From Paraburkholderia sp. PGU19 (GTDB lineage Bacteria; Pseudomonadota; Gammaproteobacteria; Burkholderiales; Burkholderiaceae), in contig NZ_AP023179.1 of assembly GCF_013426915.1 (NCBI RefSeq), positions 434,001 to 498,000 of the forward strand: a stretch of 64,000 bases of DNA, written 5' to 3'. The position numbers and the translations under genes are program-made. The notes beneath the pieces are model-generated. The model ran no database searches, was not told where the DNA came from, and saw only the letters and a list, made by a program, of their open reading frames with translations. This document shows positions 1 to 64,000 of the stretch, in pieces. Position 1 is the stretch's first letter; each line of letters opens with the position of its first letter.

Positions 1-3000
1 TCGCTCGACGCATCGTGCATCGGCGGCAACGTCGCGATGAACGCGGGCGGCAAGAAGGCCGTGCTGTGGGGCACGGCGCTCGACAACCTCGCGTGGTGGC
101 GCATGGTCGACCCGGAAGGGAACTGGCTCGAAGTCACGCGCCTCGATCACAACCTCGGCAAGATTCACGACATTCCCGTCGCGCGCTTCGAACTAAAGTG
201 GTTCGACGGCGAATACGCGCCCGGCGAAAAGCTGCTGCGCACGGAAATGCTCGACATTGAAGGCCGGCGTTTCCGCAAGGAAGGTCTTGGCAAAGACGTC
301 ACGGATAAATTCCTCGCCGGTCTGCCGGGCATCCAGAAGGAAGGCTGCGACGGCCTGATCACGTCGGCGCGCTGGGTGCTGCACAAGATGCCCGCGCATA
401 CGCGCACCGTCTGTCTGGAGTTCTTCGGCCAGGCGCGAGAGGCGATTCCGAGCATCGTCGAAATCAAGGACTATCTGTTCGAAACGTCGAAGCAGGGCGG
501 CGCGATTCTAGCGGGCCTCGAACACCTCGACGAGCGTTATCTGCGCGCGGTCGGCTACGCGACCAAGAGCAAGCGCAACGCGTTTCCGAAGATGGTGCTG
601 ATCGGCGATATCGTCGGCGACGATGCGGACGCGGTCGCGACGGCGACGTCGGAAGTGATCCGCATGGCCAACGGCAAGAGCGGCGAAGGCTTCGTCGCCG
701 TGAGCGCCGAGGCGCGCAAGCGTTTCTGGCTCGACCGCAGCCGCACGGCAGCGATCGCGAAGCACACCAACGCGTTCAAGATCAACGAAGACGTCGTGAT
801 TCCGCTCAATCGCATGGGCGAATACACGGACGGCATCGAGCGCATCAACATCGAACTGTCGATCAAGAACAAGCTGCAACTGGTCGACGCGCTCGAAGCG
901 TTCTTCAAGAGCGGCAAGCTGCCGCTCGGCAAGAGCGACGACGCGAACGAAATTCCGAGCGCTGAATTGCTCGAAGATCGCGTGCAGCAGGCGCTCGAAC
1001 TGCTCGGCCATGTGAAGAAGCGCTGGGAATTCCTGCGCGACAAGCTGGACCTGTCGTTGCGCGAAGCGCAGCACTATCTGGTTGGGCTCGGCTATGCGGG
1101 GCTCGCGGAGAAATTCGCGGATCGCGTGGACGATCAGCCGGACGCGAACGTGTTCCATATCGTTCAGGACCGCACGGTGCGCGTGTCGTGGAAGCAGGAA
1201 ATCCGCGCGGAACTGCGCCAGATCTTCAACGGCGGCGAGTTCAAGCCGATTCTCGACGAAGCGCAGGCTATTCATAAAAAGGTGCTGCGCGGCCGCGTGT
1301 TCGTCGCGCTCCACATGCACGCGGGCGACGGTAACGTTCATACGAACATCCCCGTCAACTCCGACAACTACGAGATGTTGCAGGACGCGCATCACGCGGT
1401 GGCGCGCATCATGAAGCTCGCGCGTTCGCTGGATGGCGTGATTTCTGGCGAGCACGGCATCGGCATCACGAAGCTCGAATTCCTGACGGAAGACGAGATC
1501 GGCGAATTCCGCGCGTACAAGCAGCGCGTCGATCCGCATGGCCGCTTCAACAAGGGCAAGCTGCTCGAAGGCGCGGACTTGCGCAATGCGTACACACCGT
1601 CGTTCGGGCTGATGGGATATGAATCGCTGATCATGCAGCAGTCCGATATCGGCGCGATCGCCGATTCGGTGAAGGACTGCCTGCGTTGCGGCAAGTGCAA
1701 GCCCGTCTGCGCGACGCACGTGCCGCGCGCGAATCTGCTGTACAGCCCGCGCAACAAGATTCTCGCGACGTCGCTGCTGGTCGAGGCGTTCCTGTATGAA
1801 GAGCAGACGCGCCGTGGCGTGTCGATCAAGCATTGGGACGAGTTCAACGATGTCGCCGATCACTGCACCGTTTGCCACAAGTGCGTGACGCCATGCCCGG
1901 TGAAGATCGACTTCGGCGACGTCACGATGAACATGCGCAACCTGCTGCGCAAGATGGGCAAGAAGAAGTTCAACGCGGGCAACGCGGCGGGCATGTTCTT
2001 CCTCAACGCGACCAATCCGCAGACCATCAATCTCGCGCGCACCGCGATGATGGGCGTCGGTTACAAAGCGCAGCGCCTCGGCAACGACGTGCTGAAGAAG
2101 TTCGTCAAGAAGCAGACGGCGCATCCGCCCGCGACGACTGGCAAGCCGCCCGTGGTCGAGCAGGTGATCCACTTCGTCAACAAGAAGATGCCGGGCAACC
2201 TGCCGAAGAAGACAGCCCGCGCACTGCTCGATATCGAGGACAACAAGATCGTCCCGATCATCCGCAACCCGAAGGCCACGACCGTCGATTCGGAAGCGGT
2301 GTTCTACTTCCCCGGTTGCGGTTCCGAGCGTCTGTTCTCGCAGGTCGGTCTCGCCACCCAGGCGATGCTGTGGGAAGCGGGCGTGCAGACGGTGCTACCG
2401 CCGGGTTATCTGTGTTGCGGGTATCCGCAGCGCGGCTCGGGCCAGTTCGACAAGGCCGAGCAGATCGTCACGGATAACCGTGTGCTGTTCCATCGTGTCG
2501 CGAACACGCTGAACTATCTCGACATCAAGACGGTGGTGGTGTCGTGCGGCACGTGTTACGACCAGCTGGCTGGCTACGAATTCGAGAAGATCTTCCCGGG
2601 CTGCCGGATCATCGACATCCACGAATTCCTGCTGGAGAAGGGCATCAAGCTCGAGGGCGTGAAGGGTACGCGCTACATGTACCACGACCCGTGCCACACG
2701 CCGATCAAGACGATGGACCCGGTCAAGCTGGTCAACGAGCTCATGGGCGCCGAGAAGAACGACGGCTACAAGATCGAGAAGAACGATCGCTGCTGTGGCG
2801 AGTCGGGCACGCTGGCTGTCACGCGTCCGGATATTTCGACGCAGGTGCGCTTCCGCAAGGAAGAGGAAATCCGCAAGGGCGCGGCGAAGTTGCGCGGTAT
2901 TCCCGTCGTCGCCGATGCGGGCGCGAACGCGCAGCCGGGTTCGGTGCTGAAGGCGGGTGATGGCACGCAACCGAACGGCGCCAACGGTGCAAACGGCGCA

Positions 3001-3189
3001 GCGTCCGACGTCAAGATCCTGACGAGCTGCCCGTCCTGTCTGCAAGGTCTGTCGCGTTACAACGAAGACGCGAATATCGAAGCCGACTATATCGTTGTCG
3101 AAATCGCGCGACACGTGCTCGGCGAGAACTGGATGGCCGACTATGTGCAGCGCGCGAACAATGGCGGAATCGAGCGCGTGCTGGTCTAA
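1..3189 (+). CDS. FAD-linked oxidase / Fe-S oxidoreductase (lactate or glycolate dehydrogenase type), 5'-truncated
   Basis: The frame is open from base 1, so the N-terminus lies outside the window. The first half reads as the C-terminal part of an FAD-binding oxidase (GDGNVHTN and SGEHGIG motifs, typical of FAD-oxidase_C). Two ferredoxin-type motifs follow, [11 protein letters not shown] at about residue 560 and [11 protein letters not shown] at about 622. Two cysteine-rich CCG-type segments follow ([10 protein letters not shown] near 804, CCGESG near 931), as in GlcF, GlpC and heterodisulfide reductases. It probably oxidises a 2-hydroxy acid and passes electrons through Fe-S clusters to the quinone pool. 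A low-complexity Asn-Gly-Ala linker sits within the second CCG region near residues 985-1001. The substrate cannot be told from sequence. Confidence 0.88.
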
Positions 3190-3221
3190 TGGCGCGATAA
3201 AGGTTCCGTTCGAGGACGACG

Positions 3222-3650
3222 ATGGACTGTATCTTCTGCCGTGAAGACGGTGGCGATGTACTGTGGCAGGACGACACGCTGCGTGTCGTCCTCGCCGACG
3301 AACATGACTACCCCGGTTTTTGCCGCGTGATCTGGAACAGGCACGTCGCCGAGTTTTCCGATCTGGGCGACGGCGAGCGCGACCGTGTGATGCGCGTGGT
3401 ATACGCCGTCGAGCGCGCGATCCGGCGCATCCTGCACCCCGTCAAGGTGAATCTGGCGAGTCTCGGCAACCAGGTGCCGCACGTGCACTGGCATGTGATT
3501 CCCCGTTTCTCCAACGACGCGCATTTCCCGCTGCCCATCTGGGCGCCGCGCCAGCGCACCGTTTCCGAGGCGATGCTGTCGCAGCGTCGCGCGCAGGCCA
3601 CGTTGCTGCGCGAAGCGGTACGCGGCGAAATCGAACACGCTCTCGCCTGA
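3222..3650 (+). CDS. HIT family protein
   Basis: 142 residues with the histidine-triad signature HVHWHVI (H-x-H-x-H-x-x) at about residues 87-93 and an N-terminal CIFC pair. HIT proteins are nucleotide-binding hydrolases or transferases acting on adenylated compounds such as dinucleoside polyphosphates or AMP-amides; the middle histidine is the usual nucleophile. The gene starts 32 bases after the oxidoreductase and ends 7 bases before the DUF971 gene, so the three are probably co-transcribed. The exact substrate is not determinable here. Confidence 0.9.
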   Translation: MDCIFCREDGGDVLWQDDTLRVVLADEHDYPGFCRVIWNRHVAEFSDLGDGERDRVMRVVYAVERAIRRILHPVKVNLASLGNQVPHVHWHVIPRFSNDAHFPLPIWAPRQRTVSEAMLSQRRAQATLLREAVRGEIEHALA

Positions 3651-3657
3651 GGTCATC

Positions 3658-4071
3658 ATGAGTGGATTGAAACCCGACACGCCGGTGCCCGCCGGCGTCG
3701 TCGTTCATGCCGTGTCGCGCGTGCTCGAATTGCAGTACGCGGACGGCAAGAGTTACCGCGTGCCGTTCGAGTTGATGCGCGTCTATTCGCCGTCGGCGGA
3801 AGTGCGCGGCCACGGCCCGGGCCAGGAGACGCTGCAGACAGGCAAGCGCGAGGTGTCGATCACAGCGCTCGAAGGCGTTGGGAACTATGCGCTGCAGCCG
3901 ACTTTCTCCGACGGCCATAACACGGGCATCTATTCGTGGGACTTGCTGTGGGACCTCGCGACCCGCCAGGACGAACTCTGGGCCGAGTATTTCGCCAAAC
4001 TTAAGGCGGCAGGCGTCGACCGGGACGCGCCGATGCCCGTATCCGGCCCTGCGCACGGCCACAGACACTGA
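3658..4071 (+). CDS. DUF971 (GBBH-like N-terminal domain) protein
   Basis: 137 residues. The stretch [26 protein letters not shown] and the later region ending in [11 protein letters not shown] are typical of the DUF971 family, which matches the small N-terminal domain of gamma-butyrobetaine hydroxylase. It often sits next to ubiE in Burkholderiales, as here, but no biochemical role is assigned. The C-terminus is His-rich (GPAHGHRH), which may bind metal. The start follows the HIT gene by 7 bases, consistent with one transcript. Confidence 0.82.
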
Positions 4072-4142
4072 TACGATTCCCGCCTTCCCGTCGCTTGATG
4101 CGGCGCAACAATTTCTTAGAATACGCGAAAGGACGAAGCGCG

Positions 4143-4874
4143 ATGACCAAAACCCACTTCGGCTATCAGACAGTCGACGAACAGGAAAAAGCGAAGAAAG
4201 TGGCCGGCGTGTTCCACTCGGTCGCCTCCAACTATGACCTGATGAACGACCTGATGTCGGGCGGGATGCACCGCGCGTGGAAGGCGTTCACGATCGCGCA
4301 GGCCAACGTGCGGCCCGGCTACCGGGTGCTCGACATTGCGGGCGGCACGGGCGATCTGTCGAAGACCTTCGCGAAGCAGGCGGGCGAGACGGGCGAAGTG
4401 TGGCACACGGACATCAACGAATCGATGCTGCGCGTGGGCCGCGACCGCCTGATCGACAAGGGCATCATCACCCCGACGCTGCTCTGCGACGCCGAGAAAA
4501 TCCCGTTTCCGGACAATTACTTCGACGTGGTGACGGTGGCATTCGGCTTGCGCAACATGACGCACAAGGACGCGGCGCTCGCCGAGATGCGCCGCGTGTT
4601 GAAGCCGGCCGGGCGCGTGCTCGTGCTGGAATTTTCGAAAGTGTGGGACCCGCTCAAGAAGGCGTACGACGTCTATTCTTTTAAGGTGCTCCCCTGGCTC
4701 GGCGAGCGCTTCGCGAAGGACGCAGAGAGCTACCGCTACCTGGCCGAATCGATCCGCATGCATCCGGATCAAGAAACTTTGAAGACGATGATGGAACAAG
4801 CAGGCCTCGAAGCCGTCAAATATTACAATTTGTCAGCTGGCGTGGTAGCCTTACATGTGGGGACGAAATACTAA
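4143..4874 (+). CDS. ubiE: Ubiquinone/menaquinone biosynthesis C-methyltransferase UbiE
   Basis: 243 residues, close to the family's usual 245-251. It starts [11 protein letters not shown] and carries the SAM-binding motif [12 protein letters not shown] and the UbiE signatures [15 protein letters not shown] and FGLRNMTH. It performs the C-methylation step of ubiquinone synthesis on the membrane-bound 2-polyprenyl-6-methoxybenzoquinol. An upstream in-frame ATG at 4095 gives an atypical extension, so the ATG at 4143 is preferred; it is preceded by GAAAGGACGAAGCG. With ubiJ and ubiB downstream it forms a ubiquinone cluster. Confidence 0.96.
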
Positions 4875-4912
4875 TGTCCCTAACCTCTCGTTTTTAAAAG
4901 GAAATTGCAGAA

Positions 4913-5902
4913 ATGTCTGATTCGAATCTGTCATCTCGTTGTAAGGTCAAGGGGGCATGGGCGAGGAGAATCGGACTGATCGCGATGGTCGGCCTGATTT
5001 CGATCGGCACGCTGGCCTCGCTCGACGCCGAAGCGAAACGCATGGGCGGCGGCCGCAGTATCGGGCGTCAGTCGAACATCACCCAGCCGTCACAGCAGTC
5101 GGCGCCTTCGCAGTCGCCGGGTGCGCCGTCGCAGGCGATGCAGCAGCAGCGTCCCGCCACGCCGCCGCCCACGCCCGCTGCGCAGCCTAACCGCTCGCGC
5201 TGGCTCGGGCCGATCGCCGGTCTCGCGGCGGGTCTCGGCATCGCAGCGCTGCTGTCGCACCTCGGTCTTGGCGAAGCGTTCGCCGGCATGATGTCGAACC
5301 TGATCGTGATCGCGCTGATCGCGTTCGTCGCCGTCTGGTTGATCCGCAAGTTCGTCGCCCGCAAGCGCGACGCGCAGACGCCGGCTTACGCGGGCGGCGC
5401 GCCGACGCTGAACGCGGGCGGCACGGGTTACGCGCAGGAGCCGCGCTACACGGCGCCGCCGACGGGCTCGTACCTCGGGCCGCAAGGCAACCCGCTGACG
5501 ACGCCTGAAGTCGCCGCCGCGCCGGCCGTTCCGGCAGGCTTCGATACGGAAGCGTTCCTGCGCAACGCGAAGGTCTACTTCGTGCGCCTGCAGGCTGCGT
5601 GGGACGCGGGCAACATGGACGACATCCGCGAGTTCACGACGCCTGAAATGTTTGCCGAAGTGAGGGTCGACCTGAGTTCGCGGGGCGCCGAAAAGAACCA
5701 GACGGACGTCGTGAAGCTGGACGCCGATCTGCTGGGCGTCGAAGATCGCGGCAGCGAATATCTCGCGAGCGTGCGCTTCCACGGTCTTATCCGCGAAACG
5801 TCGGGCAGTGCGGCGGAGCCGTTCGAGGAAATCTGGAACCTGTCGAAGCGCACTGGCGAAGGCTGGCTGCTCGCAGGCATCCAGCAAGTGAATCTTCACT
5901 GA
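4913..5902 (+). CDS. Tim44-like domain inner-membrane protein
   Basis: 329 residues. The N-terminus has a hydrophobic signal or anchor (about residues 20-40), followed by a Gln/Pro/Ser/Ala-rich linker. Two more membrane segments follow (about 100-120 and 125-143), then a second low-complexity linker, then a soluble C-terminal domain of about 120 residues (from AFLRNAKVYFVRLQAAWDAG) that matches the Tim44 / MRPL45 fold. The domain is known from mitochondrial import and from bacterial inner-membrane proteins of uncertain role. The ribosome-binding site AAAAGGAAA precedes the ATG. It lies between ubiE and ubiJ, which hints at a link to the membrane-bound Ubi machinery; that is inference. Confidence 0.86.
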   Translation: MSDSNLSSRCKVKGAWARRIGLIAMVGLISIGTLASLDAEAKRMGGGRSIGRQSNITQPSQQSAPSQSPGAPSQAMQQQRPATPPPTPAAQPNRSRWLGPIAGLAAGLGIAALLSHLGLGEAFAGMMSNLIVIALIAFVAVWLIRKFVARKRDAQTPAYAGGAPTLNAGGTGYAQEPRYTAPPTGSYLGPQGNPLTTPEVAAAPAVPAGFDTEAFLRNAKVYFVRLQAAWDAGNMDDIREFTTPEMFAEVRVDLSSRGAEKNQTDVVKLDADLLGVEDRGSEYLASVRFHGLIRETSGSAAEPFEEIWNLSKRTGEGWLLAGIQQVNLH

Positions 5903-5963
5903 TCCTGTAAAGGATTAGCCGTTCGGCGGAGCCAGGCTCAAAGCGAACGGACGTTACAATAGG

Positions 5964-5998
5964 AACCCGCGTCGGCAGTCGCCGGCGCGGGTTTTCTC
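5964..5998 (+). terminator. Rho-independent terminator after the Tim44-like gene
   Basis: Inverted repeat AACCCGCG (5964-5971) and CGCGGGTT (5986-5993), with further pairing in the loop (CGGC/GCCG), followed by TTCTCTTT. It ends about 13 bases before the ubiJ start, so ubiJ-ubiB probably depend on read-through or a promoter within the hairpin region. Confidence 0.75.
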
Positions 5999-6010
5999 TT
6001 TCCACTGCCG

Positions 6011-6658
6011 ATGACCCTTGCCGCCAAGCCCTTCGCTGCTGCCGTCAACCATCTGCTCGCTCGCGAAACGTGGGCGCGCGAACGTCTCACCCCGTACGCC
6101 GGCAAGATTGCGCGGCTGTCCTGTCCTCCCGTCACGCTGATTTTGCTGGTGCAGCCGGACGGCTATCTGAGCGCCGTCGACGAAAGCGAAGCGCACAACA
6201 CGTTCGACGTCACCGTCTCGGTGCCGCCGGACGCCGTCCCCGCGTTCCTGCAGGGCGGCCAGGCGGCCGTAATGAAGCACGTGAAGATCGAAGGCGACGC
6301 CGAGTTCGCGACAGTCATCGCGAAGCTTGCCGAGCATCTGCGCTGGGAGCCGGAAGAAGATCTGGCCAAGCTGATCGGCGACGGGCCCGCGTGGCGGATC
6401 GCGTCGGTGGCGCGCACGGTCGGCGACCATGCGCTACGCACGGGCCGCAATCTGGTCGAATCGGTTGCCGAATATCTGCTGGACGAAAACCCGCAGCTCG
6501 TGCGCCGCACCGCGCTCGACGACTTCAACGTCGAGCTGGCGCGCGCCCGCGACGCGCTCGCGCGCGTCGAAAAGCGCATCGAGCGTCTCGAACAGAAGGT
6601 CGAAGCCCGCGGCGCCAATGCGCCGGGCGGCGCCGCCACGTCGCGCGGCACGCGCTAG
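6011..6658 (+). CDS. ubiJ: Ubiquinone biosynthesis accessory factor UbiJ (SCP2 domain)
   Basis: 215 residues. The N-terminal half (CPPVTLILLVQPDGYLSAVD onward) reads as an SCP2-type lipid-binding domain. The C-terminal end (LARARDALARVEKRIERLEQKVEAR) is a predicted coiled coil. In E. coli UbiJ binds ubiquinone intermediates for the soluble Ubi complex. Position directly before ubiB, with ubiE upstream, supports the call. The end is followed 15 bases later by ubiB. Confidence 0.85.
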   Translation: MTLAAKPFAAAVNHLLARETWARERLTPYAGKIARLSCPPVTLILLVQPDGYLSAVDESEAHNTFDVTVSVPPDAVPAFLQGGQAAVMKHVKIEGDAEFATVIAKLAEHLRWEPEEDLAKLIGDGPAWRIASVARTVGDHALRTGRNLVESVAEYLLDENPQLVRRTALDDFNVELARARDALARVEKRIERLEQKVEARGANAPGGAATSRGTR

Positions 6659-6673
6659 TCACCGGGCTCAACC

Positions 6674-8257
6674 ATGCGTTTCCTGCGTTTCCTCAAGATT
6701 TTCTTTACCGTCATCCGCTTTGGGCTGGACGAGATGATGCTGAGCCGCATCAACGATCGCCGCGTGCGGATGTTGCTGCGTATCACCACGATCGGCCGGA
6801 AGTTCGACCAGCCGCCGGGCGTGCGGCTGCGTCTCGCGCTCGAAAGCCTCGGGCCGATTTTCGTGAAGTTCGGCCAGGTGCTGTCCACGCGCCGCGACCT
6901 GCTGCGCCCCGACATCGCCAGCGAGCTTGCCAAGCTGCAGGATCAGGTGCCGCCATTCGATTCGGCGGTGGCGATCGCGATCATCGAAAAGTCGCTCGGC
7001 GCGCCCGTCGATACGATCTTCGACGACTTCGAACGCGTGCCCGTGGCGAGCGCGTCGATCGCGCAGGTTCACTTCGCGACCTTGAAGACGGGCCAGCACG
7101 CGGGCAAGCAGGTCGCCGTGAAGGTGCTGCGGCCGAACATGCTTCCCGTGATCGATTCCGATCTCGCGCTGCTGCGCGACATCGCCGTGTGGGCGGAGCG
7201 TCTGTGGGCGGACGGCAAGCGCCTGAAGCCGCGCGAAGTGGTCGCGGAATTCGACAAGTATCTGCACGACGAACTCGACCTGATGCGCGAAGCCGCGAAC
7301 GGCAGCCAGCTGCGGCGTAACTTCGCGGGCCTGGATCTGCTGCTCGTCCCGGAGATGTACTGGGAGTTCTGCACGGCGAACGTGCTCGTGATGGAGCGGA
7401 TGGTCGGCGTGCCGATCAGCCAGGTCGATACGCTGCGGGCGGCGGGCGTCGATATTCCGAAGCTCGCGCGCGAGGGCGTCGAGATTTTCTTCACGCAGGT
7501 GTTCCGCGACGGCTTTTTCCACGCGGACATGCACCCAGGCAACATCCAGGTCAGTCTCGATCCGGTGCATTTCGGCCGTTATATCGCGCTGGATTTCGGC
7601 ATCATCGGCGCGCTGTCGGACTTCGATAAGAACTATCTCGCGCAGAACTTTCTCGCGTTCTTCAAGCGCGACTACCACCGCGTCGCGACGCTGCATCTGG
7701 AGTCCGGCTGGGTGCCGCCCACGACGCGTGTCGAAGAACTCGAAAGCGCGATTCGCGCGGTCTGCGAGCCGTACTTCGATCGCGCGCTGAAGGACATTTC
7801 GCTCGGCCAGGTGTTGATGCGGCTCTTCTCGACGTCGCGCCGCTTCAACGTCGAAATCCAGCCGCAACTGGTGCTGCTGCAGAAGACGATGCTGAACGTC
7901 GAAGGTCTGGGCCGTTCACTCGATCCCGAACTCGACTTGTGGAAGACCGCCAAGCCGTATCTGGAACGCTGGATGAACGAGCAGATAGGCGCGAAAGGCT
8001 GGTATGAGCGGCTGAAAATCGAGGCGCCGCAGTGGAGCAAGACGCTGCCGCAGCTGCCGCGGCTGATCCATCACGTGCTGGCGCAGCGTCATGACGTGCA
8101 GCAGCGCGGGATCAACGACGAAACCATCCGCCAGATCCTGCTCGAGCAGAAGCGCACGAACCGGCTGCTGCAAGGTCTGCTGATGTTCGGCGTGGCCGTG
8201 GGTGTCGGTGCGGTGCTGGCGCGCGCATGGCTCGCCATTGCGTACGGCGGGTATTGA
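6674..8257 (+). CDS. ubiB: Ubiquinone biosynthesis regulatory kinase-like protein UbiB
   Basis: 527 residues, near the usual 520-546. It shows the ABC1/ADCK atypical kinase signatures: KxGQ-like segment [18 protein letters not shown], the Ala-rich loop [12 protein letters not shown], the lysine strand VAVKVLRP, the catalytic region [13 protein letters not shown] and the metal-binding ALDFGIIG. The extreme C-terminus has a hydrophobic membrane anchor ([23 protein letters not shown]). UbiB is an ATPase thought to help extract or hand over hydrophobic ubiquinone precursors. It follows ubiJ by 15 bases. Confidence 0.95.
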
Positions 8258-8279
8258 CGGCGTTTTAGGAGATGTACCG

Positions 8280-8939
8280 ATGAGCGATCGCAAGCCGAAT
8301 GTTTCTCCCGCGCCGCCAGCGTTCGAGAGCCGCGATCCGAACGCGCCCGGCTTCTGGGACGAGCGCTTCGAACGCGGTTTCACGCCGTGGGATCAGGCAG
8401 GCGTGCCGTCGGCGTTCAAGGCGTTTGTCGACCGGCACGCGCCGATGCCCGTGCTTATTCCCGGCTGCGGCAGCGCGTACGAAGCGTGGTGGCTCGCCGA
8501 AAAAGGCTGGACGCTCCGGGCGATCGACTTTGCGGCCCATGCCGTGGAAGCCGCCCGCGCTCAACTGGGCGCGCATGCAAGCCTCGTCGAACAGGCGGAC
8601 TTTTTCACGTACACGCCGCCATTCGAGCTGGGCTGGATCTACGAGCGGGCATTTTTATGCGCGTTGCCGCCCTCGCGGCGCGCGGAATGGCTGGCGCGCA
8701 TGGCTGAACTCTTGCCCGCGGGCGGATTGCTCGCTGGTTTCTTTTTCATTGGCGAAGGCGCGCCGAAAGGCTCGCCGACCGGCTCGCCAAAAGGCCCGCC
8801 GTTCATCATCGAGCGGGCCGAACTCGACGCGCTGCTGACGCCCCATTTCGAGTTGCTGGAGGACGAACCCGTCGGCGACTCGATCCCCGTCTTCGCCGGA
8901 CGCGAGCGCTGGCTCACCTTGCGTCGGCGCGGCGCATAG
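8280..8939 (+). CDS. TPMT-family SAM-dependent methyltransferase
   Basis: 219 residues. The opening FWDERFERGFTPWDQAGVPSAF and the SAM-binding motif VLIPGCGSAYEAWWLAEKG match the thiopurine S-methyltransferase fold; DFFTY and the region IYERAFLCALPP are also typical. It probably methylates a sulfur, selenium, tellurium or halide acceptor, but the substrate is unknown. An ATG 26 codons upstream lies inside ubiB; the chosen ATG is preceded by TTTTAGGAG. A short Gly-Ser-Pro repeat (KGSPTGSPKGPP) interrupts the C-terminal domain. Confidence 0.85.
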   Translation: MSDRKPNVSPAPPAFESRDPNAPGFWDERFERGFTPWDQAGVPSAFKAFVDRHAPMPVLIPGCGSAYEAWWLAEKGWTLRAIDFAAHAVEAARAQLGAHASLVEQADFFTYTPPFELGWIYERAFLCALPPSRRAEWLARMAELLPAGGLLAGFFFIGEGAPKGSPTGSPKGPPFIIERAELDALLTPHFELLEDEPVGDSIPVFAGRERWLTLRRRGA

Positions 8940-9094
8940 GCGCGGCAAGGGCTTGATTCCCGACTCCGCCGACCTCATCTAGAGCGTGGCGGCTGCGTCG
9001 GCCGTTCCACCCCGAATTCCGGGGCGTGCCATTGTTTGCGGCTATAATTCAAGGCTTTGCAAGCGTTCAAAGAGATTTCAGTAGGGACAAGGTC

Positions 9095-9454
9095 ATGCCG
9101 ATCTACGCTTATCGTTGCGAGTCATGCGGCTTCGCGAAGGACGTGCTCCAGAAAATGAGCGACGCCCCGTTGACGCAATGCCCGGAGTGCGGAACCGATG
9201 CTTTCCGCAAACAGGTCACCGCCGCTGGTTTTCAGCTGAAGGGTTCGGGCTGGTACGTCACGGACTTCCGCGGCGGCAATTCAGGCAACAACGCGGGCGG
9301 CGCTGCCAGCAACGCCACGGACGCGTCGGCGTCCAAAACGGACAGCAAGCCGGAGGCGACGGGTTCGTCCGACAGCGCAGCTTCCACGACTACGCCGGCT
9401 GCCGCCCCGGCGCCGGCAGCGGCACCCGCTCCCGCGAGCAGCTCGGGCACCTAG
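9095..9454 (+). CDS. FmdB-family zinc-ribbon protein
   Basis: 119 residues starting MPIYAYRCESCG, with two CxxC knuckles (CESCG and CPECG) that form the small FmdB-type zinc ribbon. After LKGSGWYVTDFRGG the C-terminal half is an Ala/Ser/Pro-rich disordered tail. FmdB was named as a putative regulator of formamidase, but most homologues have no proven function. The ATG at 9095 follows GTAGGGACAAGG; an upstream ATG at 9026 gives an unlikely N-terminus. Confidence 0.88.
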   Translation: MPIYAYRCESCGFAKDVLQKMSDAPLTQCPECGTDAFRKQVTAAGFQLKGSGWYVTDFRGGNSGNNAGGAASNATDASASKTDSKPEATGSSDSAASTTTPAAAPAPAAAPAPASSSGT

Positions 9455-9521
9455 CAGTTTCGCCACCGTGAGGTGACGTAGACGCCGCGCAACGCAGTCG
9501 CGCGGATTTCTGGCGGTATAC

Positions 9522-10178
9522 ATGACGACGAAAAAGACGACGCTCAAATCGGTGTTTCTGACGGGCCTGCTGGTGCTGGTGCCTCTTGCCATCACGCTGT
9601 GGGTGCTCGGCCTGATCATCGGCACGATGGATCAGACGCTGCTGCTGTTGCCCCGTTCGTGGCAGCCGGAGCGGGTGCTCGGCTTCCGCTTGCCGGGTCT
9701 CGGTGCCGTATTGACGCTCGCTTTCATTTTTGTCGTCGGTCTATTGACGCAGAACTTTGTTGGGCAGAAGCTCGTCGGCTGGTGGGAACTGATCGTCGCG
9801 CGCATTCCCGTCGTCGGCCCGATCTACACCAGCGTCAAGCAGGTGTCCGACACGCTGCTGTCGTCCAGCGGGAACGCGTTCCGTAAGGCGTTGCTGATCG
9901 AATATCCGCGCAAAGGGTCCTACACTATCGGGTTTCTGACGGGCATTCCCGGCGGCGACGTCGTCAACCATCTCAAGGAAGAGCACGTCAGCGTCTATGT
10001 GCCGACCACGCCGAACCCGACGTCCGGCTTCTTCCTGATGGTGCCGAAAAGCGAAGTGATCGAGCTCGACATGACTGTCGACGCCGCACTCAAGTACATC
10101 GTCTCGATGGGCGTCGTTGCTCCGCCCGCGAATCAGCCGGCGCCGGAGCGCCGCACGCCTGTCGAGCCACCGCTGTAA
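9522..10178 (+). CDS. DUF502 family membrane protein
   Basis: 218 residues with two clear transmembrane segments (about residues 10-34 and 62-82). A conserved region follows, ARIPVVGPIYTSVKQVSDT, typical of DUF502, then a soluble beta-rich C-terminus (GFLTGIPGGDVV, VYVPTTPNPTSGFFLMVP). The function is unknown. The position between the FmdB-type gene and aspS is common in Burkholderiales, as far as I recall. Confidence 0.85.
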   Translation: MTTKKTTLKSVFLTGLLVLVPLAITLWVLGLIIGTMDQTLLLLPRSWQPERVLGFRLPGLGAVLTLAFIFVVGLLTQNFVGQKLVGWWELIVARIPVVGPIYTSVKQVSDTLLSSSGNAFRKALLIEYPRKGSYTIGFLTGIPGGDVVNHLKEEHVSVYVPTTPNPTSGFFLMVPKSEVIELDMTVDAALKYIVSMGVVAPPANQPAPERRTPVEPPL

Positions 10179-10250
10179 TGCCGGCTTGCGCCGCCCGTCA
10201 CATGGTGCGGCGCGCGCCGTTCAACCAATGCAAAACGAAAGACAAACATC

Positions 10251-12050
10251 ATGTCGATGAGATCTGAATACTGCGGTCTGGTGACCGAACACCTGCTGGG
10301 TCAAACTGTGTCGCTGTGCGGCTGGGTGAGCCGGCGCCGCGACCATGGCGGCGTTATCTTCATCGACCTGCGCGACCGCGAAGGCCTCGTTCAGGTCGTC
10401 TGCGACCCGGACCGCGCTGAGATGTTCAAGACGGCTGAAGGCGTGCGCAACGAATTCTGCGTCCAGGTGAAGGGCGTCGTGCGCAACCGTCCGGAAGGCA
10501 CGACCAACGCCAGCCTGACGAGCGGCAAGATCGAGGTGCTGTGCCACGAGCTGAACGTGCTGAACGCGTCGGTCACGCCGCCGTTCCAGCTCGACGACGA
10601 CAACCTGTCGGAAACCACGCGCCTCACGCACCGCGTGCTGGACCTGCGCCGTCCGCAGATGCAACACAACCTGCGTCTGCGTTATCGCGTGACGATGGAA
10701 GTGCGCAAGTACCTCGATTCGCGCGGCTTCATCGACATCGAAACGCCGATGCTGACCAAGAGCACGCCGGAAGGCGCGCGCGATTACCTCGTGCCGTCGC
10801 GTGTGAACGCGGGCCAGTTCTTCGCGCTGCCGCAATCGCCGCAGCTCTTCAAGCAGTTGCTGATGGTCGCGAACTTCGACCGTTATTACCAGATCGTCAA
10901 GTGCTTCCGCGACGAAGACCTGCGCGCCGACCGTCAGCCGGAATTCACGCAGATCGACTGCGAAACGTCGTTCCTGGGCGAGCAGGAAATCCGTGACCTG
11001 TTCGAAGACATGACGCGTCACGTGTTCAAGGAAACGATCGGCGTCGACCTCGACGCGAAGTTCGCCGTGATGCCGTATTCGGAAGCGATGCGCCGTTTCG
11101 GTTCGGACAAGCCCGACCTGCGCGTCAAGCTCGAATTCACGGAACTGACGGACGCGATGAAGGACGTCGACTTCAAGGTGTTCAGCACGCCCGCCAACAC
11201 GAAAGACGGCCGCGTCGCGGCGCTGCGCGTGCCGAAGGGCAGCGAGCTGTCGCGTGGCGACATCGACAGCTACACGGAATTCGTGCGCATCTACGGCGCG
11301 AAGGGTCTGGCGTGGATCAAGATCAACGAAGTGGCGAAGGGCCGTGACGGCCTGCAAAGCCCGATCGTCAAGAACCTGCACGACGCGGCCATCGCGGCCA
11401 TCATCGAGCGCACGGGCGCGCAGGACGGCGACATCATTTTCTTCGCGGCGGATCGTGCGAAGGTCGTCAACGACAGCCTCGGCGCGCTGCGTCTGAAGAT
11501 CGGCCACTCGGAGTTCGGCAAGGCCAACGGTCTGGTCGAGAAGGGCTGGAAGCCACTGTGGGTCGTCGACTTCCCGATGTTCGAATACGACGAAGAAGAA
11601 AACCGCTACGTCGCCGCGCACCACCCGTTCACGAGCCCGAAGGACGAGCACCTGGAGTATCTGGAAACGGACCCGGGCCGCTGCCTCGCGAAGGCCTACG
11701 ACATCGTGCTGAACGGCTGGGAAATCGGCGGCGGTTCGGTGCGTATCTTCCAGGAAGACGTGCAGAGCAAGGTGTTCCGCGCGTTGAAGATCGGCGCCGA
11801 GGAAGCGCGCGCGAAGTTCGGCTTCCTGCTGGACGCGCTGCAGTACGGCGCGCCGCCGCACGGCGGCATCGCGTTCGGTCTGGACCGCATCGTCACGATG
11901 ATGGCGGGCGCCGACTCGATCCGCGACGTGATCGCGTTCCCGAAGACGCAGCGCGCGCAGGATCTGCTCACGCAGGCGCCGAGCGAAGTCGACGAGCGTC
12001 AGTTGAAGGAACTGCACATCCGTCTGCGTCAGCCCGAGCAGAAAGCGTAA
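10251..12050 (+). CDS. aspS: Aspartyl-tRNA synthetase
   Basis: 599 residues, the standard bacterial length. An N-terminal OB-fold anticodon-binding domain ([25 protein letters not shown]) leads into the class II catalytic core ([25 protein letters not shown], motif 2 around [19 protein letters not shown]). A GAD insertion and class II motif 3 ([14 protein letters not shown]) follow. It charges tRNA with aspartate in the cytoplasm. Whether it is discriminating or also makes Asp-tRNA(Asn) cannot be judged by eye. Confidence 0.97.
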
Positions 12051-12110
12051 ATGTGACCGTTTGCGCGGTTGCGTCGTTAAAACAACGACGCGCCCGCCAA
12101 ACTACTAGTG

Positions 12111-12135
12111 AAAAAGGCGCGTTATGCGCCTTTTT
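12111..12135 (+). terminator. Rho-independent terminator of aspS
   Basis: Perfect 10-bp stem AAAAAGGCGC / GCGCCTTTTT with loop GTTAT, ending in a T-run. A second hairpin (GCGTCGTT / AACGACGC, 12071-12091) lies just upstream, between the aspS stop and this terminator. The A-tract on the left could also let it work on the other strand. Confidence 0.9.
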
Positions 12136-12224
12136 CGCTTTTTGCGTTACAGTCGTTGTAAGCTCTTCCGTCCGACATGCAATCGCGCGGTCCAGTCAGC
12201 AAAACCGCGCCCCGCTTTATCACC

Positions 12225-12701
12225 ATGCCGAAACCGCCGAAGATTCCGGAATCCGTTCTCGTCGTCATTCATACGCCCGATCTCGACGTGCTGCTCATTG
12301 AACGAGCCGACCGGGAGGCCTTTTGGCAATCCGTGACGGGCTCGAAGGATCACGTCGACGAACCGATCGCGCAGACGGCGATCCGCGAAGTGGCGGAAGA
12401 GACGGGTATCGTGATTGGCGGCGAGGTCGTGTCGCGTGAGGCGCTCGTCGACTGGCATCACCATATCGACTTCGAAATCTTCCCGACCTGGCGTCACCGC
12501 TATGCCGAAGGCGTCACGCACAACACCGAGCACTGGTTCAGCCTGCAGGTGCCGCAACGTCTCGAAGTGACGCTTGCGCCCCTTGAGCACACCGCGCATC
12601 TGTGGCTGCCCTGGCAAGAGGCGGCCGAGCGCTGCTTCTCGTGGTCCAACCGCGACGCGATCCTGCAGCTGCCGCAACGCGTGAAGGAGCGTTGCCGATG
12701 A
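12225..12701 (+). CDS. nudB: Dihydroneopterin triphosphate diphosphatase (Nudix) NudB
   Basis: 158 residues from the ATG at 12225 (MPKPPKIPESVLVVI), matching the usual length and start of the family; an upstream ATG at 12177 adds 16 unconserved residues. The Nudix box GSKDHVDEPIAQTAIREVAEETG has the GX5EX7REVxEExG pattern. It removes pyrophosphate from 7,8-dihydroneopterin triphosphate in folate synthesis. Its stop overlaps the clsB start as ATGA, so the two are translationally coupled. Confidence 0.9.
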   Translation: MPKPPKIPESVLVVIHTPDLDVLLIERADREAFWQSVTGSKDHVDEPIAQTAIREVAEETGIVIGGEVVSREALVDWHHHIDFEIFPTWRHRYAEGVTHNTEHWFSLQVPQRLEVTLAPLEHTAHLWLPWQEAAERCFSWSNRDAILQLPQRVKERCR

Positions 12702-13960
12702 GCGGCGGCGGTGGCCGCCGCTTCGACCGGCTGACACAGCATTTGCCTGGCCGGCGTTACTGGTCCAGGTATCGCTTTTGTTCCGGCAACTCGGTGCGCC
12801 TGTTCACGGCGGGCGAGACGTACTTTGCCGCGTTGATCGAACGGATCGACGCTGCGAAAAGCGACGTCGCGCTGGAAACCTACATCTTTTGCGACGATGC
12901 CGCCGGCCGTCCCGTGTCCGACGCGCTGATCCGCGCCGCCACGCGCGGCGTGCGCGTGCGCGTGATCACCGATGGCGTCGGCACCGAGCGCCTGCCGATG
13001 TTCAACGACTGGCAGGTGGCGGGCATCGAGCATCGCATTTACAACCCGCATATTTTTGGGCGATTCGGCTTCTCGCGCACGCACCGCAAGCTCGCCGTCG
13101 TCGACGGCGAATTCGGGTATTGCGGCGGCATCAATGTCGTCGACGACTACGATCAGAACGGCACGCGTCTGCCTTACGCGCGCTGGGACTTCGCCGTCGA
13201 GCTGGAAGGCCCCGTGGTGGCCGACGTACTCGAAGCGTTCGACGTGCAGTGGGAGCGCATCCGCATCGGCCATCGCCCGGCGCTCGTGCCGCCGCCCGTC
13301 GGCGGGGCGACGCCGCAGGCCGCGACTGAACGCTTCGTACGCGTGCGCCGCAGCGCCCGTACAGCCGACATGCGGGCGATGGCCGAGCCGTGCGTCGCGT
13401 TCGTCGCGCGCGACAACTTCGTCAACCGGCGCGCAATCGAAAAAGCGTATCTCACCGCAATCGGCCAGGCGCGCTCCGAAGTGCTGCTGGCCAATCCGTA
13501 CTTCATGCCCGGACGCAAGCTGCGGCGCGCGCTGATCTACGCGGCGCAACGCGGCATCGACGTGCGCCTCGTGATCGGCAGGAAAGAGTTCGCGATGCTC
13601 GACTACGCGGTGCCGTTCCTGTACCGCACGTTGCTGAAGGCTGGCGTCAAGATCGCCGAATACGAAAAGACGATGCTGCACGGCAAGGTCGCCGTGGTCG
13701 ATTCGAACTGGGGGACGGTCGGCTCGTCGAATCTCGACGCGCTGAGCCTGATGCTGAACAACGAGGCGAACGTCGTGCTCGTGCTGCACCCGGAGATCGA
13801 CCAGCTGCGCACGGCAATCGTCGCCGCGTTCGACGAGGGGCGTCGCATCGACGAGAAGCGCTATGCGGCGCGTCCCGCTGGCGAGCGTCTGCTGAACTGG
13901 TTTGCGTACAACACCTACCGGCTCGCGATGAAGCTGCTGACGGTGGGCGGGTACGATTAA
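12698..13960 (+). CDS. clsB: Cardiolipin synthase ClsB (phospholipase D family)
   Basis: 420 residues. Two HxK(x)4D active-site motifs are present: HRKLAVVDGEFGYCGGIN near residue 129 and HGKVAVVDSNWGTVGSSN near residue 328. It lacks the two N-terminal membrane helices of ClsA, as ClsB does. It makes cardiolipin by phosphatidyl transfer at the inner membrane. The start overlaps nudB by four bases (ATGA). The longer frame from 12602 overlaps nudB extensively and is rejected. Confidence 0.9.
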   Translation: MSGGGGRRFDRLTQHLPGRRYWSRYRFCSGNSVRLFTAGETYFAALIERIDAAKSDVALETYIFCDDAAGRPVSDALIRAATRGVRVRVITDGVGTERLPMFNDWQVAGIEHRIYNPHIFGRFGFSRTHRKLAVVDGEFGYCGGINVVDDYDQNGTRLPYARWDFAVELEGPVVADVLEAFDVQWERIRIGHRPALVPPPVGGATPQAATERFVRVRRSARTADMRAMAEPCVAFVARDNFVNRRAIEKAYLTAIGQARSEVLLANPYFMPGRKLRRALIYAAQRGIDVRLVIGRKEFAMLDYAVPFLYRTLLKAGVKIAEYEKTMLHGKVAVVDSNWGTVGSSNLDALSLMLNNEANVVLVLHPEIDQLRTAIVAAFDEGRRIDEKRYAARPAGERLLNWFAYNTYRLAMKLLTVGGYD

Positions 13961-14095
13961 GAGGCGATACAGAAAAAGGCAGACAAAAGCCTATTCATAA
14001 TAATCAATAATCGGAGACAACTCAGATCAGTTCTGGCAAATGATTCTAAAAATTCCGCATCCTCTTATAGGCGAATGACGGAAAATCAGAACGTG

Positions 14096-14113
14096 TTAGA
14101 AACCCGTTTCTAA
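14096..14113. promoter_or_regulatory. Candidate operator, PsrA-type palindrome GAAAC-CC-GTTTC
   Basis: Perfect 18-base palindrome TTAGAAAC-CC-GTTTCTAA, 86 bases before the TetR-family start in an unusually AT-rich intergenic stretch (13961-14199). The inner part fits the published PsrA pattern (G/C)AAAC-N2-4-GTTT(G/C) for fatty-acid-responsive TetR repressors. It is a likely autoregulatory site for the gene downstream; no binding evidence is available from sequence. Confidence 0.55.
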
Positions 14114-14199
14114 TAAAGTCCTTGTCTCGCGGACGGTCACCCACAATAATGGTACGACCGTTCGATTTTTCTTTCGGTCAAATCAGACGGTACACAGCT

Positions 14200-14805
14200 A
14201 TGCGAAAAGGCGAACAAACGCGAGCCGCGATTCTCGATGCAGCACTTGATCTGGCAAGCCGCGACGGACTGGAAGGTCTGACGATCGGTCTGCTCGCCGA
14301 GCGCATGCAGATGAGCAAGAGCGGAGTGTTCGCGCATTTCGGGTCGCGCGAAGACCTGCAGGTCGAAGTGGTGCGCGAATATCACCGTCGTTTCGAGGAC
14401 GAGGTGTTTTTCCCGAGTCTGCGCGAGCCCCGAGGCTTGCCGCGCTTGCGCGCGATGATCTCGCGCTGGATCGAGAAGCGCATCCAGGAAGTGACGACTG
14501 GGTGCATCTACATCAGCGGCGCGGTCGAGTATGACGATCGCGCGGACAGCGCGGTGCGCGAGCAACTGGTCGCGAGCGTCACGATGTGGCGCGCGGCGCT
14601 TACGCGAGCCATTTCGCAGGCAATGGAAGAAGGGCATCTGCGTGTGGACACCGATCCGCAACTGATGCTTTTCGAACTGTATAGCTTCACGCTCGGCTTG
14701 CATCATGACGCACGCTTCCTGCATCTGCCCGATGCCGTGCGCCTGACGTGGGCCGCGCTGGAAAAACTGATTGTTTCGTATCAGAGCGAGAGCGCAAGCC
14801 GCTAG
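14200..14805 (+). CDS. TetR/AcrR family transcriptional regulator (probable beta-oxidation regulator)
   Basis: 201 residues from the ATG at 14200 (MRKGEQTRAAILDAALDL). The N-terminal helix-turn-helix is clear (LTIGLLAERMQMSKSGVFAHFGSREDLQ). The rest is the all-alpha ligand-binding domain. ATGs at 14149 and 14122 would add a poorly conserved leader. It stands directly upstream of, and in line with, acyl-CoA dehydrogenase, hydroxyacyl-CoA dehydrogenase and thiolase genes, so it probably controls fatty-acid degradation in response to acyl-CoA or fatty acid. By sequence it is not an obvious PsrA orthologue, despite the PsrA-like palindrome upstream. Confidence 0.88.
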   Translation: MRKGEQTRAAILDAALDLASRDGLEGLTIGLLAERMQMSKSGVFAHFGSREDLQVEVVREYHRRFEDEVFFPSLREPRGLPRLRAMISRWIEKRIQEVTTGCIYISGAVEYDDRADSAVREQLVASVTMWRAALTRAISQAMEEGHLRVDTDPQLMLFELYSFTLGLHHDARFLHLPDAVRLTWAALEKLIVSYQSESASR

Positions 14806-14899
14806 CGAGGCTGGTTGGGTCCTGATCGGATGGATCCAGACGGCGGGGAGACTGGCAGCGGAGCTCGAGCCAACACCTTTGGATTGATTGGAGAGACTC

Positions 14900-16687
14900 A
14901 TGGGACAGTACGCCGCGCCGTTGCGCGACATGCAATTCGTATTGCACGAGCTGCTGAACGTCGAAGCCGAGATCAAACAGATGCCGAAGCACGCTGATCT
15001 CGATGCCGACACGATCAACCAGGTGCTCGAGGAAGCCGGCAAGTTCTGCTCGGAAGTGTTGTTCCCGCTGAACCAGAGCGGCGACCAGGAAGGCTGCAAA
15101 TACGAAGGCGATGGCGTCGTCACCACGCCGAAGGGCTTTAAGGAGGCGTACCGGCAATACGTCGAGGCGGGCTGGCCCGCGCTCGGCTGCGATCCTGACT
15201 TCGGCGGCCAGGGCCTGCCCGCGTTCGTCAACAACGCGATGTACGAGATGATGAACTCGGCGAACCAGGCCTGGGCGATGTACCCCGGCCTGTCGCACGG
15301 CGCTTACGAGTGCCTGCACGCGCACGGCACGCCGGAACTGCAGCAGACATATCTGCCGAAACTGGTGTCGGGTGAATGGACGGGCACGATGTGTCTGACC
15401 GAGCCGCATTGCGGCACCGACCTCGGCATTCTGCGCACGAAGGCCGAGCCGAATAGCGACGGCTCGTACGCGATCAGCGGCACCAAAATTTTCATTTCCA
15501 GCGGCGAGCACGATCTCGCCGAGAACATCGTTCACCTCGTGCTGGCACGCCTGCCGGATGCGCCGCAAGGCACGAAGGGCATTTCGCTGTTCGTCGTGCC
15601 GAAGTTCATTCCCGACGCAAGCGGCAATCCCGGCGAGCGCAACGGCGCGAAGTGCGGCTCGATCGAACACAAGATGGGCATTCACGGCAACGCGACGTGC
15701 GTGATCAATCTCGACAGCGCGAAGGGCTGGCTGGTCGGCGAGCCGAACAAGGGCCTCAACGCGATGTTCGTGATGATGAACGCCGCGCGCCTGGGCGTCG
15801 GCATGCAGGGTCTGGGGCTGACGGAAGTCGCGTACCAGAACTCGCTCGTCTACGCGAAGGAGCGTCTGCAGATGCGCTCGCTGACGGGCCCGAAAGCGCC
15901 CGAGAAAGCCGCCGATCCGATCATCGTGCATCCCGACGTGCGCCGCATGCTGCTCACGCAGAAGGCCTACGCGGAAGGCGCGCGCGCGTTCACGTACTGG
16001 GCCGCGCTGAACATCGACAAGGAGCTGTCGCATGCCGACGAATCGGTGCGCAAAGACGCCGCCGACCTCGTCGCGCTGCTCACGCCCGTCATCAAGGCCT
16101 TCCTGACGGACAACGCGTTCGAAGGCACGAACATGGGCATGCAGATCTACGGTGGCCACGGCTTCATCACCGAGTGGGGCATGGAGCAATATGTGCGCGA
16201 CGCGCGCATCAACATGATCTACGAAGGCACGAACTCGATTCAGTCGCTCGATCTGCTGGGCCGCAAGGTGCTCGGCGACATGGGCGCGAAGCTCAAGAAA
16301 TTCGGCAAGCTGGTGACGGATTTCGTCGAGGAAGAGGGCATCAAGCCGGAGATGCAGGAGTTCGTCAATCCGCTCGCGGATATCGGCGACAAGGTGCAGA
16401 AGCTGACGATGGAAATCGGCATGAAGGCGATGCAGAACCCCGACGAAGTCGGTGCCGCGGCTGTGCCGTACCTGCGCACGGTCGGCCACCTGGTGTTCTC
16501 GTACTTCTGGGCCCGCATGGCGCGCATCGCGCTCGACAACGAAGCATCAGGCGATCCGTTCTACAAGTCGAAGCTCGCCACCGCGCGCTTCTACTTCGCG
16601 AAGCTCCTGCCCGAAACGGCCTCGACGATCCGCGCCGCGCGCGCCGGCTCGAAGACGTTGATGGAAATCGACGCAGCGCTGTTCTAA
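14900..16687 (+). CDS. Acyl-CoA dehydrogenase (with C-terminal extension)
   Basis: 595 residues. Acyl-CoA dehydrogenase signatures appear in order: CLTEPHCGTDLGILRTKA (FAD and substrate region), NAARLGVGMQGLGLTEVAYQNSL, and GGHGFITEWGMEQYVRDARINMIYEGTNSIQ, which includes the region of the catalytic glutamate. The ~130-residue C-terminal tail is the extra domain of the long acyl-CoA dehydrogenase class. It introduces the trans-2 double bond in the first step of beta-oxidation, with electrons going to ETF. GGAGAGACTC precedes the ATG at 14900. It is first in a run with the hydroxyacyl-CoA dehydrogenase and thiolase. Confidence 0.94.
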   Translation: MGQYAAPLRDMQFVLHELLNVEAEIKQMPKHADLDADTINQVLEEAGKFCSEVLFPLNQSGDQEGCKYEGDGVVTTPKGFKEAYRQYVEAGWPALGCDPDFGGQGLPAFVNNAMYEMMNSANQAWAMYPGLSHGAYECLHAHGTPELQQTYLPKLVSGEWTGTMCLTEPHCGTDLGILRTKAEPNSDGSYAISGTKIFISSGEHDLAENIVHLVLARLPDAPQGTKGISLFVVPKFIPDASGNPGERNGAKCGSIEHKMGIHGNATCVINLDSAKGWLVGEPNKGLNAMFVMMNAARLGVGMQGLGLTEVAYQNSLVYAKERLQMRSLTGPKAPEKAADPIIVHPDVRRMLLTQKAYAEGARAFTYWAALNIDKELSHADESVRKDAADLVALLTPVIKAFLTDNAFEGTNMGMQIYGGHGFITEWGMEQYVRDARINMIYEGTNSIQSLDLLGRKVLGDMGAKLKKFGKLVTDFVEEEGIKPEMQEFVNPLADIGDKVQKLTMEIGMKAMQNPDEVGAAAVPYLRTVGHLVFSYFWARMARIALDNEASGDPFYKSKLATARFYFAKLLPETASTIRAARAGSKTLMEIDAALF

Positions 16688-16813
16688 ACGCATCGCGAGG
16701 CGGCGCACCACAGTCATGCGCCGCCGCCACACTCACACACATACGCCGCGCGCCGCTCATCGAAGCCCGCGCGCGGTGACTCGCGACACCGCATAACGCC
16801 CCGGAGGAACGAC

Positions 16814-19249
16814 GTGAGCAATCTGATCATTCGCAAGGTCGCCGTACTTGGCGCCGGCGTGATGGGCGCGCAGATCGCTGCGCACCTGATCAACGCGAAG
16901 GTGCCTGTGCTGCTGTTCGACCTGCCAGCCAAAGAAGGCCCGAAGAACGGCATCGCGCTGAAAGCGATCGAAAACCTGAAGAAGCTGTCGCCCGCGCCGT
17001 TCGGCGTGAAGGACGACGCGCAATACATCCAGCCCGCCAACTACGACGACGACATCGAGAAGCTCGCCGAATGCGACGTGGTGATCGAGGCGATCGCCGA
17101 GCGCATGGACTGGAAGCACGACCTGTACAAGAAGGTCTCGCCGCACATCGGCCCGAACGCGATTTTCGCGAGCAACACATCGGGCCTGTCGATCACCGAG
17201 CTGTCGAACGGTTTCTCCGACGAACTGAAGGCGCGCTTTTGCGGCGTGCACTTCTTCAATCCGCCGCGCTACATGCATCTGGTCGAGCTGATCCCGACCA
17301 CGGCGACGCGCCCGGAAATCCTCGATCAACTCGAAACGTTCCTGACGAGCGTGGTCGGCAAGGGCGTGGTGCGCGCCAAGGACACGCCGAACTTCATCGC
17401 GAACCGCGTCGGCATTTTCTCGATTCTCGCGGTCATCAAGGAAGCCGAGAAGTTCGGTCTGCGCTTCGATGAAGTCGACGATCTGACGGGCAGCCGCCTG
17501 GGCCGCGCGAAGTCGGCGACGTTCCGCACGGCGGACGTGGTCGGTCTCGACACGATGGCGCACGTCATCAAGACGATGCAGGACAACCTCGCCGACGACC
17601 CCTTCTTCCCGGTCTATGAAACGCCTGCCGTGCTCGCCGGACTGGTGAAGCAGGGCGCACTCGGGCAGAAGACGGGCGCGGGCTTCTACAAGAAGGAAGG
17701 CAAGGCGATCAAGGTGCTCGACCCGAAGTCGGGCGCGTATGTCGATGGCGGCGCGAAGGCGGACGAACTGGTTGGCCGCATTCTCAAGCGCCCGCCCGCC
17801 GAGCGTCTGAAGCTGCTGCGCGAATCGCAGCATCCGCAGGCGCAGTTCCTGTGGGCGATTTTCCGCGACGTGTTCCATTACATCGGCGTGCATCTGGAGT
17901 CGATCGCCGACAACGCGCGCGACGTCGATCTCGCGATCCGCTGGGGTTTCGGCTGGAACGAAGGTCCGTTCGAGGGCTGGCAGACGGCGGGCTGGAAGCA
18001 GATCGCCGAGTGGGTGCAGGAAGACATCGCGGCAGGCAAGGCGTTGTCGAATGCGCCGCTGCCCGTGTGGGTGCTGGAAGGTGCGGTCGCCGAAAAGGGC
18101 GGCGTGCATACGAACGAAGGCTCGTGGTCGCCGGCTGAAAAGCGCTTTGTGCCGCGCTCGTCGCTGTCCGTGTACGACAGGCAGGTGTTCCGCGCGCCGC
18201 TCGCGGGCGAAACAGGCGCCGATCCGAAGACGTACGGCAAGACTGTGTTCGAGACGGATGCCGTGCGCGCATGGGTCGACGATCGCGCGGGCGAGAACGA
18301 CGTGTTGATCGTGTCGTTCAAGAGCAAGCTGAACACGATCGGACCGTCGGTAATCGACGGCATCACGCAGGCTATCGACGTCGCCGAGAAGGACTACAAG
18401 GCCGTCGTGATCTGGCAACCGACGTCGCTGAAACTCGGCGCGCCGGGCGGCCCGTTCTCGGCGGGCGCGAATCTCGAAGAAGCGATGCCCGCGTTCATGA
18501 TGGGCGGTGCCAAGGGCATCGAGCCGTTCGTGAAGAAGTTCCAGCAGGGCATGCTGCGCGTGAAGTATTCGAACGTGCCCGTGGTCGCGGCCGTGTCGGG
18601 CATCGCGCTGGGCGGCGGATGCGAGCTGGTACTGCACAGTGCGAAGCGGGTTGCGCATGTCGAGAGCTATATCGGTCTGGTTGAAGTGGGCGTCGGTCTC
18701 GTGCCGGCGGGCGGCGGTCTGAAGGAAGCGGCATTGCGCGCGGCCGAGGCCGCGACGCAAGTGGGCGCGACCAGTGATCTGCTCAAGTTCCTGCAGAAGT
18801 CATTCGAGAACGCGGCGATGGCGAAGGTCTCGGGCTCGGCGCTCGAAGCCCGCGCGATGGGCTATCTGAAGCCGTCGGACACGATCGTATTCAACGTCTT
18901 TGAACTGCTCGACACTGCGAAGAAGGAAGCGCGCGCGCTGGCTGCTGCAGGTTACCGTCCGCCGCTGCGCGTAACGCAGGTGCCTGTTGCGGGGCGTTCG
19001 GCGATTTCGACGATCAAGGCGTCGCTGGTGAACATGCGCGATGGCCAGTTCATCAGCGAGCACGATTACCTGATCGCGAGCCGCATCGCGGAAGCTGTGT
19101 GCGGTGGAGATGTCGAAGCGGGCAGTCTCGTCGATGAAGAATGGCTGCTGGCGCTGGAGCGTCGCGCGTTTGTCGAGTTGCTCGGCACGCAGAAGACGCA
19201 GGAACGGATCATGGGCATGCTGCAGACGGGCAAGCCGGTGCGCAACTGA
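16814..19249 (+). CDS. 3-hydroxyacyl-CoA dehydrogenase / enoyl-CoA hydratase fusion (FadN-like order)
   Basis: 811 residues, GTG start behind the strong site CCGGAGGAACGAC. The N-terminus is an NAD-binding 3-hydroxyacyl-CoA dehydrogenase (VLGAGVMGAQIAAHL; HFFNPPRYMHLVELIPT). The C-terminal part (about residues 490-690) is a crotonase fold with GPFSAGANLEEAM, IALGGGCELVLH and the catalytic-Glu segment YIGLVEVGVGLVPAGGG. This order, dehydrogenase first, is the reverse of E. coli FadB and matches Bacillus FadN. It catalyses the second and third steps of beta-oxidation. An unusual hairpin array separates it from the thiolase gene. Confidence 0.94.
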   Translation: MSNLIIRKVAVLGAGVMGAQIAAHLINAKVPVLLFDLPAKEGPKNGIALKAIENLKKLSPAPFGVKDDAQYIQPANYDDDIEKLAECDVVIEAIAERMDWKHDLYKKVSPHIGPNAIFASNTSGLSITELSNGFSDELKARFCGVHFFNPPRYMHLVELIPTTATRPEILDQLETFLTSVVGKGVVRAKDTPNFIANRVGIFSILAVIKEAEKFGLRFDEVDDLTGSRLGRAKSATFRTADVVGLDTMAHVIKTMQDNLADDPFFPVYETPAVLAGLVKQGALGQKTGAGFYKKEGKAIKVLDPKSGAYVDGGAKADELVGRILKRPPAERLKLLRESQHPQAQFLWAIFRDVFHYIGVHLESIADNARDVDLAIRWGFGWNEGPFEGWQTAGWKQIAEWVQEDIAAGKALSNAPLPVWVLEGAVAEKGGVHTNEGSWSPAEKRFVPRSSLSVYDRQVFRAPLAGETGADPKTYGKTVFETDAVRAWVDDRAGENDVLIVSFKSKLNTIGPSVIDGITQAIDVAEKDYKAVVIWQPTSLKLGAPGGPFSAGANLEEAMPAFMMGGAKGIEPFVKKFQQGMLRVKYSNVPVVAAVSGIALGGGCELVLHSAKRVAHVESYIGLVEVGVGLVPAGGGLKEAALRAAEAATQVGATSDLLKFLQKSFENAAMAKVSGSALEARAMGYLKPSDTIVFNVFELLDTAKKEARALAAAGYRPPLRVTQVPVAGRSAISTIKASLVNMRDGQFISEHDYLIASRIAEAVCGGDVEAGSLVDEEWLLALERRAFVELLGTQKTQERIMGMLQTGKPVRN

Positions 19250-19262
19250 CGATTCGCCATAG

Positions 19263-19436
19263 GATCAGAGTAAGCGCTGAAGCGCTAACTCTGATCGACA
19301 TGGCATGGGACCAGAGTACGGCGCCAAAGCGCCAACTCTGGTCGACTCACCAAGGGATCAGAGTAAGCGCTAAAGCGCTAACTCTGTTCGACATGGCGTG
19401 GGACCAGAGTAAGGCGCTAAAGCGCCAACTCTGGTC
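19263..19436 (+). repeat. Duplicated hairpin array between the dehydrogenase and thiolase genes
   Basis: Two tandem copies with a 93-base period (19263-19343 and 19356-19436). Each copy carries two hairpins. Hairpin 1 pairs GATCAGAGTaAGCGCT with AGCGCTaACTCTGATC around a 2-base loop (19263-19296 and 19356-19389). Hairpin 2 pairs GACCAGAGT..GGCGC with GCGCC.ACTCTGGTC (19309-19343 and 19402-19436). The four stems share the AGAGT/ACTCT arms. The array lies inside a co-directional gene run, just before the thiolase ribosome-binding site GGAGAACC, so it could stabilise mRNA ends, attenuate transcription or bind a protein. Confidence 0.85.
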
Positions 19437-19454
19437 GACAGGAGAACCTCAAAA

Positions 19455-20654
19455 ATGACCAAGCAACTGCAGGATGCATATATCGTCGCCGCGAGCCGCA
19501 CGCCGATTGGCAAGGCGCCGCGCGGAATGTTCAGGAACACGCGCCCGGACGAACTGCTGGTGCACGCGATCCGCTCGGCCGTCGCGCAGGTGCCGGGCCT
19601 CGACACGTCACTGATCGAAGACGCGATTGTCGGCTGCGCGATTCCCGAAGCCGAACAGGGTTTGAACGTGGCACGCATGGGCGCGTTGCTCGCCGGCTTG
19701 CCGAATACGGTCGGCGGCGTGACGGTGAACCGCTTCTGCGCATCGGGCGTAACGGCGCTGGCGATAGCGGCGGATCGCATTCGCGTCGGCGAATCGGACG
19801 TGCTGATCGCGGGCGGGTGCGAATCGATGAGCATGGTGCCGATGATGGGCAACAAGCCGTCGCTGTCGCCGCATATTTTCGATCGCAATGAAGATGTGGG
19901 AATTGCTTACGGGATGGGCCTGACGGCAGAGAAGGTTGCGGAGCGCTGGAAGGTGAGCCGCGAGCAGCAGGATCAGTTTTCGGTCGAATCGCATCGCAAG
20001 GCGGTTGCTGCGCAACAGGCGGGCGAGTTCGACGACGAGATCGCGGCCTACACGATCACCGAGCGTTTTCCCGATCTCGCGACGGGCGAAGTGAGGGTGA
20101 AGACGCGCGAGGTGAAGCTCGATGAAGGTCCGCGCGCGGATACGTCGATGGAAGGGCTGGCGAAGTTGCGCACGGTGTTTGCGAACAAGGGCTCGGTGAC
20201 GGCGGGGAATAGTTCGCAGACGTCGGATGGGGCGGGCGCGTTGATCGTGGTGTCGGAGAAGATTCTCAAGCAGTTCAATCTGACGCCGTTGGCCAGGTTT
20301 GTCAGCTTCGCGGTGCGCGGAGTGCCTCCGGAGATCATGGGGATTGGTCCGAAGGAAGCGATTCCGGCGGCACTGAAGGCCGCGGGGCTCAAGCAGGACG
20401 ATATCGACTGGATCGAGTTGAATGAGGCTTTTGCCGCGCAGTCTCTGGCGGTTATCAACGATCTTGGGCTCGATGTTTCGAAGATTAATCCGCTGGGTGG
20501 GGCTATTGCGTTGGGGCACCCGCTGGGGGCTACGGGGGCGATTCGCGCTGCTACCGTTGTTCATGGCCTACGGCGGCGGAATTTGAAGTACGGGATGGTC
20601 ACTATGTGTGTGGGCACCGGGATGGGTGCGGCTGGGATTATTGAGCGGGTTTGA
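19455..20654 (+). CDS. Acetyl-CoA C-acyltransferase (thiolase)
   Basis: 399 residues. Thiolase signatures are complete: nucleophile cysteine in VNRFCASGVTALAIAADRI (near residue 97), LNEAFAAQSLAVINDLGL, the histidine in ALGHPLGATGA, and the second cysteine in TMCVGTGMGAAGI near the C-terminus. It performs the final thiolytic step of beta-oxidation. Preceded by GGAGAACCTC and by the hairpin array. Codon use changes along the gene: toward the 3' end G- and T-ending codons become frequent, as discussed under the repeat elements. Confidence 0.95.
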   Translation: MTKQLQDAYIVAASRTPIGKAPRGMFRNTRPDELLVHAIRSAVAQVPGLDTSLIEDAIVGCAIPEAEQGLNVARMGALLAGLPNTVGGVTVNRFCASGVTALAIAADRIRVGESDVLIAGGCESMSMVPMMGNKPSLSPHIFDRNEDVGIAYGMGLTAEKVAERWKVSREQQDQFSVESHRKAVAAQQAGEFDDEIAAYTITERFPDLATGEVRVKTREVKLDEGPRADTSMEGLAKLRTVFANKGSVTAGNSSQTSDGAGALIVVSEKILKQFNLTPLARFVSFAVRGVPPEIMGIGPKEAIPAALKAAGLKQDDIDWIELNEAFAAQSLAVINDLGLDVSKINPLGGAIALGHPLGATGAIRAATVVHGLRRRNLKYGMVTMCVGTGMGAAGIIERV

Positions 20655-20674
20655 GTGGTGGTGGTGGGGTGCTT

Positions 20675-21520
20675 GCGGGCCGCTGGTTTTTTGTGGTTCG
20701 CATGTGGTTTTGCTGGCATTCGCGAAGCGGGGGTTGCTGCGCACGCTGGTGTGGTTTGCTTGTGTTTGCGCTGGCATCCGCGATTCGTTAGCGTGCTTCA
20801 CGCGTCGCCCCTGTGCGGGGCGGCACCTACTTTTCTTTGCCGCCGCAAAGAAAAGTAGGCAAAAGAAAGCGGCTAACACCGCCAACATTTCTTCTTGCCT
20901 GAGGGCCCCCAAAGGGTCTTACGCTTCACACGGCAACATCCTTGTTCGCGCGTGTTGCCAACGCTTCGAATGAACGCCTCACCCGCTTCCAATACTCGTC
21001 CTCGGGCAAGCGGCAGCGAATGGATTGTGCCGCCTAGGTGGCAAACTGTGTGTAGGTTGTCGCGTCGTATAACGCGGCGCTCTTACAGGGTGGGACGCGT
21101 GCCCCTATCGGTCCGGAGTGAGGCGTGCGGAGCACCTGGGGCCTACACACAGTTTGCCACCTGGGCGGCCGTGGAATATCTGGTGCGGCATGCTGCGACG
21201 CGGGTGTGTGAAGTGGGTGATGCGCTGGATTGGAGCGTTGGCAACGAACGCGAACAGGAAAGTTGCCGTGTGAAGTGAGGGACCGGTTGGGGGCCCTCAG
21301 GCAGGAAGAAGAACTGGCGGTGTTAGCCGCATTCTTTTGCCTACTTTTCTTTGCGGCGGCAAAGAAAAGTAGGTGCCGCCCCGCACAGGGGCGACGTTTG
21401 AAGCACGCTAACGAATCGCGGACGCCAGCGAAACGGCAAGCACAGAACATCGAAGCGTGCGCAGCAAACACCGTAACGCGGATGCCAGCGCAAAGGCCAA
21501 AACGCACCGCAAAGGCAACA
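20675..21520. repeat. Palindromic intergenic element A (full length)
   Basis: No gene is supported in this 0.88-kb gap. It holds a large imperfect palindrome. The outer arms are G/T-rich units of about 50 bases containing GCTGGTGTGG and GCTGGCATCCGCG. Inside lie CGCCCC/GGGGCG hairpins, then 15-bp stems CCTACTTTTCTTTGC / GCAAAGAAAAGTAGG at 20826-20859 and 21340-21373. A core follows, bounded by a perfect 20-base inverted pair GGTGGCAAACTGTGTGTAGG (21037-21056, 21142-21161). It separates the thiolase from the enoyl-CoA hydratase. Outer borders are approximate. Confidence 0.9.
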
Positions 21521-21537
21521 ACATGGAGGAGTGACAA

Positions 21538-22302
21538 ATGGACATCGAAATCACCCGCACACACGACGTGCAAACAATCGCCTTCACCCGCCCGGAAAAG
21601 AAAAACGCAATCACAGCAGCGATGTACCAAACGATGGCCGACGCGCTGGTCGAAGCGCAACAAGACCCGGCCACCCGCGCGGTGCTAATCCGCGGTAGCG
21701 CGGGAATCTTCAGCGCCGGCAACGACCTCGAAGACTTCATGAAGCAACCGCCCGTCAGCGACGACGCCCCGGTCTTCCAGTTCCTGCGGGCCATCAGCTC
21801 GGCAGAAAAACCACTAGTGGCATCAGTAGCCGGCGCAGCCGTAGGCATCGGCACAACGCTGCTGCTGCATTGCGACCTGGTCTACGCCGGCGACACAGCG
21901 ACCTTCTCGCTGCCATTCGCGCAACTGGGCCTGTGCCCGGAAGCCGCATCGTCGCTGCTGCTGCAACGCGTCGCGGGCTATCAGGGCGCAGCGGAAAAGC
22001 TGATGCTCGGCGAACCGTTCGACGCCAAAGAAGCGCAACGCATGGGCTTCGTGAACCGCATCCTGCCCGCGGCCGAAGTCGACGCATTCGCGCTGCAGCA
22101 GGCGCAAAAGCTGGCCGCCTTGCCAGCATCGTCGCTCCGCGTAACCAAGCAGTTAATGAAGCGCGCCGCGCAGCACGAAATCCAGACCCAAATGACCGAC
22201 GAAGCCGTGCATTTCGCCAAGATGCTGCTCGCACCCGAAGCGAAGGAAGCGTTCAAGGCATTCTTCGAGAAGCGCAAACCGGACTTCCGCCAGTTCAGCT
22301 AA
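21538..22302 (+). CDS. Enoyl-CoA hydratase/isomerase family protein
   Basis: 254 residues of crotonase fold: FTRPEKKNAIT, the oxyanion-hole segment IFSAGNDLEDFM, and VAGAAVGIGTTLLLHCDLVYAGDTATFSLPFAQLG. The position usually holding the first catalytic glutamate is not obviously conserved, and LGLCPEAASSLLL carries the second-glutamate region, so it may be an isomerase rather than a hydratase. GGAGGAGTGACAA precedes the start. It continues the fatty-acid cluster but is separated from the thiolase by element A. The first third is rich in A- and C-ending codons. Confidence 0.9.
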   Translation: MDIEITRTHDVQTIAFTRPEKKNAITAAMYQTMADALVEAQQDPATRAVLIRGSAGIFSAGNDLEDFMKQPPVSDDAPVFQFLRAISSAEKPLVASVAGAAVGIGTTLLLHCDLVYAGDTATFSLPFAQLGLCPEAASSLLLQRVAGYQGAAEKLMLGEPFDAKEAQRMGFVNRILPAAEVDAFALQQAQKLAALPASSLRVTKQLMKRAAQHEIQTQMTDEAVHFAKMLLAPEAKEAFKAFFEKRKPDFRQFS

Positions 22303-22323
22303 ACGGGAAACGAGGCGGCCGCG

Positions 22324-23145
22324 TCAGACAGTGTCGTAATCGACGTAGCCCGCCTCGCGACAGAAGCTCACCAACCGCACGCCCGCCTCGCGCGCAATCG
22401 TAATCGCCAGCGACGACGGCGCCGAAATCGTCGCGACCATCGGAATATCGACGCGCGCCGCCTTGCGCACCAGCTCGTAGCTCGCGCGGCTCGACAGGAA
22501 GACGAAGCCTTCCTTCGTATCGACGCGATCCAGCGACAGCCGCCCGATCAGCTTGTCGAGCGCGTTATGACGGCCCACGTCCTCGAACGCATACTGGATC
22601 GCGCCCGTCGCATCGCACCACGCGGCGGCGTGCAGGCCGCCCGTCATCTTAGTGAGCGCCTGATGCGCGGGCAGTTCCTTCGCGGCGCGCGCGATCGCAT
22701 CGGGCGCCAGGCGCTGCAGAAAGCCCGTGTCGGGCACCCGCTCGGGCGCCAGATCCAGCAGATCAATGCTCTCGATCCCGCACACGCCGCAACCCGTGCG
22801 GCCCGACAGCGCGCGGCGCTTTTCCTTCAGCGCGACGAACGCCTGCTGCACGACGGTCAATTGCACTTCCGCATGCGGCAACTTGCCGTCGCGGAACTCG
22901 ACCTCGATGTCCTGAATGTGCGCGCCGCGCTCGACAATCCCTTCCGAAATCGCAAAACCCACCGCGAACTCTTCGAGATCGCGCGGCGTGCACATCATCA
23001 CCGCGTGCGAAATGCCGTTGAAGACGAGCGCAACGGGCCACTCCTGGCCGACATGATCGGCGACGCTCTCGACCGCGCCGCCACGGTGCCGGCGCACCGC
23101 CTGCTCGACGATGCCCGGTTGTTCGCCCGTTTCCAGTTCGTTCAC
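22324..23145 (-). CDS. fdhD: Formate dehydrogenase accessory sulfurtransferase FdhD
   Basis: 273 residues. It has the FdhD signatures MCTPRDLEEFAVGFAISEGI and the redox-active loop GRTGCGVCG with the CxxC needed for sulfur transfer, then AFEDVGRHNALDKLIG and FLSSRASYELVRKAA. FdhD passes sulfur from IscS to the molybdenum cofactor of formate dehydrogenase. The GTG start at 23145 is supported by an AGGAG site six bases upstream on the minus strand. It is divergent from the nitrate-reductase-associated gene. No formate dehydrogenase lies in this window. Confidence 0.94.
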   Translation of the reverse strand: MNELETGEQPGIVEQAVRRHRGGAVESVADHVGQEWPVALVFNGISHAVMMCTPRDLEEFAVGFAISEGIVERGAHIQDIEVEFRDGKLPHAEVQLTVVQQAFVALKEKRRALSGRTGCGVCGIESIDLLDLAPERVPDTGFLQRLAPDAIARAAKELPAHQALTKMTGGLHAAAWCDATGAIQYAFEDVGRHNALDKLIGRLSLDRVDTKEGFVFLSSRASYELVRKAARVDIPMVATISAPSSLAITIAREAGVRLVSFCREAGYVDYDTV

Positions 23146-23261
23146 CTGCTGACTCCTGCTCGAATGCTTCGACCCGTCTTAGGGCCGCCGCGCTGCCAAT
23201 ATGGTTCTAAAATACCTCAGACCGGCATAGCGCGTTGGCCGCCGAACAAGAGGAATCTGTC

Positions 23262-23738
23262 ATGGGACTCAATGATGCGCCCCTGCTGTTCAACTTCGAG
23301 GTTGAATCTTCGGAGAATCTGAAATTCATTCCGATGGTCGTCCGATTCAATCTCGACCGGTTCGGGCTGCGGATTTCGCTCGAACAATGGCAGACGCTGC
23401 CGCACGAAGACCGCGTGCTGCTGGCGCGCTTTCCCGTCGAAGACGACACGGCGATCGAGCCGAACTTCGATCACGCCCTCTTCGAGATGATGCGCACGCA
23501 CGCAAACATCGAGCCCGAATGGTTCACGCCGGAGGATAACCCGGCATGGCGCGACACTGCAGTCGTGCCGGATACCGTTCTGAATCAGGCGCAACTCGCG
23601 AATCTCCCCGCGCCGAGCGGGGTGCAGTGGGCGCGGCTCGACCCGTTTCAGCGCTATGTGCTCGCCAAACTGTCGCGCAAGACGGCGAGCAATCATGATT
23701 TTTCACCGGCAATGAAGGAATTTGGCCTCGCCAGCTGA
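23262..23738 (+). CDS. Nitrate reductase-associated protein (PF09655-like)
   Basis: 158 residues from ATG 23262 (MGLNDAPLLFNFE). Family hallmarks are FIPMVVRFNLDRFGLRISLEQW, PFQRYVLAKLSR and the ending NHDFSPAMKEFGLA. In cyanobacteria a member (NarM) is needed for assimilatory nitrate reductase; elsewhere the role is inferred. An in-frame ATG nine codons upstream is less likely; AAGAGGAATC precedes the chosen start. Its partner fdhD is divergent, so both sides of this promoter region serve molybdoenzymes, although none is encoded nearby. Confidence 0.82.
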   Translation: MGLNDAPLLFNFEVESSENLKFIPMVVRFNLDRFGLRISLEQWQTLPHEDRVLLARFPVEDDTAIEPNFDHALFEMMRTHANIEPEWFTPEDNPAWRDTAVVPDTVLNQAQLANLPAPSGVQWARLDPFQRYVLAKLSRKTASNHDFSPAMKEFGLAS

Positions 23739-23945
23739 ATCTGGCGCAAGATTTTTTCGTTTTTGCCCTCAATCTCTTCCGATCGCTGCCGTTATCCAAA
23801 GGTTGGCGCGTAAAGCGCTGCGCCCGGCTGCGCTTCGTTCGTCCGCTTCGTTCGTCCGCGTCGTCCGTGCGTGCCGTATGTGACCGCGCATCTGACTGGC
23901 TTCCCGCGCGCCCCCGCCTGCAGGATCGAACGACGTTCGGAACCT

Positions 23946-26900
23946 ATGATCTCTTTTCTATCGAAGCGGCTGCTGATCAATCTGGCGGTCGTCGCCGCGG
24001 CGGTCGGCGCGAACGCCTTCGTCGCGTACACGCAGATTTGCGGACAGCGCGACGCCGATGCGCGCACAGTCCGCTCGACGGCTATCCGCCAGAATCTGGA
24101 AGCCTATCGCGCGACGCTCGAAGACGGCCTCGACATGCTCGGTCGCTATGAGGCAACGGCCGCGCCCGCGACCGTCAATGCCGTGCCCGCCATGTCCGCT
24201 TCGCTCGCGAAGATCGACCGGGCGTTGCACGAGCAGCTGGCGAACCAGCCGAACGTCGCCGGCGCGCTCGCGCAGCTCACGTCCGACGGCACGCGGCTTC
24301 AGCAGGACATCGCGCTCGCGCTCGCCAAAACCACCGCACCGGAGCAGGACGGCACGCGCGCGTGGGCCGCGCAGACTTATACGCGTCTCGGGATGGAAGT
24401 CGACGGGCTCGAAGTGCGCATGGATCAGTTGCGCGCGCAGGAAGATCTGTCGCTGAAGGCGGCGCTCGACGCATCGACGCGCGATTCGCGCTACGCGATG
24501 CTGTTCCTGATCGTGACGATGCTCGCGGGCAGCGGGCTGCTCATCTACACCTTCGGCGCGCGGGAAAATGTCGCGCGCGAAAAGCTGCGCATCGCGAAGG
24601 CGCTGCATCGGCACGACGAGCGCTTTCGCGGGCTGTTCGAACAGCATCCCGTGCCGATGTACATTTTCGACCGCGATACGCTGCGCTTTCTGGCCGTCAA
24701 CGCGGCGGCCGTGCAGCAATACGGGTACACGGAGAGCGAATTTCTGGCGATGACCGTGCGCGCGATCCGCCCGCACACCGAGGTCGCGCGGCTCGAATCG
24801 CACTTGCAGCGCAGCGACGTGAGGCCGGGCGGCCGGCGCACGATGGCGGGCATCTGGCATCACCGGCGCAAGGACGGCTCGCAGATCAGCGCCGACATTT
24901 CGTATCACGCGATGACCTTCATGGGCCGGCCTGCGCTGTTCGTGCTCGCCGACGACGTCACCGAGCAGATCAACGCCGAAGCCGAAGCGCAGCGTTCGAA
25001 CCAGATGCTGGAAACGGTGATCGACAATATCCCGCAGCGCATTTTCTGGAAGGACAAGGAACTGCGCTATCTCGGCTGCAACATGGCATTTGCGCGCGAC
25101 GCGGGCCTCGCCTACCCGGAGCAGGTGATCGGCAAGCGCGACGAGGACATGCCGTGGCGCGCATTCGCCGACGCGCTTAGCCGCCAGGATACCGAAGTGA
25201 TGGCCTCTGGCGTGCCGAAGATGAACTACGAAACCGACATGGTGATCGACGGCGTGCATCGCACGACGGTGACGAGCAAGCTGCCGTTCACCGACAGCGA
25301 CGGCCGCGTGATCGGCGTGCTCGGCTCGTACACCGACATCACCGAGCGCAAGCGCGCGGACCTCGCGCTGCGCCTGCAAAGCCGCGCGCTCGATGCGAGC
25401 GTCAACGCGATCCTGATTACGGCGCCTTCTAAGGAAGGCAATCTGATCGAGTACGTGAACCCGGCGTTCAAGCGCATCACGGGCTACGATCCGCAGGAAG
25501 TGATCGGCCAGGACTGCCGCCTGTTGCAGCGCGACGACCGCGATCAGGAAGGCATCGCCGCGATTCGTCAGTCGTTGTCGGCGAATCGCGAAGTGAGCGC
25601 GGTGCTACGCAATTACCGCAAGGACGGCGCGCTGTTCTGGAATCAACTGTATATCGCGCCCGTGCCCGACGCCGACGGCCAGACCACGCACCACATCGCC
25701 GTCATCAACGACGTGACGGCGCTGATCCGCTATCAGGAACAGCTCGAATATCAGGCGAACTACGACAGCCTCACGCGCCTGCCGAACCGCAATCTGCTGC
25801 GCGACCGGCTGCAGCATGCGCTGATCGTCGCGCAGCGGCATCACAAGGGCGTGGCCGTCGTGTTCATCGATCTCGACGGCTTCAAGAACGTCAACGACAG
25901 CCTCGGCCATAGCGTCGGCGACCGGCTGTTGTCGGTAGTCGCGGACCGTCTCGCGCGCTGCGCGCGGGCGAGCGACACCGTCGCGCGTCACGGCGGCGAC
26001 GAGTTCGTGATCGTGATGACGGATACCGTCGACGAGCAGTCGCTGATCGCGTGGATGGAGCGCGTGCGCGCGTCGATTTCGGAGCCGGTGTGGCTCGACG
26101 GCACGGAGTTGTATGTCGGCTGCAGCATGGGCGCGAGCCTGTTCCCGCAGGACGGCGACGACGCCGAGACACTGATGAAGAAGGCCGACCTCGCGATGTA
26201 CCGCGCGAAGGACATGGGCCGCAACACATTCCAGTTCTATCAGCCGGAGATGAACGTGTCGGCGGGCGCGCGGCTGAACCTGGAGCGGCGTTTGCGCCGC
26301 GCGCTGCGCGACAACGAGTTCCTGTTGCACTACCAGCCGCAGGTCGATATCGAAACGGGGCAGGTGGTCGGCATGGAAGCGCTGGTGCGCTGGAGCGATC
26401 CGGAAGTCGGTCTGATTCCGCCTTCGCAGTTCATTCCCGTCGCCGAGGAGAGTGGGCTGATCGGGCCGCTGTCGGAATGGGTGCTGCGCGAAGCGTGCCG
26501 TCAGAACAAGGCGTGGCAGGACGAAGGCTTGCCGCCCGCGCGCGTGTCGGTGAATCTGTCGGCGCGGCAGTTCCAGCAGCGCGACATCGCGAAACTCGTG
26601 ATGCAGGTGCTGGAGGAAACCGGGCTCGATCCGCAGTATCTGGAGTTGGAGCTGACCGAGAGCACCATCATGCGGAACGCGGAAGAAGCCGTGTCGATGC
26701 TCAATGAACTGCACGCGCTCGGCATCGGTCTTGCAATCGACGACTTCGGAACGGGCTATTCGAGCCTCAGCTATCTGAAGCGTTTCCCAGTGGACCGGTT
26801 GAAGATCGACAGATCATTCGTGTCGGATATCGGCGAATCGTCGGACGACGAGACGATCACGTCCGCGATCATCGCGCTCGCGCACTCGCTTAATCTGCAG

Positions 26901-27068
26901 GTGATTGCGGAAGGCGTGGAGACGTCGACGCAACTCGACTTTCTCAAGGAGCGCGCGTGCGACGAGATGCAGGGCTATTTCTTCGCGAAGCCGCTGCCGC
27001 ACGATGCGATTCCCGGCATGCTGCAGCGGGGTGCCGAGAACGCGGCGCTGATCGCGGCGAACGCCTGA
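23946..27068 (+). CDS. Membrane-anchored PAS / GGDEF / EAL protein (c-di-GMP turnover)
   Basis: 1040 residues from ATG 23946; an upstream ATG at 23871 adds 25 residues without membrane character. Two transmembrane helices (about 9-30 and 183-203) enclose a periplasmic sensor region. Three PAS-type domains follow (near 225-345, 350-470 and 475-600). Then come a GGDEF domain (intact GGDEF at 683-687) and an EAL domain (EAL at 811-813; later DDFGTGYSSLSYLKRFPVDRLKIDRSFV). Both motifs are intact, so it may both make and degrade cyclic di-GMP, controlling surface or biofilm behaviour. The signal sensed is unknown. It has no evident operon partner. Confidence 0.93.
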   Translation: MISFLSKRLLINLAVVAAAVGANAFVAYTQICGQRDADARTVRSTAIRQNLEAYRATLEDGLDMLGRYEATAAPATVNAVPAMSASLAKIDRALHEQLANQPNVAGALAQLTSDGTRLQQDIALALAKTTAPEQDGTRAWAAQTYTRLGMEVDGLEVRMDQLRAQEDLSLKAALDASTRDSRYAMLFLIVTMLAGSGLLIYTFGARENVAREKLRIAKALHRHDERFRGLFEQHPVPMYIFDRDTLRFLAVNAAAVQQYGYTESEFLAMTVRAIRPHTEVARLESHLQRSDVRPGGRRTMAGIWHHRRKDGSQISADISYHAMTFMGRPALFVLADDVTEQINAEAEAQRSNQMLETVIDNIPQRIFWKDKELRYLGCNMAFARDAGLAYPEQVIGKRDEDMPWRAFADALSRQDTEVMASGVPKMNYETDMVIDGVHRTTVTSKLPFTDSDGRVIGVLGSYTDITERKRADLALRLQSRALDASVNAILITAPSKEGNLIEYVNPAFKRITGYDPQEVIGQDCRLLQRDDRDQEGIAAIRQSLSANREVSAVLRNYRKDGALFWNQLYIAPVPDADGQTTHHIAVINDVTALIRYQEQLEYQANYDSLTRLPNRNLLRDRLQHALIVAQRHHKGVAVVFIDLDGFKNVNDSLGHSVGDRLLSVVADRLARCARASDTVARHGGDEFVIVMTDTVDEQSLIAWMERVRASISEPVWLDGTELYVGCSMGASLFPQDGDDAETLMKKADLAMYRAKDMGRNTFQFYQPEMNVSAGARLNLERRLRRALRDNEFLLHYQPQVDIETGQVVGMEALVRWSDPEVGLIPPSQFIPVAEESGLIGPLSEWVLREACRQNKAWQDEGLPPARVSVNLSARQFQQRDIAKLVMQVLEETGLDPQYLELELTESTIMRNAEEAVSMLNELHALGIGLAIDDFGTGYSSLSYLKRFPVDRLKIDRSFVSDIGESSDDETITSAIIALAHSLNLQVIAEGVETSTQLDFLKERACDEMQGYFFAKPLPHDAIPGMLQRGAENAALIAANA

Positions 27069-27141
27069 TCGTCAGGTTTTCACGGGCGGATTGAAGGCCG
27101 CGCGCCGCGTGGGCGCGGCACGCCTGCTTCAGTCCGGCAAC

Positions 27142-27537
27142 TCAGTCCAGTTCAGGCAGCGCGCGCGGGCGGCGGTCGCTGTCCGTCGCGACATAGGTGA
27201 GGGTCGCTTCCGTCACCTTCACGGTTTCTTCCGAGAGGCTCATGCGCTGCGCGTAGACCTCGACGGCAACCGTCACCGACGTGTTGCCCGTCTTCACGAT
27301 ATCCGCGTAAAAGCTCAGCAGATCGCCGACGAACACCGGCTGCTTGAACACGAACGAATTGACGGCGATAGTCGCAACGCGGCCGTTCGCGCGGCGGCTT
27401 GCGGGAATCGATCCGGCGATATCGACTTGCGCCATGATCCAGCCGCCGAACACATCGCCATGGACGTTCGCGTCCGACGGTTGCGGGACGACGCGCAGCG
27501 CGCATGGTTTCTGTGGGAGGTTGAGAGTCTGGGTCAT
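27142..27537 (-). CDS. Acyl-CoA thioesterase (hotdog fold, YciA type)
   Basis: 131 residues. The hotdog-fold segment DANVHGDVFGGWIMAQVDIAGSI and the following NSFVFKQPVFVGDLLSFYADIVKTGNTSV are typical of YciA/BACH acyl-CoA hydrolases. The HGDVFGG loop includes the family's conserved aspartate. It cleaves acyl-CoA thioesters to free acid and CoA in the cytoplasm. It is divergent from the ABC transporter gene with a 268-base intergenic region. Confidence 0.9.
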   Translation of the reverse strand: MTQTLNLPQKPCALRVVPQPSDANVHGDVFGGWIMAQVDIAGSIPASRRANGRVATIAVNSFVFKQPVFVGDLLSFYADIVKTGNTSVTVAVEVYAQRMSLSEETVKVTEATLTYVATDSDRRPRALPELD

Positions 27538-27805
27538 CGGGGCATCCGTGAATTCAGTTGAGCCGACAGGGATGGCGCTCGCGACGACGGCATGACCGGG
27601 AAGACCAGTGTCAGCGCGGCGAAAGCGGCGCCAGCCGGCTTCTGCGACAATGTTGCTAGATCAGGAATTGTACGGGAAAGCGCACGCTGGAACTTATTGG
27701 CAGCGTGCCGCGTTCGGAACGCCGTTTTGTTCGTCGAACGCACTTGCCTGTCACATTCCCCACGAGTCACGCGTCAAGCGTGCTGGCTTTCCCCACAATA
27801 GAACC

Positions 27806-29689
27806 ATGCGTCGCTCTTCCGCTTCGTCCGAACCGTCGCCGATTTCGAATCTGCCGCGCAACGACTGGCAAACCATCGTCTCGCTGTTGCCGTACCTCGC
27901 GACCTACAAGTGGCGCGTGGTGTTCGCGCTCAGCTGCCTGATCGGCGCGAAGGTAGCCAATCTGGGCGTGCCGATCGTGATGAAGCGCATCGTCGACAGT
28001 CTGGCTTCCGTGCAGCACCTGACGGCGCTCGGCCGCGCGACGAACGCACCGGGTATTGTGCTGCTCGGCGGCGTGGGGCTGCTGGTGGTCGCGTATGCCG
28101 TCGTGCGTCTGTCCACTTCGCTCTTCACCGAGTTGCGCGAAATTCTGTTCTCGAAGGTGACGGAAAGCGCGGTGCGGCAACTGGCGCTGAAAGTGTTCCG
28201 GCATCTGCATGCGCTGTCGCTGCGTTTTCATCTGGAGCGGCAGACGGGTGGCATGTCGCGGGATATCGAGCGCGGCACGCGCGGCATCACGCAACTGATC
28301 TCGTACTCGCTCTATAGCATTCTGCCGACGCTCGTCGAAGTCGGACTCGTGCTCGGCTTCTTCGTCGTCAAATACGAGGCGTATTACGCGATCGTCACGT
28401 TCATCGCACTGGCCGCGTACATCACGTTCACGGTGAAGGTAACCGAGTGGCGCACGCATTTTCGCCGCACGATGAACGAACTCGATTCAAAGGCGAACTC
28501 GCGCGCCATCGATTCCCTGCTGAACTACGAGACGGTCAAGTACTTCAACAATGAAGAGTGGGAAGCGCGGCGTTACGACGAGAACCTGAAGCGCTATCGC
28601 GCGGCGGCGATCAAGTCGCAGAACTCGCTGTCGGCGCTGAACTTCGGGCAACAGGCGATCATCGGCACTGGGCTCGTGTTCATCCTGTGGCGCGCGACGC
28701 AGGGCGTGATGGCGGGGCGGCTGACGCTCGGCGATCTCGTGCTGATCAACACGTTCATGTTGCAGCTGTATATTCCGCTGAATTTTCTCGGTGTCGTGTA
28801 TCGCGAGTTGAAGCAGAGCCTCACCGATATGGACCGCATGTTCACGCTGCTTGGGGCGGCGCGCGAAGTGCCTGATGCACCCGATGCGTTACCGCTTGTC
28901 GTGAGCGGCGCGCAGGTGAGCTTCGAGCATGTGAACTTCGCGTACGAGCCGGCACGTCCGATTCTGCATGACGTGAGCTTCACGATTGCTGCCGGTACGA
29001 CGACGGCTGTGGTTGGCCATAGCGGCTCGGGCAAATCGACGCTCGCGCGGCTGCTGTTTCGCTTCTACGATCTGGATCGTGCGACGGGCGGCGCGATTCG
29101 CATCGACGGGCAGGATATTCGCGATGTGACGCAGGATTCGCTGCGGGCGTCGATCGGTATCGTGCCGCAGGATACGGTGTTGTTCAACGACACGATCTAT
29201 TACAACATCGCGTATGGCCGGCCTTCGGCGACGCGCGACGAGGTGATTGCGGCGGCGCGCGCGGCGCATATTCATGAGTTTATCGAGAGCTTGCCCAAGG
29301 GGTATGACACGCCCGTCGGCGAACGTGGGTTGAAGCTTTCTGGTGGTGAGAAGCAGCGCGTTGCGATTGCGCGGACCGTGCTGAAGAATCCGCCTGTGCT
29401 GCTGTTCGATGAAGCGACTTCGGCGCTTGATTCGCGGTCGGAGCGGGCTATCCAGCATGAGTTGGATTTGATTGCTCGCGAGCGGACGACTTTGATTATT
29501 GCGCATCGGCTATCCACGGTTGTGCACGCGGAGCAGATTATCGTGATGGATAAGGGGCGCATCGTCGAGCGCGGGACTTTTGGCGAGCTTCTTCTCGTTG
29601 GTGGGTTGTTTGCGCAGATGTGGGCCTTGCAGCAGGAGCGTGCTGCGCACGCGGAAGAGGTTTTGGATTTGCCTGGGGATGGGGGGTGA
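27806..29689 (+). CDS. ABC transporter, fused permease/ATPase (Atm1/HMT1-like)
   Basis: 627 residues from ATG 27806; an upstream frame adds 66 unlikely residues. The N-terminal half is a six-helix membrane domain (YKWRVVFALSCLIGAKVANLG; NELDSKANSRAIDSLLNYETVKYFNNE, a segment typical of Atm1-type exporters). The ATPase half has Walker A VGHSGSGKST, signature LSGGEKQRVAIA, Walker B VLLFDEATSALD and H-loop IAHRLST. Atm1-like exporters move glutathione-linked metal or sulfur compounds; the substrate here is inferred. The last about 300 bases show a marked shift to G/T-ending codons next to element B. Confidence 0.92.
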   Translation: MRRSSASSEPSPISNLPRNDWQTIVSLLPYLATYKWRVVFALSCLIGAKVANLGVPIVMKRIVDSLASVQHLTALGRATNAPGIVLLGGVGLLVVAYAVVRLSTSLFTELREILFSKVTESAVRQLALKVFRHLHALSLRFHLERQTGGMSRDIERGTRGITQLISYSLYSILPTLVEVGLVLGFFVVKYEAYYAIVTFIALAAYITFTVKVTEWRTHFRRTMNELDSKANSRAIDSLLNYETVKYFNNEEWEARRYDENLKRYRAAAIKSQNSLSALNFGQQAIIGTGLVFILWRATQGVMAGRLTLGDLVLINTFMLQLYIPLNFLGVVYRELKQSLTDMDRMFTLLGAAREVPDAPDALPLVVSGAQVSFEHVNFAYEPARPILHDVSFTIAAGTTTAVVGHSGSGKSTLARLLFRFYDLDRATGGAIRIDGQDIRDVTQDSLRASIGIVPQDTVLFNDTIYYNIAYGRPSATRDEVIAAARAAHIHEFIESLPKGYDTPVGERGLKLSGGEKQRVAIARTVLKNPPVLLFDEATSALDSRSERAIQHELDLIARERTTLIIAHRLSTVVHAEQIIVMDKGRIVERGTFGELLLVGGLFAQMWALQQERAAHAEEVLDLPGDGG

Positions 29690-29698
29690 GTTTTTTTT

Positions 29699-29968
29699 GT
29701 CTGCGACGCTGGGTGGTTTTTGGGCCTTTGCTCCGGCATTCGCGATGCGGTGGTTGCTGCGTACGCTGGTGTGGTTTGCTAGTGTTTTCGCTGGCATCCG
29801 CGATTCGTTAGCCTTGCTTCAAGCGTCGCCCCGCACAGGGGCGATGCTTGAAGCACGCTAACGAATCGCGGATGCAAGCGCAAAGGCAAAAACATCAAAC
29901 CGCTTGCGCAGCAAACACAGCCACCCGGATGCCAGCGCAAAGCCCCAAAACCACCCAGCGTCGCAGAC
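29699..29968. repeat. Palindromic intergenic element B (short form)
   Basis: It fills the gap between two convergent genes. The ends are inverted repeats (GTCTGCGACGCTGGGTGG on the left and its complement on the right). Each arm has two homologous units of about 50 bases ending in GCTGGCATCCGCG or similar. The arms meet at one CGCCCC-gcaca-GGGGCG hairpin; the 0.5-kb core of elements A, D and E is missing. G+T is very high just left of the element and A+C just right. Confidence 0.88.
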
Positions 29969-29976
29969 AAAAAAAC

Positions 29977-30687
29977 CTAAACCCTCAGCACCTTATCGAG
30001 CGCCTCAAGCTGCGCGGGAGTCCCAACGTTCTCCCACAACCCAGTATAAAGCGCCCCCGTAGCGCGCCCCTGCGCAATAGCCTCACGATAAAAAGGCGTA
30101 AGCGCCCTCCGCGTCCCCGGCGCGAGATCCCGAAACATCCGCGTGTCGTAAAGCCCGATGCTTCCAAACGTATACCGCGGCGCGCCCTCAAGCGCCAACA
30201 CTCCATCGCCGCCGAGCACGAAATCACCGGCAGGATGAAACGAAGGATTCGGCACCATCACAAGATGCATCCCCGGCAAATCCGCAGCAGCAAGACGCGC
30301 ACCCGCCGCGCGCAGCGTCGAATAATCAAAATCCGCGTACACGTCACCCGCAACAGCCACGAACACCTCAGGCGCGCCTGAGTCCTCCAGCAACGGCAAC
30401 GCCTTGGCAATCCCACCCGCCGTTTCGAGCGCTTCATGCTCGGCGGAATAACGCAACTCGACACCAAACCGCGAACCATCGCCCAACGCATCCTCGATCT
30501 GCGCGCCGAGCCAGGCATGATTCACGACAATCGTCGTAAAACCGGCGTCTGCCAGGCGCTCGATCTGCCATTCGATCAGCGCCTTGCCGCCCACTTTCAA
30601 CAACGGCTTCGGACACGTGTCCGTCAACGGCCGCATCCGGTCGCCGCGCCCGGCGGCGAAGATCATTGCTTTGTTCAAGTTCTTCAC
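29977..30687 (-). CDS. murU: N-acetylmuramate-1-phosphate uridylyltransferase MurU
   Basis: 236 residues. Nucleotidyltransferase signatures are MIFAAGRGDRMRPLTDTCPKPLLKVGGKALIEWQ, with the GxGxRMRPLT loop and the PKPLL lysine. It converts MurNAc-1-phosphate to UDP-MurNAc in the peptidoglycan recycling route that bypasses de novo MurA. It begins with GTG at 30687, three bases after the amgK stop, so the two are coupled; an internal ATG seven codons on is an alternative. The 3' third is unusually rich in A/C on the + strand next to element B. Confidence 0.92.
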   Translation of the reverse strand: MKNLNKAMIFAAGRGDRMRPLTDTCPKPLLKVGGKALIEWQIERLADAGFTTIVVNHAWLGAQIEDALGDGSRFGVELRYSAEHEALETAGGIAKALPLLEDSGAPEVFVAVAGDVYADFDYSTLRAAGARLAAADLPGMHLVMVPNPSFHPAGDFVLGGDGVLALEGAPRYTFGSIGLYDTRMFRDLAPGTRRALTPFYREAIAQGRATGALYTGLWENVGTPAQLEALDKVLRV

Positions 30688-30690
30688 CCG

Positions 30691-31767
30691 TCAGAACGTG
30701 TAGCCGACGTCGACGGCGCGGCCTTCGAGCTCATCGAGCAGCCTCGCGAACGGCACGAGCGGCCGGTAACGCTCGCACACCTTGCGTGCATAGCCGATGA
30801 AACGCGGCAGATCCGCCATGTAATGCGGCTTGCTATCGCGATAGTTGATCCGGCAGAACAGGCCGAGCACCTTGATATGCCGCTGCAGGCCCATCCATTC
30901 GAGCTGTCGGTAAAACTCGCCGAAGTCGGCATCGACGGGCAGCCCCTCATTTTTCGCGCGCTCCCAGTAGTACACGAAGCAGTCCAGCTCGAACTCTTCG
31001 TCCCAACCGATGAACGCATCGCGCAGCAGCGACGCAACGTCATACGTGATCGGACCGTACACGGCGTCCTGAAAGTCCAGCACGCCGGGATTCGGGCTGG
31101 CGATCATCAGATTGCGCGGCATGAAATCGCGCAGCATGAAGACCTGCGGCTGCGCCCGCGCGCTCGCGATCAGCAGCGCGAAGGTGCGATCGAGCACGCC
31201 GCGCGTGTTCTCATCCACCTCCTGCCCGAGATGCCGGCCGATGAACCATTCCGGCATCAGCTCCATCTCGCGGCGCAGGAAGGCTTCGTCGAACGGCGGC
31301 AGCACGTCTTCGCGCGAGACGAGCTGCCAGCGGATCAGCGCATCGAGTGCGTCGCGCATCAGTTTTTTGGCTTCGGCGGGACTGCTCTGCTTCAGCGTCG
31401 ACAGGTACGACTGCGTGCCGAGATCGGTGACGAGCATGAAGCCCGCATCGAGATCGACTTCCAGCACGCGCGGCACGTGGACGCCCGCGTCGGCCAGCAA
31501 ACCCGCAACCTGCACGAATTCGCGGCATTTTTCGGGCGGCGGCGCATCGACGGCGATCACCGTCGCGCCGCCGGCGACAAGCTCCGCGCCGCTGCCCGCG
31601 AGGCGGAAGTAGCGGCGAAAGCTCGCATCGGCGGAAGCGGGCTTCAGCGTGTCGAGGTCAAGACCGTAGCGGCCGGCGTGGGTTTGCAGCCAGGCGCCGA
31701 GAAGCTCGAGCCGGGCGTCCGCCGCCGAAGAAGCGGATGTAAGGGAAGATACAGGGGGAAGCGTCAT
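30691..31767 (-). CDS. amgK: N-acetylmuramate/N-acetylglucosamine anomeric kinase AmgK
   Basis: 358 residues from ATG 31767 (MTLPPVSSLTSASS). The aminoglycoside-phosphotransferase-like fold is shown by VFMLRDFMPRNLMI (catalytic loop with the Asp) and VLDFQDAVYGPITYDVASLL (metal-binding Asp). It phosphorylates the anomeric hydroxyl of recovered MurNAc, feeding MurU. This cell-wall salvage route is typical of Pseudomonas and Burkholderia. It is divergent from lptD. Confidence 0.93.
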   Translation of the reverse strand: MTLPPVSSLTSASSAADARLELLGAWLQTHAGRYGLDLDTLKPASADASFRRYFRLAGSGAELVAGGATVIAVDAPPPEKCREFVQVAGLLADAGVHVPRVLEVDLDAGFMLVTDLGTQSYLSTLKQSSPAEAKKLMRDALDALIRWQLVSREDVLPPFDEAFLRREMELMPEWFIGRHLGQEVDENTRGVLDRTFALLIASARAQPQVFMLRDFMPRNLMIASPNPGVLDFQDAVYGPITYDVASLLRDAFIGWDEEFELDCFVYYWERAKNEGLPVDADFGEFYRQLEWMGLQRHIKVLGLFCRINYRDSKPHYMADLPRFIGYARKVCERYRPLVPFARLLDELEGRAVDVGYTF

Positions 31768-31808
31768 GAAATGCAGGTGACAAAATCGGGGTGGGCAACG
31801 TCTTGCCA

Positions 31809-31845
31809 TATAATACCCCACGACTTTTTTGACGCGACTCGCGTC
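31809..31845. promoter_or_regulatory. Candidate promoter and palindrome between amgK and lptD
   Basis: The divergent spacer contains TATAAT at 31809-31814, a plausible -10 box for lptD, but no good -35 was found. About 17 bases downstream lies the perfect palindrome GACGCGA-C-TCGCGTC (31831-31845), which could be an operator. Support is by eye only. Confidence 0.35.
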
Positions 31846-31993
31846 AGTTCTCGCGCATCTCGTTGGATCGCCCGCCTTACCGCTGCATGAATCGTCAATA
31901 GTTGTGCATTCGATGCCCGATTGCACAGGCGGCAACTCGTGACTGATGACCGGGCACATGAACTGACAGCAGGGCCGATACGCCAAACGATAC

Positions 31994-34363
31994 ATGCCGC
32001 CTAGACAGTTTTTCCGAACCACTTCCTCCTCTGACGCCATGCCGCGCAGAAGGCGGCTCGCAGCGGCGCTGGTCGCCGTGCCGGGTCTGCTGCCCGCGCT
32101 CTCGCATGCGCAGCTGGCGGGAGAGGCGGCGCAGGCGCAGCCGATAGACGCGCCGTGGGGCCTGCGGCTGGCTCCACAACTCGAAGAACATTCGACACCC
32201 GAGGGCCAGAGTCCCGCCACCTTCGTGCTGGGCGACTCGACGACGGGCACGGCCGACCAGGACATCGCGGCCAAGGGTGCAGCGGAAGTTCGCCGCACCA
32301 ACTCGGCGCTGAAAGCCGACGCGCTTCATTACGATCAGGATACGGACATGGCCGATGCTTACGGCAATGTCCATCTGTCGGGCAACGGGGCCACGTTCTC
32401 GGGCCCGGAAGCGCACATGAAGATCGAGTCGAACGAAGGCTTCATGACCACGCCCAAATATCACTTCACGGTGACGGGCGGTTCGGGCAGTGCCGAGCGC
32501 GTCGATCTGCTCGACAACGAGCGCTCGGTGTTCACGCGCGGCACCTACACGGCATGCCAGTGCGCGGAAGACCCCGCGTGGTACATCAAGGGCAGCGAGT
32601 TCGATTTCGATACGGGCGCGGATGACGGCGTCGCGCACAACGGCGTGCTGTTCTTCCAGGGCGTTCCTGTATTCGCGAGCCCGTGGCTGTCGTTCCCGCT
32701 GTCGGGCGCGCGGCGCAGCGGCCTGTTGCCGCCGACGGCATCGCTCAGTTCGACCAATGGTTTCGAGCTGTCGCTGCCGTACTACTTCAACATTGCGCCC
32801 AACCGCGATCTGACGGTGACGCCACGCATCCTGTCGAAGCGCGGCGTGCAGTTGCAGGCGAACTTCCGCTATCTGTCGCCTACGTATAGCGGCTCGATCA
32901 CGGGCGAGTATCTGCCCGACGACAAGATCACCCACACGAACCGATACGCGCTGTATATCCAGCATAGCCAGAACTTCGGGTCGGGCTTCGGCGGGTACAT
33001 CTACTACAACAAGGTCTCGGACAACACCTATCCGGAAGATCTGTCGTCGTCGACGAATCAGTTTCTGAACGGCACGCAGCTGCTGTACCAGCAGGAAGCG
33101 GGCCTCACGTATAACAACGGGCCGTGGTCCGTGCTCGCGCGCGAGCAGCATTGGCAGACGCTTTCGCCGTCCACCGCGCCGTACGGCCGCGAGCCGCAGT
33201 TGAACGTGAAGTACGCGAAGTACAACGTCGGCGGCTTCGACTTCGGCGCGGAAGCGGACTACACGCGCTTTCGCATCACGACGGCGGACGCGACGGAAGG
33301 CGATCGTGTCGTCTTCAATCCGTATCTGTCGTACTCCGTCGTCGGTCCGGGTTACTTCGTCACGCCGAAGGTGCAATGGCACTTCGCGTCGTATGACTTG
33401 AGCAACATCGGCACGGGCTCGCCCGCGAACCAGCCGAAGAACTTCACGGAGTCGATACCGACGTTCTCGTTCGATACCGGCCTGATCTTCGACCGCTCGG
33501 TGCGCCTGTTCGGGCAGGATTACATCCAGACGCTGGAACCGCGTCTGTACTACGTGTACACACCGTATCGCAACCAGAGCTTCGCGCCGCTGTTCGATAC
33601 GGCTGAGTCGGATTTCGGCCTCGCGGAAATCTTCACGCCGAATACGTTCGTCGGTAACGACCGTATCGCGGATGCGAACCGTCTGACGGCCGCCATCACC
33701 ACGCGTTTCCTGAACCCGGCGACGGGCGACGAGCGCGCGCGCTTCGTGATCGCGCAGCAGTACTATTTCCGCGATCAGCGCGTCACGCTGGACCAGACTC
33801 AGCAGGCGTCGGAGCAGGCCACCCACTCGGACCTGATACTCGGCGCGTCGCTGAAGCTCGGAGCCGGTTTCGCCTCGGAAACGGCGTTCCAATATAATGC
33901 GGACAACAATCAGCTGGTCAAGACCAGCGTCGGCTTCGGGTACAGCCCCGCAGCAGGCAAGGTCATCAACGTTGGCTATCGTTACACGCGCGCCAACACG
34001 ACGCTGGACAACCAGCCGATCAACCAGTTGCTGATCTCGGGCCAGTGGCCGTTGATGCACCGTGTGTTCGGCGTAGGACGTATCAACTACGACCTGAAAG
34101 GACACCGCGCCGTCGACGCGCTGCTCGGCGTGCAATACGACGCGGATTGCTGGACGCTCGGCGTCGGCTTCCAGCGCTACGCAAACGGGGTGAACACAAC
34201 GGGCAGCCAGACGTCCGGCACGCGGGTGCTCGCACAGCTGACGTTCAAGGGGCTGTCGAGCGTCGATAACGGGCTGATGTCCGCGTTCCGCGCAAGTGTG
34301 GCGGGCTATCAGCCGCCACCGCCGCCGCCGCCGCCCGAATCGCAGTTCAACAACTACCAATGA
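31994..34363 (+). CDS. lptD: LPS-assembly protein LptD
   Basis: 789 residues. A cleavable signal peptide ([23 protein letters not shown]) is followed by the periplasmic OstA-like domain ([25 protein letters not shown]) and the outer-membrane barrel from about residue 270. The cysteine pair CQC (near 187-189) and a late cysteine (DADCW) may form the LptD disulfides. The C-terminus is a proline run (PPPPPPPPE). LptD with LptE inserts lipopolysaccharide in the outer leaflet. A second ATG at 32039 would shorten the leader by 15 residues. It is first in an lptD-surA-pdxA-rsmA run. Confidence 0.95.
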
Positions 34364-34405
34364 CGGGGTCGCGAATGACGGGGTCACCTATGAGCGAGTC
34401 GCGAG
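34361..34405 (+). repeat. 15-base tandem repeat starting at the lptD stop codon
   Basis: Three direct copies of a 15-base unit: TGACGGGGTCGCGAA, TGACGGGGTCACCTA and TGAGCGAGTCGCGAG, with a fourth degenerate copy to 34420. Each copy begins with TGA in the lptD frame, so the stop codon is repeated. It fills part of the spacer before surA. Confidence 0.7.
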
Positions 34406-34478
34406 TGACAGATCGATGCCGCGTCGTTCGCAGAACAGACAAGACGGGCCGAGCGTGCCCGACATCACTGGAGTATCT

Positions 34479-35858
34479 GTGGCAATCATGAAAAAGCTTC
34501 GCCTGGCAACGTTCGCGACCGGCTTCGCTGCGGCCGCTTCCATTCTGCTGGCAGCGCCTGCGCACGCGCAGGCGCTGAGCGGCGACAGCAATGCTCAAAC
34601 GGTCGATACGATCGCGGCTGTCGTCAATAACGGCGTTATCACGCAGCGCGAGCTGGACATGCGCGTCGGCCTGATCACGAAGCGGCTGAACCAGCAGCAC
34701 GCGCCGATTCCGCCTGCGGATCAGTTGCGCCAGCAGGTGCTCAACCAGATGGTGCTGGAGCGCATCCAGCTGCAGAAGGCGCGCGAAGACGGCATCACCG
34801 TCGACGACGCGCAGGTGCAGCGCACGCTCGAACGTCTCGCGCAGGCCAACAACATGCCGCTCGAAATGTACCGCGCGCGTATCGAGGCGCAAGGCGTGCC
34901 CTGGTCGACCTTCATGGGCGACGCGAAGACGGAGCTGATCCTGTCGCGTCTGCGCGAGAAGGAAGTCGACAGCAAGGTCACCGTGTCGGACGCGGAAGTG
35001 GCGAACTACATCGCGAGCCAGCGTGGGCCGACGGCCGGCCTCACCAGCGATCTGCGCCTGGAGCATATCCTCGTGAAGGCGCCGCTCAACGCGTCGCAGA
35101 CGGACATCGAAGCGGCACAGGCGAAGGCGAATGGGCTGCTGCAGGACGCAATGAAGGGCGACAACTTCGAGAAGCTCGCGAAGGCCAATTCGCAGGCGGC
35201 GGATGCATCGAAGGGTGGTGACCTGGGCTTTCAGTCACCGTCCAAACTGCCGGCTGAATTCGTGACGGCAGCTTCGACGCTGCGTCCGGGCCAGGTCAAT
35301 CCGTCCGTGATCCGCACCAACGACGGCTTCGAAATCGTGCGCCTCGTCGATCGCCGCTCGGGCCAGGGCTCGACTTCCGCCGATTCGACCAAGCTCGTGC
35401 AGACGCACGTGCGGCACATCCTGCTGCGCGTCGGCGACGGCATGTCGGAGCCGCAGGCGCGTCAGAAGCTGCTCGAAATCCGCCAGGAAATCGAAACGGG
35501 TCAGGGCGATTTCGACAAGTTTGCGCGCACCTATTCGCAGGATGGCTCGGCGTCGCAAGGCGGCGATCTCGGCTGGATCAGCCCGGGCGAGACGGTGCCC
35601 GAGTTCGAACGCGCGATGAACGCGCTGCAGGACAACCAGATCAGCCAGCCCGTGCGAAGCGAATACGGCTATCACCTGATCCAGGTGCTCGGCCGGCGCG
35701 AAGCGGAAGGCTCGGTCTCGCAGCAGATGGACCTCGCGCGCCAGGCTATCGGCCAGCGCAAAGCGGAACAGGCGTATGCCGACTGGCTGCGTGAGCTGCG
35801 CGACACCGCATATGTCGATTACAAGGCAAACCCGATCACGGGTACATCAGCGCAATAA
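34479..35858 (+). CDS. surA: Periplasmic peptidyl-prolyl isomerase / chaperone SurA
   Basis: 459 residues if read from GTG 34479. A GGAG site at 34470-34473 lies 5 bases before this GTG but 14 before the ATG at 34488 ([13 protein letters not shown]), so GTG is preferred. A signal peptide ends at AHAQA. Next are the SurA N-domain ([21 protein letters not shown]) and two parvulin domains (near residues 180-280, starting LRLEHILVK, and 305-405, starting [11 protein letters not shown]). It folds outer-membrane proteins, including LptD. It belongs to the lptD run. Confidence 0.95.
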
Positions 35859-35871
35859 CTCTGGAATCGTC

Positions 35872-36873
35872 ATGACCGCTGCCCAGCCCTCGAACGCACC
35901 GCTGAACATCGCGATCACCACGGGCGAGCCGGCTGGCGTCGGTCCTGAACTGACGGCACAGGCGCTCGCCGCGGCGGGCGCGCACTGGCCCGACGCGCAC
36001 TTCACGGTGCTCGGCGACAGCGGTTTGATGACCGAACGGGCGAAAGCCGTCGGGATCGACTGGGCGGCGCAGCAGGGACGCCACATCGCCACGCAGCATC
36101 ACGCGCTCGCCGCGCCCGCGCAGGCCGGCAAGCTCGACGCGAAGAACGGGCCGTACGTGCTGGGCCTGCTCGATGCCGCGATCGATGGCGCGCTCGCGGG
36201 CACGTTCGACGCGATCGTCACCGCGCCGCTGCAAAAGAGCACGATCAACGATGCGGGCGTGCCGTTCACCGGTCATACCGAATATCTGGCGGAGCGCACC
36301 AACACGCCGCGCGTCGTGATGATGCTGGCGGGCACGGGCGCACGGCCGCTGCGCGTCGCGCTCGCGACGACGCATCTGCCGTTGAAGGATGTATCGGCGG
36401 CGTTGACGGTCGAGGGTCTCGTCGACACGCTGCGCATCATCGACCATGACCTGCGGCACCATTTCGGCCTGCCCGCGCCGCGTATTCTCGTCACGGGCCT
36501 GAATCCGCACGCGGGAGAAAACGGCTATCTCGGCCGCGAGGAAATCGACGTGATCTCGCCGGCGTTGCAACAGGCGAACGGGCAGGGCATCGACGCGCGC
36601 GGCCCGTATCCCGCCGACACGCTGTTCCAGCCGCGTTATCTGAACGAAGCCGATTGCGTGCTGGCGATGTTTCACGATCAGGGCCTGCCCGTCCTGAAAT
36701 ACGCGACTTTCGGCGAAGGCATCAACGTGACGTTGGGCTTGCCGATCATCCGCACGTCTGTCGATCACGGCACGGCGCTCGATCTCGCCGGCACCGGCCG
36801 CGCCGATGCGGGCAGCCTGATCGCCGCGATCGACACCGCAGTTTCCATGGCGCGCAACCGTCGCGCCGCATGA
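35872..36873 (+). CDS. pdxA: 4-hydroxythreonine-4-phosphate dehydrogenase PdxA
   Basis: 333 residues from ATG 35872 ([27 protein letters not shown]). Family motifs: the GEPAGVGPE loop, [12 protein letters not shown] with metal-site His, [15 protein letters not shown], and [13 protein letters not shown]. PdxA oxidises 4-hydroxythreonine-4-phosphate in pyridoxal phosphate synthesis. It follows surA by 13 bases and precedes rsmA by 20, the conserved proteobacterial order. Confidence 0.95.
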
Positions 36874-36893
36874 TTTTTTTGTAGCTTCTATCG

Positions 36894-37724
36894 ATGTCCA
36901 ACAGTTCAAGCAAACAGCACCAGGGTCACTTCGCGCGCAAGCGCTTCGGGCAGAATTTTCTGGTCGACCTGGGCATCATCGATTCGATTGTCGACGTGAT
37001 CCGTCCGCAACGCGGCGAGCGCATGGTCGAAATCGGACCGGGGCTGGGCGCGCTGACGGAGCCGCTGATCGGACGTCTTGCCACGCCCGAGTCGCCGCTG
37101 CACGCTGTCGAACTGGACCGCGATCTGATCGGCCGTTTGAAGAAGAAGTTCGGCGAGCTACTCGAATTGCACGAAGGCGATGCGCTCGCGTTCGACTTCG
37201 GCTCGCTCGCGGCAGCGGGCGAGAAGCCGACGCTGCGGATCGTCGGCAATCTGCCGTACAACATTTCGAGCCCGCTGCTGTTTCATCTCGCCACTTTCGC
37301 GGACCGCGTGATCGATCAGCATTTCATGCTGCAGAACGAAGTGGTCGAGCGGATGGTCGCGGAGCCGGGCACCAAGGCGTTCAGCCGGTTGTCGGTGATG
37401 TTGCAGTACCGTTATGTGATCGACAAGCTGCTCGACGTGCCGCCCGAATCGTTCCAGCCGCCGCCGAAAGTCGATTCCGCGATCGTCCGCATGATTCCGT
37501 ACGCGCCGCACGAACTGCCTTCCGTCGATCAAACGACCCTCGGTGAACTCGTCACCGCGGCCTTCTCGCAGCGTCGCAAGATGTTGCGAAATACGCTATC
37601 CGCATATCGCGATACCGTCGATTTCGAAGCGCTCGGCTTCGATCTGCAACGCCGCGCGGAGGACGTGCCCGTTGCGGAGTATGTATCCGTCGCGCAGGCC
37701 GTATCGGCGGCTGCGCCGAAGTAG
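36894..37724 (+). CDS. rsmA: 16S rRNA dimethyladenosine transferase RsmA (KsgA)
   Basis: 276 residues. SAM-binding region [16 protein letters not shown], catalytic motif [17 protein letters not shown] (NLPY), and the C-terminal [13 protein letters not shown]. It dimethylates the two adjacent adenosines in helix 45 of 16S rRNA during 30S maturation. It is the last gene of the lptD-surA-pdxA-rsmA run and is followed by a terminator. Confidence 0.96.
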
Positions 37725-37786
37725 CCGAAAAGCAGCGAGTCAAGTCACAACTACGACTCGTTGAATCTGCAAAGACCACTGTAGAC

Positions 37787-37812
37787 AGCCCGCAACACGC
37801 GGGCTTTCTTTT
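37787..37812 (+). terminator. Rho-independent terminator after rsmA
   Basis: Stem AGCCCGC (37787-37793) and GCGGGCT (37799-37805) with loop AACAC, followed by TTCTTTT. It closes the lptD-surA-pdxA-rsmA transcription unit. Confidence 0.88.
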
Positions 37813-37940
37813 ATCTTCCCGACTCTTCATACAGATTAATCTTACGCTTGCTTGCGTTCGCCTATTTGCGCGTCAGCGACGCCGCACCGCTTTAAGAAAA
37901 TCCCACGCAGTAACGCATGCAGGATGGATCAGGAGACGGT

Positions 37941-39068
37941 ATGACGAAGGGGAGCAAGAGACTGAGGTTCTGCGCGTGGGCGGCGCTTTCGCCCGCGTTG
38001 ACGTGCGCGACAGCACACGCGCAATCGAGCGTCACCTTGTACGGCATTGTCGACGAAAGCGTCCGGTATATGACGCACGTGAACAAGAACGGTGACTCGA
38101 GCGTCGGCCTCGGCAATGGCGGCATGTCGGAGAGCCGCTGGGGCTTGCGCGGCGTCGAGGACCTGGGCGGCGGCTGGTCGACCTTCTTCAAGCTCGAAAA
38201 CCGTATCTACATCAACAGTGGTCAGAGCGATCCGACGCTGCCGTTTTTCAACGAGGCGCAGGTCGGCGTGCAGTCGTCGTCGTACGGCAAGCTGATCTTT
38301 GGACGGATGCCGAACGTGCTGATCGAAGGCATCACGATTGGTGGCTACGGCAGCAACCCGTGGATTCCTTACGACTTCAGCTTCCAGCCGGAAGTGACGA
38401 TGTCGGGCGGCATCTGGACGAGCAATCAGGTGCAGTATCAGGCGCGTGCGCATGACGTGTTGTTGTCGATCGGATATGCGTTCGGTGGCGTAGCGGGGCA
38501 CCAGTCGTATGGCTCGCAGTACGGCGCGGCCGTTGCTTATGCGCCTGGTGGCGGGCCTGTGAATATGGGCGGCGCGTATGAGGTGTCGCGCGATTCCGTC
38601 AATGGCAGCGCGGCGAAAGCCTGGACGTTCGGTGCGTCGTACACGTGGAACCAGACGCGCTTCGCGCTTGGCTATATCGTCAATCAGAACGACGCGGGCT
38701 TTTCGAACTTCGCGAACGGTCCGTTTACGGCGCCTGTGCTTGCGGCGCTCAAGTACACGGATTTTTCACGGCGTCGAATGATAATGGGCGGCATCACGCA
38801 GCAGATGGGCGCTGCCTGGCATTTCGCAGCGAACGTGTGGCGGACATTGCAGGACGGCAAGACGCCGGCGCAGGATGGCTCTGCGTGGCAGTATCAGCTC
38901 GTGGCTGATTACAGTTTGTCCAAGCGCACGGATGTCTATGTGGAAGGCGATTACGCGCTGTATCGCGGGGATCTGATTGGCGCGCAATTGCAGGGTGTGA
39001 ATGGTGTTGGGCTGGCGCAGAAGGGAACGCAGATCGGGCTGATGGCAGGGCTGCGGCATCTGTTCTAA
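37941..39068 (+). CDS. Gram-negative porin (Burkholderia OpcP/Porin_4 family)
   Basis: 375 residues from ATG 37941, preceded by AGGAGACGGT. A signal peptide ([13 protein letters not shown]) is followed by [16 protein letters not shown], the classic start of a trimeric porin of Burkholderiales. [24 protein letters not shown] and the terminal [12 protein letters not shown] with final Phe complete the barrel signature. It forms a diffusion channel in the outer membrane. Codon use toward the end becomes slightly G/T-rich, as in other genes near element C. Confidence 0.93.
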
Positions 39069-39184
39069 AGTTTTGCGTATGGGGCGTGTGGACGCTGAGG
39101 GCTTGGGTTTGGCGAGCGCGCGGCGTTTTGGGTTTTTCTGTACATTTACGCCCTCGACATCCCTACACAATACTGGAGTGCACA

Positions 39185-39571
39185 ATGCGCCTTCTTCACA
39201 CCATGCTTCGAGTCGGCAATCTCGACCGCTCGATCAAGTTTTATACCGAATTGCTCGGGATGAAAGTGCTGCGTCGAAATGATTATCCTGAGGGAAAGTT
39301 TACGCTTGCGTTTGTTGGGTATGAAGATGAGAAAGATGGCACGGTTATCGAGCTGACTCACAATTGGGATACCGGGTCGTACGATTTGGGTGATGGGTTT
39401 GGGCACCTGGCGGTTGAGGTGGATGACGCGTATGCCGCGTGCGCCAAGATCAAGGAGCAGGGCGGGACGGTTGTGCGGGAGGCAGGGCCTATGAAGCACG
39501 GTACGACCGTTATCGCGTTTGTGACTGACCCTGACGGGTATAAGATCGAGTTTATTCAGCGGAAGTCTTGA
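39185..39571 (+). CDS. gloA: Lactoylglutathione lyase (glyoxalase I)
   Basis: 128 residues from ATG 39185 ([26 protein letters not shown]). Metal-ligand segments include [24 protein letters not shown] and YKIEFIQ, typical of the Ni-type glyoxalase I. It isomerises the methylglyoxal-glutathione adduct to S-lactoylglutathione. The second half is strongly G/T-rich on the coding strand (about 70% at 39361-39420), next to element C. Confidence 0.95.
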
Positions 39572-39585
39572 GGGGTTTTTTTGTT

Positions 39586-39803
39586 GTCTGCGCACGCTGG
39601 TGTGGTTTGCTTGTGGCTTTTCGCTGGCATCCGCGCTATGCCTTCGTGCTTCACGCGTCGCCCCGCACAGGGGCAACGCGTGAGGCACGCTAACAAAACG
39701 CGGATGCCAGCACAAACCAAATCCAAACCAGAAAGCTGGCGCAGCAAACACCGCCCACCGGATGCCCGCACAAAGCCAAGCAAACCACACCAGCGTCGCA
39801 GAC
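39586..39803. repeat. Palindromic intergenic element C (short form)
   Basis: It lies between two convergent genes. The left end GTCTGCGCACGCTGGTGTGG mirrors the right end (complement of GTCTGCGACGCTGGTGTGG). The arms of about 50-base units meet at CGCCCC-gcaca-GGGGCA, with no core. It has the same organisation as element B. The right flank, 39781-39840, is about 78% A+C by count. Confidence 0.88.
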
Positions 39804-39817
39804 AAACCCCAAAAAAA

Positions 39818-40675
39818 TCACAGAGTCGGCAACAACTCCGGCGGATGATGCTTCAAAGTCTGCCTTGCCTCGCGGAATTCCGGAAAAATCGACTCCACCG
39901 TCTGCCAGAACTTAGGACTATGGTTCATCTCGCGCAAATGCGCGAGTTCATGCGCGACGACGTAGTCAATAACGGATAAAGGAAAGTGAATCAACCGCCA
40001 GTTAAGGCGAATCTTTCCATCGCTAGAACAGCTACCCCACCGCGTAGCGGCGGAAGAAAGCCCATAAGCCCGATACGAAACCCCGAGTTTCTCGGCATAC
40101 ACAACAAGACGTTCACCGAAAATCCGCTTCGCCTCGTTCTGCAGCCAGCCCTGCACGCGATCCTTGATCTGCTGCGGATCAGCCTGCGCCGGCAGCGGCA
40201 GCGCGAGCACATTCCGCGCAGCATCGTACGCAACCACCCCATTTGCAGTGGCGAGCGTGACACGCACAGTCTGCCCAAGATAGGGCACCTCAGCGCCGTC
40301 TTTCCAGTCGACGCGCGGCATCACGCGCTGCTCAGTGCGCGTCTGCCACTCAGTGAGTTTGGTAAAGATCCAGCGCTGCTTTTCGGCGATCGCCGTTTCG
40401 ATATCAGCGAGCGTGACCCACCGCGGCGCGGTGATAGTCAGTCCCGTGCTGTCGATCGCAAACCCGATCGAGCGCCGCGACGAACGCTTCAACCCGTATT
40501 GCAACGTGCGCGCACCAAGCGTGACGCTGCGCAGTTTCGAACCATCGGGAGCGAGGGGAGCAGCGGACTTGGGTTGCGGCGGCGCGGCAGGTTTGCCCGG
40601 CTCGTCGAAGAGCGGCAGATCCAGTTGCCGGCTATCGAGCGCCGCAGCAGGCTGCGGCTTGGAAGACTTCTGCAT
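39818..40675 (-). CDS. YgjP-like (M48/SprT-type) metallopeptidase domain protein
   Basis: 285 residues from ATG 40675; a GTG three codons upstream is possible. It has the zinc-protease motif VVAHELAHLREMNHSPKFW (HExxH plus downstream His) near the C-terminus, and the family segment RWGSCSSDGKIRLNWRLIHFP. An N-terminal Pro/Lys-rich stretch is probably disordered. Family members are assumed metallopeptidases, but substrates are unknown. It is convergent with gloA across element C. Confidence 0.88.
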   Translation of the reverse strand: MQKSSKPQPAAALDSRQLDLPLFDEPGKPAAPPQPKSAAPLAPDGSKLRSVTLGARTLQYGLKRSSRRSIGFAIDSTGLTITAPRWVTLADIETAIAEKQRWIFTKLTEWQTRTEQRVMPRVDWKDGAEVPYLGQTVRVTLATANGVVAYDAARNVLALPLPAQADPQQIKDRVQGWLQNEAKRIFGERLVVYAEKLGVSYRAYGLSSAATRWGSCSSDGKIRLNWRLIHFPLSVIDYVVAHELAHLREMNHSPKFWQTVESIFPEFREARQTLKHHPPELLPTL

Positions 40676-40735
40676 CGGACTCACTTCGCGCTGATACGCT
40701 GCAACGCGCGCATGTGCGCATTGCAGCGTGGCGCG

Positions 40736-41494
40736 TCAGATACGGGCGGCGGCGGGCGTGCTGTGCTCGTCGCCATAAGCGGCCGGATCGATACGTCGCA
40801 TCTCGGCCTCGATCCACGTTTCAACGCGCGTGTTCACTTCGTCGGGCGTGAGCCCGGTGGTGTCGATCGGTTTGCCGATCGACACTGTGACTATACCCGG
40901 ATATTTCATAAACGAGTTGCGCGGCCACACGCGCCCCGCGTTGTGCGCGATGGGTACGACCACCGCGCCCGTCGCGACCGCGAAGCGCGCGCCACCCGTC
41001 TTGTACTTGCCCTGCTTGCCCGTCGGCGTGCGTGTGCCTTCCGGGAACATGATGACCCACGCGCCTTCGGACATGCGTCGCGCGCCCTGTCGCGTCACCG
41101 AAGCAAACGCATTCTTGCCTTCCTTGCGGTCGATGTGAATCATCTTCAGCATGCCGAGCGCCCAGCCGAAGAACGGCACATACAACAACTCGCGCTTGAA
41201 CACGTAGCACAGCGGCCGCGGCATCAACGCGGGAAACGCGAGCGTCTCCCACGCGGACTGATGTTTCGACAGCAGCACGGCGGGACCGTTCGGCAGGTTG
41301 TCCATGCCGCGTATTTCGTAGCGGATGTTGTTCAGCCAGCGCACCACGGCGAGCGTCGTGCGGCACCAGCCGACAGCCATCCAGTAACGGTTATCGGCGC
41401 GCATGAATGGAAACGCGATGAAGCACGCGGTCGCGTAGGGAATCGTGAAGACCGCAAAAAAGATCAGCAGCAACAGCGAGCGGATGAAGCGCAT
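40736..41494 (-). CDS. plsC: 1-acyl-sn-glycerol-3-phosphate acyltransferase PlsC
   Basis: 252 residues. The acyltransferase box appears as SKHQSAWETLAF, a variant with Glu where the classical HX4D has Asp. The substrate motif FPEGTRTPTG follows, with PIAHNAGRVWPRN later. A hydrophobic N-terminal segment anchors it to the inner membrane. It adds the second acyl chain to make phosphatidic acid. It lies downstream of gmhB on the same strand, a common arrangement. Confidence 0.92.
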   Translation of the reverse strand: MRFIRSLLLLIFFAVFTIPYATACFIAFPFMRADNRYWMAVGWCRTTLAVVRWLNNIRYEIRGMDNLPNGPAVLLSKHQSAWETLAFPALMPRPLCYVFKRELLYVPFFGWALGMLKMIHIDRKEGKNAFASVTRQGARRMSEGAWVIMFPEGTRTPTGKQGKYKTGGARFAVATGAVVVPIAHNAGRVWPRNSFMKYPGIVTVSIGKPIDTTGLTPDEVNTRVETWIEAEMRRIDPAAYGDEHSTPAAARI

Positions 41495-41532
41495 CGGCGT
41501 GGTCAGTGAAGTGAGGGCGTGCTAGGCACGCA

Positions 41533-42090
41533 TCATTCTTGTTCTTCGGCGAGAAAGTCGAGTGCGAACGCGCGCAGGTCCTTATGCACGACCGTACCTT
41601 CGGGCAGGCCGCCTGCTTCGAGCGTCTTCTTGCCCTTACCCGTCAGCACCAGGTGCGGGACGAAGCCGAGCGCGGCGCCTGCTTGCAGATCGCGCAGCGA
41701 ATCGCCGACGCAAGGCGTCTCTTCCGGTTCGATCTCGAAGCGCTCCGCGATCATCTTCAGCATGCCGGGCCTCGGCTTGCGGCATTCGCAGTGATCGTCG
41801 GCCGTGTGCGGGCAGAAGAACACGGCGTCGATGCGCCCGCCAACGGCAGCCGCCGCGCGATGCATCTTCAGATGCATCGCGTTGAGCGCGTCCATGTCGA
41901 ACAGGCCGCGGCCAATGCCCGACTGATTCGTCGCAATCGCCACGCGATAGCCGGCCTGATTGAGCCGTGCGATTGCTTCGAGGCTGCCGGGCAGCGCGAC
42001 CCACTCGTCGGGTGATTTGATGAACGCGTCCGAGTCGGCGTTGATCACGCCGTCCCGGTCGAGCACTACGAGTTTCTTTGCAGTCGCCAT
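41533..42090 (-). CDS. gmhB: D-glycero-beta-D-manno-heptose 1,7-bisphosphate 7-phosphatase GmhB
   Basis: 185 residues of HAD fold. Motif I is LDRDGVIN, followed by ATNQSGIGRGLF and the zinc-binding loop FFCPHTADDHCECRKPRPGM (Cys/His ligands). It removes the 7-phosphate in ADP-heptose synthesis for the LPS inner core. It sits between glyS and plsC with a short spacer to glyS. Confidence 0.94.
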   Translation of the reverse strand: MATAKKLVVLDRDGVINADSDAFIKSPDEWVALPGSLEAIARLNQAGYRVAIATNQSGIGRGLFDMDALNAMHLKMHRAAAAVGGRIDAVFFCPHTADDHCECRKPRPGMLKMIAERFEIEPEETPCVGDSLRDLQAGAALGFVPHLVLTGKGKKTLEAGGLPEGTVVHKDLRAFALDFLAEEQE

Positions 42091-42100
42091 GATGCGTCGC

Positions 42101-44200
42101 TCAGGCTGCCAGACGCGAAATGTCCGCGACGCAGTTCATCTGTTGATGGAGCGCGCCGAGCAGCGCAAGGCGGTTCGCGCGCAGCGCCGGGTCTTCGGCG
42201 TTGACCATCACGTCGTTGAAGAACGTGTCGACGGGTTCGCGCAGCGCGGCGAGCGCCGACAGCGCGCCCGTGTACTGGCGCGCGGCGAGTTGCGACTGAA
42301 CGCGCGGCGCAACCTGTTCGAGTTGCGCATGCAGCGCTTTTTCGGCTGCTTCGACGAGCAGCGCGATCTGCACGCCGTTCGCGTTCGCACCTTCCGACTT
42401 CTTCAGAATGTTCGAGATGCGTTTGTTCGCAGCCGCCAGCGACGCTGCTTCCGAGAGCGCCGCGAATTCACGCACGGCATCCAGACGCGCAACGATGTCG
42501 TCGAAACGCGTCGGGTTCAGCGCGAGCACGGCATCCACTTCACCCGCCGAATAGCCGCGTTCGCGCAACAGACCGCGCAGACGGTCGATGCAGAACTCGT
42601 AGATCGCTTGCGTCGAATCGGCGACGTTCGGGACGCTCGCGAATTGTGCATAGGTGACGCCCAGCAGTTCGACGAGATCGATCGGCAACTGCTTTTCGAC
42701 GAGGATACGCAGCACGCCGAGCGCGTGACGGCGCAGCGCGAACGGATCTTTCTCGCCCGTCGGTTGCAGGCCGATGCCCCAGATGCCGACCAGCGTTTCG
42801 AGCTTGTCCGCGAGCGCGACGATCGTGCCCGTCGTCGTGGACGGCAATGCGTCACCGGAGAAGCGCGGCTGATAATGTTCCGAGCACGCGAGCGCGACTT
42901 CTTCCGGCTCGCCGTCGTGGCGCGCGTAGTACGTGCCCATCGTGCCTTGCAACTCGGGGAATTCGCCGACCATGTCGGTCAGCAAGTCGGCCTTCGCGAG
43001 ATGCGCGCCGCGCTTCGCGAGCGCGACGTCGGCACCGATCATCTGCGCGATCGCGCCCGCGAGCGCTTCGACGCGTTCGACACGTTGCAGCGCCGAACCG
43101 AGCTTGTTGTGATAGACGACGTTCGCGAGTTGCGGCACACGGTTCGCGAGCGGCTTCTTCTTGTCGTGCTCGAAGAAGAACTTCGCGTCGGCGAGGCGCG
43201 GGCGCACCACGCGCTCATTGCCTTCGACGATCTCTGCCGGTGTCTTCGTCTCGATGTTCGACACGATCAGAAAGCGCGAGCGCAGCTTGCCGTTCGCGTC
43301 GGTGAGCGCGAAGTATTTCTGGTTGGTTTGCATCGTGAGGATCAGGCATTCCTGCGGCACCTGCAGGAACTCGTCCTCGAACGTGCATGCGTAGACGACG
43401 GGCCATTCGACCAGCGACGTCACTTCGTCGAGCAGCGACTCGGGCATCACCACCTGATCGCCGTTCGCTTGCGCGAGCAGATGCGTGCGGATGGTTTCCT
43501 TGCGGTCCGAGAAGTTCGGCACGACGTGGCCGCGATGCATCAGCGTTTCGGCGTAGTGATCCGCATGCTGGATCTGCACGAAGCCTTCGGACAGGAAGCG
43601 ATGACCGAGCGTGGTGTCGTCGGCATCGATGCCGAACGCAGTGACGGGCACGACCTCTTTGTCATGCAGCACCGTCAGACGATGCACGGGACGCACGAAC
43701 TGCACGTTCGAGCCGTCCGGGCGCTGATACGTCATGACCTTTGGAATGGGCAGCTTGGCGAGCGTTTCGTCGAGCGCCGTCTGCAGGCCTTCGGCTAGCG
43801 TCGCGCCGGGCGCCGCATAGCGCAGGAAGAATGCGTCGGCCTTGCCGTCGTTCGCGCGTTCGAGATCGTTCACCGAGAAATCGGGGAAGCCGAGCGCCGC
43901 GAGTTTCTTTGCGAGCGGCGGCGTGGGCTGGCCGTTCGCATCGAGCGCGACGGACACGGGCAGCACTTTTTCGCGCACGTGTTTTTCCGGCGCGACGCTG
44001 CGCACGTTCTTGATGGTGACGGCGAGGCGGCGCGGCGTGGCGTAACGCTCGAACGACAGTTCACCTTCGATCAGATCACGCGCGGCGAGACGTTGTGCGA
44101 TGCCTTCCGCGAACGCATCGCCCAGGCGTGCGAGCGCTTTGGGCGGCAGTTCCTCTGTCAGCAGTTCGACGAGCAGGGTGGCTTGATGGGATTGCGTCAT
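42101..44200 (-). CDS. glyS: Glycyl-tRNA synthetase beta subunit
   Basis: 699 residues, the usual length. Opening [26 protein letters not shown] and the motif [12 protein letters not shown] are diagnostic. The C-terminal part holds the anticodon-binding domain. It works with GlyQ as the alpha2beta2 enzyme that charges tRNA(Gly). It follows glyQ by 15 bases. Confidence 0.96.
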
Positions 44201-44215
44201 GTCTTCTTGGTCTCG

Positions 44216-45223
<1,008 letters not shown>

Positions 45224-45451
45224 GAAGTGCCTTGAAGGGTGCCTTTCAGGCAGGACGCGGATGCCGTGCGGCCTGGGGGCGTGCCGGTCGTGCCGGCCGT
45301 CCGCTCCCTAGCCGGCCGGTTGCGCGGCCCAGTGCTGTAAAACCCTGAATTTTACCGGATTGCCGGTGGCTTGAGACTTTCTGGGGCATGGTGAGTCGAC
45401 GGGGGCGCGTTGTTCTGTTGTTTCGCGTTGCGCCGCCCGTATGACTTGATG

Positions 45452-47191
45452 TTAGGCGTTGTCGTCGCGCTTTGTGTCGGTGCTTGCGCTGTTCGTGCCG
45501 TTGCGCGCCTTGGTGCGGCCCGACCGATCGCGGCCCGGACCGAACGCAAAACCAAATGCGAGGAACAGCAGCGAAACGGCGAGCACAGTGTTGTTGCCGC
45601 TCGTCACGTACGGTGTGAAGCCCGTCGTGCCTTGCACGGTCGTTTCGATCGAACCTTGGGTAAATGTGGGCAGGCGCGCGATCACGTTGCCGTGCGCGTC
45701 GATCGCGGCCGTCGCGCCCGTGTTCGTCGCGCGCAGCATTGGACGACCGGTTTCGAGCGAGCGCATGCGCGCGATCTGCAGATGTTGATCGAGCGCGATC
45801 GTGTCGCCGAACCATGCGAGGTTCGTCGAGTTGACGAGCACGCCCGCCGGCATGTCGCTCTCGCGCACCGTGCGCGCGATTTCCTCGCCGAAGATGTCTT
45901 CGTAGCAGATATCGACGGCGACCGGCTGGTTATGTACGACGAACGGTTTTTGCACGGGCGCGCCGCGCGCGAAATCGCCGAGCGGAATGTTCATCAGGTT
46001 CACGAACCAGCGGAAGCCCCACGGCACGAACTCGCCGAACGGCACGAGATGATGCTTGTCGTAGCGATACACGCCCGTCTGGCCTGGCGTGATGCCGAAC
46101 AGGCTGTTGGTGTAATCGACGACGCGTCCTTCCGGCGTGATCGTTCCGCCGACCGCACCGAACAGGATCGACGAATGCGTCGAATCCGCGAAATTGCGCA
46201 CGGCAAGCGCGAACGACTCGGGGATCGCCTGCGCGAGCACGGGAATGGCGGTTTCCGGCGTGACGATGAGATCGGCGGGCTTTGCCGTGATCATCCGCTG
46301 ATATTCGTCGATGGCCGCTTTCACGCCTGATTCTTCGAACTTCATGTCCTGCTTCACGTTGCCTTGCAGGAGGCGCACGGTCAGCGTCGCGTTGGCGGGC
46401 GTCGTCCAGGAAACGAGCGGCAGCACGAGGCCCGCTGCGATCAGCGCAACGGCGATGGCGGCGGGCACCGCGACGCGCGCGGTTCGCGGCGCAGCGGGTG
46501 CATCGGTGCTTTGGGTCGTCAGCGAACGCAGCACGGCCTGCGCGATCAGCGCGGCGGCCAGCGCGAGCACCCAGCCGACACCGTATACGCCGGCAATCGG
46601 CGCGAATCCCGCAAACGGCCCATCGACCTGCGCATAGCCGCTCGCGAGCCACGGAAAGCCGGTGAACACAGTGCCGCGCAGCCATTCGCCGATCGCCCAC
46701 GCGCTAGCGAACGCAAAGGCGCCGTGCCAGGTCGGCGAAAACGGCTGATCGTCGACGAGTTTGCCGTTGCGCGCGTGTCCTGCGCAGAACGACCAGACGC
46801 CAGCCGCGAGCGCCGGATAGACGGCGAGATACAGCGAGAACAGCACGAGTGCCGTGCCCGCGAGGGGCGCCGGCATGCCGCCGTAGAAGTGCATGCTCAC
46901 GTACAGCCACCACACGCCCGACACGTAGTTGCCGAAGCCGAACGCGAAGCCGGTGAGGGCGGCGCTTTTCCAGCCCGTGGTGCGCGTGAGCCACACGAAG
47001 AAGAAAACGAAGATCGCGAGTTCTAGCCAGCCGCCGTGCGGCGTGGGCGCGAAGGATAGCGTGTTGAGCGCGCCGGCGGCTGCGGCGGCGAGGTAGTGCC
47101 ACCACGGCAACGTCCGGGTGCGCCCGATGTTTGCATCGGCTGCGTCGGACGTCACGCCGCGGCGCAGACGGGAAGTGATCGGGTCGGCCAT
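45452..47191 (-). CDS. lnt: Apolipoprotein N-acyltransferase Lnt
   Basis: 579 residues. Several membrane helices in the first about 230 residues precede a periplasmic nitrilase-like domain with VTPETAIPV (catalytic Glu), YDKHHLVPFGEFVPW (catalytic Lys region) and VDICYEDIFGEEI (catalytic Cys). It adds the third acyl chain to bacterial lipoproteins. It is downstream of corC with a short spacer, the conserved corC-lnt pair. Confidence 0.95.
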   Translation of the reverse strand: MADPITSRLRRGVTSDAADANIGRTRTLPWWHYLAAAAAGALNTLSFAPTPHGGWLELAIFVFFFVWLTRTTGWKSAALTGFAFGFGNYVSGVWWLYVSMHFYGGMPAPLAGTALVLFSLYLAVYPALAAGVWSFCAGHARNGKLVDDQPFSPTWHGAFAFASAWAIGEWLRGTVFTGFPWLASGYAQVDGPFAGFAPIAGVYGVGWVLALAAALIAQAVLRSLTTQSTDAPAAPRTARVAVPAAIAVALIAAGLVLPLVSWTTPANATLTVRLLQGNVKQDMKFEESGVKAAIDEYQRMITAKPADLIVTPETAIPVLAQAIPESFALAVRNFADSTHSSILFGAVGGTITPEGRVVDYTNSLFGITPGQTGVYRYDKHHLVPFGEFVPWGFRWFVNLMNIPLGDFARGAPVQKPFVVHNQPVAVDICYEDIFGEEIARTVRESDMPAGVLVNSTNLAWFGDTIALDQHLQIARMRSLETGRPMLRATNTGATAAIDAHGNVIARLPTFTQGSIETTVQGTTGFTPYVTSGNNTVLAVSLLFLAFGFAFGPGRDRSGRTKARNGTNSASTDTKRDDNA

Positions 47192-47224
47192 TCTTGCGTG
47201 GTCGGCTTCAGGGAAACGGGGGAA

Positions 47225-48121
47225 TCAGGTTTGCACGTGCTGGGCGTCGCGTTCGCGCTGTCCAGCGAGCGGATCGCGGCGCACGAGCAGCATGTGGATC
47301 TGGCGCGCGTCGGCGCGCAGCACTTCGAAGATCAGGTCGTCGAGCTTCACTTTCTCGCCGCGATGCGGCACGCGTCCGAAATGGTGCGTGACAAGGCCGC
47401 CGATCGTGTCGACTTCGTCGTCGGAGAAGTGCGTGCCGAACTCTTCGTTGAACTGCTCGATCTCGGTCAGCGCGCGCACGCGATAGCGTCCGTCTGGCGA
47501 CGCGATGATATTGCCGCTTTCTTCGTCGAAATCGTATTCGTCCTCGATGTCCCCGACGATCTGCTCCAGCACGTCCTCGATCGTGATCAGGCCGGCGACG
47601 CCGCCGTATTCGTCGACGACGATCGCGATGTGATTGCGGTTGACGCGGAAGTCGTGCAGCAGCACGTTCAGACGTTTCGATTCGGGAATGAACACGGCAG
47701 GGCGCAGCATGCCGCGCACGTCCGCTTCGTCTTCGGCGTAGTAGCGCAGCAGATCTTTCGCGAGCAGCACGCCGATCACGTTGTCGCGATTGCCTTCGTA
47801 CACGGGATAGCGCGAGTGCGCCTTTTCCAGCATGTACGGAATGAATTCGTCGGGGGCGTCCGCGATGTTGATCGCGTCCATTTGCGAGCGCGGGATCATG
47901 ATGTCGCGCGCGCAGAGCTCGGAAACCTGGAAGACGCCTTCGATCATCGACAGCGAATCTGCGTCGATCAGATTGCGTTCGTGCGCGTCCTGCAGGATTT
48001 CGAGAAGTTCGCCGCGAGAATCGGGCTCGGGCGAGATGAAGTCGGTCAATCGCTCGAGGAGGGAGCGCTTTTCCTGGGGTTTGTCGCTGGTATGGCGTCG
48101 ACTGGGATACGAATCGTTCAT
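47225..48121 (-). CDS. corC: CorC/HlyC family protein with CBS domains (YbeX)
   Basis: 298 residues. Two CBS domains are visible (MIPRSQMDAINI near residue 75 and FIPESKRLNVLLHDFRVNRNHIAIVVDEYGGVAGLITIEDVLEQIVGDIEDEYD), then a CorC_HlyC transporter-associated domain. No membrane segment is present, so it is the YbeX-type soluble form. The family is linked to magnesium/cobalt efflux and, for YbeX, to ribosome biology. It precedes lnt; the usual upstream partners ybeY and phoH are 2.9 kb away behind chaC and element D. Confidence 0.9.
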   Translation of the reverse strand: MNDSYPSRRHTSDKPQEKRSLLERLTDFISPEPDSRGELLEILQDAHERNLIDADSLSMIEGVFQVSELCARDIMIPRSQMDAINIADAPDEFIPYMLEKAHSRYPVYEGNRDNVIGVLLAKDLLRYYAEDEADVRGMLRPAVFIPESKRLNVLLHDFRVNRNHIAIVVDEYGGVAGLITIEDVLEQIVGDIEDEYDFDEESGNIIASPDGRYRVRALTEIEQFNEEFGTHFSDDEVDTIGGLVTHHFGRVPHRGEKVKLDDLIFEVLRADARQIHMLLVRRDPLAGQRERDAQHVQT

Positions 48122-48539
48122 GGTGGTGCGCCCGGAAAGCTGGGCGCGCTGTTGCAGAGTGTTAAGGATACACCACGTGCGTGGCAGGACCGTGTCCTAG
48201 GGCCACCGCGTGGTGCAGGGCGGATTTTCCGGTTTGGGCCGCTGGTTTCACCGGGGGAAGACCGGGTTTCGGCGGAAAACGCTCGCTTTTATCCTAACTG
48301 ATATCTGGGGGTTGGGGGGCGGGTGGTCAAAATTAGGTTTTTTGTAGGGCGCCTGCGCGGCGCGGGCGATTTCGGTTTTTTGCGCTTTTCGCCTGGCGGT
48401 TGGGTTTCGGTGTTTGCTGCGCACGCTGGTGTGGCTTGGTTGCGTTTGCGCTGGCATCCACGTTTTGTTAGCGTGCTTCACGCGTCGCCCCTGTGCGGGG
48501 CGGCACCTACTTTTCTTTGCCGCCGCAAAGAAAAGTAGG

Positions 48540-49664
48540 GGCGGTTTCAAAGACCAAGTGCAACAGCGGGGTTGATTTCGATTCCCTGCTTCTTGCAGTT
48601 TTCAATAAAGACTTGCGCGGGCGTTCTCCAGCCGAGCGTCTTGCGCGGACGGTTGTTCATCTCTATCGCAATCATGTCGAGCTGGCGCTGCGAGAGCACG
48701 GACAGGTCCGCGCCCTTGGGCAGGTACTGGCGCAACAGACCGTTGGTGTTCTCACAGATGCCGCGCTGCCACGGGCTGTGTGGATCGCAGAAGTAGATGC
48801 GCATGCCCGTTGCTTTGGCCAGTTCCTTGTGCAGTGCCATCTCCTTGCCCTGATCGTAGGTCAGCGTCTTGAGCAGTTCCGGGTCAAGCGGCGCAAACGC
48901 TGCGCTGTAGCCCCGCAACGCCGCTTCCGCCGTGCTGTCATCCATCTTGACCAGCATCAGGAACAGCGTGCTGCGATCGATCAGCGTGCCCACCGCCGAG
49001 CGGTTTCCTGCCCCCTTGATGAGATCGCCTTCCCAGTGTCCGGCAAGCACCCGCTCGTTCGCCTCCGGGGGGCGCACATGGATGCTGACCATGTCAGTGA
49101 GCTTGCCACGCCGGTCTTCGCCGCGCGAGCGGGGTCTGCGCGTGCTGCGTCCCCGTCTGAGCAGCGCGATCAGCTCGCGTTTGAGCTCGCCCCGAGGCAT
49201 GGCATAGATGGCGTGATAGATGGTTTCGTGAGACACGTTCAGGGTGGGCTCATCCGGATGCGCCTGCTTCAGCTGCGCACTGATCTGCTCGGGTGAATGG
49301 CATTTGGCCAGCAGTTCACGCACCTGCGGCCACAGCGGCCCATCGACGTGCAGCTTGCGTTCCCGCCGAGGCTTGCGCCGCAGTCTGCCTGCCCGCAAAC
49401 CCGCACGCCTTGAATTGTAACCGCCGGCGATCGGCGGTCGTCCCATCGTTGCGCGCTCGTGAGCCGGTTTCCAGTCATTGCGCTTCAGTTCGCGACTGAT
49501 CGTACTGGGTGAGCGCACAAGCGCACGCGCGATCTCGCGCGTGCTCTTGTCCTCAAACTTCATTGTAAAGATCACACCGCGCTCTTCGGCGCTCAGCTGT
49601 TCGTAGTTTTTTCCCATGCAACGTATCCTAAACGGAAGTGTTGCACTTGCATCTTGAAACCGCC
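48540..49664 (-). mobile_element. IS30-family insertion sequence
   Basis: 1125 bases bounded by 26-base imperfect terminal inverted repeats (left 48540-48565 starting GGCGGTTTCAA, right 49639-49664; four mismatches). It is flanked by a direct AGG at 48537-48539 and 49665-49667. The uninterrupted copies of the repeat read AAGTAGGCAAAAG at this spot, so AGG is the duplicated target. One transposase gene fills the element and its stop lies inside the left inverted repeat. It looks complete and recent. Confidence 0.93.
48547..49617 (-). CDS. IS30-family transposase
   Basis: 356 residues. An N-terminal helix-turn-helix (YEQLSAEERGVIFTMKFEDKSTREIARALVRSPSTISREL) is followed by the DDE catalytic core: Asp in HWEGDLIKG, Asp in LTYDQGKE and Glu in CENTNGLLRQYLPKG. 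Intact reading frame with no frameshift. It is carried by the insertion sequence inside element D. Confidence 0.95.
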   Translation of the reverse strand: MGKNYEQLSAEERGVIFTMKFEDKSTREIARALVRSPSTISRELKRNDWKPAHERATMGRPPIAGGYNSRRAGLRAGRLRRKPRRERKLHVDGPLWPQVRELLAKCHSPEQISAQLKQAHPDEPTLNVSHETIYHAIYAMPRGELKRELIALLRRGRSTRRPRSRGEDRRGKLTDMVSIHVRPPEANERVLAGHWEGDLIKGAGNRSAVGTLIDRSTLFLMLVKMDDSTAEAALRGYSAAFAPLDPELLKTLTYDQGKEMALHKELAKATGMRIYFCDPHSPWQRGICENTNGLLRQYLPKGADLSVLSQRQLDMIAIEMNNRPRKTLGWRTPAQVFIENCKKQGIEINPAVALGL

Positions 49665-50274
49665 AGGCAAAAGAAAGCGGCTCACACCGCCAACATTTCT
49701 TCTTGCCTGAGGGCCCGCAACCGGTCCCTCACTTCACACGGCAACTTTCCTGTTCGCGTTCGTTGCCAACGCTCTCTCTTTACGCCTCACCCGCTTCATG
49801 TACCCGCGTCGCAGCACGCCGTGCCAGACATTCCACTGCCGCCCAGGCGGCAAACTGTGTGTAGGCCGTAGTACTGCAAACGCCCCACTTCGGACCGATC
49901 GCGCATGCGTCCCACCTGTAAGAGCGCCGAGTTATACGACGCGACAACCTACACACAGTTTGCCACCTGGGCGGCAGAAACCATTCGCTGCCGCCAGCCG
50001 TTGTGCGGGTGTTTGAAGTGGGTGAGGCGCTGATTCGAAGCGTTGGCAACAGGCGCGAACAAGGACGTGCCGTGTGAGGCGCAAGACCGGTTGGGGGCCC
50101 TCAGGCAAGAAGAAATGTTGGCGGTGTGAGCCGCTTTCTTTTGCCTACTTTTCTTTGCGGCGGCAAAGAAAAGTAGGTGCCGCCCCGCACAGGGGCGACG
50201 CGTGAAGCACGCTAACGAATCGCGGATGCCAGCACAGACACCAGCAAACCACCCCAGCGTACGCAGATAAAAAC

Positions 50275-50928
50275 CTACCCCCGACACCTCACCAACAGCG
50301 CCTCGAGCGCTCTATCTGGCATGCCACTTTCCCGCAGCGCCTCAACCGTACGACTCACGTAATCGAGCGTCGTCCCATACCGCCCGGAAGCACACCCAAG
50401 CACCGCTTTCACAACGTCATCAGACAGCTTGCCCGTATAAGAAGCCACATCCCGCCGCATCACAAACGCGAGCGCATCGACGCGCCGCCCGTCGGCAAGC
50501 ACACACGGCAGCCATGCCGGCCGATATGAACCCATCGCCATCTCGCGCCGCCACAGCGCTTCCAGATGCGGCATCGCGCCCTCAGCGGCGAGCCTGAACG
50601 CAATCCCACTACACGACCCGCCTCGGTCCAACGCAAGCACGAGCCCCGGCTGCTCCGGCGTCCCGCGATTAACCCGCGACCACAAATACAACCCGCGATG
50701 ATATCCATGCACCCGCGAGCGCAACGCTTCGACAGTCGGCAGACCGGGATTCCAGATCAGCGACCCATAGCCGAACAGCCACAAGTCGGTCTTGCGATCC
50801 CAGTCTCGGAGTGCGCACTCGAGCGACGCGCGCAGTTCATCGTCCGTCAACAGCCGCGACTCGCCGAGCGAAGGCGGATAGTCGGGGCACGGTTGACGCG
50901 GTGTCGGTGATGAAAGGGGTTGGCTCAC
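50275..50928 (-). CDS. chaC: Glutathione-specific gamma-glutamylcyclotransferase (ChaC-like)
   Basis: 217 residues. Start motif DLWLFGYGSLIWNPGL (YGSL substrate loop), VLALDRGGSCSGIAFRL, and the downstream region with the catalytic Glu (LWRREM) match ChaC. It cleaves gamma-glutamyl peptides such as glutathione into 5-oxoproline and Cys-Gly. GTG start; no internal Met before the YGSL motif and no strong ribosome-binding site. The gene interrupts the usual ybeY-corC neighbourhood. The end of the gene is A/C-rich on the + strand near element D. Confidence 0.9.
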   Translation of the reverse strand: MSQPLSSPTPRQPCPDYPPSLGESRLLTDDELRASLECALRDWDRKTDLWLFGYGSLIWNPGLPTVEALRSRVHGYHRGLYLWSRVNRGTPEQPGLVLALDRGGSCSGIAFRLAAEGAMPHLEALWRREMAMGSYRPAWLPCVLADGRRVDALAFVMRRDVASYTGKLSDDVVKAVLGCASGRYGTTLDYVSRTVEALRESGMPDRALEALLVRCRG

Positions 50929-51016
50929 GTTGATTCGATCGGTTGGCTGACTGGCGTTGTCAGAGCCCGCGATCGACCAGGCGGCGATGCTGGCTCAACA
51001 TTCCTGCTATCGAGCC

Positions 51017-51478
51017 TTATTCATACGGGTCGGGGAAGCCGAGCTTGCCGAGCACCTCGGTTTCGATCGCTTCCATTTCTTCGGCTTCGGCCTCATCCTC
51101 GTGGTCGTAGCCTTGCGCGTGCAGCGTGCCGTGAACCAGCAGATGCGCGTAATGCGCTTCGAGCGGCTTGCCCTGTTCGTTCGCTTCCTTCTCGACCACA
51201 GGGCAGCACAGGATCAGGTCGCCCGTGACGGGATCGTCTTCCGATTCGGCATAAGCGAAGGTCAGCACGTTGGTCGCGTAGTCCTTGCCGCGATACGTGC
51301 GGTTCAGCGTGCGGCCTTCGTCCGCATCGACGAAACGCACCGTCAACTCGGCGTCCGCGAAGAGCGCGGCCTTGATCCACGCGGCGACCGTTGCCTTCGG
51401 CAACAGCGCCTTGTGCTCGGGCCACGCTTTTCCAGCGGGAAATTGCAGGTTCAGCGACAGTTTCGGGGCGCGGCTCAT
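51017..51478 (-). CDS. ybeY: Endoribonuclease / rRNA maturation factor YbeY
   Basis: 153 residues. The zinc site [21 protein letters not shown] carries the H-x3-H-x5-H pattern of YbeY. It takes part in 16S rRNA 3' maturation and 70S quality control. It follows phoH with a 30-base gap. Confidence 0.94.
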
Positions 51479-51508
51479 GCGTCGTTCTTGGTCCGGGTCA
51501 TGTCCGCG

Positions 51509-52591
51509 TTACTTCGCTGCGTTGGCGGCTTCGGCGGCGGCCGCTTCTTTCTGCGACGCCGCGTCGTACGCCTCGACGATGCGCGCGACGAGCGGATGAC
51601 GCACCACGTCCGCGCTCGTGAAGCGTGTGAGCGCGATGCCGCGCACGTCCGCGAGCACGCGCTGCGCTTCGATCAGCCCGCTCTTGTGGCCGCGCGGCAA
51701 GTCGATCTGCGTCGTGTCGCCCGTGACGACCGCCTTCGAACCGAAGCCGATACGCGTCAGGAACATCTTCATCTGCTCGGGCGTGGTGTTCTGCGCCTCG
51801 TCGAGAATGATGAACGCGTGATTCAGCGTGCGGCCGCGCATGTACGCGAGTGGTGCGATCTCGATCATCTGGCGCTCGAACATCTTCGCCGTCTTGTCAA
51901 AGCCGAGCAGATCGTAAAGCGCGTCGTACAACGGACGCAGATACGGATCGACCTTCTGCGCGAGATCGCCGGGCAGGAAGCCCAGGCGCTCGCCCGCTTC
52001 GACGGCGGGGCGCGTCAGCACGATGCGCTTCACCTGATCGCGCTCGAGCGCATCAACCGCGCACGCAACGGCCAGATAGGTCTTGCCGGTGCCCGCCGGG
52101 CCGACGCCGAAGGTGACGTCGTGCGAGACGATCTGCTTCAGATACTCGCGCTGCGCCGGCGTGCGACCGCGCAGATCGGCGCGGCGCGTGTACAGCTTCG
52201 GACCGAGTTCTTCCTCGTCCTCTACGCCATCATGCGCCGGTTCGTCGAACGGATGATCGGGGTCGCCCCGAAAACGCGCGTCGCCTTCCGCCTCACCGTT
52301 GCCGCCCGCGCGTCCGTTGTTGCCCGGATGGCGTGCTTCGACGAGCGCAAGCTGGATGTCGTCGACGGAAATCGGATCGCGCGCACTGTTGTAGAAGTTT
52401 TCGAGCGCATTGAGCGCGATTTTCGCGCCGCGCCCGCGAATGCTGATGCGGTGTCCGCGTCGTTGCAGCGTGACGTCGAGCGCTTGCTCGATTTGCCGCA
52501 GGTTTTCGTCGAGCGGTCCGCAGAGGTTGGCAAGCCGCGCGTTGTCCTCGCGCGGCGCAGTGAATTCCAGATGTTGCTGAGAGGTCTTCAA
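51509..52591 (-). CDS. phoH: PhoH-like ATPase (YbeZ)
   Basis: 360 residues. Walker A FGVGPAGTGKTYLAVACAV, Walker B FIILDEAQNTTPEQMKMFLTRIG and sensor region VVTGDTTQIDLPRG are intact. An acidic, Gly-rich linker (NNGRAGGNGEAEGDARFRGDPD) precedes the ATPase core. It starts with TTG at 52591, the longest frame available. YbeZ works with YbeY in RNA processing. It follows miaB by 33 bases in the conserved miaB-ybeZ-ybeY order. Confidence 0.93.
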   Translation of the reverse strand: MKTSQQHLEFTAPREDNARLANLCGPLDENLRQIEQALDVTLQRRGHRISIRGRGAKIALNALENFYNSARDPISVDDIQLALVEARHPGNNGRAGGNGEAEGDARFRGDPDHPFDEPAHDGVEDEEELGPKLYTRRADLRGRTPAQREYLKQIVSHDVTFGVGPAGTGKTYLAVACAVDALERDQVKRIVLTRPAVEAGERLGFLPGDLAQKVDPYLRPLYDALYDLLGFDKTAKMFERQMIEIAPLAYMRGRTLNHAFIILDEAQNTTPEQMKMFLTRIGFGSKAVVTGDTTQIDLPRGHKSGLIEAQRVLADVRGIALTRFTSADVVRHPLVARIVEAYDAASQKEAAAAEAANAAK

Positions 52592-52624
52592 GGCTTGGGT
52601 TCGGTCCTGTCAGTGCGCTACAGC

Positions 52625-53995
52625 TTAATGAGTGGCGGGCGCGGTGTCGTGAACCATCACGAGTTCGCCGCGCAGCGAGTGCGGATACGCGTGCACGATC
52701 TTCACGTCGATCATCTGGCCGATCAGGCGCGCGTGCGATTCCACCGGCGCGGGAAAATTCACGACACGGTTGTTCTCGGTGCGGCCCGCGAGTTCGTTCG
52801 GGTCCTTGCGCGCGGGGCGCTCGACCAGAATGCGCTCGACCTTGCCGACCATCGCCTGGCTGATGCGCTGCACGTTTTCCTCGATAGTCGCCTGCAAATG
52901 CTGCAGACGGCGCAGCTTCACTTCGCGCGGCGTATCGTCGTGCAGGTTCGCGGCGGGCGTGCCAGGACGCGGGCTGTAGATGAACGAGAAGCTCGTGTCG
53001 TAGCTCATGTCGTGCACGAGCTGCATCATCTTGTCGAAGTCTTCTTCCGTCTCGCCGGGGAAGCCCACGATCATGTCCGTCGACAGCGACAGGTCCGGAC
53101 GGATCGCGCGCAGCTTGCGGATCACGGATTTGTATTCGAGCACGGTGTAGCCGCGCTTCATCGCCATCAGGATGCGGTCCGAGCCGTGCTGCACGGGCAA
53201 ATGCAGATGGCTCACGAGTTTCGGCACCTTCGCGTAGGTGTCGATCAGGCGCTGCGTGAATTCCTTCGGATGCGACGTCGTGTAGCGAATCCGTTCGATG
53301 CCCGGAATCTCCGCGACGTATTCGATCAATGTCGCGAAGTCGGCGATTTCCGTCGAGCCGACCGTCATCGCGCCGCGAAAGGCGTTCACGTTCTGACCGA
53401 GCAGCGTCACTTCACGCACGCCCTGATCGGCGAGACCGGCGATTTCCGTCAGCACGTCGTCGAGCGGACGCGACACTTCCTCGCCGCGCGTGTACGGCAC
53501 GACGCAGTAGCTGCAGTACTTGCTGCAGCCTTCCATGATCGACACGAACGCGCTCGGGCCATCGACGCGCGCCGGCGGCAGGTGATCGAACTTTTCGATT
53601 TCCGGGAACGTGATGTCGACCTGCGGACGGCCGCTCGCGCGGCGCTGGTCGATCATCTGCGGCAGACGGTGCAAGGTTTGCGGGCCGAACACGAGGTCCA
53701 CATAAGGCGCTCGCGCGACGATCGACGCGCCTTCCTGGCTCGCCACACAGCCGCCCACGCCGATCAGCAGATTCGGGTTCGCTTCTTTCAGTTCGCGCAC
53801 GCGGCCGAGATCGGAGAACACTTTCTCCTGCGCCTTTTCGCGCACCGAGCAGGTGTTGAACAGAATGACGTCGGCGTCTTCGGGAGTGTCGGTCTTGACG
53901 AGTCCTTCAGCCGCACCGAGTACGTCGACCATCTTGTCGGAGTCGTACTCGTTCATCTGGCAGCCAAAGGTCTTTACATAAACTTTCTTGGTCAT
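52625..53995 (-). CDS. miaB: tRNA-2-methylthio-N6-dimethylallyladenosine synthase MiaB
   Basis: 456 residues. The N-terminal methylthiotransferase domain has [12 protein letters not shown] and [11 protein letters not shown]. The radical-SAM motif is [15 protein letters not shown] (CxxxCxxC near 158). A TRAM domain ends the protein. It adds a methylthio group to A37 of tRNAs with two Fe-S clusters. First gene of the miaB-phoH-ybeY run; the 192 bases upstream contain only a promoter-size spacer. Confidence 0.95.
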
Positions 53996-54187
53996 CGAGT
54001 GTTCGCCGGTCGCAGTAGTTAACCTGGGGGCGTCAATAAAAAAGGTGAAGAGACAAAAACGCGTGGCGCCGCAGCGCGGAGAATCGGACGGTATGCGGGT
54101 CCGAAGCGCCCGAAACGCGTTTTTACAGCGTAGTCCAACATTATAGCCCTTTGCTGCGTGGGGCTTTGGCGGGGTGCCGGGCCGGTG

Positions 54188-55189
54188 TCATGCGCCAGTT
54201 TCGGTGCTGGCGGGCGGTTTGCGCGTGCGCGCAGGCGTCTTTCGGGCGCCGCCCTGCGGCGGTAATCCAAGCTGCGCTTCAAGCTCGCCCGTTACCTTGG
54301 TGAGCCGCTCGGCGAGAAAATCCAGCAGGACGCGCACGCGCGGCGCCATGAAGCGATTGCGGTGATAAAGCGCGTGCAGCGGCGCATCGGGATAACGCCA
54401 TTCGGGCAGCAGCACGCGCAGGCCGTCGCTTTTCAGGTCGGCTTCGACGTCCCACATCGACTTGATCACGATGCCGTAGCCGCGCAGCGCCCATTCGCGG
54501 GCGACGGCGCCATCATTGGTTTCACGCGCCGATTCGAGCGGAATCGTGTACGTGACGGTCTCGGCGTCGCGCGTGAAGCGCCACTCGTTGACGGGCCCCG
54601 ACGCGGTGCCGAGCACGATGCAGTCGAAGCGCGCCAGGTCCAGCGGATCTTTCGGCTCGCCGTGCCGCGCGATGTATTCCGGCGACGCGCACAACACCCG
54701 CGGATTCGGCGCGAGCCAGCGCGCGACCAGAGAGCTGTCCTGCGGCACACCGAAGCGGATGGCGAGGTCGATGTCTTCCTGCACCAGATTCTGTAGCGAA
54801 TCGGACAGCGTCAGCGCGAACGTGACGTCCGGGTAGAGCAGATTGAATTCGTCGAGCCAGTGCATCAGCAGATTGCGCCCGAAATCCGACGTCGCGGAAA
54901 TGCGCACCTTGCCGCGCACCGCGTTCTGGCCGGCCTGAAGCGCAGCTTCTCCGTCGTCGAGCGCGCGCAGCGCCTGCTGACAGCAGTTCAGGTAGAGACG
55001 GCCTTCGTCGGTGAGACGCAATTGCCGCGTGGTGCGCTCGAACAGGCGCGCTTTCAGTCCGCCTTCGAGTTTCGCGAGGCGCGCGCTGGCCGCCGCGGGC
55101 GTGAGGCCGAGCTTGCGGCCCGCGGCCGACAGGCTGCCCAGTTGCGCCGCTTCGACGAATAGTCGGATGTCACCCAGGTTGTCGGTCAT
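54188..55189 (-). CDS. LysR-family transcriptional regulator
   Basis: 333 residues. The helix-turn-helix (RLFVEAAQLGSLSAAGRKLGLTPAAASARLAKLEGGLKARLFERTTRQ) is clear, followed by a two-lobe effector domain and a basic, proline-rich tail. It is divergent from a VOC protein and an MFS exporter with a 114-base spacer that contains a palindrome typical of LysR sites, so it probably controls them and itself. The effector is unknown. Confidence 0.92.
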   Translation of the reverse strand: MTDNLGDIRLFVEAAQLGSLSAAGRKLGLTPAAASARLAKLEGGLKARLFERTTRQLRLTDEGRLYLNCCQQALRALDDGEAALQAGQNAVRGKVRISATSDFGRNLLMHWLDEFNLLYPDVTFALTLSDSLQNLVQEDIDLAIRFGVPQDSSLVARWLAPNPRVLCASPEYIARHGEPKDPLDLARFDCIVLGTASGPVNEWRFTRDAETVTYTIPLESARETNDGAVAREWALRGYGIVIKSMWDVEADLKSDGLRVLLPEWRYPDAPLHALYHRNRFMAPRVRVLLDFLAERLTKVTGELEAQLGLPPQGGARKTPARTRKPPASTETGA

Positions 55190-55201
55190 TATTCGACAGC
55201 G

Positions 55202-55218
55202 TTTGAAAATCCTTCAAA
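55202..55218. promoter_or_regulatory. Candidate LysR-family operator
   Basis: Palindrome TTTGAA-AATCC-TTCAAA (55202-55218), centred about 20 bases upstream of the LysR start in the divergent spacer. It contains the T-N11-A arrangement common at LysR sites. It would place the regulator between its own gene and the VOC-MFS pair. Confidence 0.5.
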
Positions 55219-55303
55219 TGCTACGCCAATTATCAAATCGACGACGTTCGCGGACAATCCGATCCTGAAAACGCGACATCCGCGTTTACCCGGAGCCCGC
55301 ATC

Positions 55304-55699
55304 ATGCATCTCGACCACGCGACGATCGTCACCCCTGATCTCGACGCCACTCGACGCTTCTTCGTCGATGTCGTCGGGCTGGAAGAGGGCGCGCGGCCGC
55401 CCTTCGGCGTCGGCGGTTACTGGCTTTATGCCGACGGCCGCCCCGTGATCCACCTCGTCGATTCGACGGTACCGGGTCACTCGGGTCGTGTGACGCCGCG
55501 CATCGACCACCTCGCGTTCCGTCTCGACGACGGCGCGCAGTGGCAAGCGCTGCTCACGCGACTGGAAAAGGCCGGCGTCGCCTATCAGACCGCCGATGTG
55601 CCGCTTTCGGGTGAAGTGCAACTGTTCGTCGCGCTGGCATCGTCCGTCGTCATCGAGTTCGTGACGGCGGCGCGCCATGTCCGGCGCGCGTCCTTCTGA
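55304..55699 (+). CDS. VOC-superfamily protein (glyoxalase/bleomycin resistance/dioxygenase fold)
   Basis: 131 residues. Start HLDHATIVTPDLDATRRFFVDVVGL with first metal-site His, later IDHLAFRL and the C-terminal VVIEFVTAA with a Glu ligand. This is the paired beta-alpha-beta-beta-beta fold used by dioxygenases, glyoxalases and resistance proteins. The reaction is unknown. It is followed 20 bases later by the MFS exporter, a probable two-gene unit under the LysR regulator. Confidence 0.88.
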   Translation: MHLDHATIVTPDLDATRRFFVDVVGLEEGARPPFGVGGYWLYADGRPVIHLVDSTVPGHSGRVTPRIDHLAFRLDDGAQWQALLTRLEKAGVAYQTADVPLSGEVQLFVALASSVVIEFVTAARHVRRASF

Positions 55700-55719
55700 A
55701 TCGTCGTCTGGAGCTTTCC

Positions 55720-56898
55720 ATGCCCATTCCCTTGCTTGCGCTCGCGATCAGCGCGTTCGCCATCGGCACCACCGAGTTCGTCATCATGGGCTTGCTGCCC
55801 GACGTGGCGAAAGATCTTGCCGTCTCGCTTCCTTCCGCCGGGTTGCTCGTCAGCGGCTACGCGCTCGGCGTCGCCGTCGGTGCGCCGCTGCTCGCCGTCG
55901 TCACCAGCAAGATGCCGCGCAAGCTCGCGCTGCAACTGCTGATGGGCGTGTTCATTGTCGGCAATGTATTGTGTGCGATCGCGTCCGACTATTCGGTGCT
56001 GATGATCGCGCGCGTCGTGACGTCGTTCGCGCACGGCTCGTTCTTCGGCATCGGCGCGGTGGTGGCCGCGTCGCTGGTGCCGCAGGAAAAGCGTGCAAGC
56101 GCAATCGCGCTGATGTTCACAGGCCTCACGCTGGCGAACGTGCTCGGCGTGCCGTTCGGCACGTTCATCGGCCAGCAGTTCGGCTGGCGCGTCGCGTTCT
56201 GGATCGTCGCCGCGTTCGGCGTGCTGTCGCTGGCAGGCGTCACGGCGCTCGTGCCGAATCGTCACGACACGGGTCCGGCGGGTCTCGGTCACGAAGTGCG
56301 CGTGCTGAAGGACCCGCAAGTGTGGATCGCGCTGACGATGACGGTGCTCGGCTTCGGCGGCGTGTTCGTCGTGTTCACCTACATTGCGCCGATTCTCGAG
56401 CAGGTGAGCGGCTTCACGCCGCACGGCGTGACGCTGATTCTGGTGCTGTTCGGCGTCGGTCTCACGGTCGGCAACACGATCGGCGGCAAACTGGCGGACC
56501 GGTCGCTGATGCCCTCGCTGATGGGGATTCTGATCGCGCTCGCCGTGGTGATGGCCGTGTTCGCGCACACCAGCCATTCGCAGATCGCAGCAGCCGTCAC
56601 GGTGTTCATCTGGGGAGTCGCGGCGTTCGCGACCGTGCCGCCGTTGCAGATGCGCGTGGTCGAGAAGGCGAAAGCTGCGCCGAATCTGGCGTCGACGCTC
56701 AACATCGGTGCGTTCAACGTGGGCAACGCGGGCGGCGCGTGGCTCGGCGGGCTGGCGATCAGCCATGGCTACGGACTCGACGCGTTGCCCTACGTGGCTG
56801 CTCTCGTCGCGCTGGCCGCGTTGGCACTGACATGGATTGCGGCGCGGATGGATGCGCCCGCCGCTGTCGTCGCGCGGGATGTGCGCGAGCGGGTTTGA
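55720..56898 (+). CDS. MFS transporter, DHA1 (drug/sugar efflux) type
   Basis: 392 residues with about 12 predicted membrane helices. TTEFVIMGLLPDVAKDL and the middle-loop motif KMPRKLALQLLMGVFIVGN resemble AraJ/YdhP-type exporters. It probably exports a small toxic or metabolic compound; the substrate is unknown. Likely co-transcribed with the VOC protein and followed by a terminator. Confidence 0.9.
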   Translation: MPIPLLALAISAFAIGTTEFVIMGLLPDVAKDLAVSLPSAGLLVSGYALGVAVGAPLLAVVTSKMPRKLALQLLMGVFIVGNVLCAIASDYSVLMIARVVTSFAHGSFFGIGAVVAASLVPQEKRASAIALMFTGLTLANVLGVPFGTFIGQQFGWRVAFWIVAAFGVLSLAGVTALVPNRHDTGPAGLGHEVRVLKDPQVWIALTMTVLGFGGVFVVFTYIAPILEQVSGFTPHGVTLILVLFGVGLTVGNTIGGKLADRSLMPSLMGILIALAVVMAVFAHTSHSQIAAAVTVFIWGVAAFATVPPLQMRVVEKAKAAPNLASTLNIGAFNVGNAGGAWLGGLAISHGYGLDALPYVAALVALAALALTWIAARMDAPAAVVARDVRERV

Positions 56899-56936
56899 GT
56901 CTCGCGAGCGCGCGCTCGCGCTTCATATGATGTTTC

Positions 56937-56972
56937 CGATGCCCACGCAGCGATGCGTGGGCATCGGTCTTT
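56937..56972 (+). terminator. Rho-independent terminator after the MFS gene
   Basis: Perfect 13-bp stem CGATGCCCACGCA / TGCGTGGGCATCG with loop GCGA, followed by a short T-containing tail (GTCTTTG). The stem is strong but the T-tract is short. Confidence 0.72.
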
Positions 56973-57180
56973 GCGTCTTATGCCGATGAAGTCCGCGCGC
57001 CCGCGAACGCACGCTAACGCCGACGCTGCGTGCTGAACGCATCGCACGCCAGCGCATAAGGGTCCTCTGCGATCGTGATAACAGTGTGAAGATAACTTCG
57101 TTGGGCGCGCGAAAACCGGGTGCTAGTCTTGCCTCCACTAGTGCTTGCTCCGCACCGATGCGGGGCTTCTGGAGGTCATC

Positions 57181-57879
57181 ATGCAGTCACCGCTTGCGCT
57201 CGTGCGCGACCGCGCGTCCGAAGGTCACGACGCAGCCCATGACGATACGCGTTCCTCGGATTTCGACGCGCTCGAACACCGCGTCGGCGTGAACCTCGCG
57301 CGGTTGCGCGCGGAGCGTCAGTTGTCGCTCGATGCTTTGGCCCGTGCGTCGGGCGTGTCGCGCGCGATGCTCGCGCAGATCGAGTCGGCGCGCAGCGTGC
57401 CGTCGATCAAGGTGCTGTGCAAGGTCGCGGCGGCGTTGAAGGTGTCGGTCGCGGCGTTCCTGCGCCAGCATGCCGTGAACGGCTTCGAGCATTTGCCGGC
57501 GGATCGCTCGGCGCGCGTCGTCACGTCGAATGGGCGTTACTGGACGCGTGCGTTGCATCCCGATGCGGAGCCGTCGACCGCGGAGTTTCACGAGCTGCGT
57601 ATCGCGCCGCTCCATACCGAGCCTGGCACGCGACGGGCGCCGGGGACGACGGTGAATCTCGTCGTCAGCGTGGGCACGCTCGAAGTCAGCGTGCACGACC
57701 GCCGCCAGTTGCTGGCAACGGGGGATTCGATCGTCTTCGACGCCGACCAGCCGCACAGCCTGCGCAATCCCGGCGACACGGAAGCGCGTGCGTTTCGCGT
57801 GACCGTGAATGCGGAGACGCCGCCGCGCTGGGATGTGCCGCACGATGCACCGCACGCGCACGCGCATTCCGAAGGCTGA
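57181..57879 (+). CDS. XRE-family regulator with C-terminal cupin domain
   Basis: 232 residues from ATG 57181, behind GGAGGTCATC; 12 extra in-frame residues upstream are unlikely. Helix-turn-helix (LARLRAERQLSLDALARASGVSRAMLAQIESARSVPS) precedes a cupin domain (RAPGTTVNLVVSVGTLEVSV, DQPHSLRNPGD). The C-terminus is His-rich (HDAPHAHAHSEG). Such regulators often bind a small ligand in the cupin. The target is not clear; the neighbours are the MFS exporter upstream and riboswitch-ribB downstream. Confidence 0.9.
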   Translation: MQSPLALVRDRASEGHDAAHDDTRSSDFDALEHRVGVNLARLRAERQLSLDALARASGVSRAMLAQIESARSVPSIKVLCKVAAALKVSVAAFLRQHAVNGFEHLPADRSARVVTSNGRYWTRALHPDAEPSTAEFHELRIAPLHTEPGTRRAPGTTVNLVVSVGTLEVSVHDRRQLLATGDSIVFDADQPHSLRNPGDTEARAFRVTVNAETPPRWDVPHDAPHAHAHSEG

Positions 57880-57956
57880 AACATGAAGCACGCGCTGGCT
57901 GCACGCCATGCGCGGTTGTTGTATGCTCTGCGAGCCGGATCGATCCGGTAATCAGT

Positions 57957-58121
57957 ACGTCTTCAGGGCGGGGCGAAAATCCCCACCGGCGGTATGCAGG
58001 CGGCGCTTCACGAAGCGCGAGTCTGCGAGCCCGCGAGCGCCTGCGTTGTGGTTTGAGTTGCAGGGTCAGCAGATCTGGTGAGAAGCCAGAGCCGACGGTT
58101 AGAGTCCGGATGGAAGAAGAT
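57957..58121 (+). ncRNA. FMN riboswitch (RFN element)
   Basis: The conserved RFN blocks are present in order: CTTCAGGGCGGGG, CCCCACCGGCGGTA, GAGCCCGCGAGCGCC, GGTCAGCAGATCTGGTGAGA, GCCAGAGCCGACGGTTAGAG and TCCGGATGGAAGAAG. It binds flavin mononucleotide and lowers expression of ribB when FMN is plentiful. It lies about 80 bases after the XRE gene and 220 bases before ribB. Confidence 0.96.
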
Positions 58122-58342
58122 GTGCAGATAGTCATCTGAGTCTCCTGTCGACCGGGTTGGCGCATGTGCGCTTTACTTTGGTCCTGTGCGGAATGGCCGC
58201 TGCCGTGCTGCTCGTTGCGAGCGGCGCGCGAATGCGCTGTCCATTCGTTGCATGGCAGCCGCTTGCGGCTCGCGGGACGCGTTTGTCTGTTTGCAATGCC
58301 CTGAAACGTTTTTCGCCCACACTCTTGCGAGGAGCGTTTCAC
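58122..58342 (+). promoter_or_regulatory. Leader between FMN riboswitch and ribB (expression platform)
   Basis: 221 bases without a supported gene. A hairpin AGCCGC-TT-GCGGCT (58257-58270) is visible but has no T-tract, so the control may act on translation or through another structure. The ribB site GAGGAGCG precedes its ATG. Confidence 0.55.
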
Positions 58343-59089
58343 ATGTCCGCTGTATCTGCATCCGTATCTGCGTCTGCTGCATTTGTTTGGCCTGCGCCGT
58401 CTGTCGTCGCTGAGGACGCATCCGCCGATCTTCCCCTGCTTGCCACCGAACCCATTCCGCCGCGCATCGCCGCCGCGCTCGATGCGTTGCGCGAGGGCCG
58501 TGCCGTTGTGCTTCAGGACGATCACGATCGCGAGAACGAGGCCGATCTCATCATGTCGGCCGAGCGCATGAGCGTCGAGATGATGGCGCTGTTTATCCGC
58601 GAGTGCAGCGGGATCGTGTGTCTTTGCCTGACTGACGACAAGGTGCGCGCGCTCGAATTGCCGCCGATGACCGCACATAACGAAAGCCGCAACACGACGG
58701 CGTTCACGGTGTCGATCGAAGCGCGTGAAGGTGTGTCGACGGGTGTGTCTGCCGCTGACCGGCTCACGACGATTCGTGCCGCGATTGCTGATAACGCGAA
58801 GCCTGCGGACATTGTGCGTCCGGGTCACGTGTATCCGTTGCGCGCGATGCCGGGCGGGGTGTTGGCGCGGCGCGGGCATACGGAAGGGACTGTCGATCTC
58901 GTGACTTTGGCGGGGCTGAAGCCCGCTGGGGTTTTGTGCGAGCTGATGAATGCCGATGGCACGATGATGCGAGGGGCCGATGTCGAGCGTTTCGCCGCTC
59001 TGCACGATATGCCGATGCTTACTATCGCGGAACTGGTTGAGTTTCGGCGCGCGATGGCCTTCGCGCGGGAGGCTTGTTTCGAGGTTTGA
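58343..59089 (+). CDS. ribB: 3,4-dihydroxy-2-butanone 4-phosphate synthase RibB
   Basis: 248 residues from ATG 58343, preceded by GCGAGGAGCG. Catalytic segments are [37 protein letters not shown] and [14 protein letters not shown]. It makes the four-carbon unit of riboflavin from ribulose 5-phosphate. No GTP cyclohydrolase II domain is fused. It is under the FMN riboswitch. The N-terminal about 40 residues are Ser/Ala/Val-rich and not conserved. The last third is G/T-biased near element E. Confidence 0.94.
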
Positions 59090-59106
59090 GGTTTTTTTGT
59101 TTTGTT

Positions 59107-59853
59107 GTCTGCGACGCTGGGTGGTCTGCTTGTGTTTGCGCTGGCATCCGCGATTCGTTAGCGTGCTTCAGGCGTCGCCCCTGTGCGGGGCGGCACCTAC
59201 TTTTCTTTGCCGCCGCAAAGAAAAGTAGGCAAAAGAAAGCGGCTCACACCGCCAACATTTCTTCTTGCCTGAGGGCCCCCAACCGGTCTTACGCCTCACA
59301 CGGCAACGCACTTGTTCGCGTGTGTTGCCAACGCGCTGAATGAACGCGTCACCTGCTTCAAATTCCTATACAACGGCTGGCGGCAGCGAATGGTTTCTGC
59401 CGCCCAGGTGGCAAACTGTGTGTAGGTTGTCGCGTCGTATAGCGTGGCGCTCTTACATGGTGGTGCGCGTGCGCTATCGGTCCGAAGTGGGGCGCGCGTG
59501 TCTCTACGGCCTACACACAGTTTGCCACCTGGGCGGCGGCGGAATATCTGGCACGGTGTGCCGCAACGCGGGCGCGTGGAGTAGGTGAGGCGCTCTTTCA
59601 ATGCGCTGGCAACGAACATGGGTCACGTGATTGCCGTGTGAAGCGTAAGACCGGTTGGGGGCCCTCAGGCAAACACAAAAACTGGCGGTGTGAGCCGCTT
59701 TCTTTTGCCTACTTTTCTTTGCGGCGGCAAAGAAAAGTAGGTGCCGCCCCGCACAGGGGCGACGCGTGAAGCACGCTAACGAATCGCGGATGCCAGCGAA
59801 AAACACTAGCAAACCAACACCAGCGACAACCCTCAAACCAAAGCGTCGCAGAC
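59107..59853. repeat. Palindromic intergenic element E (full length)
   Basis: It fills the 777-base gap between the convergent ribB and HAD genes. Both ends carry GTCTGCGACGCT (59107 on; complement to 59853). The 15-bp hairpins CCTACTTTTCTTTGC / GCAAAGAAAAGTAGG lie at 59196-59229 and 59708-59741. The core 20-base inverted pair lies at 59407-59426 and 59510-59529 around an 83-base centre. This is the cleanest full copy in the window. Confidence 0.92.
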
Positions 59854-59866
59854 AAAAAACCCCCAA

Positions 59867-60553
59867 CTACGACTGCACCCCGTCAAACTCCCCCCGCAAA
59901 CCCGCCTGAACAATTGAGGGCAACTCATCCATATGCTGCATGATCCGCGTGATCCCCATATTCCGCAGCACATCGGCATAGCCATCAGGAATATGACTAG
60001 CCCCAACAAACGCAATCGTCATCATCCCCGCCGCGCGCGCGGCATTCAGCCCAGCGACGCTGTCTTCAACCACAATGCACCGCGACGGCTCGACGCCCAA
60101 CTGCTCCGCAGCAAACAGATACACATCGGGATAAGGCTTCGGCCGCGCGACCTGCTCAGCGCTAAACACCCGCGGTCCAAAAATCTCCGCCAGCCCGGCG
60201 CGGCGCACGGAGGCGCTCACACGCATCATCCGGCTATTCGACACGACAGCAGCAGGCAGCGATACGCGCAACAGTGCATCACGCACGCCACTAATCGCCG
60301 ACAGCGACGACGCAAGCTCTCTTTCGACGTTGGCCTCGACGGTCTGCAAAAAATCAGCGGGCAGCTCGATATCGAATGCCGCTTCGACGCTCTCCAGAAA
60401 CCGCGAAGTCTGCTGACCAAACGCCGTCTTGCAGATCTCGTGGAAATCGAGCGCGGGAAAAGTGGTGGCGAGCGTGTCGTGCATCACGCGGTCGGCGATG
60501 ACTTCGCTGTCGACGAGCACGCCGTCGCAGTCGCAAATGAGATGATCGATCAT
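59867..60553 (-). CDS. HAD-family phosphatase (phosphoglycolate phosphatase-like)
   Basis: 228 residues from ATG 60553 (MIDHLICDCDGVLVDSE); a longer frame adds 15 residues. HAD motifs are DCDGVLVDS (nucleophile Asp), VSNSRMM, a Lys in ARPKPYPDVYL and VVEDSVAGLNAARAAGM. It probably hydrolyses a sugar or gluconate phosphate, like YieH-type enzymes. It lies downstream of glpK on the same strand. The 3' end is strongly A/C-rich on the + strand next to element E. Confidence 0.88.
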   Translation of the reverse strand: MIDHLICDCDGVLVDSEVIADRVMHDTLATTFPALDFHEICKTAFGQQTSRFLESVEAAFDIELPADFLQTVEANVERELASSLSAISGVRDALLRVSLPAAVVSNSRMMRVSASVRRAGLAEIFGPRVFSAEQVARPKPYPDVYLFAAEQLGVEPSRCIVVEDSVAGLNAARAAGMMTIAFVGASHIPDGYADVLRNMGITRIMQHMDELPSIVQAGLRGEFDGVQS

Positions 60554-60694
60554 GCGGAAAATGAAACGAAAGCGCAGCCCGCAAGAGGCAGGACGCAAGA
60601 CATACGGCGGGCCGAAAGCGACATGATATGTGCATTGCGGCCCGGCGCGCGCCGGACGGCTCGCGCGACACGCCGTGCACCGACGTGCGTCAAC

Positions 60695-62194
60695 TCAGGG
60701 CGCGTCGGCCCACGCCTTCGCCGCGCGAATCGCCCGCTGCCAGCCGTCGAGACAGGCCTTCGCCTGATCGGCCGGCATCGACGGCGAGAAGCGGTGTTCG
60801 AGCTTCCACTGGCTCTGCAATTCGTCGACGTCCTTCCAGTAGCCCGTCGCGAGTCCCGCGAGATACGCGGCCCCGAGCGCCGTCGTTTCGCTGACCTGCG
60901 GACGCACGGCATCCACGCCGAGAATGTCGGCCTGGAACTGCATCAGCAGATTGTTCGCGCACGCGCCGCCGTCCACACGCAGTTCGTCGATGTGAATGCC
61001 CGAGTCGGCTTCCATCGCTTTGAGCACGTCGACGGATTGATACGCGATCGAATCGAGTGCCGCGCGCGCAATGTGCGCGGACGTCGTGCCGCGCGTGACG
61101 CCGAACAGCGTGCCGCGAGCGCGCGCATTCCAGTGCGGTGCGCCGAGGCCGGCGAACGCAGGCACCAGGTACACGCCGTCGCAATGCTCGACGCCGCGCG
61201 CGAGCGCCTCGACCTCCGACGCGCTGCGGATGATGCCCAAACCATCGCGCAGCCACTGCACGACAGCCCCCGCAATGAAGATGCTGCCTTCGAGCGCATA
61301 GTTGACCTGATCGCCGATCTGCCAGGCAATCGTCGTCACGAGATTGTTCTTCGACTCGATCGGTTTCGTGCCCGTGTTCATCACGAGAAAGCAGCCGGTG
61401 CCATAGGTGTTCTTCACCATCCCCGAGCGCGTGCACATCTGGCCGAACAGCGCGGCATGCTGGTCGCCCGCGATGCCCGCAAGCGGAATCTTCGACGCGA
61501 ACACGGTGGTCTTGGTCGGCCCATACAGTTCCGACGACGGACGCACTTCAGGCAGCATGCTGCGCGGAATGTCGAGGGCGTCGAGCAGCTCGTCGTCCCA
61601 TTGCAGCGTGTGGATGTTGAAGAGCATCGTGCGCGACGCGTTGGTCACGTCGGTGATGTGCATTTCGTGCTTGGTGAAATTCCACACCAGCCAGCTGTCG
61701 ACCGTGCCGAATGCGAGCTTGCCTTGCCGCGCCTTTTCGCGCGCGCCGTCGACGTTATCAAGAATCCAGCGGATCTTGGTTGCGGAGAAGTACGAATCGA
61801 TCGGTAAGCCGGTCTTCGCGCGGAATGTCTGTTCGAGACCTTGCGCCTTCAACTGGTCGCAAAAGTCGGCCGTGCGCCGGTCCTGCCAGACGATCGCGTT
61901 GTAGATGGGATGGCCCGTTTCGCGATCCCAGACGATCGTCGTTTCGCGCTGGTTCGTAATGCCGATCGCGGCAATCGACGTGCCGTTCAGGCCGGCATGC
62001 GTGACGGCTTCGGCGGCGACGCCCGCCTGCGTCGCCCAGATTTCCTGCGGATCGTGCTCGACCCAGCCAGGATGCGGATAGATCTGCTTAAACTCCTTCT
62101 GCGCGACCGAGACGACAGTGCCCTTGCGATCGAACAGCATCGCGCGCGAACTCGTGGTGCCCTGGTCTAGCGCCAGGATGTACTGATCCTGCAT
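60695..62194 (-). CDS. glpK: Glycerol kinase GlpK
   Basis: 499 residues, the standard length. [32 protein letters not shown] segment ([21 protein letters not shown]), [13 protein letters not shown] and the FGGY C-terminal region ([22 protein letters not shown]) are diagnostic. It phosphorylates glycerol. It follows glpD on the same strand by 144 bases. No glycerol facilitator gene is present next to it. Confidence 0.96.
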
Positions 62195-62338
62195 CGTCTC
62201 TTCTCCATGCGTTTTTTGTCGGACCGGCGCGGTGGCGCGCTCAGGTCACGCGAAATATGGTGCCTGCGCGGATTGTTGCATGCGCGGAGGCGCGGCGGAA
62301 TCGCCGCGCGCTGGCGCATGTCCGCGTGCGCGCGGCCG

Positions 62339-63868
62339 TCAGGCGTGCTGCTTTGTTGTCGCGCGGGCGAACCACGCGTCGATGTCGCGCGTGACGTTTT
62401 CGAGCATGCCGGGCTCGACATGCAGGCCCAGCTTCGAACGGCGCCACAGCACGTCGCGCGCCGTCGTCGCCCATTCGGTTTCGCGCAGATAGCGCAGTTC
62501 CGCTTCATACAGCCCGGGCGCGAACTGCTGCCCGAGATCGGCGAGCGAGCGCGCGGCGCCGATCACGCGTTCGGCACGCGTGCCATAAGCCCGCGCATAG
62601 CGGCGCGCGAGCGCGGCAGGAAGCCATGCGTGCTGTTGCGCGAACCGCGATGCGAAGCGCTCGAAGTCTGCGTGCGCGATATCGCCGCCCGGTAGCGGTG
62701 AGCCCGCCGTCCACGTTGGCTTGTCGTGCTGCAACTCGCGCGCGAGATCGTCGACGGCTTCTTCCGCGAGTTTCCGAAACGTCGTGATCTTGCCGCCGAA
62801 TACCGACAGTAGCGGTGCCTCGCCCGCCGGCGCATCGAGTTCGAGCCGGTAGTCGCGCGTGACGGCGGAAGGGTTGTCGGCGTTCTCGTCCTCCAGCAGC
62901 GGACGCACGCCGGAGTACGTCCAGTACACGTCGCGCGGCGCGATGTGCTGCTTGAAGTATCGGTTGATCGAGTCGCACAGATACTGCGTTTCAGATGGCT
63001 CGATCGCGACCTTCGACGGATCGCCGTTGTATTCGAGGTCTGTCGTGCCGATCAGCGTGAAATCGCGCTCATAAGGGATCGCGAAAATGATGCGCTTGTC
63101 CGGATTCTGGAAGATGTACGCGTGATCGTGCTCGAACAGGCGGCGCGTGACGATATGGCTGCCCTTCACGAGCCGAACGCTGTAGTTCGCTTCGCGTGCA
63201 AGCGGCCCGCGCAGCAGGTCGCCGACCCACGGGCCGGCGGCGTTCGCGATCGAACGCGCGCGGACTGTCGAAGTGGAGCCGTCCGCGCGCAGCAGTTGCG
63301 CATGCCATTCGCCATTCACGCGCGTCGCGCCGGTGAGCTTCGTGCGCGTCAGAATGATTGCACCACGCTCCCGTGCATCGAGCGCGTTGAGCACGACGAG
63401 GCGCGCGTCGTCGACCCAGCCGTCCGAATAGACGAAGCCGCGTTTGATCGAGTCGATCAGCGGCTTGCCCGCCGGATGCTTGCGCATATCGATGCCGCGC
63501 GAGCCGGGCAGCAATTCGCGGCGCGCGAGATGGTCATAGAGAAAGAGACCGGCGCGGATCAGCCACGCGGGCCGCAGATCGGGCATATGCGGCATCACGA
63601 AGCGCAGCGGCCACATGATGTGCGGCGCGGCGCGCAGCAGCGTCTCGCGTTCCTGCAGCGCCTTGCGTACGAGCCCGAACTCGCGGTATTCCAGATAGCG
63701 CAGGCCGCCGTGAATCAGCTTGGTGCTGGCCGACGACGTATGCGCGGCCAGATCGTCCTGTTCGCACAGCAGCACGGACAGGCCACGGCCCGCTGCGTCG
63801 CGCGCGATGCCTGCGCCGTTGATCCCGCCGCCGACGACGAGCAGGTCATAAATGGAGTCTTGCGTCAC
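62339..63868 (-). CDS. glpD: Aerobic glycerol-3-phosphate dehydrogenase GlpD
   Basis: 509 residues. FAD-binding start YDLLVVGGGINGAGIARDAAGRGLSVLLCE, then STKLIHGGLRYLEYREFGLV and SVFGGKITTFRKLAEEAVDDLA. It oxidises glycerol 3-phosphate to dihydroxyacetone phosphate and passes electrons to ubiquinone at the inner membrane. GTG start at 63868 (the codon is in frame with VTQDSIYDLL). A GlpR-type operator lies 47 bases upstream. Confidence 0.95.
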   Translation of the reverse strand: MTQDSIYDLLVVGGGINGAGIARDAAGRGLSVLLCEQDDLAAHTSSASTKLIHGGLRYLEYREFGLVRKALQERETLLRAAPHIMWPLRFVMPHMPDLRPAWLIRAGLFLYDHLARRELLPGSRGIDMRKHPAGKPLIDSIKRGFVYSDGWVDDARLVVLNALDARERGAIILTRTKLTGATRVNGEWHAQLLRADGSTSTVRARSIANAAGPWVGDLLRGPLAREANYSVRLVKGSHIVTRRLFEHDHAYIFQNPDKRIIFAIPYERDFTLIGTTDLEYNGDPSKVAIEPSETQYLCDSINRYFKQHIAPRDVYWTYSGVRPLLEDENADNPSAVTRDYRLELDAPAGEAPLLSVFGGKITTFRKLAEEAVDDLARELQHDKPTWTAGSPLPGGDIAHADFERFASRFAQQHAWLPAALARRYARAYGTRAERVIGAARSLADLGQQFAPGLYEAELRYLRETEWATTARDVLWRRSKLGLHVEPGMLENVTRDIDAWFARATTKQHA

Positions 63869-63915
63869 CCGGAATGCCCCTGACGGAGGAAAAAGTAGGG
63901 TTGATGTAAAGTCGT

Positions 63916-63935
63916 AATGTTCGTTTTCGAAACTT
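63916..63935. promoter_or_regulatory. Candidate GlpR operator upstream of glpD
   Basis: AATGTTCGTTTTCGAAACTT matches the E. coli GlpR site pattern TATGTTCG-N4-CGAACATA with the same TTCG-N4-CGAA half-site spacing. A weaker, half-matching copy (ATGAACATATTCGAAAAAGT) follows at 63938-63957. A DeoR-family GlpR gene probably lies just outside the window. Confidence 0.6.
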
Positions 63936-64000
63936 TAATGAACATATTCGAAAAAGTAAAGTTCGACTTGCCTTGGATTCGTGCGCGATTCCGCGCGCTG

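What the first reader, a model, noticed from the sequence alone, without database searches (positions are those of the whole stretch)
29461..30060. Symmetric G+T / A+C composition halo around every palindromic element, invading neighbouring genes
By hand count in 60-base lines of the + strand, the flanks of all five elements flip from G+T-rich on the left to A+C-rich on the right. Element B: 77% G+T (29641-29700), 77% A+C (29941-30000). C: 70% G+T (39361-39420), 78% A+C (39781-39840). E: 75% G+T (59041-59100), 80% A+C (59821-59880). A: 68% G+T (20581-20640), 72% A+C (21541-21600). D: 73% G+T (48301-48360), 65% A+C (50401-50460). In the thiolase gene G+T climbs toward element A: 48% at 19501-19560, 58% at 19861-19920, 65% at 20461-20520. 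The bias enters coding DNA and shifts synonymous codons. Since the reverse complement of G/T-rich is A/C-rich, element plus halo is symmetric. A double-strand break at the palindrome followed by resection would expose the top strand on the left and the bottom strand on the right. Deamination of C and A in single-stranded DNA would then create exactly this keto bias. Selection for G/T-rich recombination sequence is an alternative.
Basis: partly seen in the sequence, partly recalled or inferred. Interest (0 to 1): 0.86.

Follow-up and report, generated by a model that had tools for sequence, protein, structure and literature searches.

The report
Mutation halo around bacterial palindromic repeats
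In this Paraburkholderia-like genome, DNA beside a family of large hairpin-forming repeats has been rewritten, one strand differently from the other, for about a kilobase on both sides, which looks like a long-term mutation footprint of repeated exposure of one DNA strand at each repeat.

Summary
In 1.23 Mb of the same genome I located 61 copies; all 61 have the G+T-left/A+C-right switch (mean difference 0.206; random places -0.008, sd 0.006), and 53 of 61 reach 0.12 against 1 of 91 element-free convergent spacers. The bias decays over 0.6-0.9 kb, reaches 80% G+T at third codon positions, is equal on both sides in both replichores, and has the same sign in genes pointing away from the element. 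The same codons in two element-free relatives lack it. Of 21 elements that could be classified, the 5 absent from a relative have weak halos, the 16 shared ones mostly strong. No Chi-like motif is enriched. So the halo arises after the element. Polarised synonymous changes on the strand running toward the element show C>T and C>G raised about 2x, G>T 4.5x, G>A reduced: strand-asymmetric mutation, but not simply deamination of C and A. SbcCD was not found over its cut-offs here; RecB and DnaE2 were. Element interiors are homogenised within a genome. Best reading: recurrent single-strand exposure at the palindrome plus error-prone repair. The double-strand break itself is not shown.

The parts
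20692..21510 (.). Element A: full palindromic element (arms 20750-20998 / 21201-21449)
   Evidence: Rfam RF02421 over threshold at 20734-20836
29689..29984 (.). Element B: short form, outer arms around one CGCCCC-GCACA-GGGGCG hairpin, interior missing; the orthologous site holds a ~1.86-kb interrupted element in G001 and G020
39561..39817 (.). Element C: short form
48374..50302 (.). Element D: full form with an insertion sequence in its left arm
48547..49617 (-). Transposase (HTH_38 + rve; IS30-type by recall) inserted in the arm of element D
59083..59868 (.). Element E: full palindromic element (arms 59135-59306 / 59631-59802)
19455..20654 (+). Thiolase gene, left halo of A (points toward): third-position G+T 0.80 within 300 bp, 0.77 at 300-600, 0.56 at 600-1200; element-free relatives 0.62/0.57/0.52 (G026) and 0.54/0.55/0.47 (G014)
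21538..22302 (+). Enoyl-CoA hydratase gene, right halo of A (points AWAY): inward-strand third-position G+T 0.73/0.63/0.60 against 0.63/0.44/0.42 (G026) and 0.57/0.40/0.35 (G014)
27608..29689 (+). ABC transporter gene, left halo of B: 0.82 within 300 bp, 0.72, 0.63, 0.56 beyond 1200; element-free relatives 0.50-0.60 throughout
29977..30687 (-). Nucleotidyltransferase gene (murU-like by recall), right halo of B: 0.83, 0.73, 0.56; element-free relatives 0.42-0.56
39086..39571 (+). Glyoxalase-family gene, left halo of C (not called by my gene finder, so no codon comparison)
39818..40684 (-). YgjP-like gene, right halo of C (not called by my gene finder)
47225..48121 (-). CorC-like gene left of D (points AWAY): inward-strand third-position G+T 0.60 (15 codons)/0.60/0.64 against 0.73 (15 codons)/0.57/0.52 in G026; a weak case, against within 300 bp
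50275..50928 (-). ChaC-like gene, right halo of D (not called by my gene finder)
58157..59089 (+). ribB-like gene, left halo of E: 0.75 within 300 bp, 0.60; G026 0.44, 0.51
59867..60598 (-). HAD-hydrolase gene, right halo of E: 0.81, 0.65; G026 0.49, 0.51

Best explanation
The halo is the accumulated footprint of a local, strand-asymmetric mutation process that the palindromic element imposes on its neighbours. Most likely the long inverted repeat folds, the chromosome is stalled or cut there, and the strand that runs 5' to 3' toward the element (top strand on the left, bottom strand on the right: the strand that resection of a break leaves as a 3' overhang) is repeatedly exposed as single strand for a few hundred bases to about 1.5 kb. 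Damage in it is copied by error-prone synthesis, giving C>T, C>G and G>T on that strand. Repair by recombination with other copies would also explain why element interiors are alike within a genome. Shown: an element-linked, symmetric, largely age-dependent, strand-asymmetric substitution process. Inferred: single-strand exposure, the break, the error-prone polymerase.
For: Profile: inward-strand G+T 0.68 at 0-50 bp, 0.59 at 200-300, 0.53 at 600-1000, 0.50 by 2.5 kb, 122 flanks. Third positions of genes pointing toward: G+T 0.80; C 0.43->0.11-0.18, T 0.095->0.31; A 0.08->0.04 at 100-300 bp, though 0.095 in the first 50 bp, where stop codons fall; exponential length 637 ± 35 bp. Genes pointing away also gain inward G+T, about 0.62 at 200-600 bp against 0.49, 20-27 flanks, checked in one Pfam-identified gene, ECH. 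Same codons in element-free G026/G014 (58 and 46 of 381 genes aligned; around at most 6 elements): 0.45-0.66 where this genome has 0.73-0.85 within 500 bp, genes pointing toward; beyond 3 kb within 0.02. Age: site occupied in G020, n=16, mean 0.611; site empty, n=5, mean 0.539, Mann-Whitney P 0.003; 40 of 61 not classifiable. Left and right equal in both replichores: 0.596/0.591 (n=21), 0.589/0.590 (16), 0.614/0.627 (24). Polarised 4-fold changes near (<600 bp, 19 genes) against far (>3 kb, 200 genes): C>T 55/976 v 937/29744 (1.8x), C>G 43/976 v 637/29744 (2.1x), G>T 48/1612 v 197/29968 (4.5x), G>A 28/1612 v 938/29968 (0.55x), T>C 0.96x, G>C 1.0x; total rate 0.087 v 0.062. Element interiors: 0.851 alike within this genome (28 copies), 0.873 within G020 (13), 0.744 between them, and 0.733-0.758 at 7 orthologous sites. 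Halo also in a remote relative, G015, 5 of 5 loci read. RecB and DnaE2 over curated cut-offs. Yeast precedent: inverted repeats raise mutation on both sides through breakage and a translesion polymerase (PMC3681665, abstract).
Against: No break or single strand was observed. SbcD and SbcC fall below their cut-offs in this genome. In E. coli a chronic palindrome break had 'no detectable consequence on mutagenesis' (PMC4213011, abstract). In genes pointing away, recent inward C>T is not raised (5/178 against 0.0255); the asymmetry there comes from missing G>A (0/174 against 0.036), small numbers. Reduced G>A is not predicted by simply adding damage to the other strand. The halo is weaker in genes pointing away (fitted amplitude 0.20 against 0.35). 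Halo strength does not depend on whether the element is short, full or interrupted (0.596, 0.603, 0.610). One old element (217481) has almost no halo (0.52/0.52), and two elements found only in G020 have halos (0.563, 0.591) close to those of 17 shared ones (mean 0.597). G005 shows only a weak halo.
Confidence: 0.5

Rival explanations
1. Replication stalls or skips at the hairpin without a double-strand break; leading-strand gaps beyond it and lagging-strand gaps before it expose the same strands and mutate them.
For: Predicts the same sign on both sides whichever way the fork moves (my reasoning); needs no SbcCD; the halo is seen in a genome with SbcD (G015) and in genomes without it over cut-off.
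Against: Leading and lagging gaps would be expected to differ in size, but left and right halos are equal in both replichores. Homogenisation of interiors suggests recombination.
Confidence: 0.25
2. Selection for G/T-rich DNA next to a recombination hotspot (Chi, or RecA loading).
For: Sign matches Chi orientation and RecA's preference for G/T-rich strands (both recalled). G>A is reduced below background. Over the longer, unpolarised comparison with G026 the changes away from G/T are all fewer near elements: T>C 0.61x, G>C 0.70x, G>A 0.63x at fourfold sites, T>C 0.23x and G>A 0.38x at twofold sites, although a shifted mutational equilibrium gives that too.
Against: No k-mer enrichment: GCTGGTGG inward 1,2,1,1,0 per 200-bp bin against 2.6,1.9,1.6,1.3,1.2 expected from composition. 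Keto-neutral changes are raised most (G>T 4.5x; T>G 2.2x, bootstrap 0.96-4.4), and recent T>C and G>C are not reduced (0.96, 1.0). The overall rate is raised.
Confidence: 0.12
3. Transcription toward the element exposes the non-template strand (R-loops at convergent gene ends).
For: Half of the element-touching spacers are convergent by my gene calls (37 of 73; 32 tandem, 4 divergent); the halo is stronger in genes pointing toward (amplitude 0.35 against 0.20).
Against: Genes pointing away carry the same sign, where this model predicts the opposite; 90 of 91 element-free convergent spacers stay below the level that 53 of 61 elements reach.
Confidence: 0.06
4. Elements settle in regions that were already biased, or the halo is decayed older element arms.
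For: Outer arms of elements are themselves G/T-rich and degenerate.
Against: Element-free orthologues are unbiased at the same codons; copies absent from a relative have weak halos; the bias sits in conserved genes at synonymous sites.
Confidence: 0.02

Closest known systems
Inverted-repeat-induced mutagenesis in yeast (Saini et al. 2013, PMC3681665; abstract and section list seen)
   Same: Long inverted repeat; raised mutation on both sides; model of break, long single strand, translesion synthesis.
   Different: Experimental reporter in yeast up to 8 kb away; here a natural dispersed family in bacteria, an evolutionary footprint of ~1 kb with a strand-asymmetric spectrum; nuclease and polymerase dependence untested.
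Repeat-associated substitution clusters, '3R' hypothesis (McDonald et al. 2011, PMC3114760; section list and one-line abstract seen)
   Same: Substitutions cluster round repeats, also in bacteria, attributed to recurrent error-prone repair.
   Different: Short repeats and indels; no mirror-symmetric strand bias is mentioned in the little I saw.
SbcCD cleavage of a chromosomal palindrome in E. coli (PMC4213011; abstract and section list seen; the SbcCD/RecBCD roles recalled)
   Same: Palindrome as a chronic break site, RecA needed for survival.
   Different: SbcCD not found here over cut-off; that abstract reports no detectable mutagenesis.
Rfam RF02421 Bp1_684 (Burkholderia candidate sRNA; PMC3521395, passages seen)
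   Same: Arms of elements A and D score over the family threshold.
   Different: Described as a single RT-PCR-tested sRNA candidate; no palindrome, repeat family or halo in the passages seen.
REP/BIME elements with RAYT transposases (PMC2817692, search listing and start of abstract only)
   Same: Extragenic, more than 100 copies, palindromic; insertion sequences sitting in REPs are reported for Pseudomonas putida (PMC8450116, listing only).
   Different: Here the repeat is far longer (~590-bp interior, about 700-870 bp in all for uninterrupted full copies).

Membership tests
Break-associated mutagenesis at inverted repeats | Raised substitution on both sides of the repeat, falling with distance | tested here: met
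   Rate 0.087 / 0.069 / 0.062 at <600, 600-1500, >3000 bp; composition falls with distance on both sides
Break-associated mutagenesis at inverted repeats | Requires the repeat | tested here: met
   Element-free orthologues and empty sites, with the exceptions told in the report
Break-associated mutagenesis at inverted repeats | Breaks at the repeat | not testable with these tools
   Needs end mapping
Break-associated mutagenesis at inverted repeats | Dependence on nuclease and translesion polymerase | not testable with these tools
   DnaE2-type polymerase present; dependence unknown
SbcCD-cut palindrome | SbcC and SbcD present | tested here: not met
   SbcD over cut-off in 6 of 59 genomes searched (this one included in the 59), not in G000, G001 or G020; the control genomes reach that cut-off in 8 of 14. 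SbcC best match 21.9 bits against 478.5; only 1 of 14 controls reaches that cut-off, so this half is weak
Chi-directed bias | Oriented Chi-like octamer enriched beyond composition | tested here: not met
   E. coli Chi and a few variants (recalled); this organism's own Chi is unknown
Deamination-only (C>T and A>G) footprint | Only C>T and A>G raised on the exposed strand | tested here: not met
   G>T and C>G raised as much or more
REP/BIME | Palindromes of some 20-40 bp (recalled) | tested here: not met
   586-bp consensus interior folds as one hairpin
REP/BIME | Linked RAYT transposase | not tested
   none
MITE | Insertion at an empty site with target duplication and IS-like ends | tested here: inconclusive
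   Empty sites seen at 84186 (G020) and 112283 (G001, G020); no clean duplication could be read
Rfam RF02421 (Bp1_684) | Score over gathering threshold | tested here: met
   Arms of A and D, 46.6 and 47.1 against 44 bits; B, C and E not listed

The most novel reading that the evidence does not exclude
A dispersed palindrome family makes on the order of 150 or more chronic single-strand or break sites in one bacterial genome (estimate from 296 copies of its 15-mer, about two per full copy), each imposing its own strand-specific mutation regime on about 1 kb of neighbouring genes, so that genes drift in codon use according to their distance from the nearest element; the halo is an evolutionary recording of repair-tract length and mutation spectrum, and the same repair keeps the copies alike.
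Probability: 0.42. Interest if true: 0.9.

Novelty: new variant of a known kind. Interest (0 to 1): 0.8.

Why it matters
If right, resection or gap length and the mutation spectrum of exposed DNA can be read from a natural genome at many sites without an experiment, and a repeat family is shown to set the composition and codon use of genes near it. It also warns that strong local composition shifts at gene ends can be mutational, not adaptive or horizontally acquired. Nine searches of an open-access library (listings seen) showed no title or abstract describing such a halo; that library lacks most subscription journals.

Tried and rejected
Chi or another motif as cause: no enrichment. Replication-strand effect: left equals right in both replichores. 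Gene-orientation effect: sign the same in away genes. Element form as determinant of halo strength: no difference. L108 as a second palindrome family with a halo (lead): no switch of 0.19 or more, dropped. In the 80 named loci a switch threshold of 0.19 found only 2 switches, one with the element (L033) and one without a family hit (L084); L032, which has the element, did not reach it. Spacer lengths near 2 kb without family hits were judged wrong assignments of the transporter and not used; 14 of 80 loci there had no transporter nearby. Amino-acid identity is lower in the last 150 bp beside elements (own-G020 0.886 against 0.941), but I had no control for ordinary variation of protein ends, so I do not use it. 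Neighbour-base context of C>T, C>G, G>T and G>A gave nothing clear. The absence of element 732686 from G020 was expected from its missing halo before that stretch was fetched, but the expectation was not written in the notebook. On rechecking, two of the pairs that labelled orthologous (own 703012 with G020 1795388 and 1757738) were wrong pairings; one search replaces them with seven pairs placed by synteny, result unchanged.
Full report
WHAT WAS CLAIMED AND WHETHER IT IS THERE. All thirteen quoted percentages reproduce. The window is part of an 11.2-Mb genome in five contigs; the nearest named relatives of its nucleotidyltransferase gene are Paraburkholderia, 83-86% identical protein (the window's own record may be left out there). 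I located elements by similarity to the five of the window, not by composition, in 1,226,500 bases of contig C1: 61 copies. All 61 have the flip (mean 0.206; 2000 random placements -0.008, sd 0.0055); 91 element-free convergent spacers average 0.021, 1 of 91 at or above 0.12 against 53 of 61. A scan that does not use elements finds 48 switches of 0.16 or more, 45 of them at elements; one of the three others has a degraded relic, two were not examined. 8 switches of reverse sign also exist.

SHAPE OF THE HALO. On the strand that runs toward the element, G+T is 0.68 at 0-50 bp, 0.59 at 200-300, 0.53 at 600-1000 and 0.50 by 2.5 kb (122 flanks). Third codon positions in genes pointing toward reach 0.80: C falls from 0.43 to 0.11-0.18 and T rises from 0.095 to 0.31; A falls from 0.08 to 0.04 at 100-300 bp but not in the first 50 bp, where stop codons fall. 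Fitted length is 637 ± 35 bp for genes pointing toward, 889 ± 118 for genes pointing away, with amplitudes 0.35 and 0.20. Genes pointing away have the same sign. In the window the right neighbour of A, a Pfam-identified enoyl-CoA hydratase, points away and has 0.73/0.63/0.60 where two element-free relatives have 0.63/0.44/0.42 and 0.57/0.40/0.35. The CorC-like gene left of D also points away but shows only a weak excess, at 600-1200 bp. Left and right are equal in three stretches of the chromosome on both sides of the GC-skew reversal near 1.9 Mb.

DID IT COME WITH THE ELEMENT? Codon by codon, the relatives G026 and G014, in which no element was found in the 120 kb read of each, have third-position G+T 0.45-0.66 where this genome has 0.73-0.85 within 500 bp (genes pointing toward); beyond 3 kb they agree within 0.02. 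This covers the surroundings of at most six elements, the window's five and 429074. Two relatives that do have elements at the same places, G001 and G020, have the halo too. Among named genomes, Paraburkholderia sp. Tr-20389 (L032) and Burkholderia sp. Ac-20365 (L033) have the element at the site of B, and the last 500 bp of their nucleotidyltransferase gene have G+T 0.58-0.67 in 100-bp steps; near relatives without it (L029, L031, L034) have 0.48-0.59. Of 61 elements, 21 could be classified by whether G020 has an element at the same place: 16 do (mean flank 0.611) and 5 do not (0.539), P 0.003; the other 40 lie outside the G020 stretch held or too near a stretch end. Against a clean clock: element 217481 is shared and nearly halo-free, 967483 is absent from G020 yet has 0.61 on one side, and two elements seen only in G020 have halos (0.563, 0.591) near those of 17 shared ones (mean 0.597). 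Empty sites at 84186 and 112283 show insertion of the element into a short spacer.

SPECTRUM. With G020 as outgroup for this genome and G001, fourfold sites within 600 bp (19 genes) against beyond 3 kb (200 genes) show, on the inward strand: C>T 1.8x (gene bootstrap 1.3-2.4), C>G 2.1x (1.5-2.9), G>T 4.5x (2.9-6.2), T>G 2.2x (1.0-4.4), A>G 1.9x (0.8-3.4), G>A 0.55x (0.3-0.9), C>A 0.5x (0-1.1), T>C 0.96x, G>C 1.0x. With the element required to be near in both genomes the picture is the same, and the total rate is 0.087 against 0.062. Direct, unpolarised comparison with G026 gives C>T 3.7x, C>G 1.9x, G>T 6.9x, and T>C 0.61x, G>C 0.70x, G>A 0.63x at fourfold sites. Recent changes are not what selection for keto bases predicts: G>T and T>G leave keto content unchanged yet rise, and T>C and G>C do not fall; the longer-term drop of changes away from G/T fits either selection or a shifted equilibrium. 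It is also not plain deamination of C and A. Reduced G>A is unexplained; one idea is that lesions on the other strand are removed when that strand is resected and resynthesised, which is speculation. In genes pointing away the recent numbers are small and do not show raised C>T (5 of 178).

THE ELEMENT. A ~586-bp interior, whose majority consensus of 20 copies folds as one hairpin of -539 kcal/mol, bounded by CGCCCC-loop-GGGGCG hairpins and by degenerate G/T-rich outer arms. Short forms (B, C) keep the outer arms and one hairpin. At orthologous sites the form differs between genomes (186 bp here against about 1.9 kb in G020, 296 against 1.9 kb, 257 against 0.85 kb). Interiors are 0.851 alike within this genome (28 copies), 0.873 within G020 (13) and 0.744 between them; at seven sites placed by synteny the two genomes' copies are 0.733-0.758 alike, ranks 2 to 13 of 13, so no closer than other copies, although flanks are 84-96% identical. 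With the nearer relative G001 four orthologous pairs rank 1, 3, 5 and 3 of 7 (0.796-0.888). So the sites are old and the contents are renewed. Transposases of five Pfam types sit in arms of copies in three genomes. The exact 15-mer GCCCCGCACAGGGGC occurs 296 times here, 385 in G001, 241 in G020, and in 28 of 59 genomes searched, this one included, all of one genus. Rfam RF02421 matches arms of A and D.

MACHINERY. SbcD is over its cut-off in 6 of 59 genomes (this one included in the 59), among them G015 but not this genome, G001 or G020; 8 of 14 control genomes reach that cut-off. SbcC is not over cut-off here, but only 1 of 14 controls is. RecB is present twice over cut-off here, and DnaE2-type polymerase once in one frame of 1051 codons and once in two pieces. 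G015, which has SbcD, has the halo at 5 of 5 loci read (mean 0.71, 0.63, 0.59 in the first three 150-bp steps; the first step includes about 50 bp of arm at some loci); G005 has a weak one at 5 loci (0.60, 0.54, 0.53). So SbcCD does not seem to be needed for the halo, and its absence may be what lets long palindromes persist here (inference).

MECHANISM. A break is the simplest cause of equal halos on both sides in both replichores, and ectopic repair from other copies would homogenise interiors. But replication gaps at a hairpin would expose the same strands, and a study of a chronic palindrome break in E. coli reports no detectable mutagenesis (PMC4213011, abstract), whereas yeast inverted repeats do raise mutation on both sides through a translesion polymerase (PMC3681665, abstract). 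I put the exposure-plus-error-prone-repair reading at about one half, gap-only at a quarter, selection at about one eighth.

NOVELTY. Nine searches of an open-access library (listings seen) showed no account of such a halo. The kind of process, mutation near fragile repeats, is known; a mirror-symmetric, strand-asymmetric footprint round the copies of a natural bacterial repeat family is, as far as those searches go, not described.

Noticed in passing
48547-49617; L112:8484-9929; L150:4774-5931; L197:10600-11886; L127:9480-10886: Elements are landing sites for unrelated insertion sequences: transposases with HTH_38/rve, IS66, IS481-type, Mutator and DDE_Tnp_1 domains sit inside arms, several at or in the terminal 34-bp mini-palindrome.
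   Followed up: partly
element interiors in this genome and G020: Concerted evolution: copies resemble their own genome's copies more than the copy at the orthologous site.
   Followed up: partly
G000:C1:217481: An element shared with G001 and G020 that has almost no halo here (0.52/0.52).
   Followed up: no
G000:C1 484784, 717455, 949084, 1052979, 2327021, 2516881, 2520779, 2542529: Eight composition switches of the reverse sign (A+C left, G+T right) of 0.16 or more, several within about 1 kb of an element.
   Followed up: no
19250-19435: Two tandem copies of a 93-bp unit, 90% alike.
   Followed up: no
57955-58125: FMN riboswitch (RF00050) just upstream of the ribB-like gene left of element E.
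   Followed up: no
G000:C4:1245238-1259462: A second recB copy about 10 kb from a partial SbcD-like phosphoesterase match; a similar pairing shows in the G005, G004, G007, G027 and G031 coordinates.
   Followed up: no
G020:C1:2059236 and 2279976: Two elements found in G020 but not at the matching place here: loss here or gain there, not resolved.
   Followed up: no
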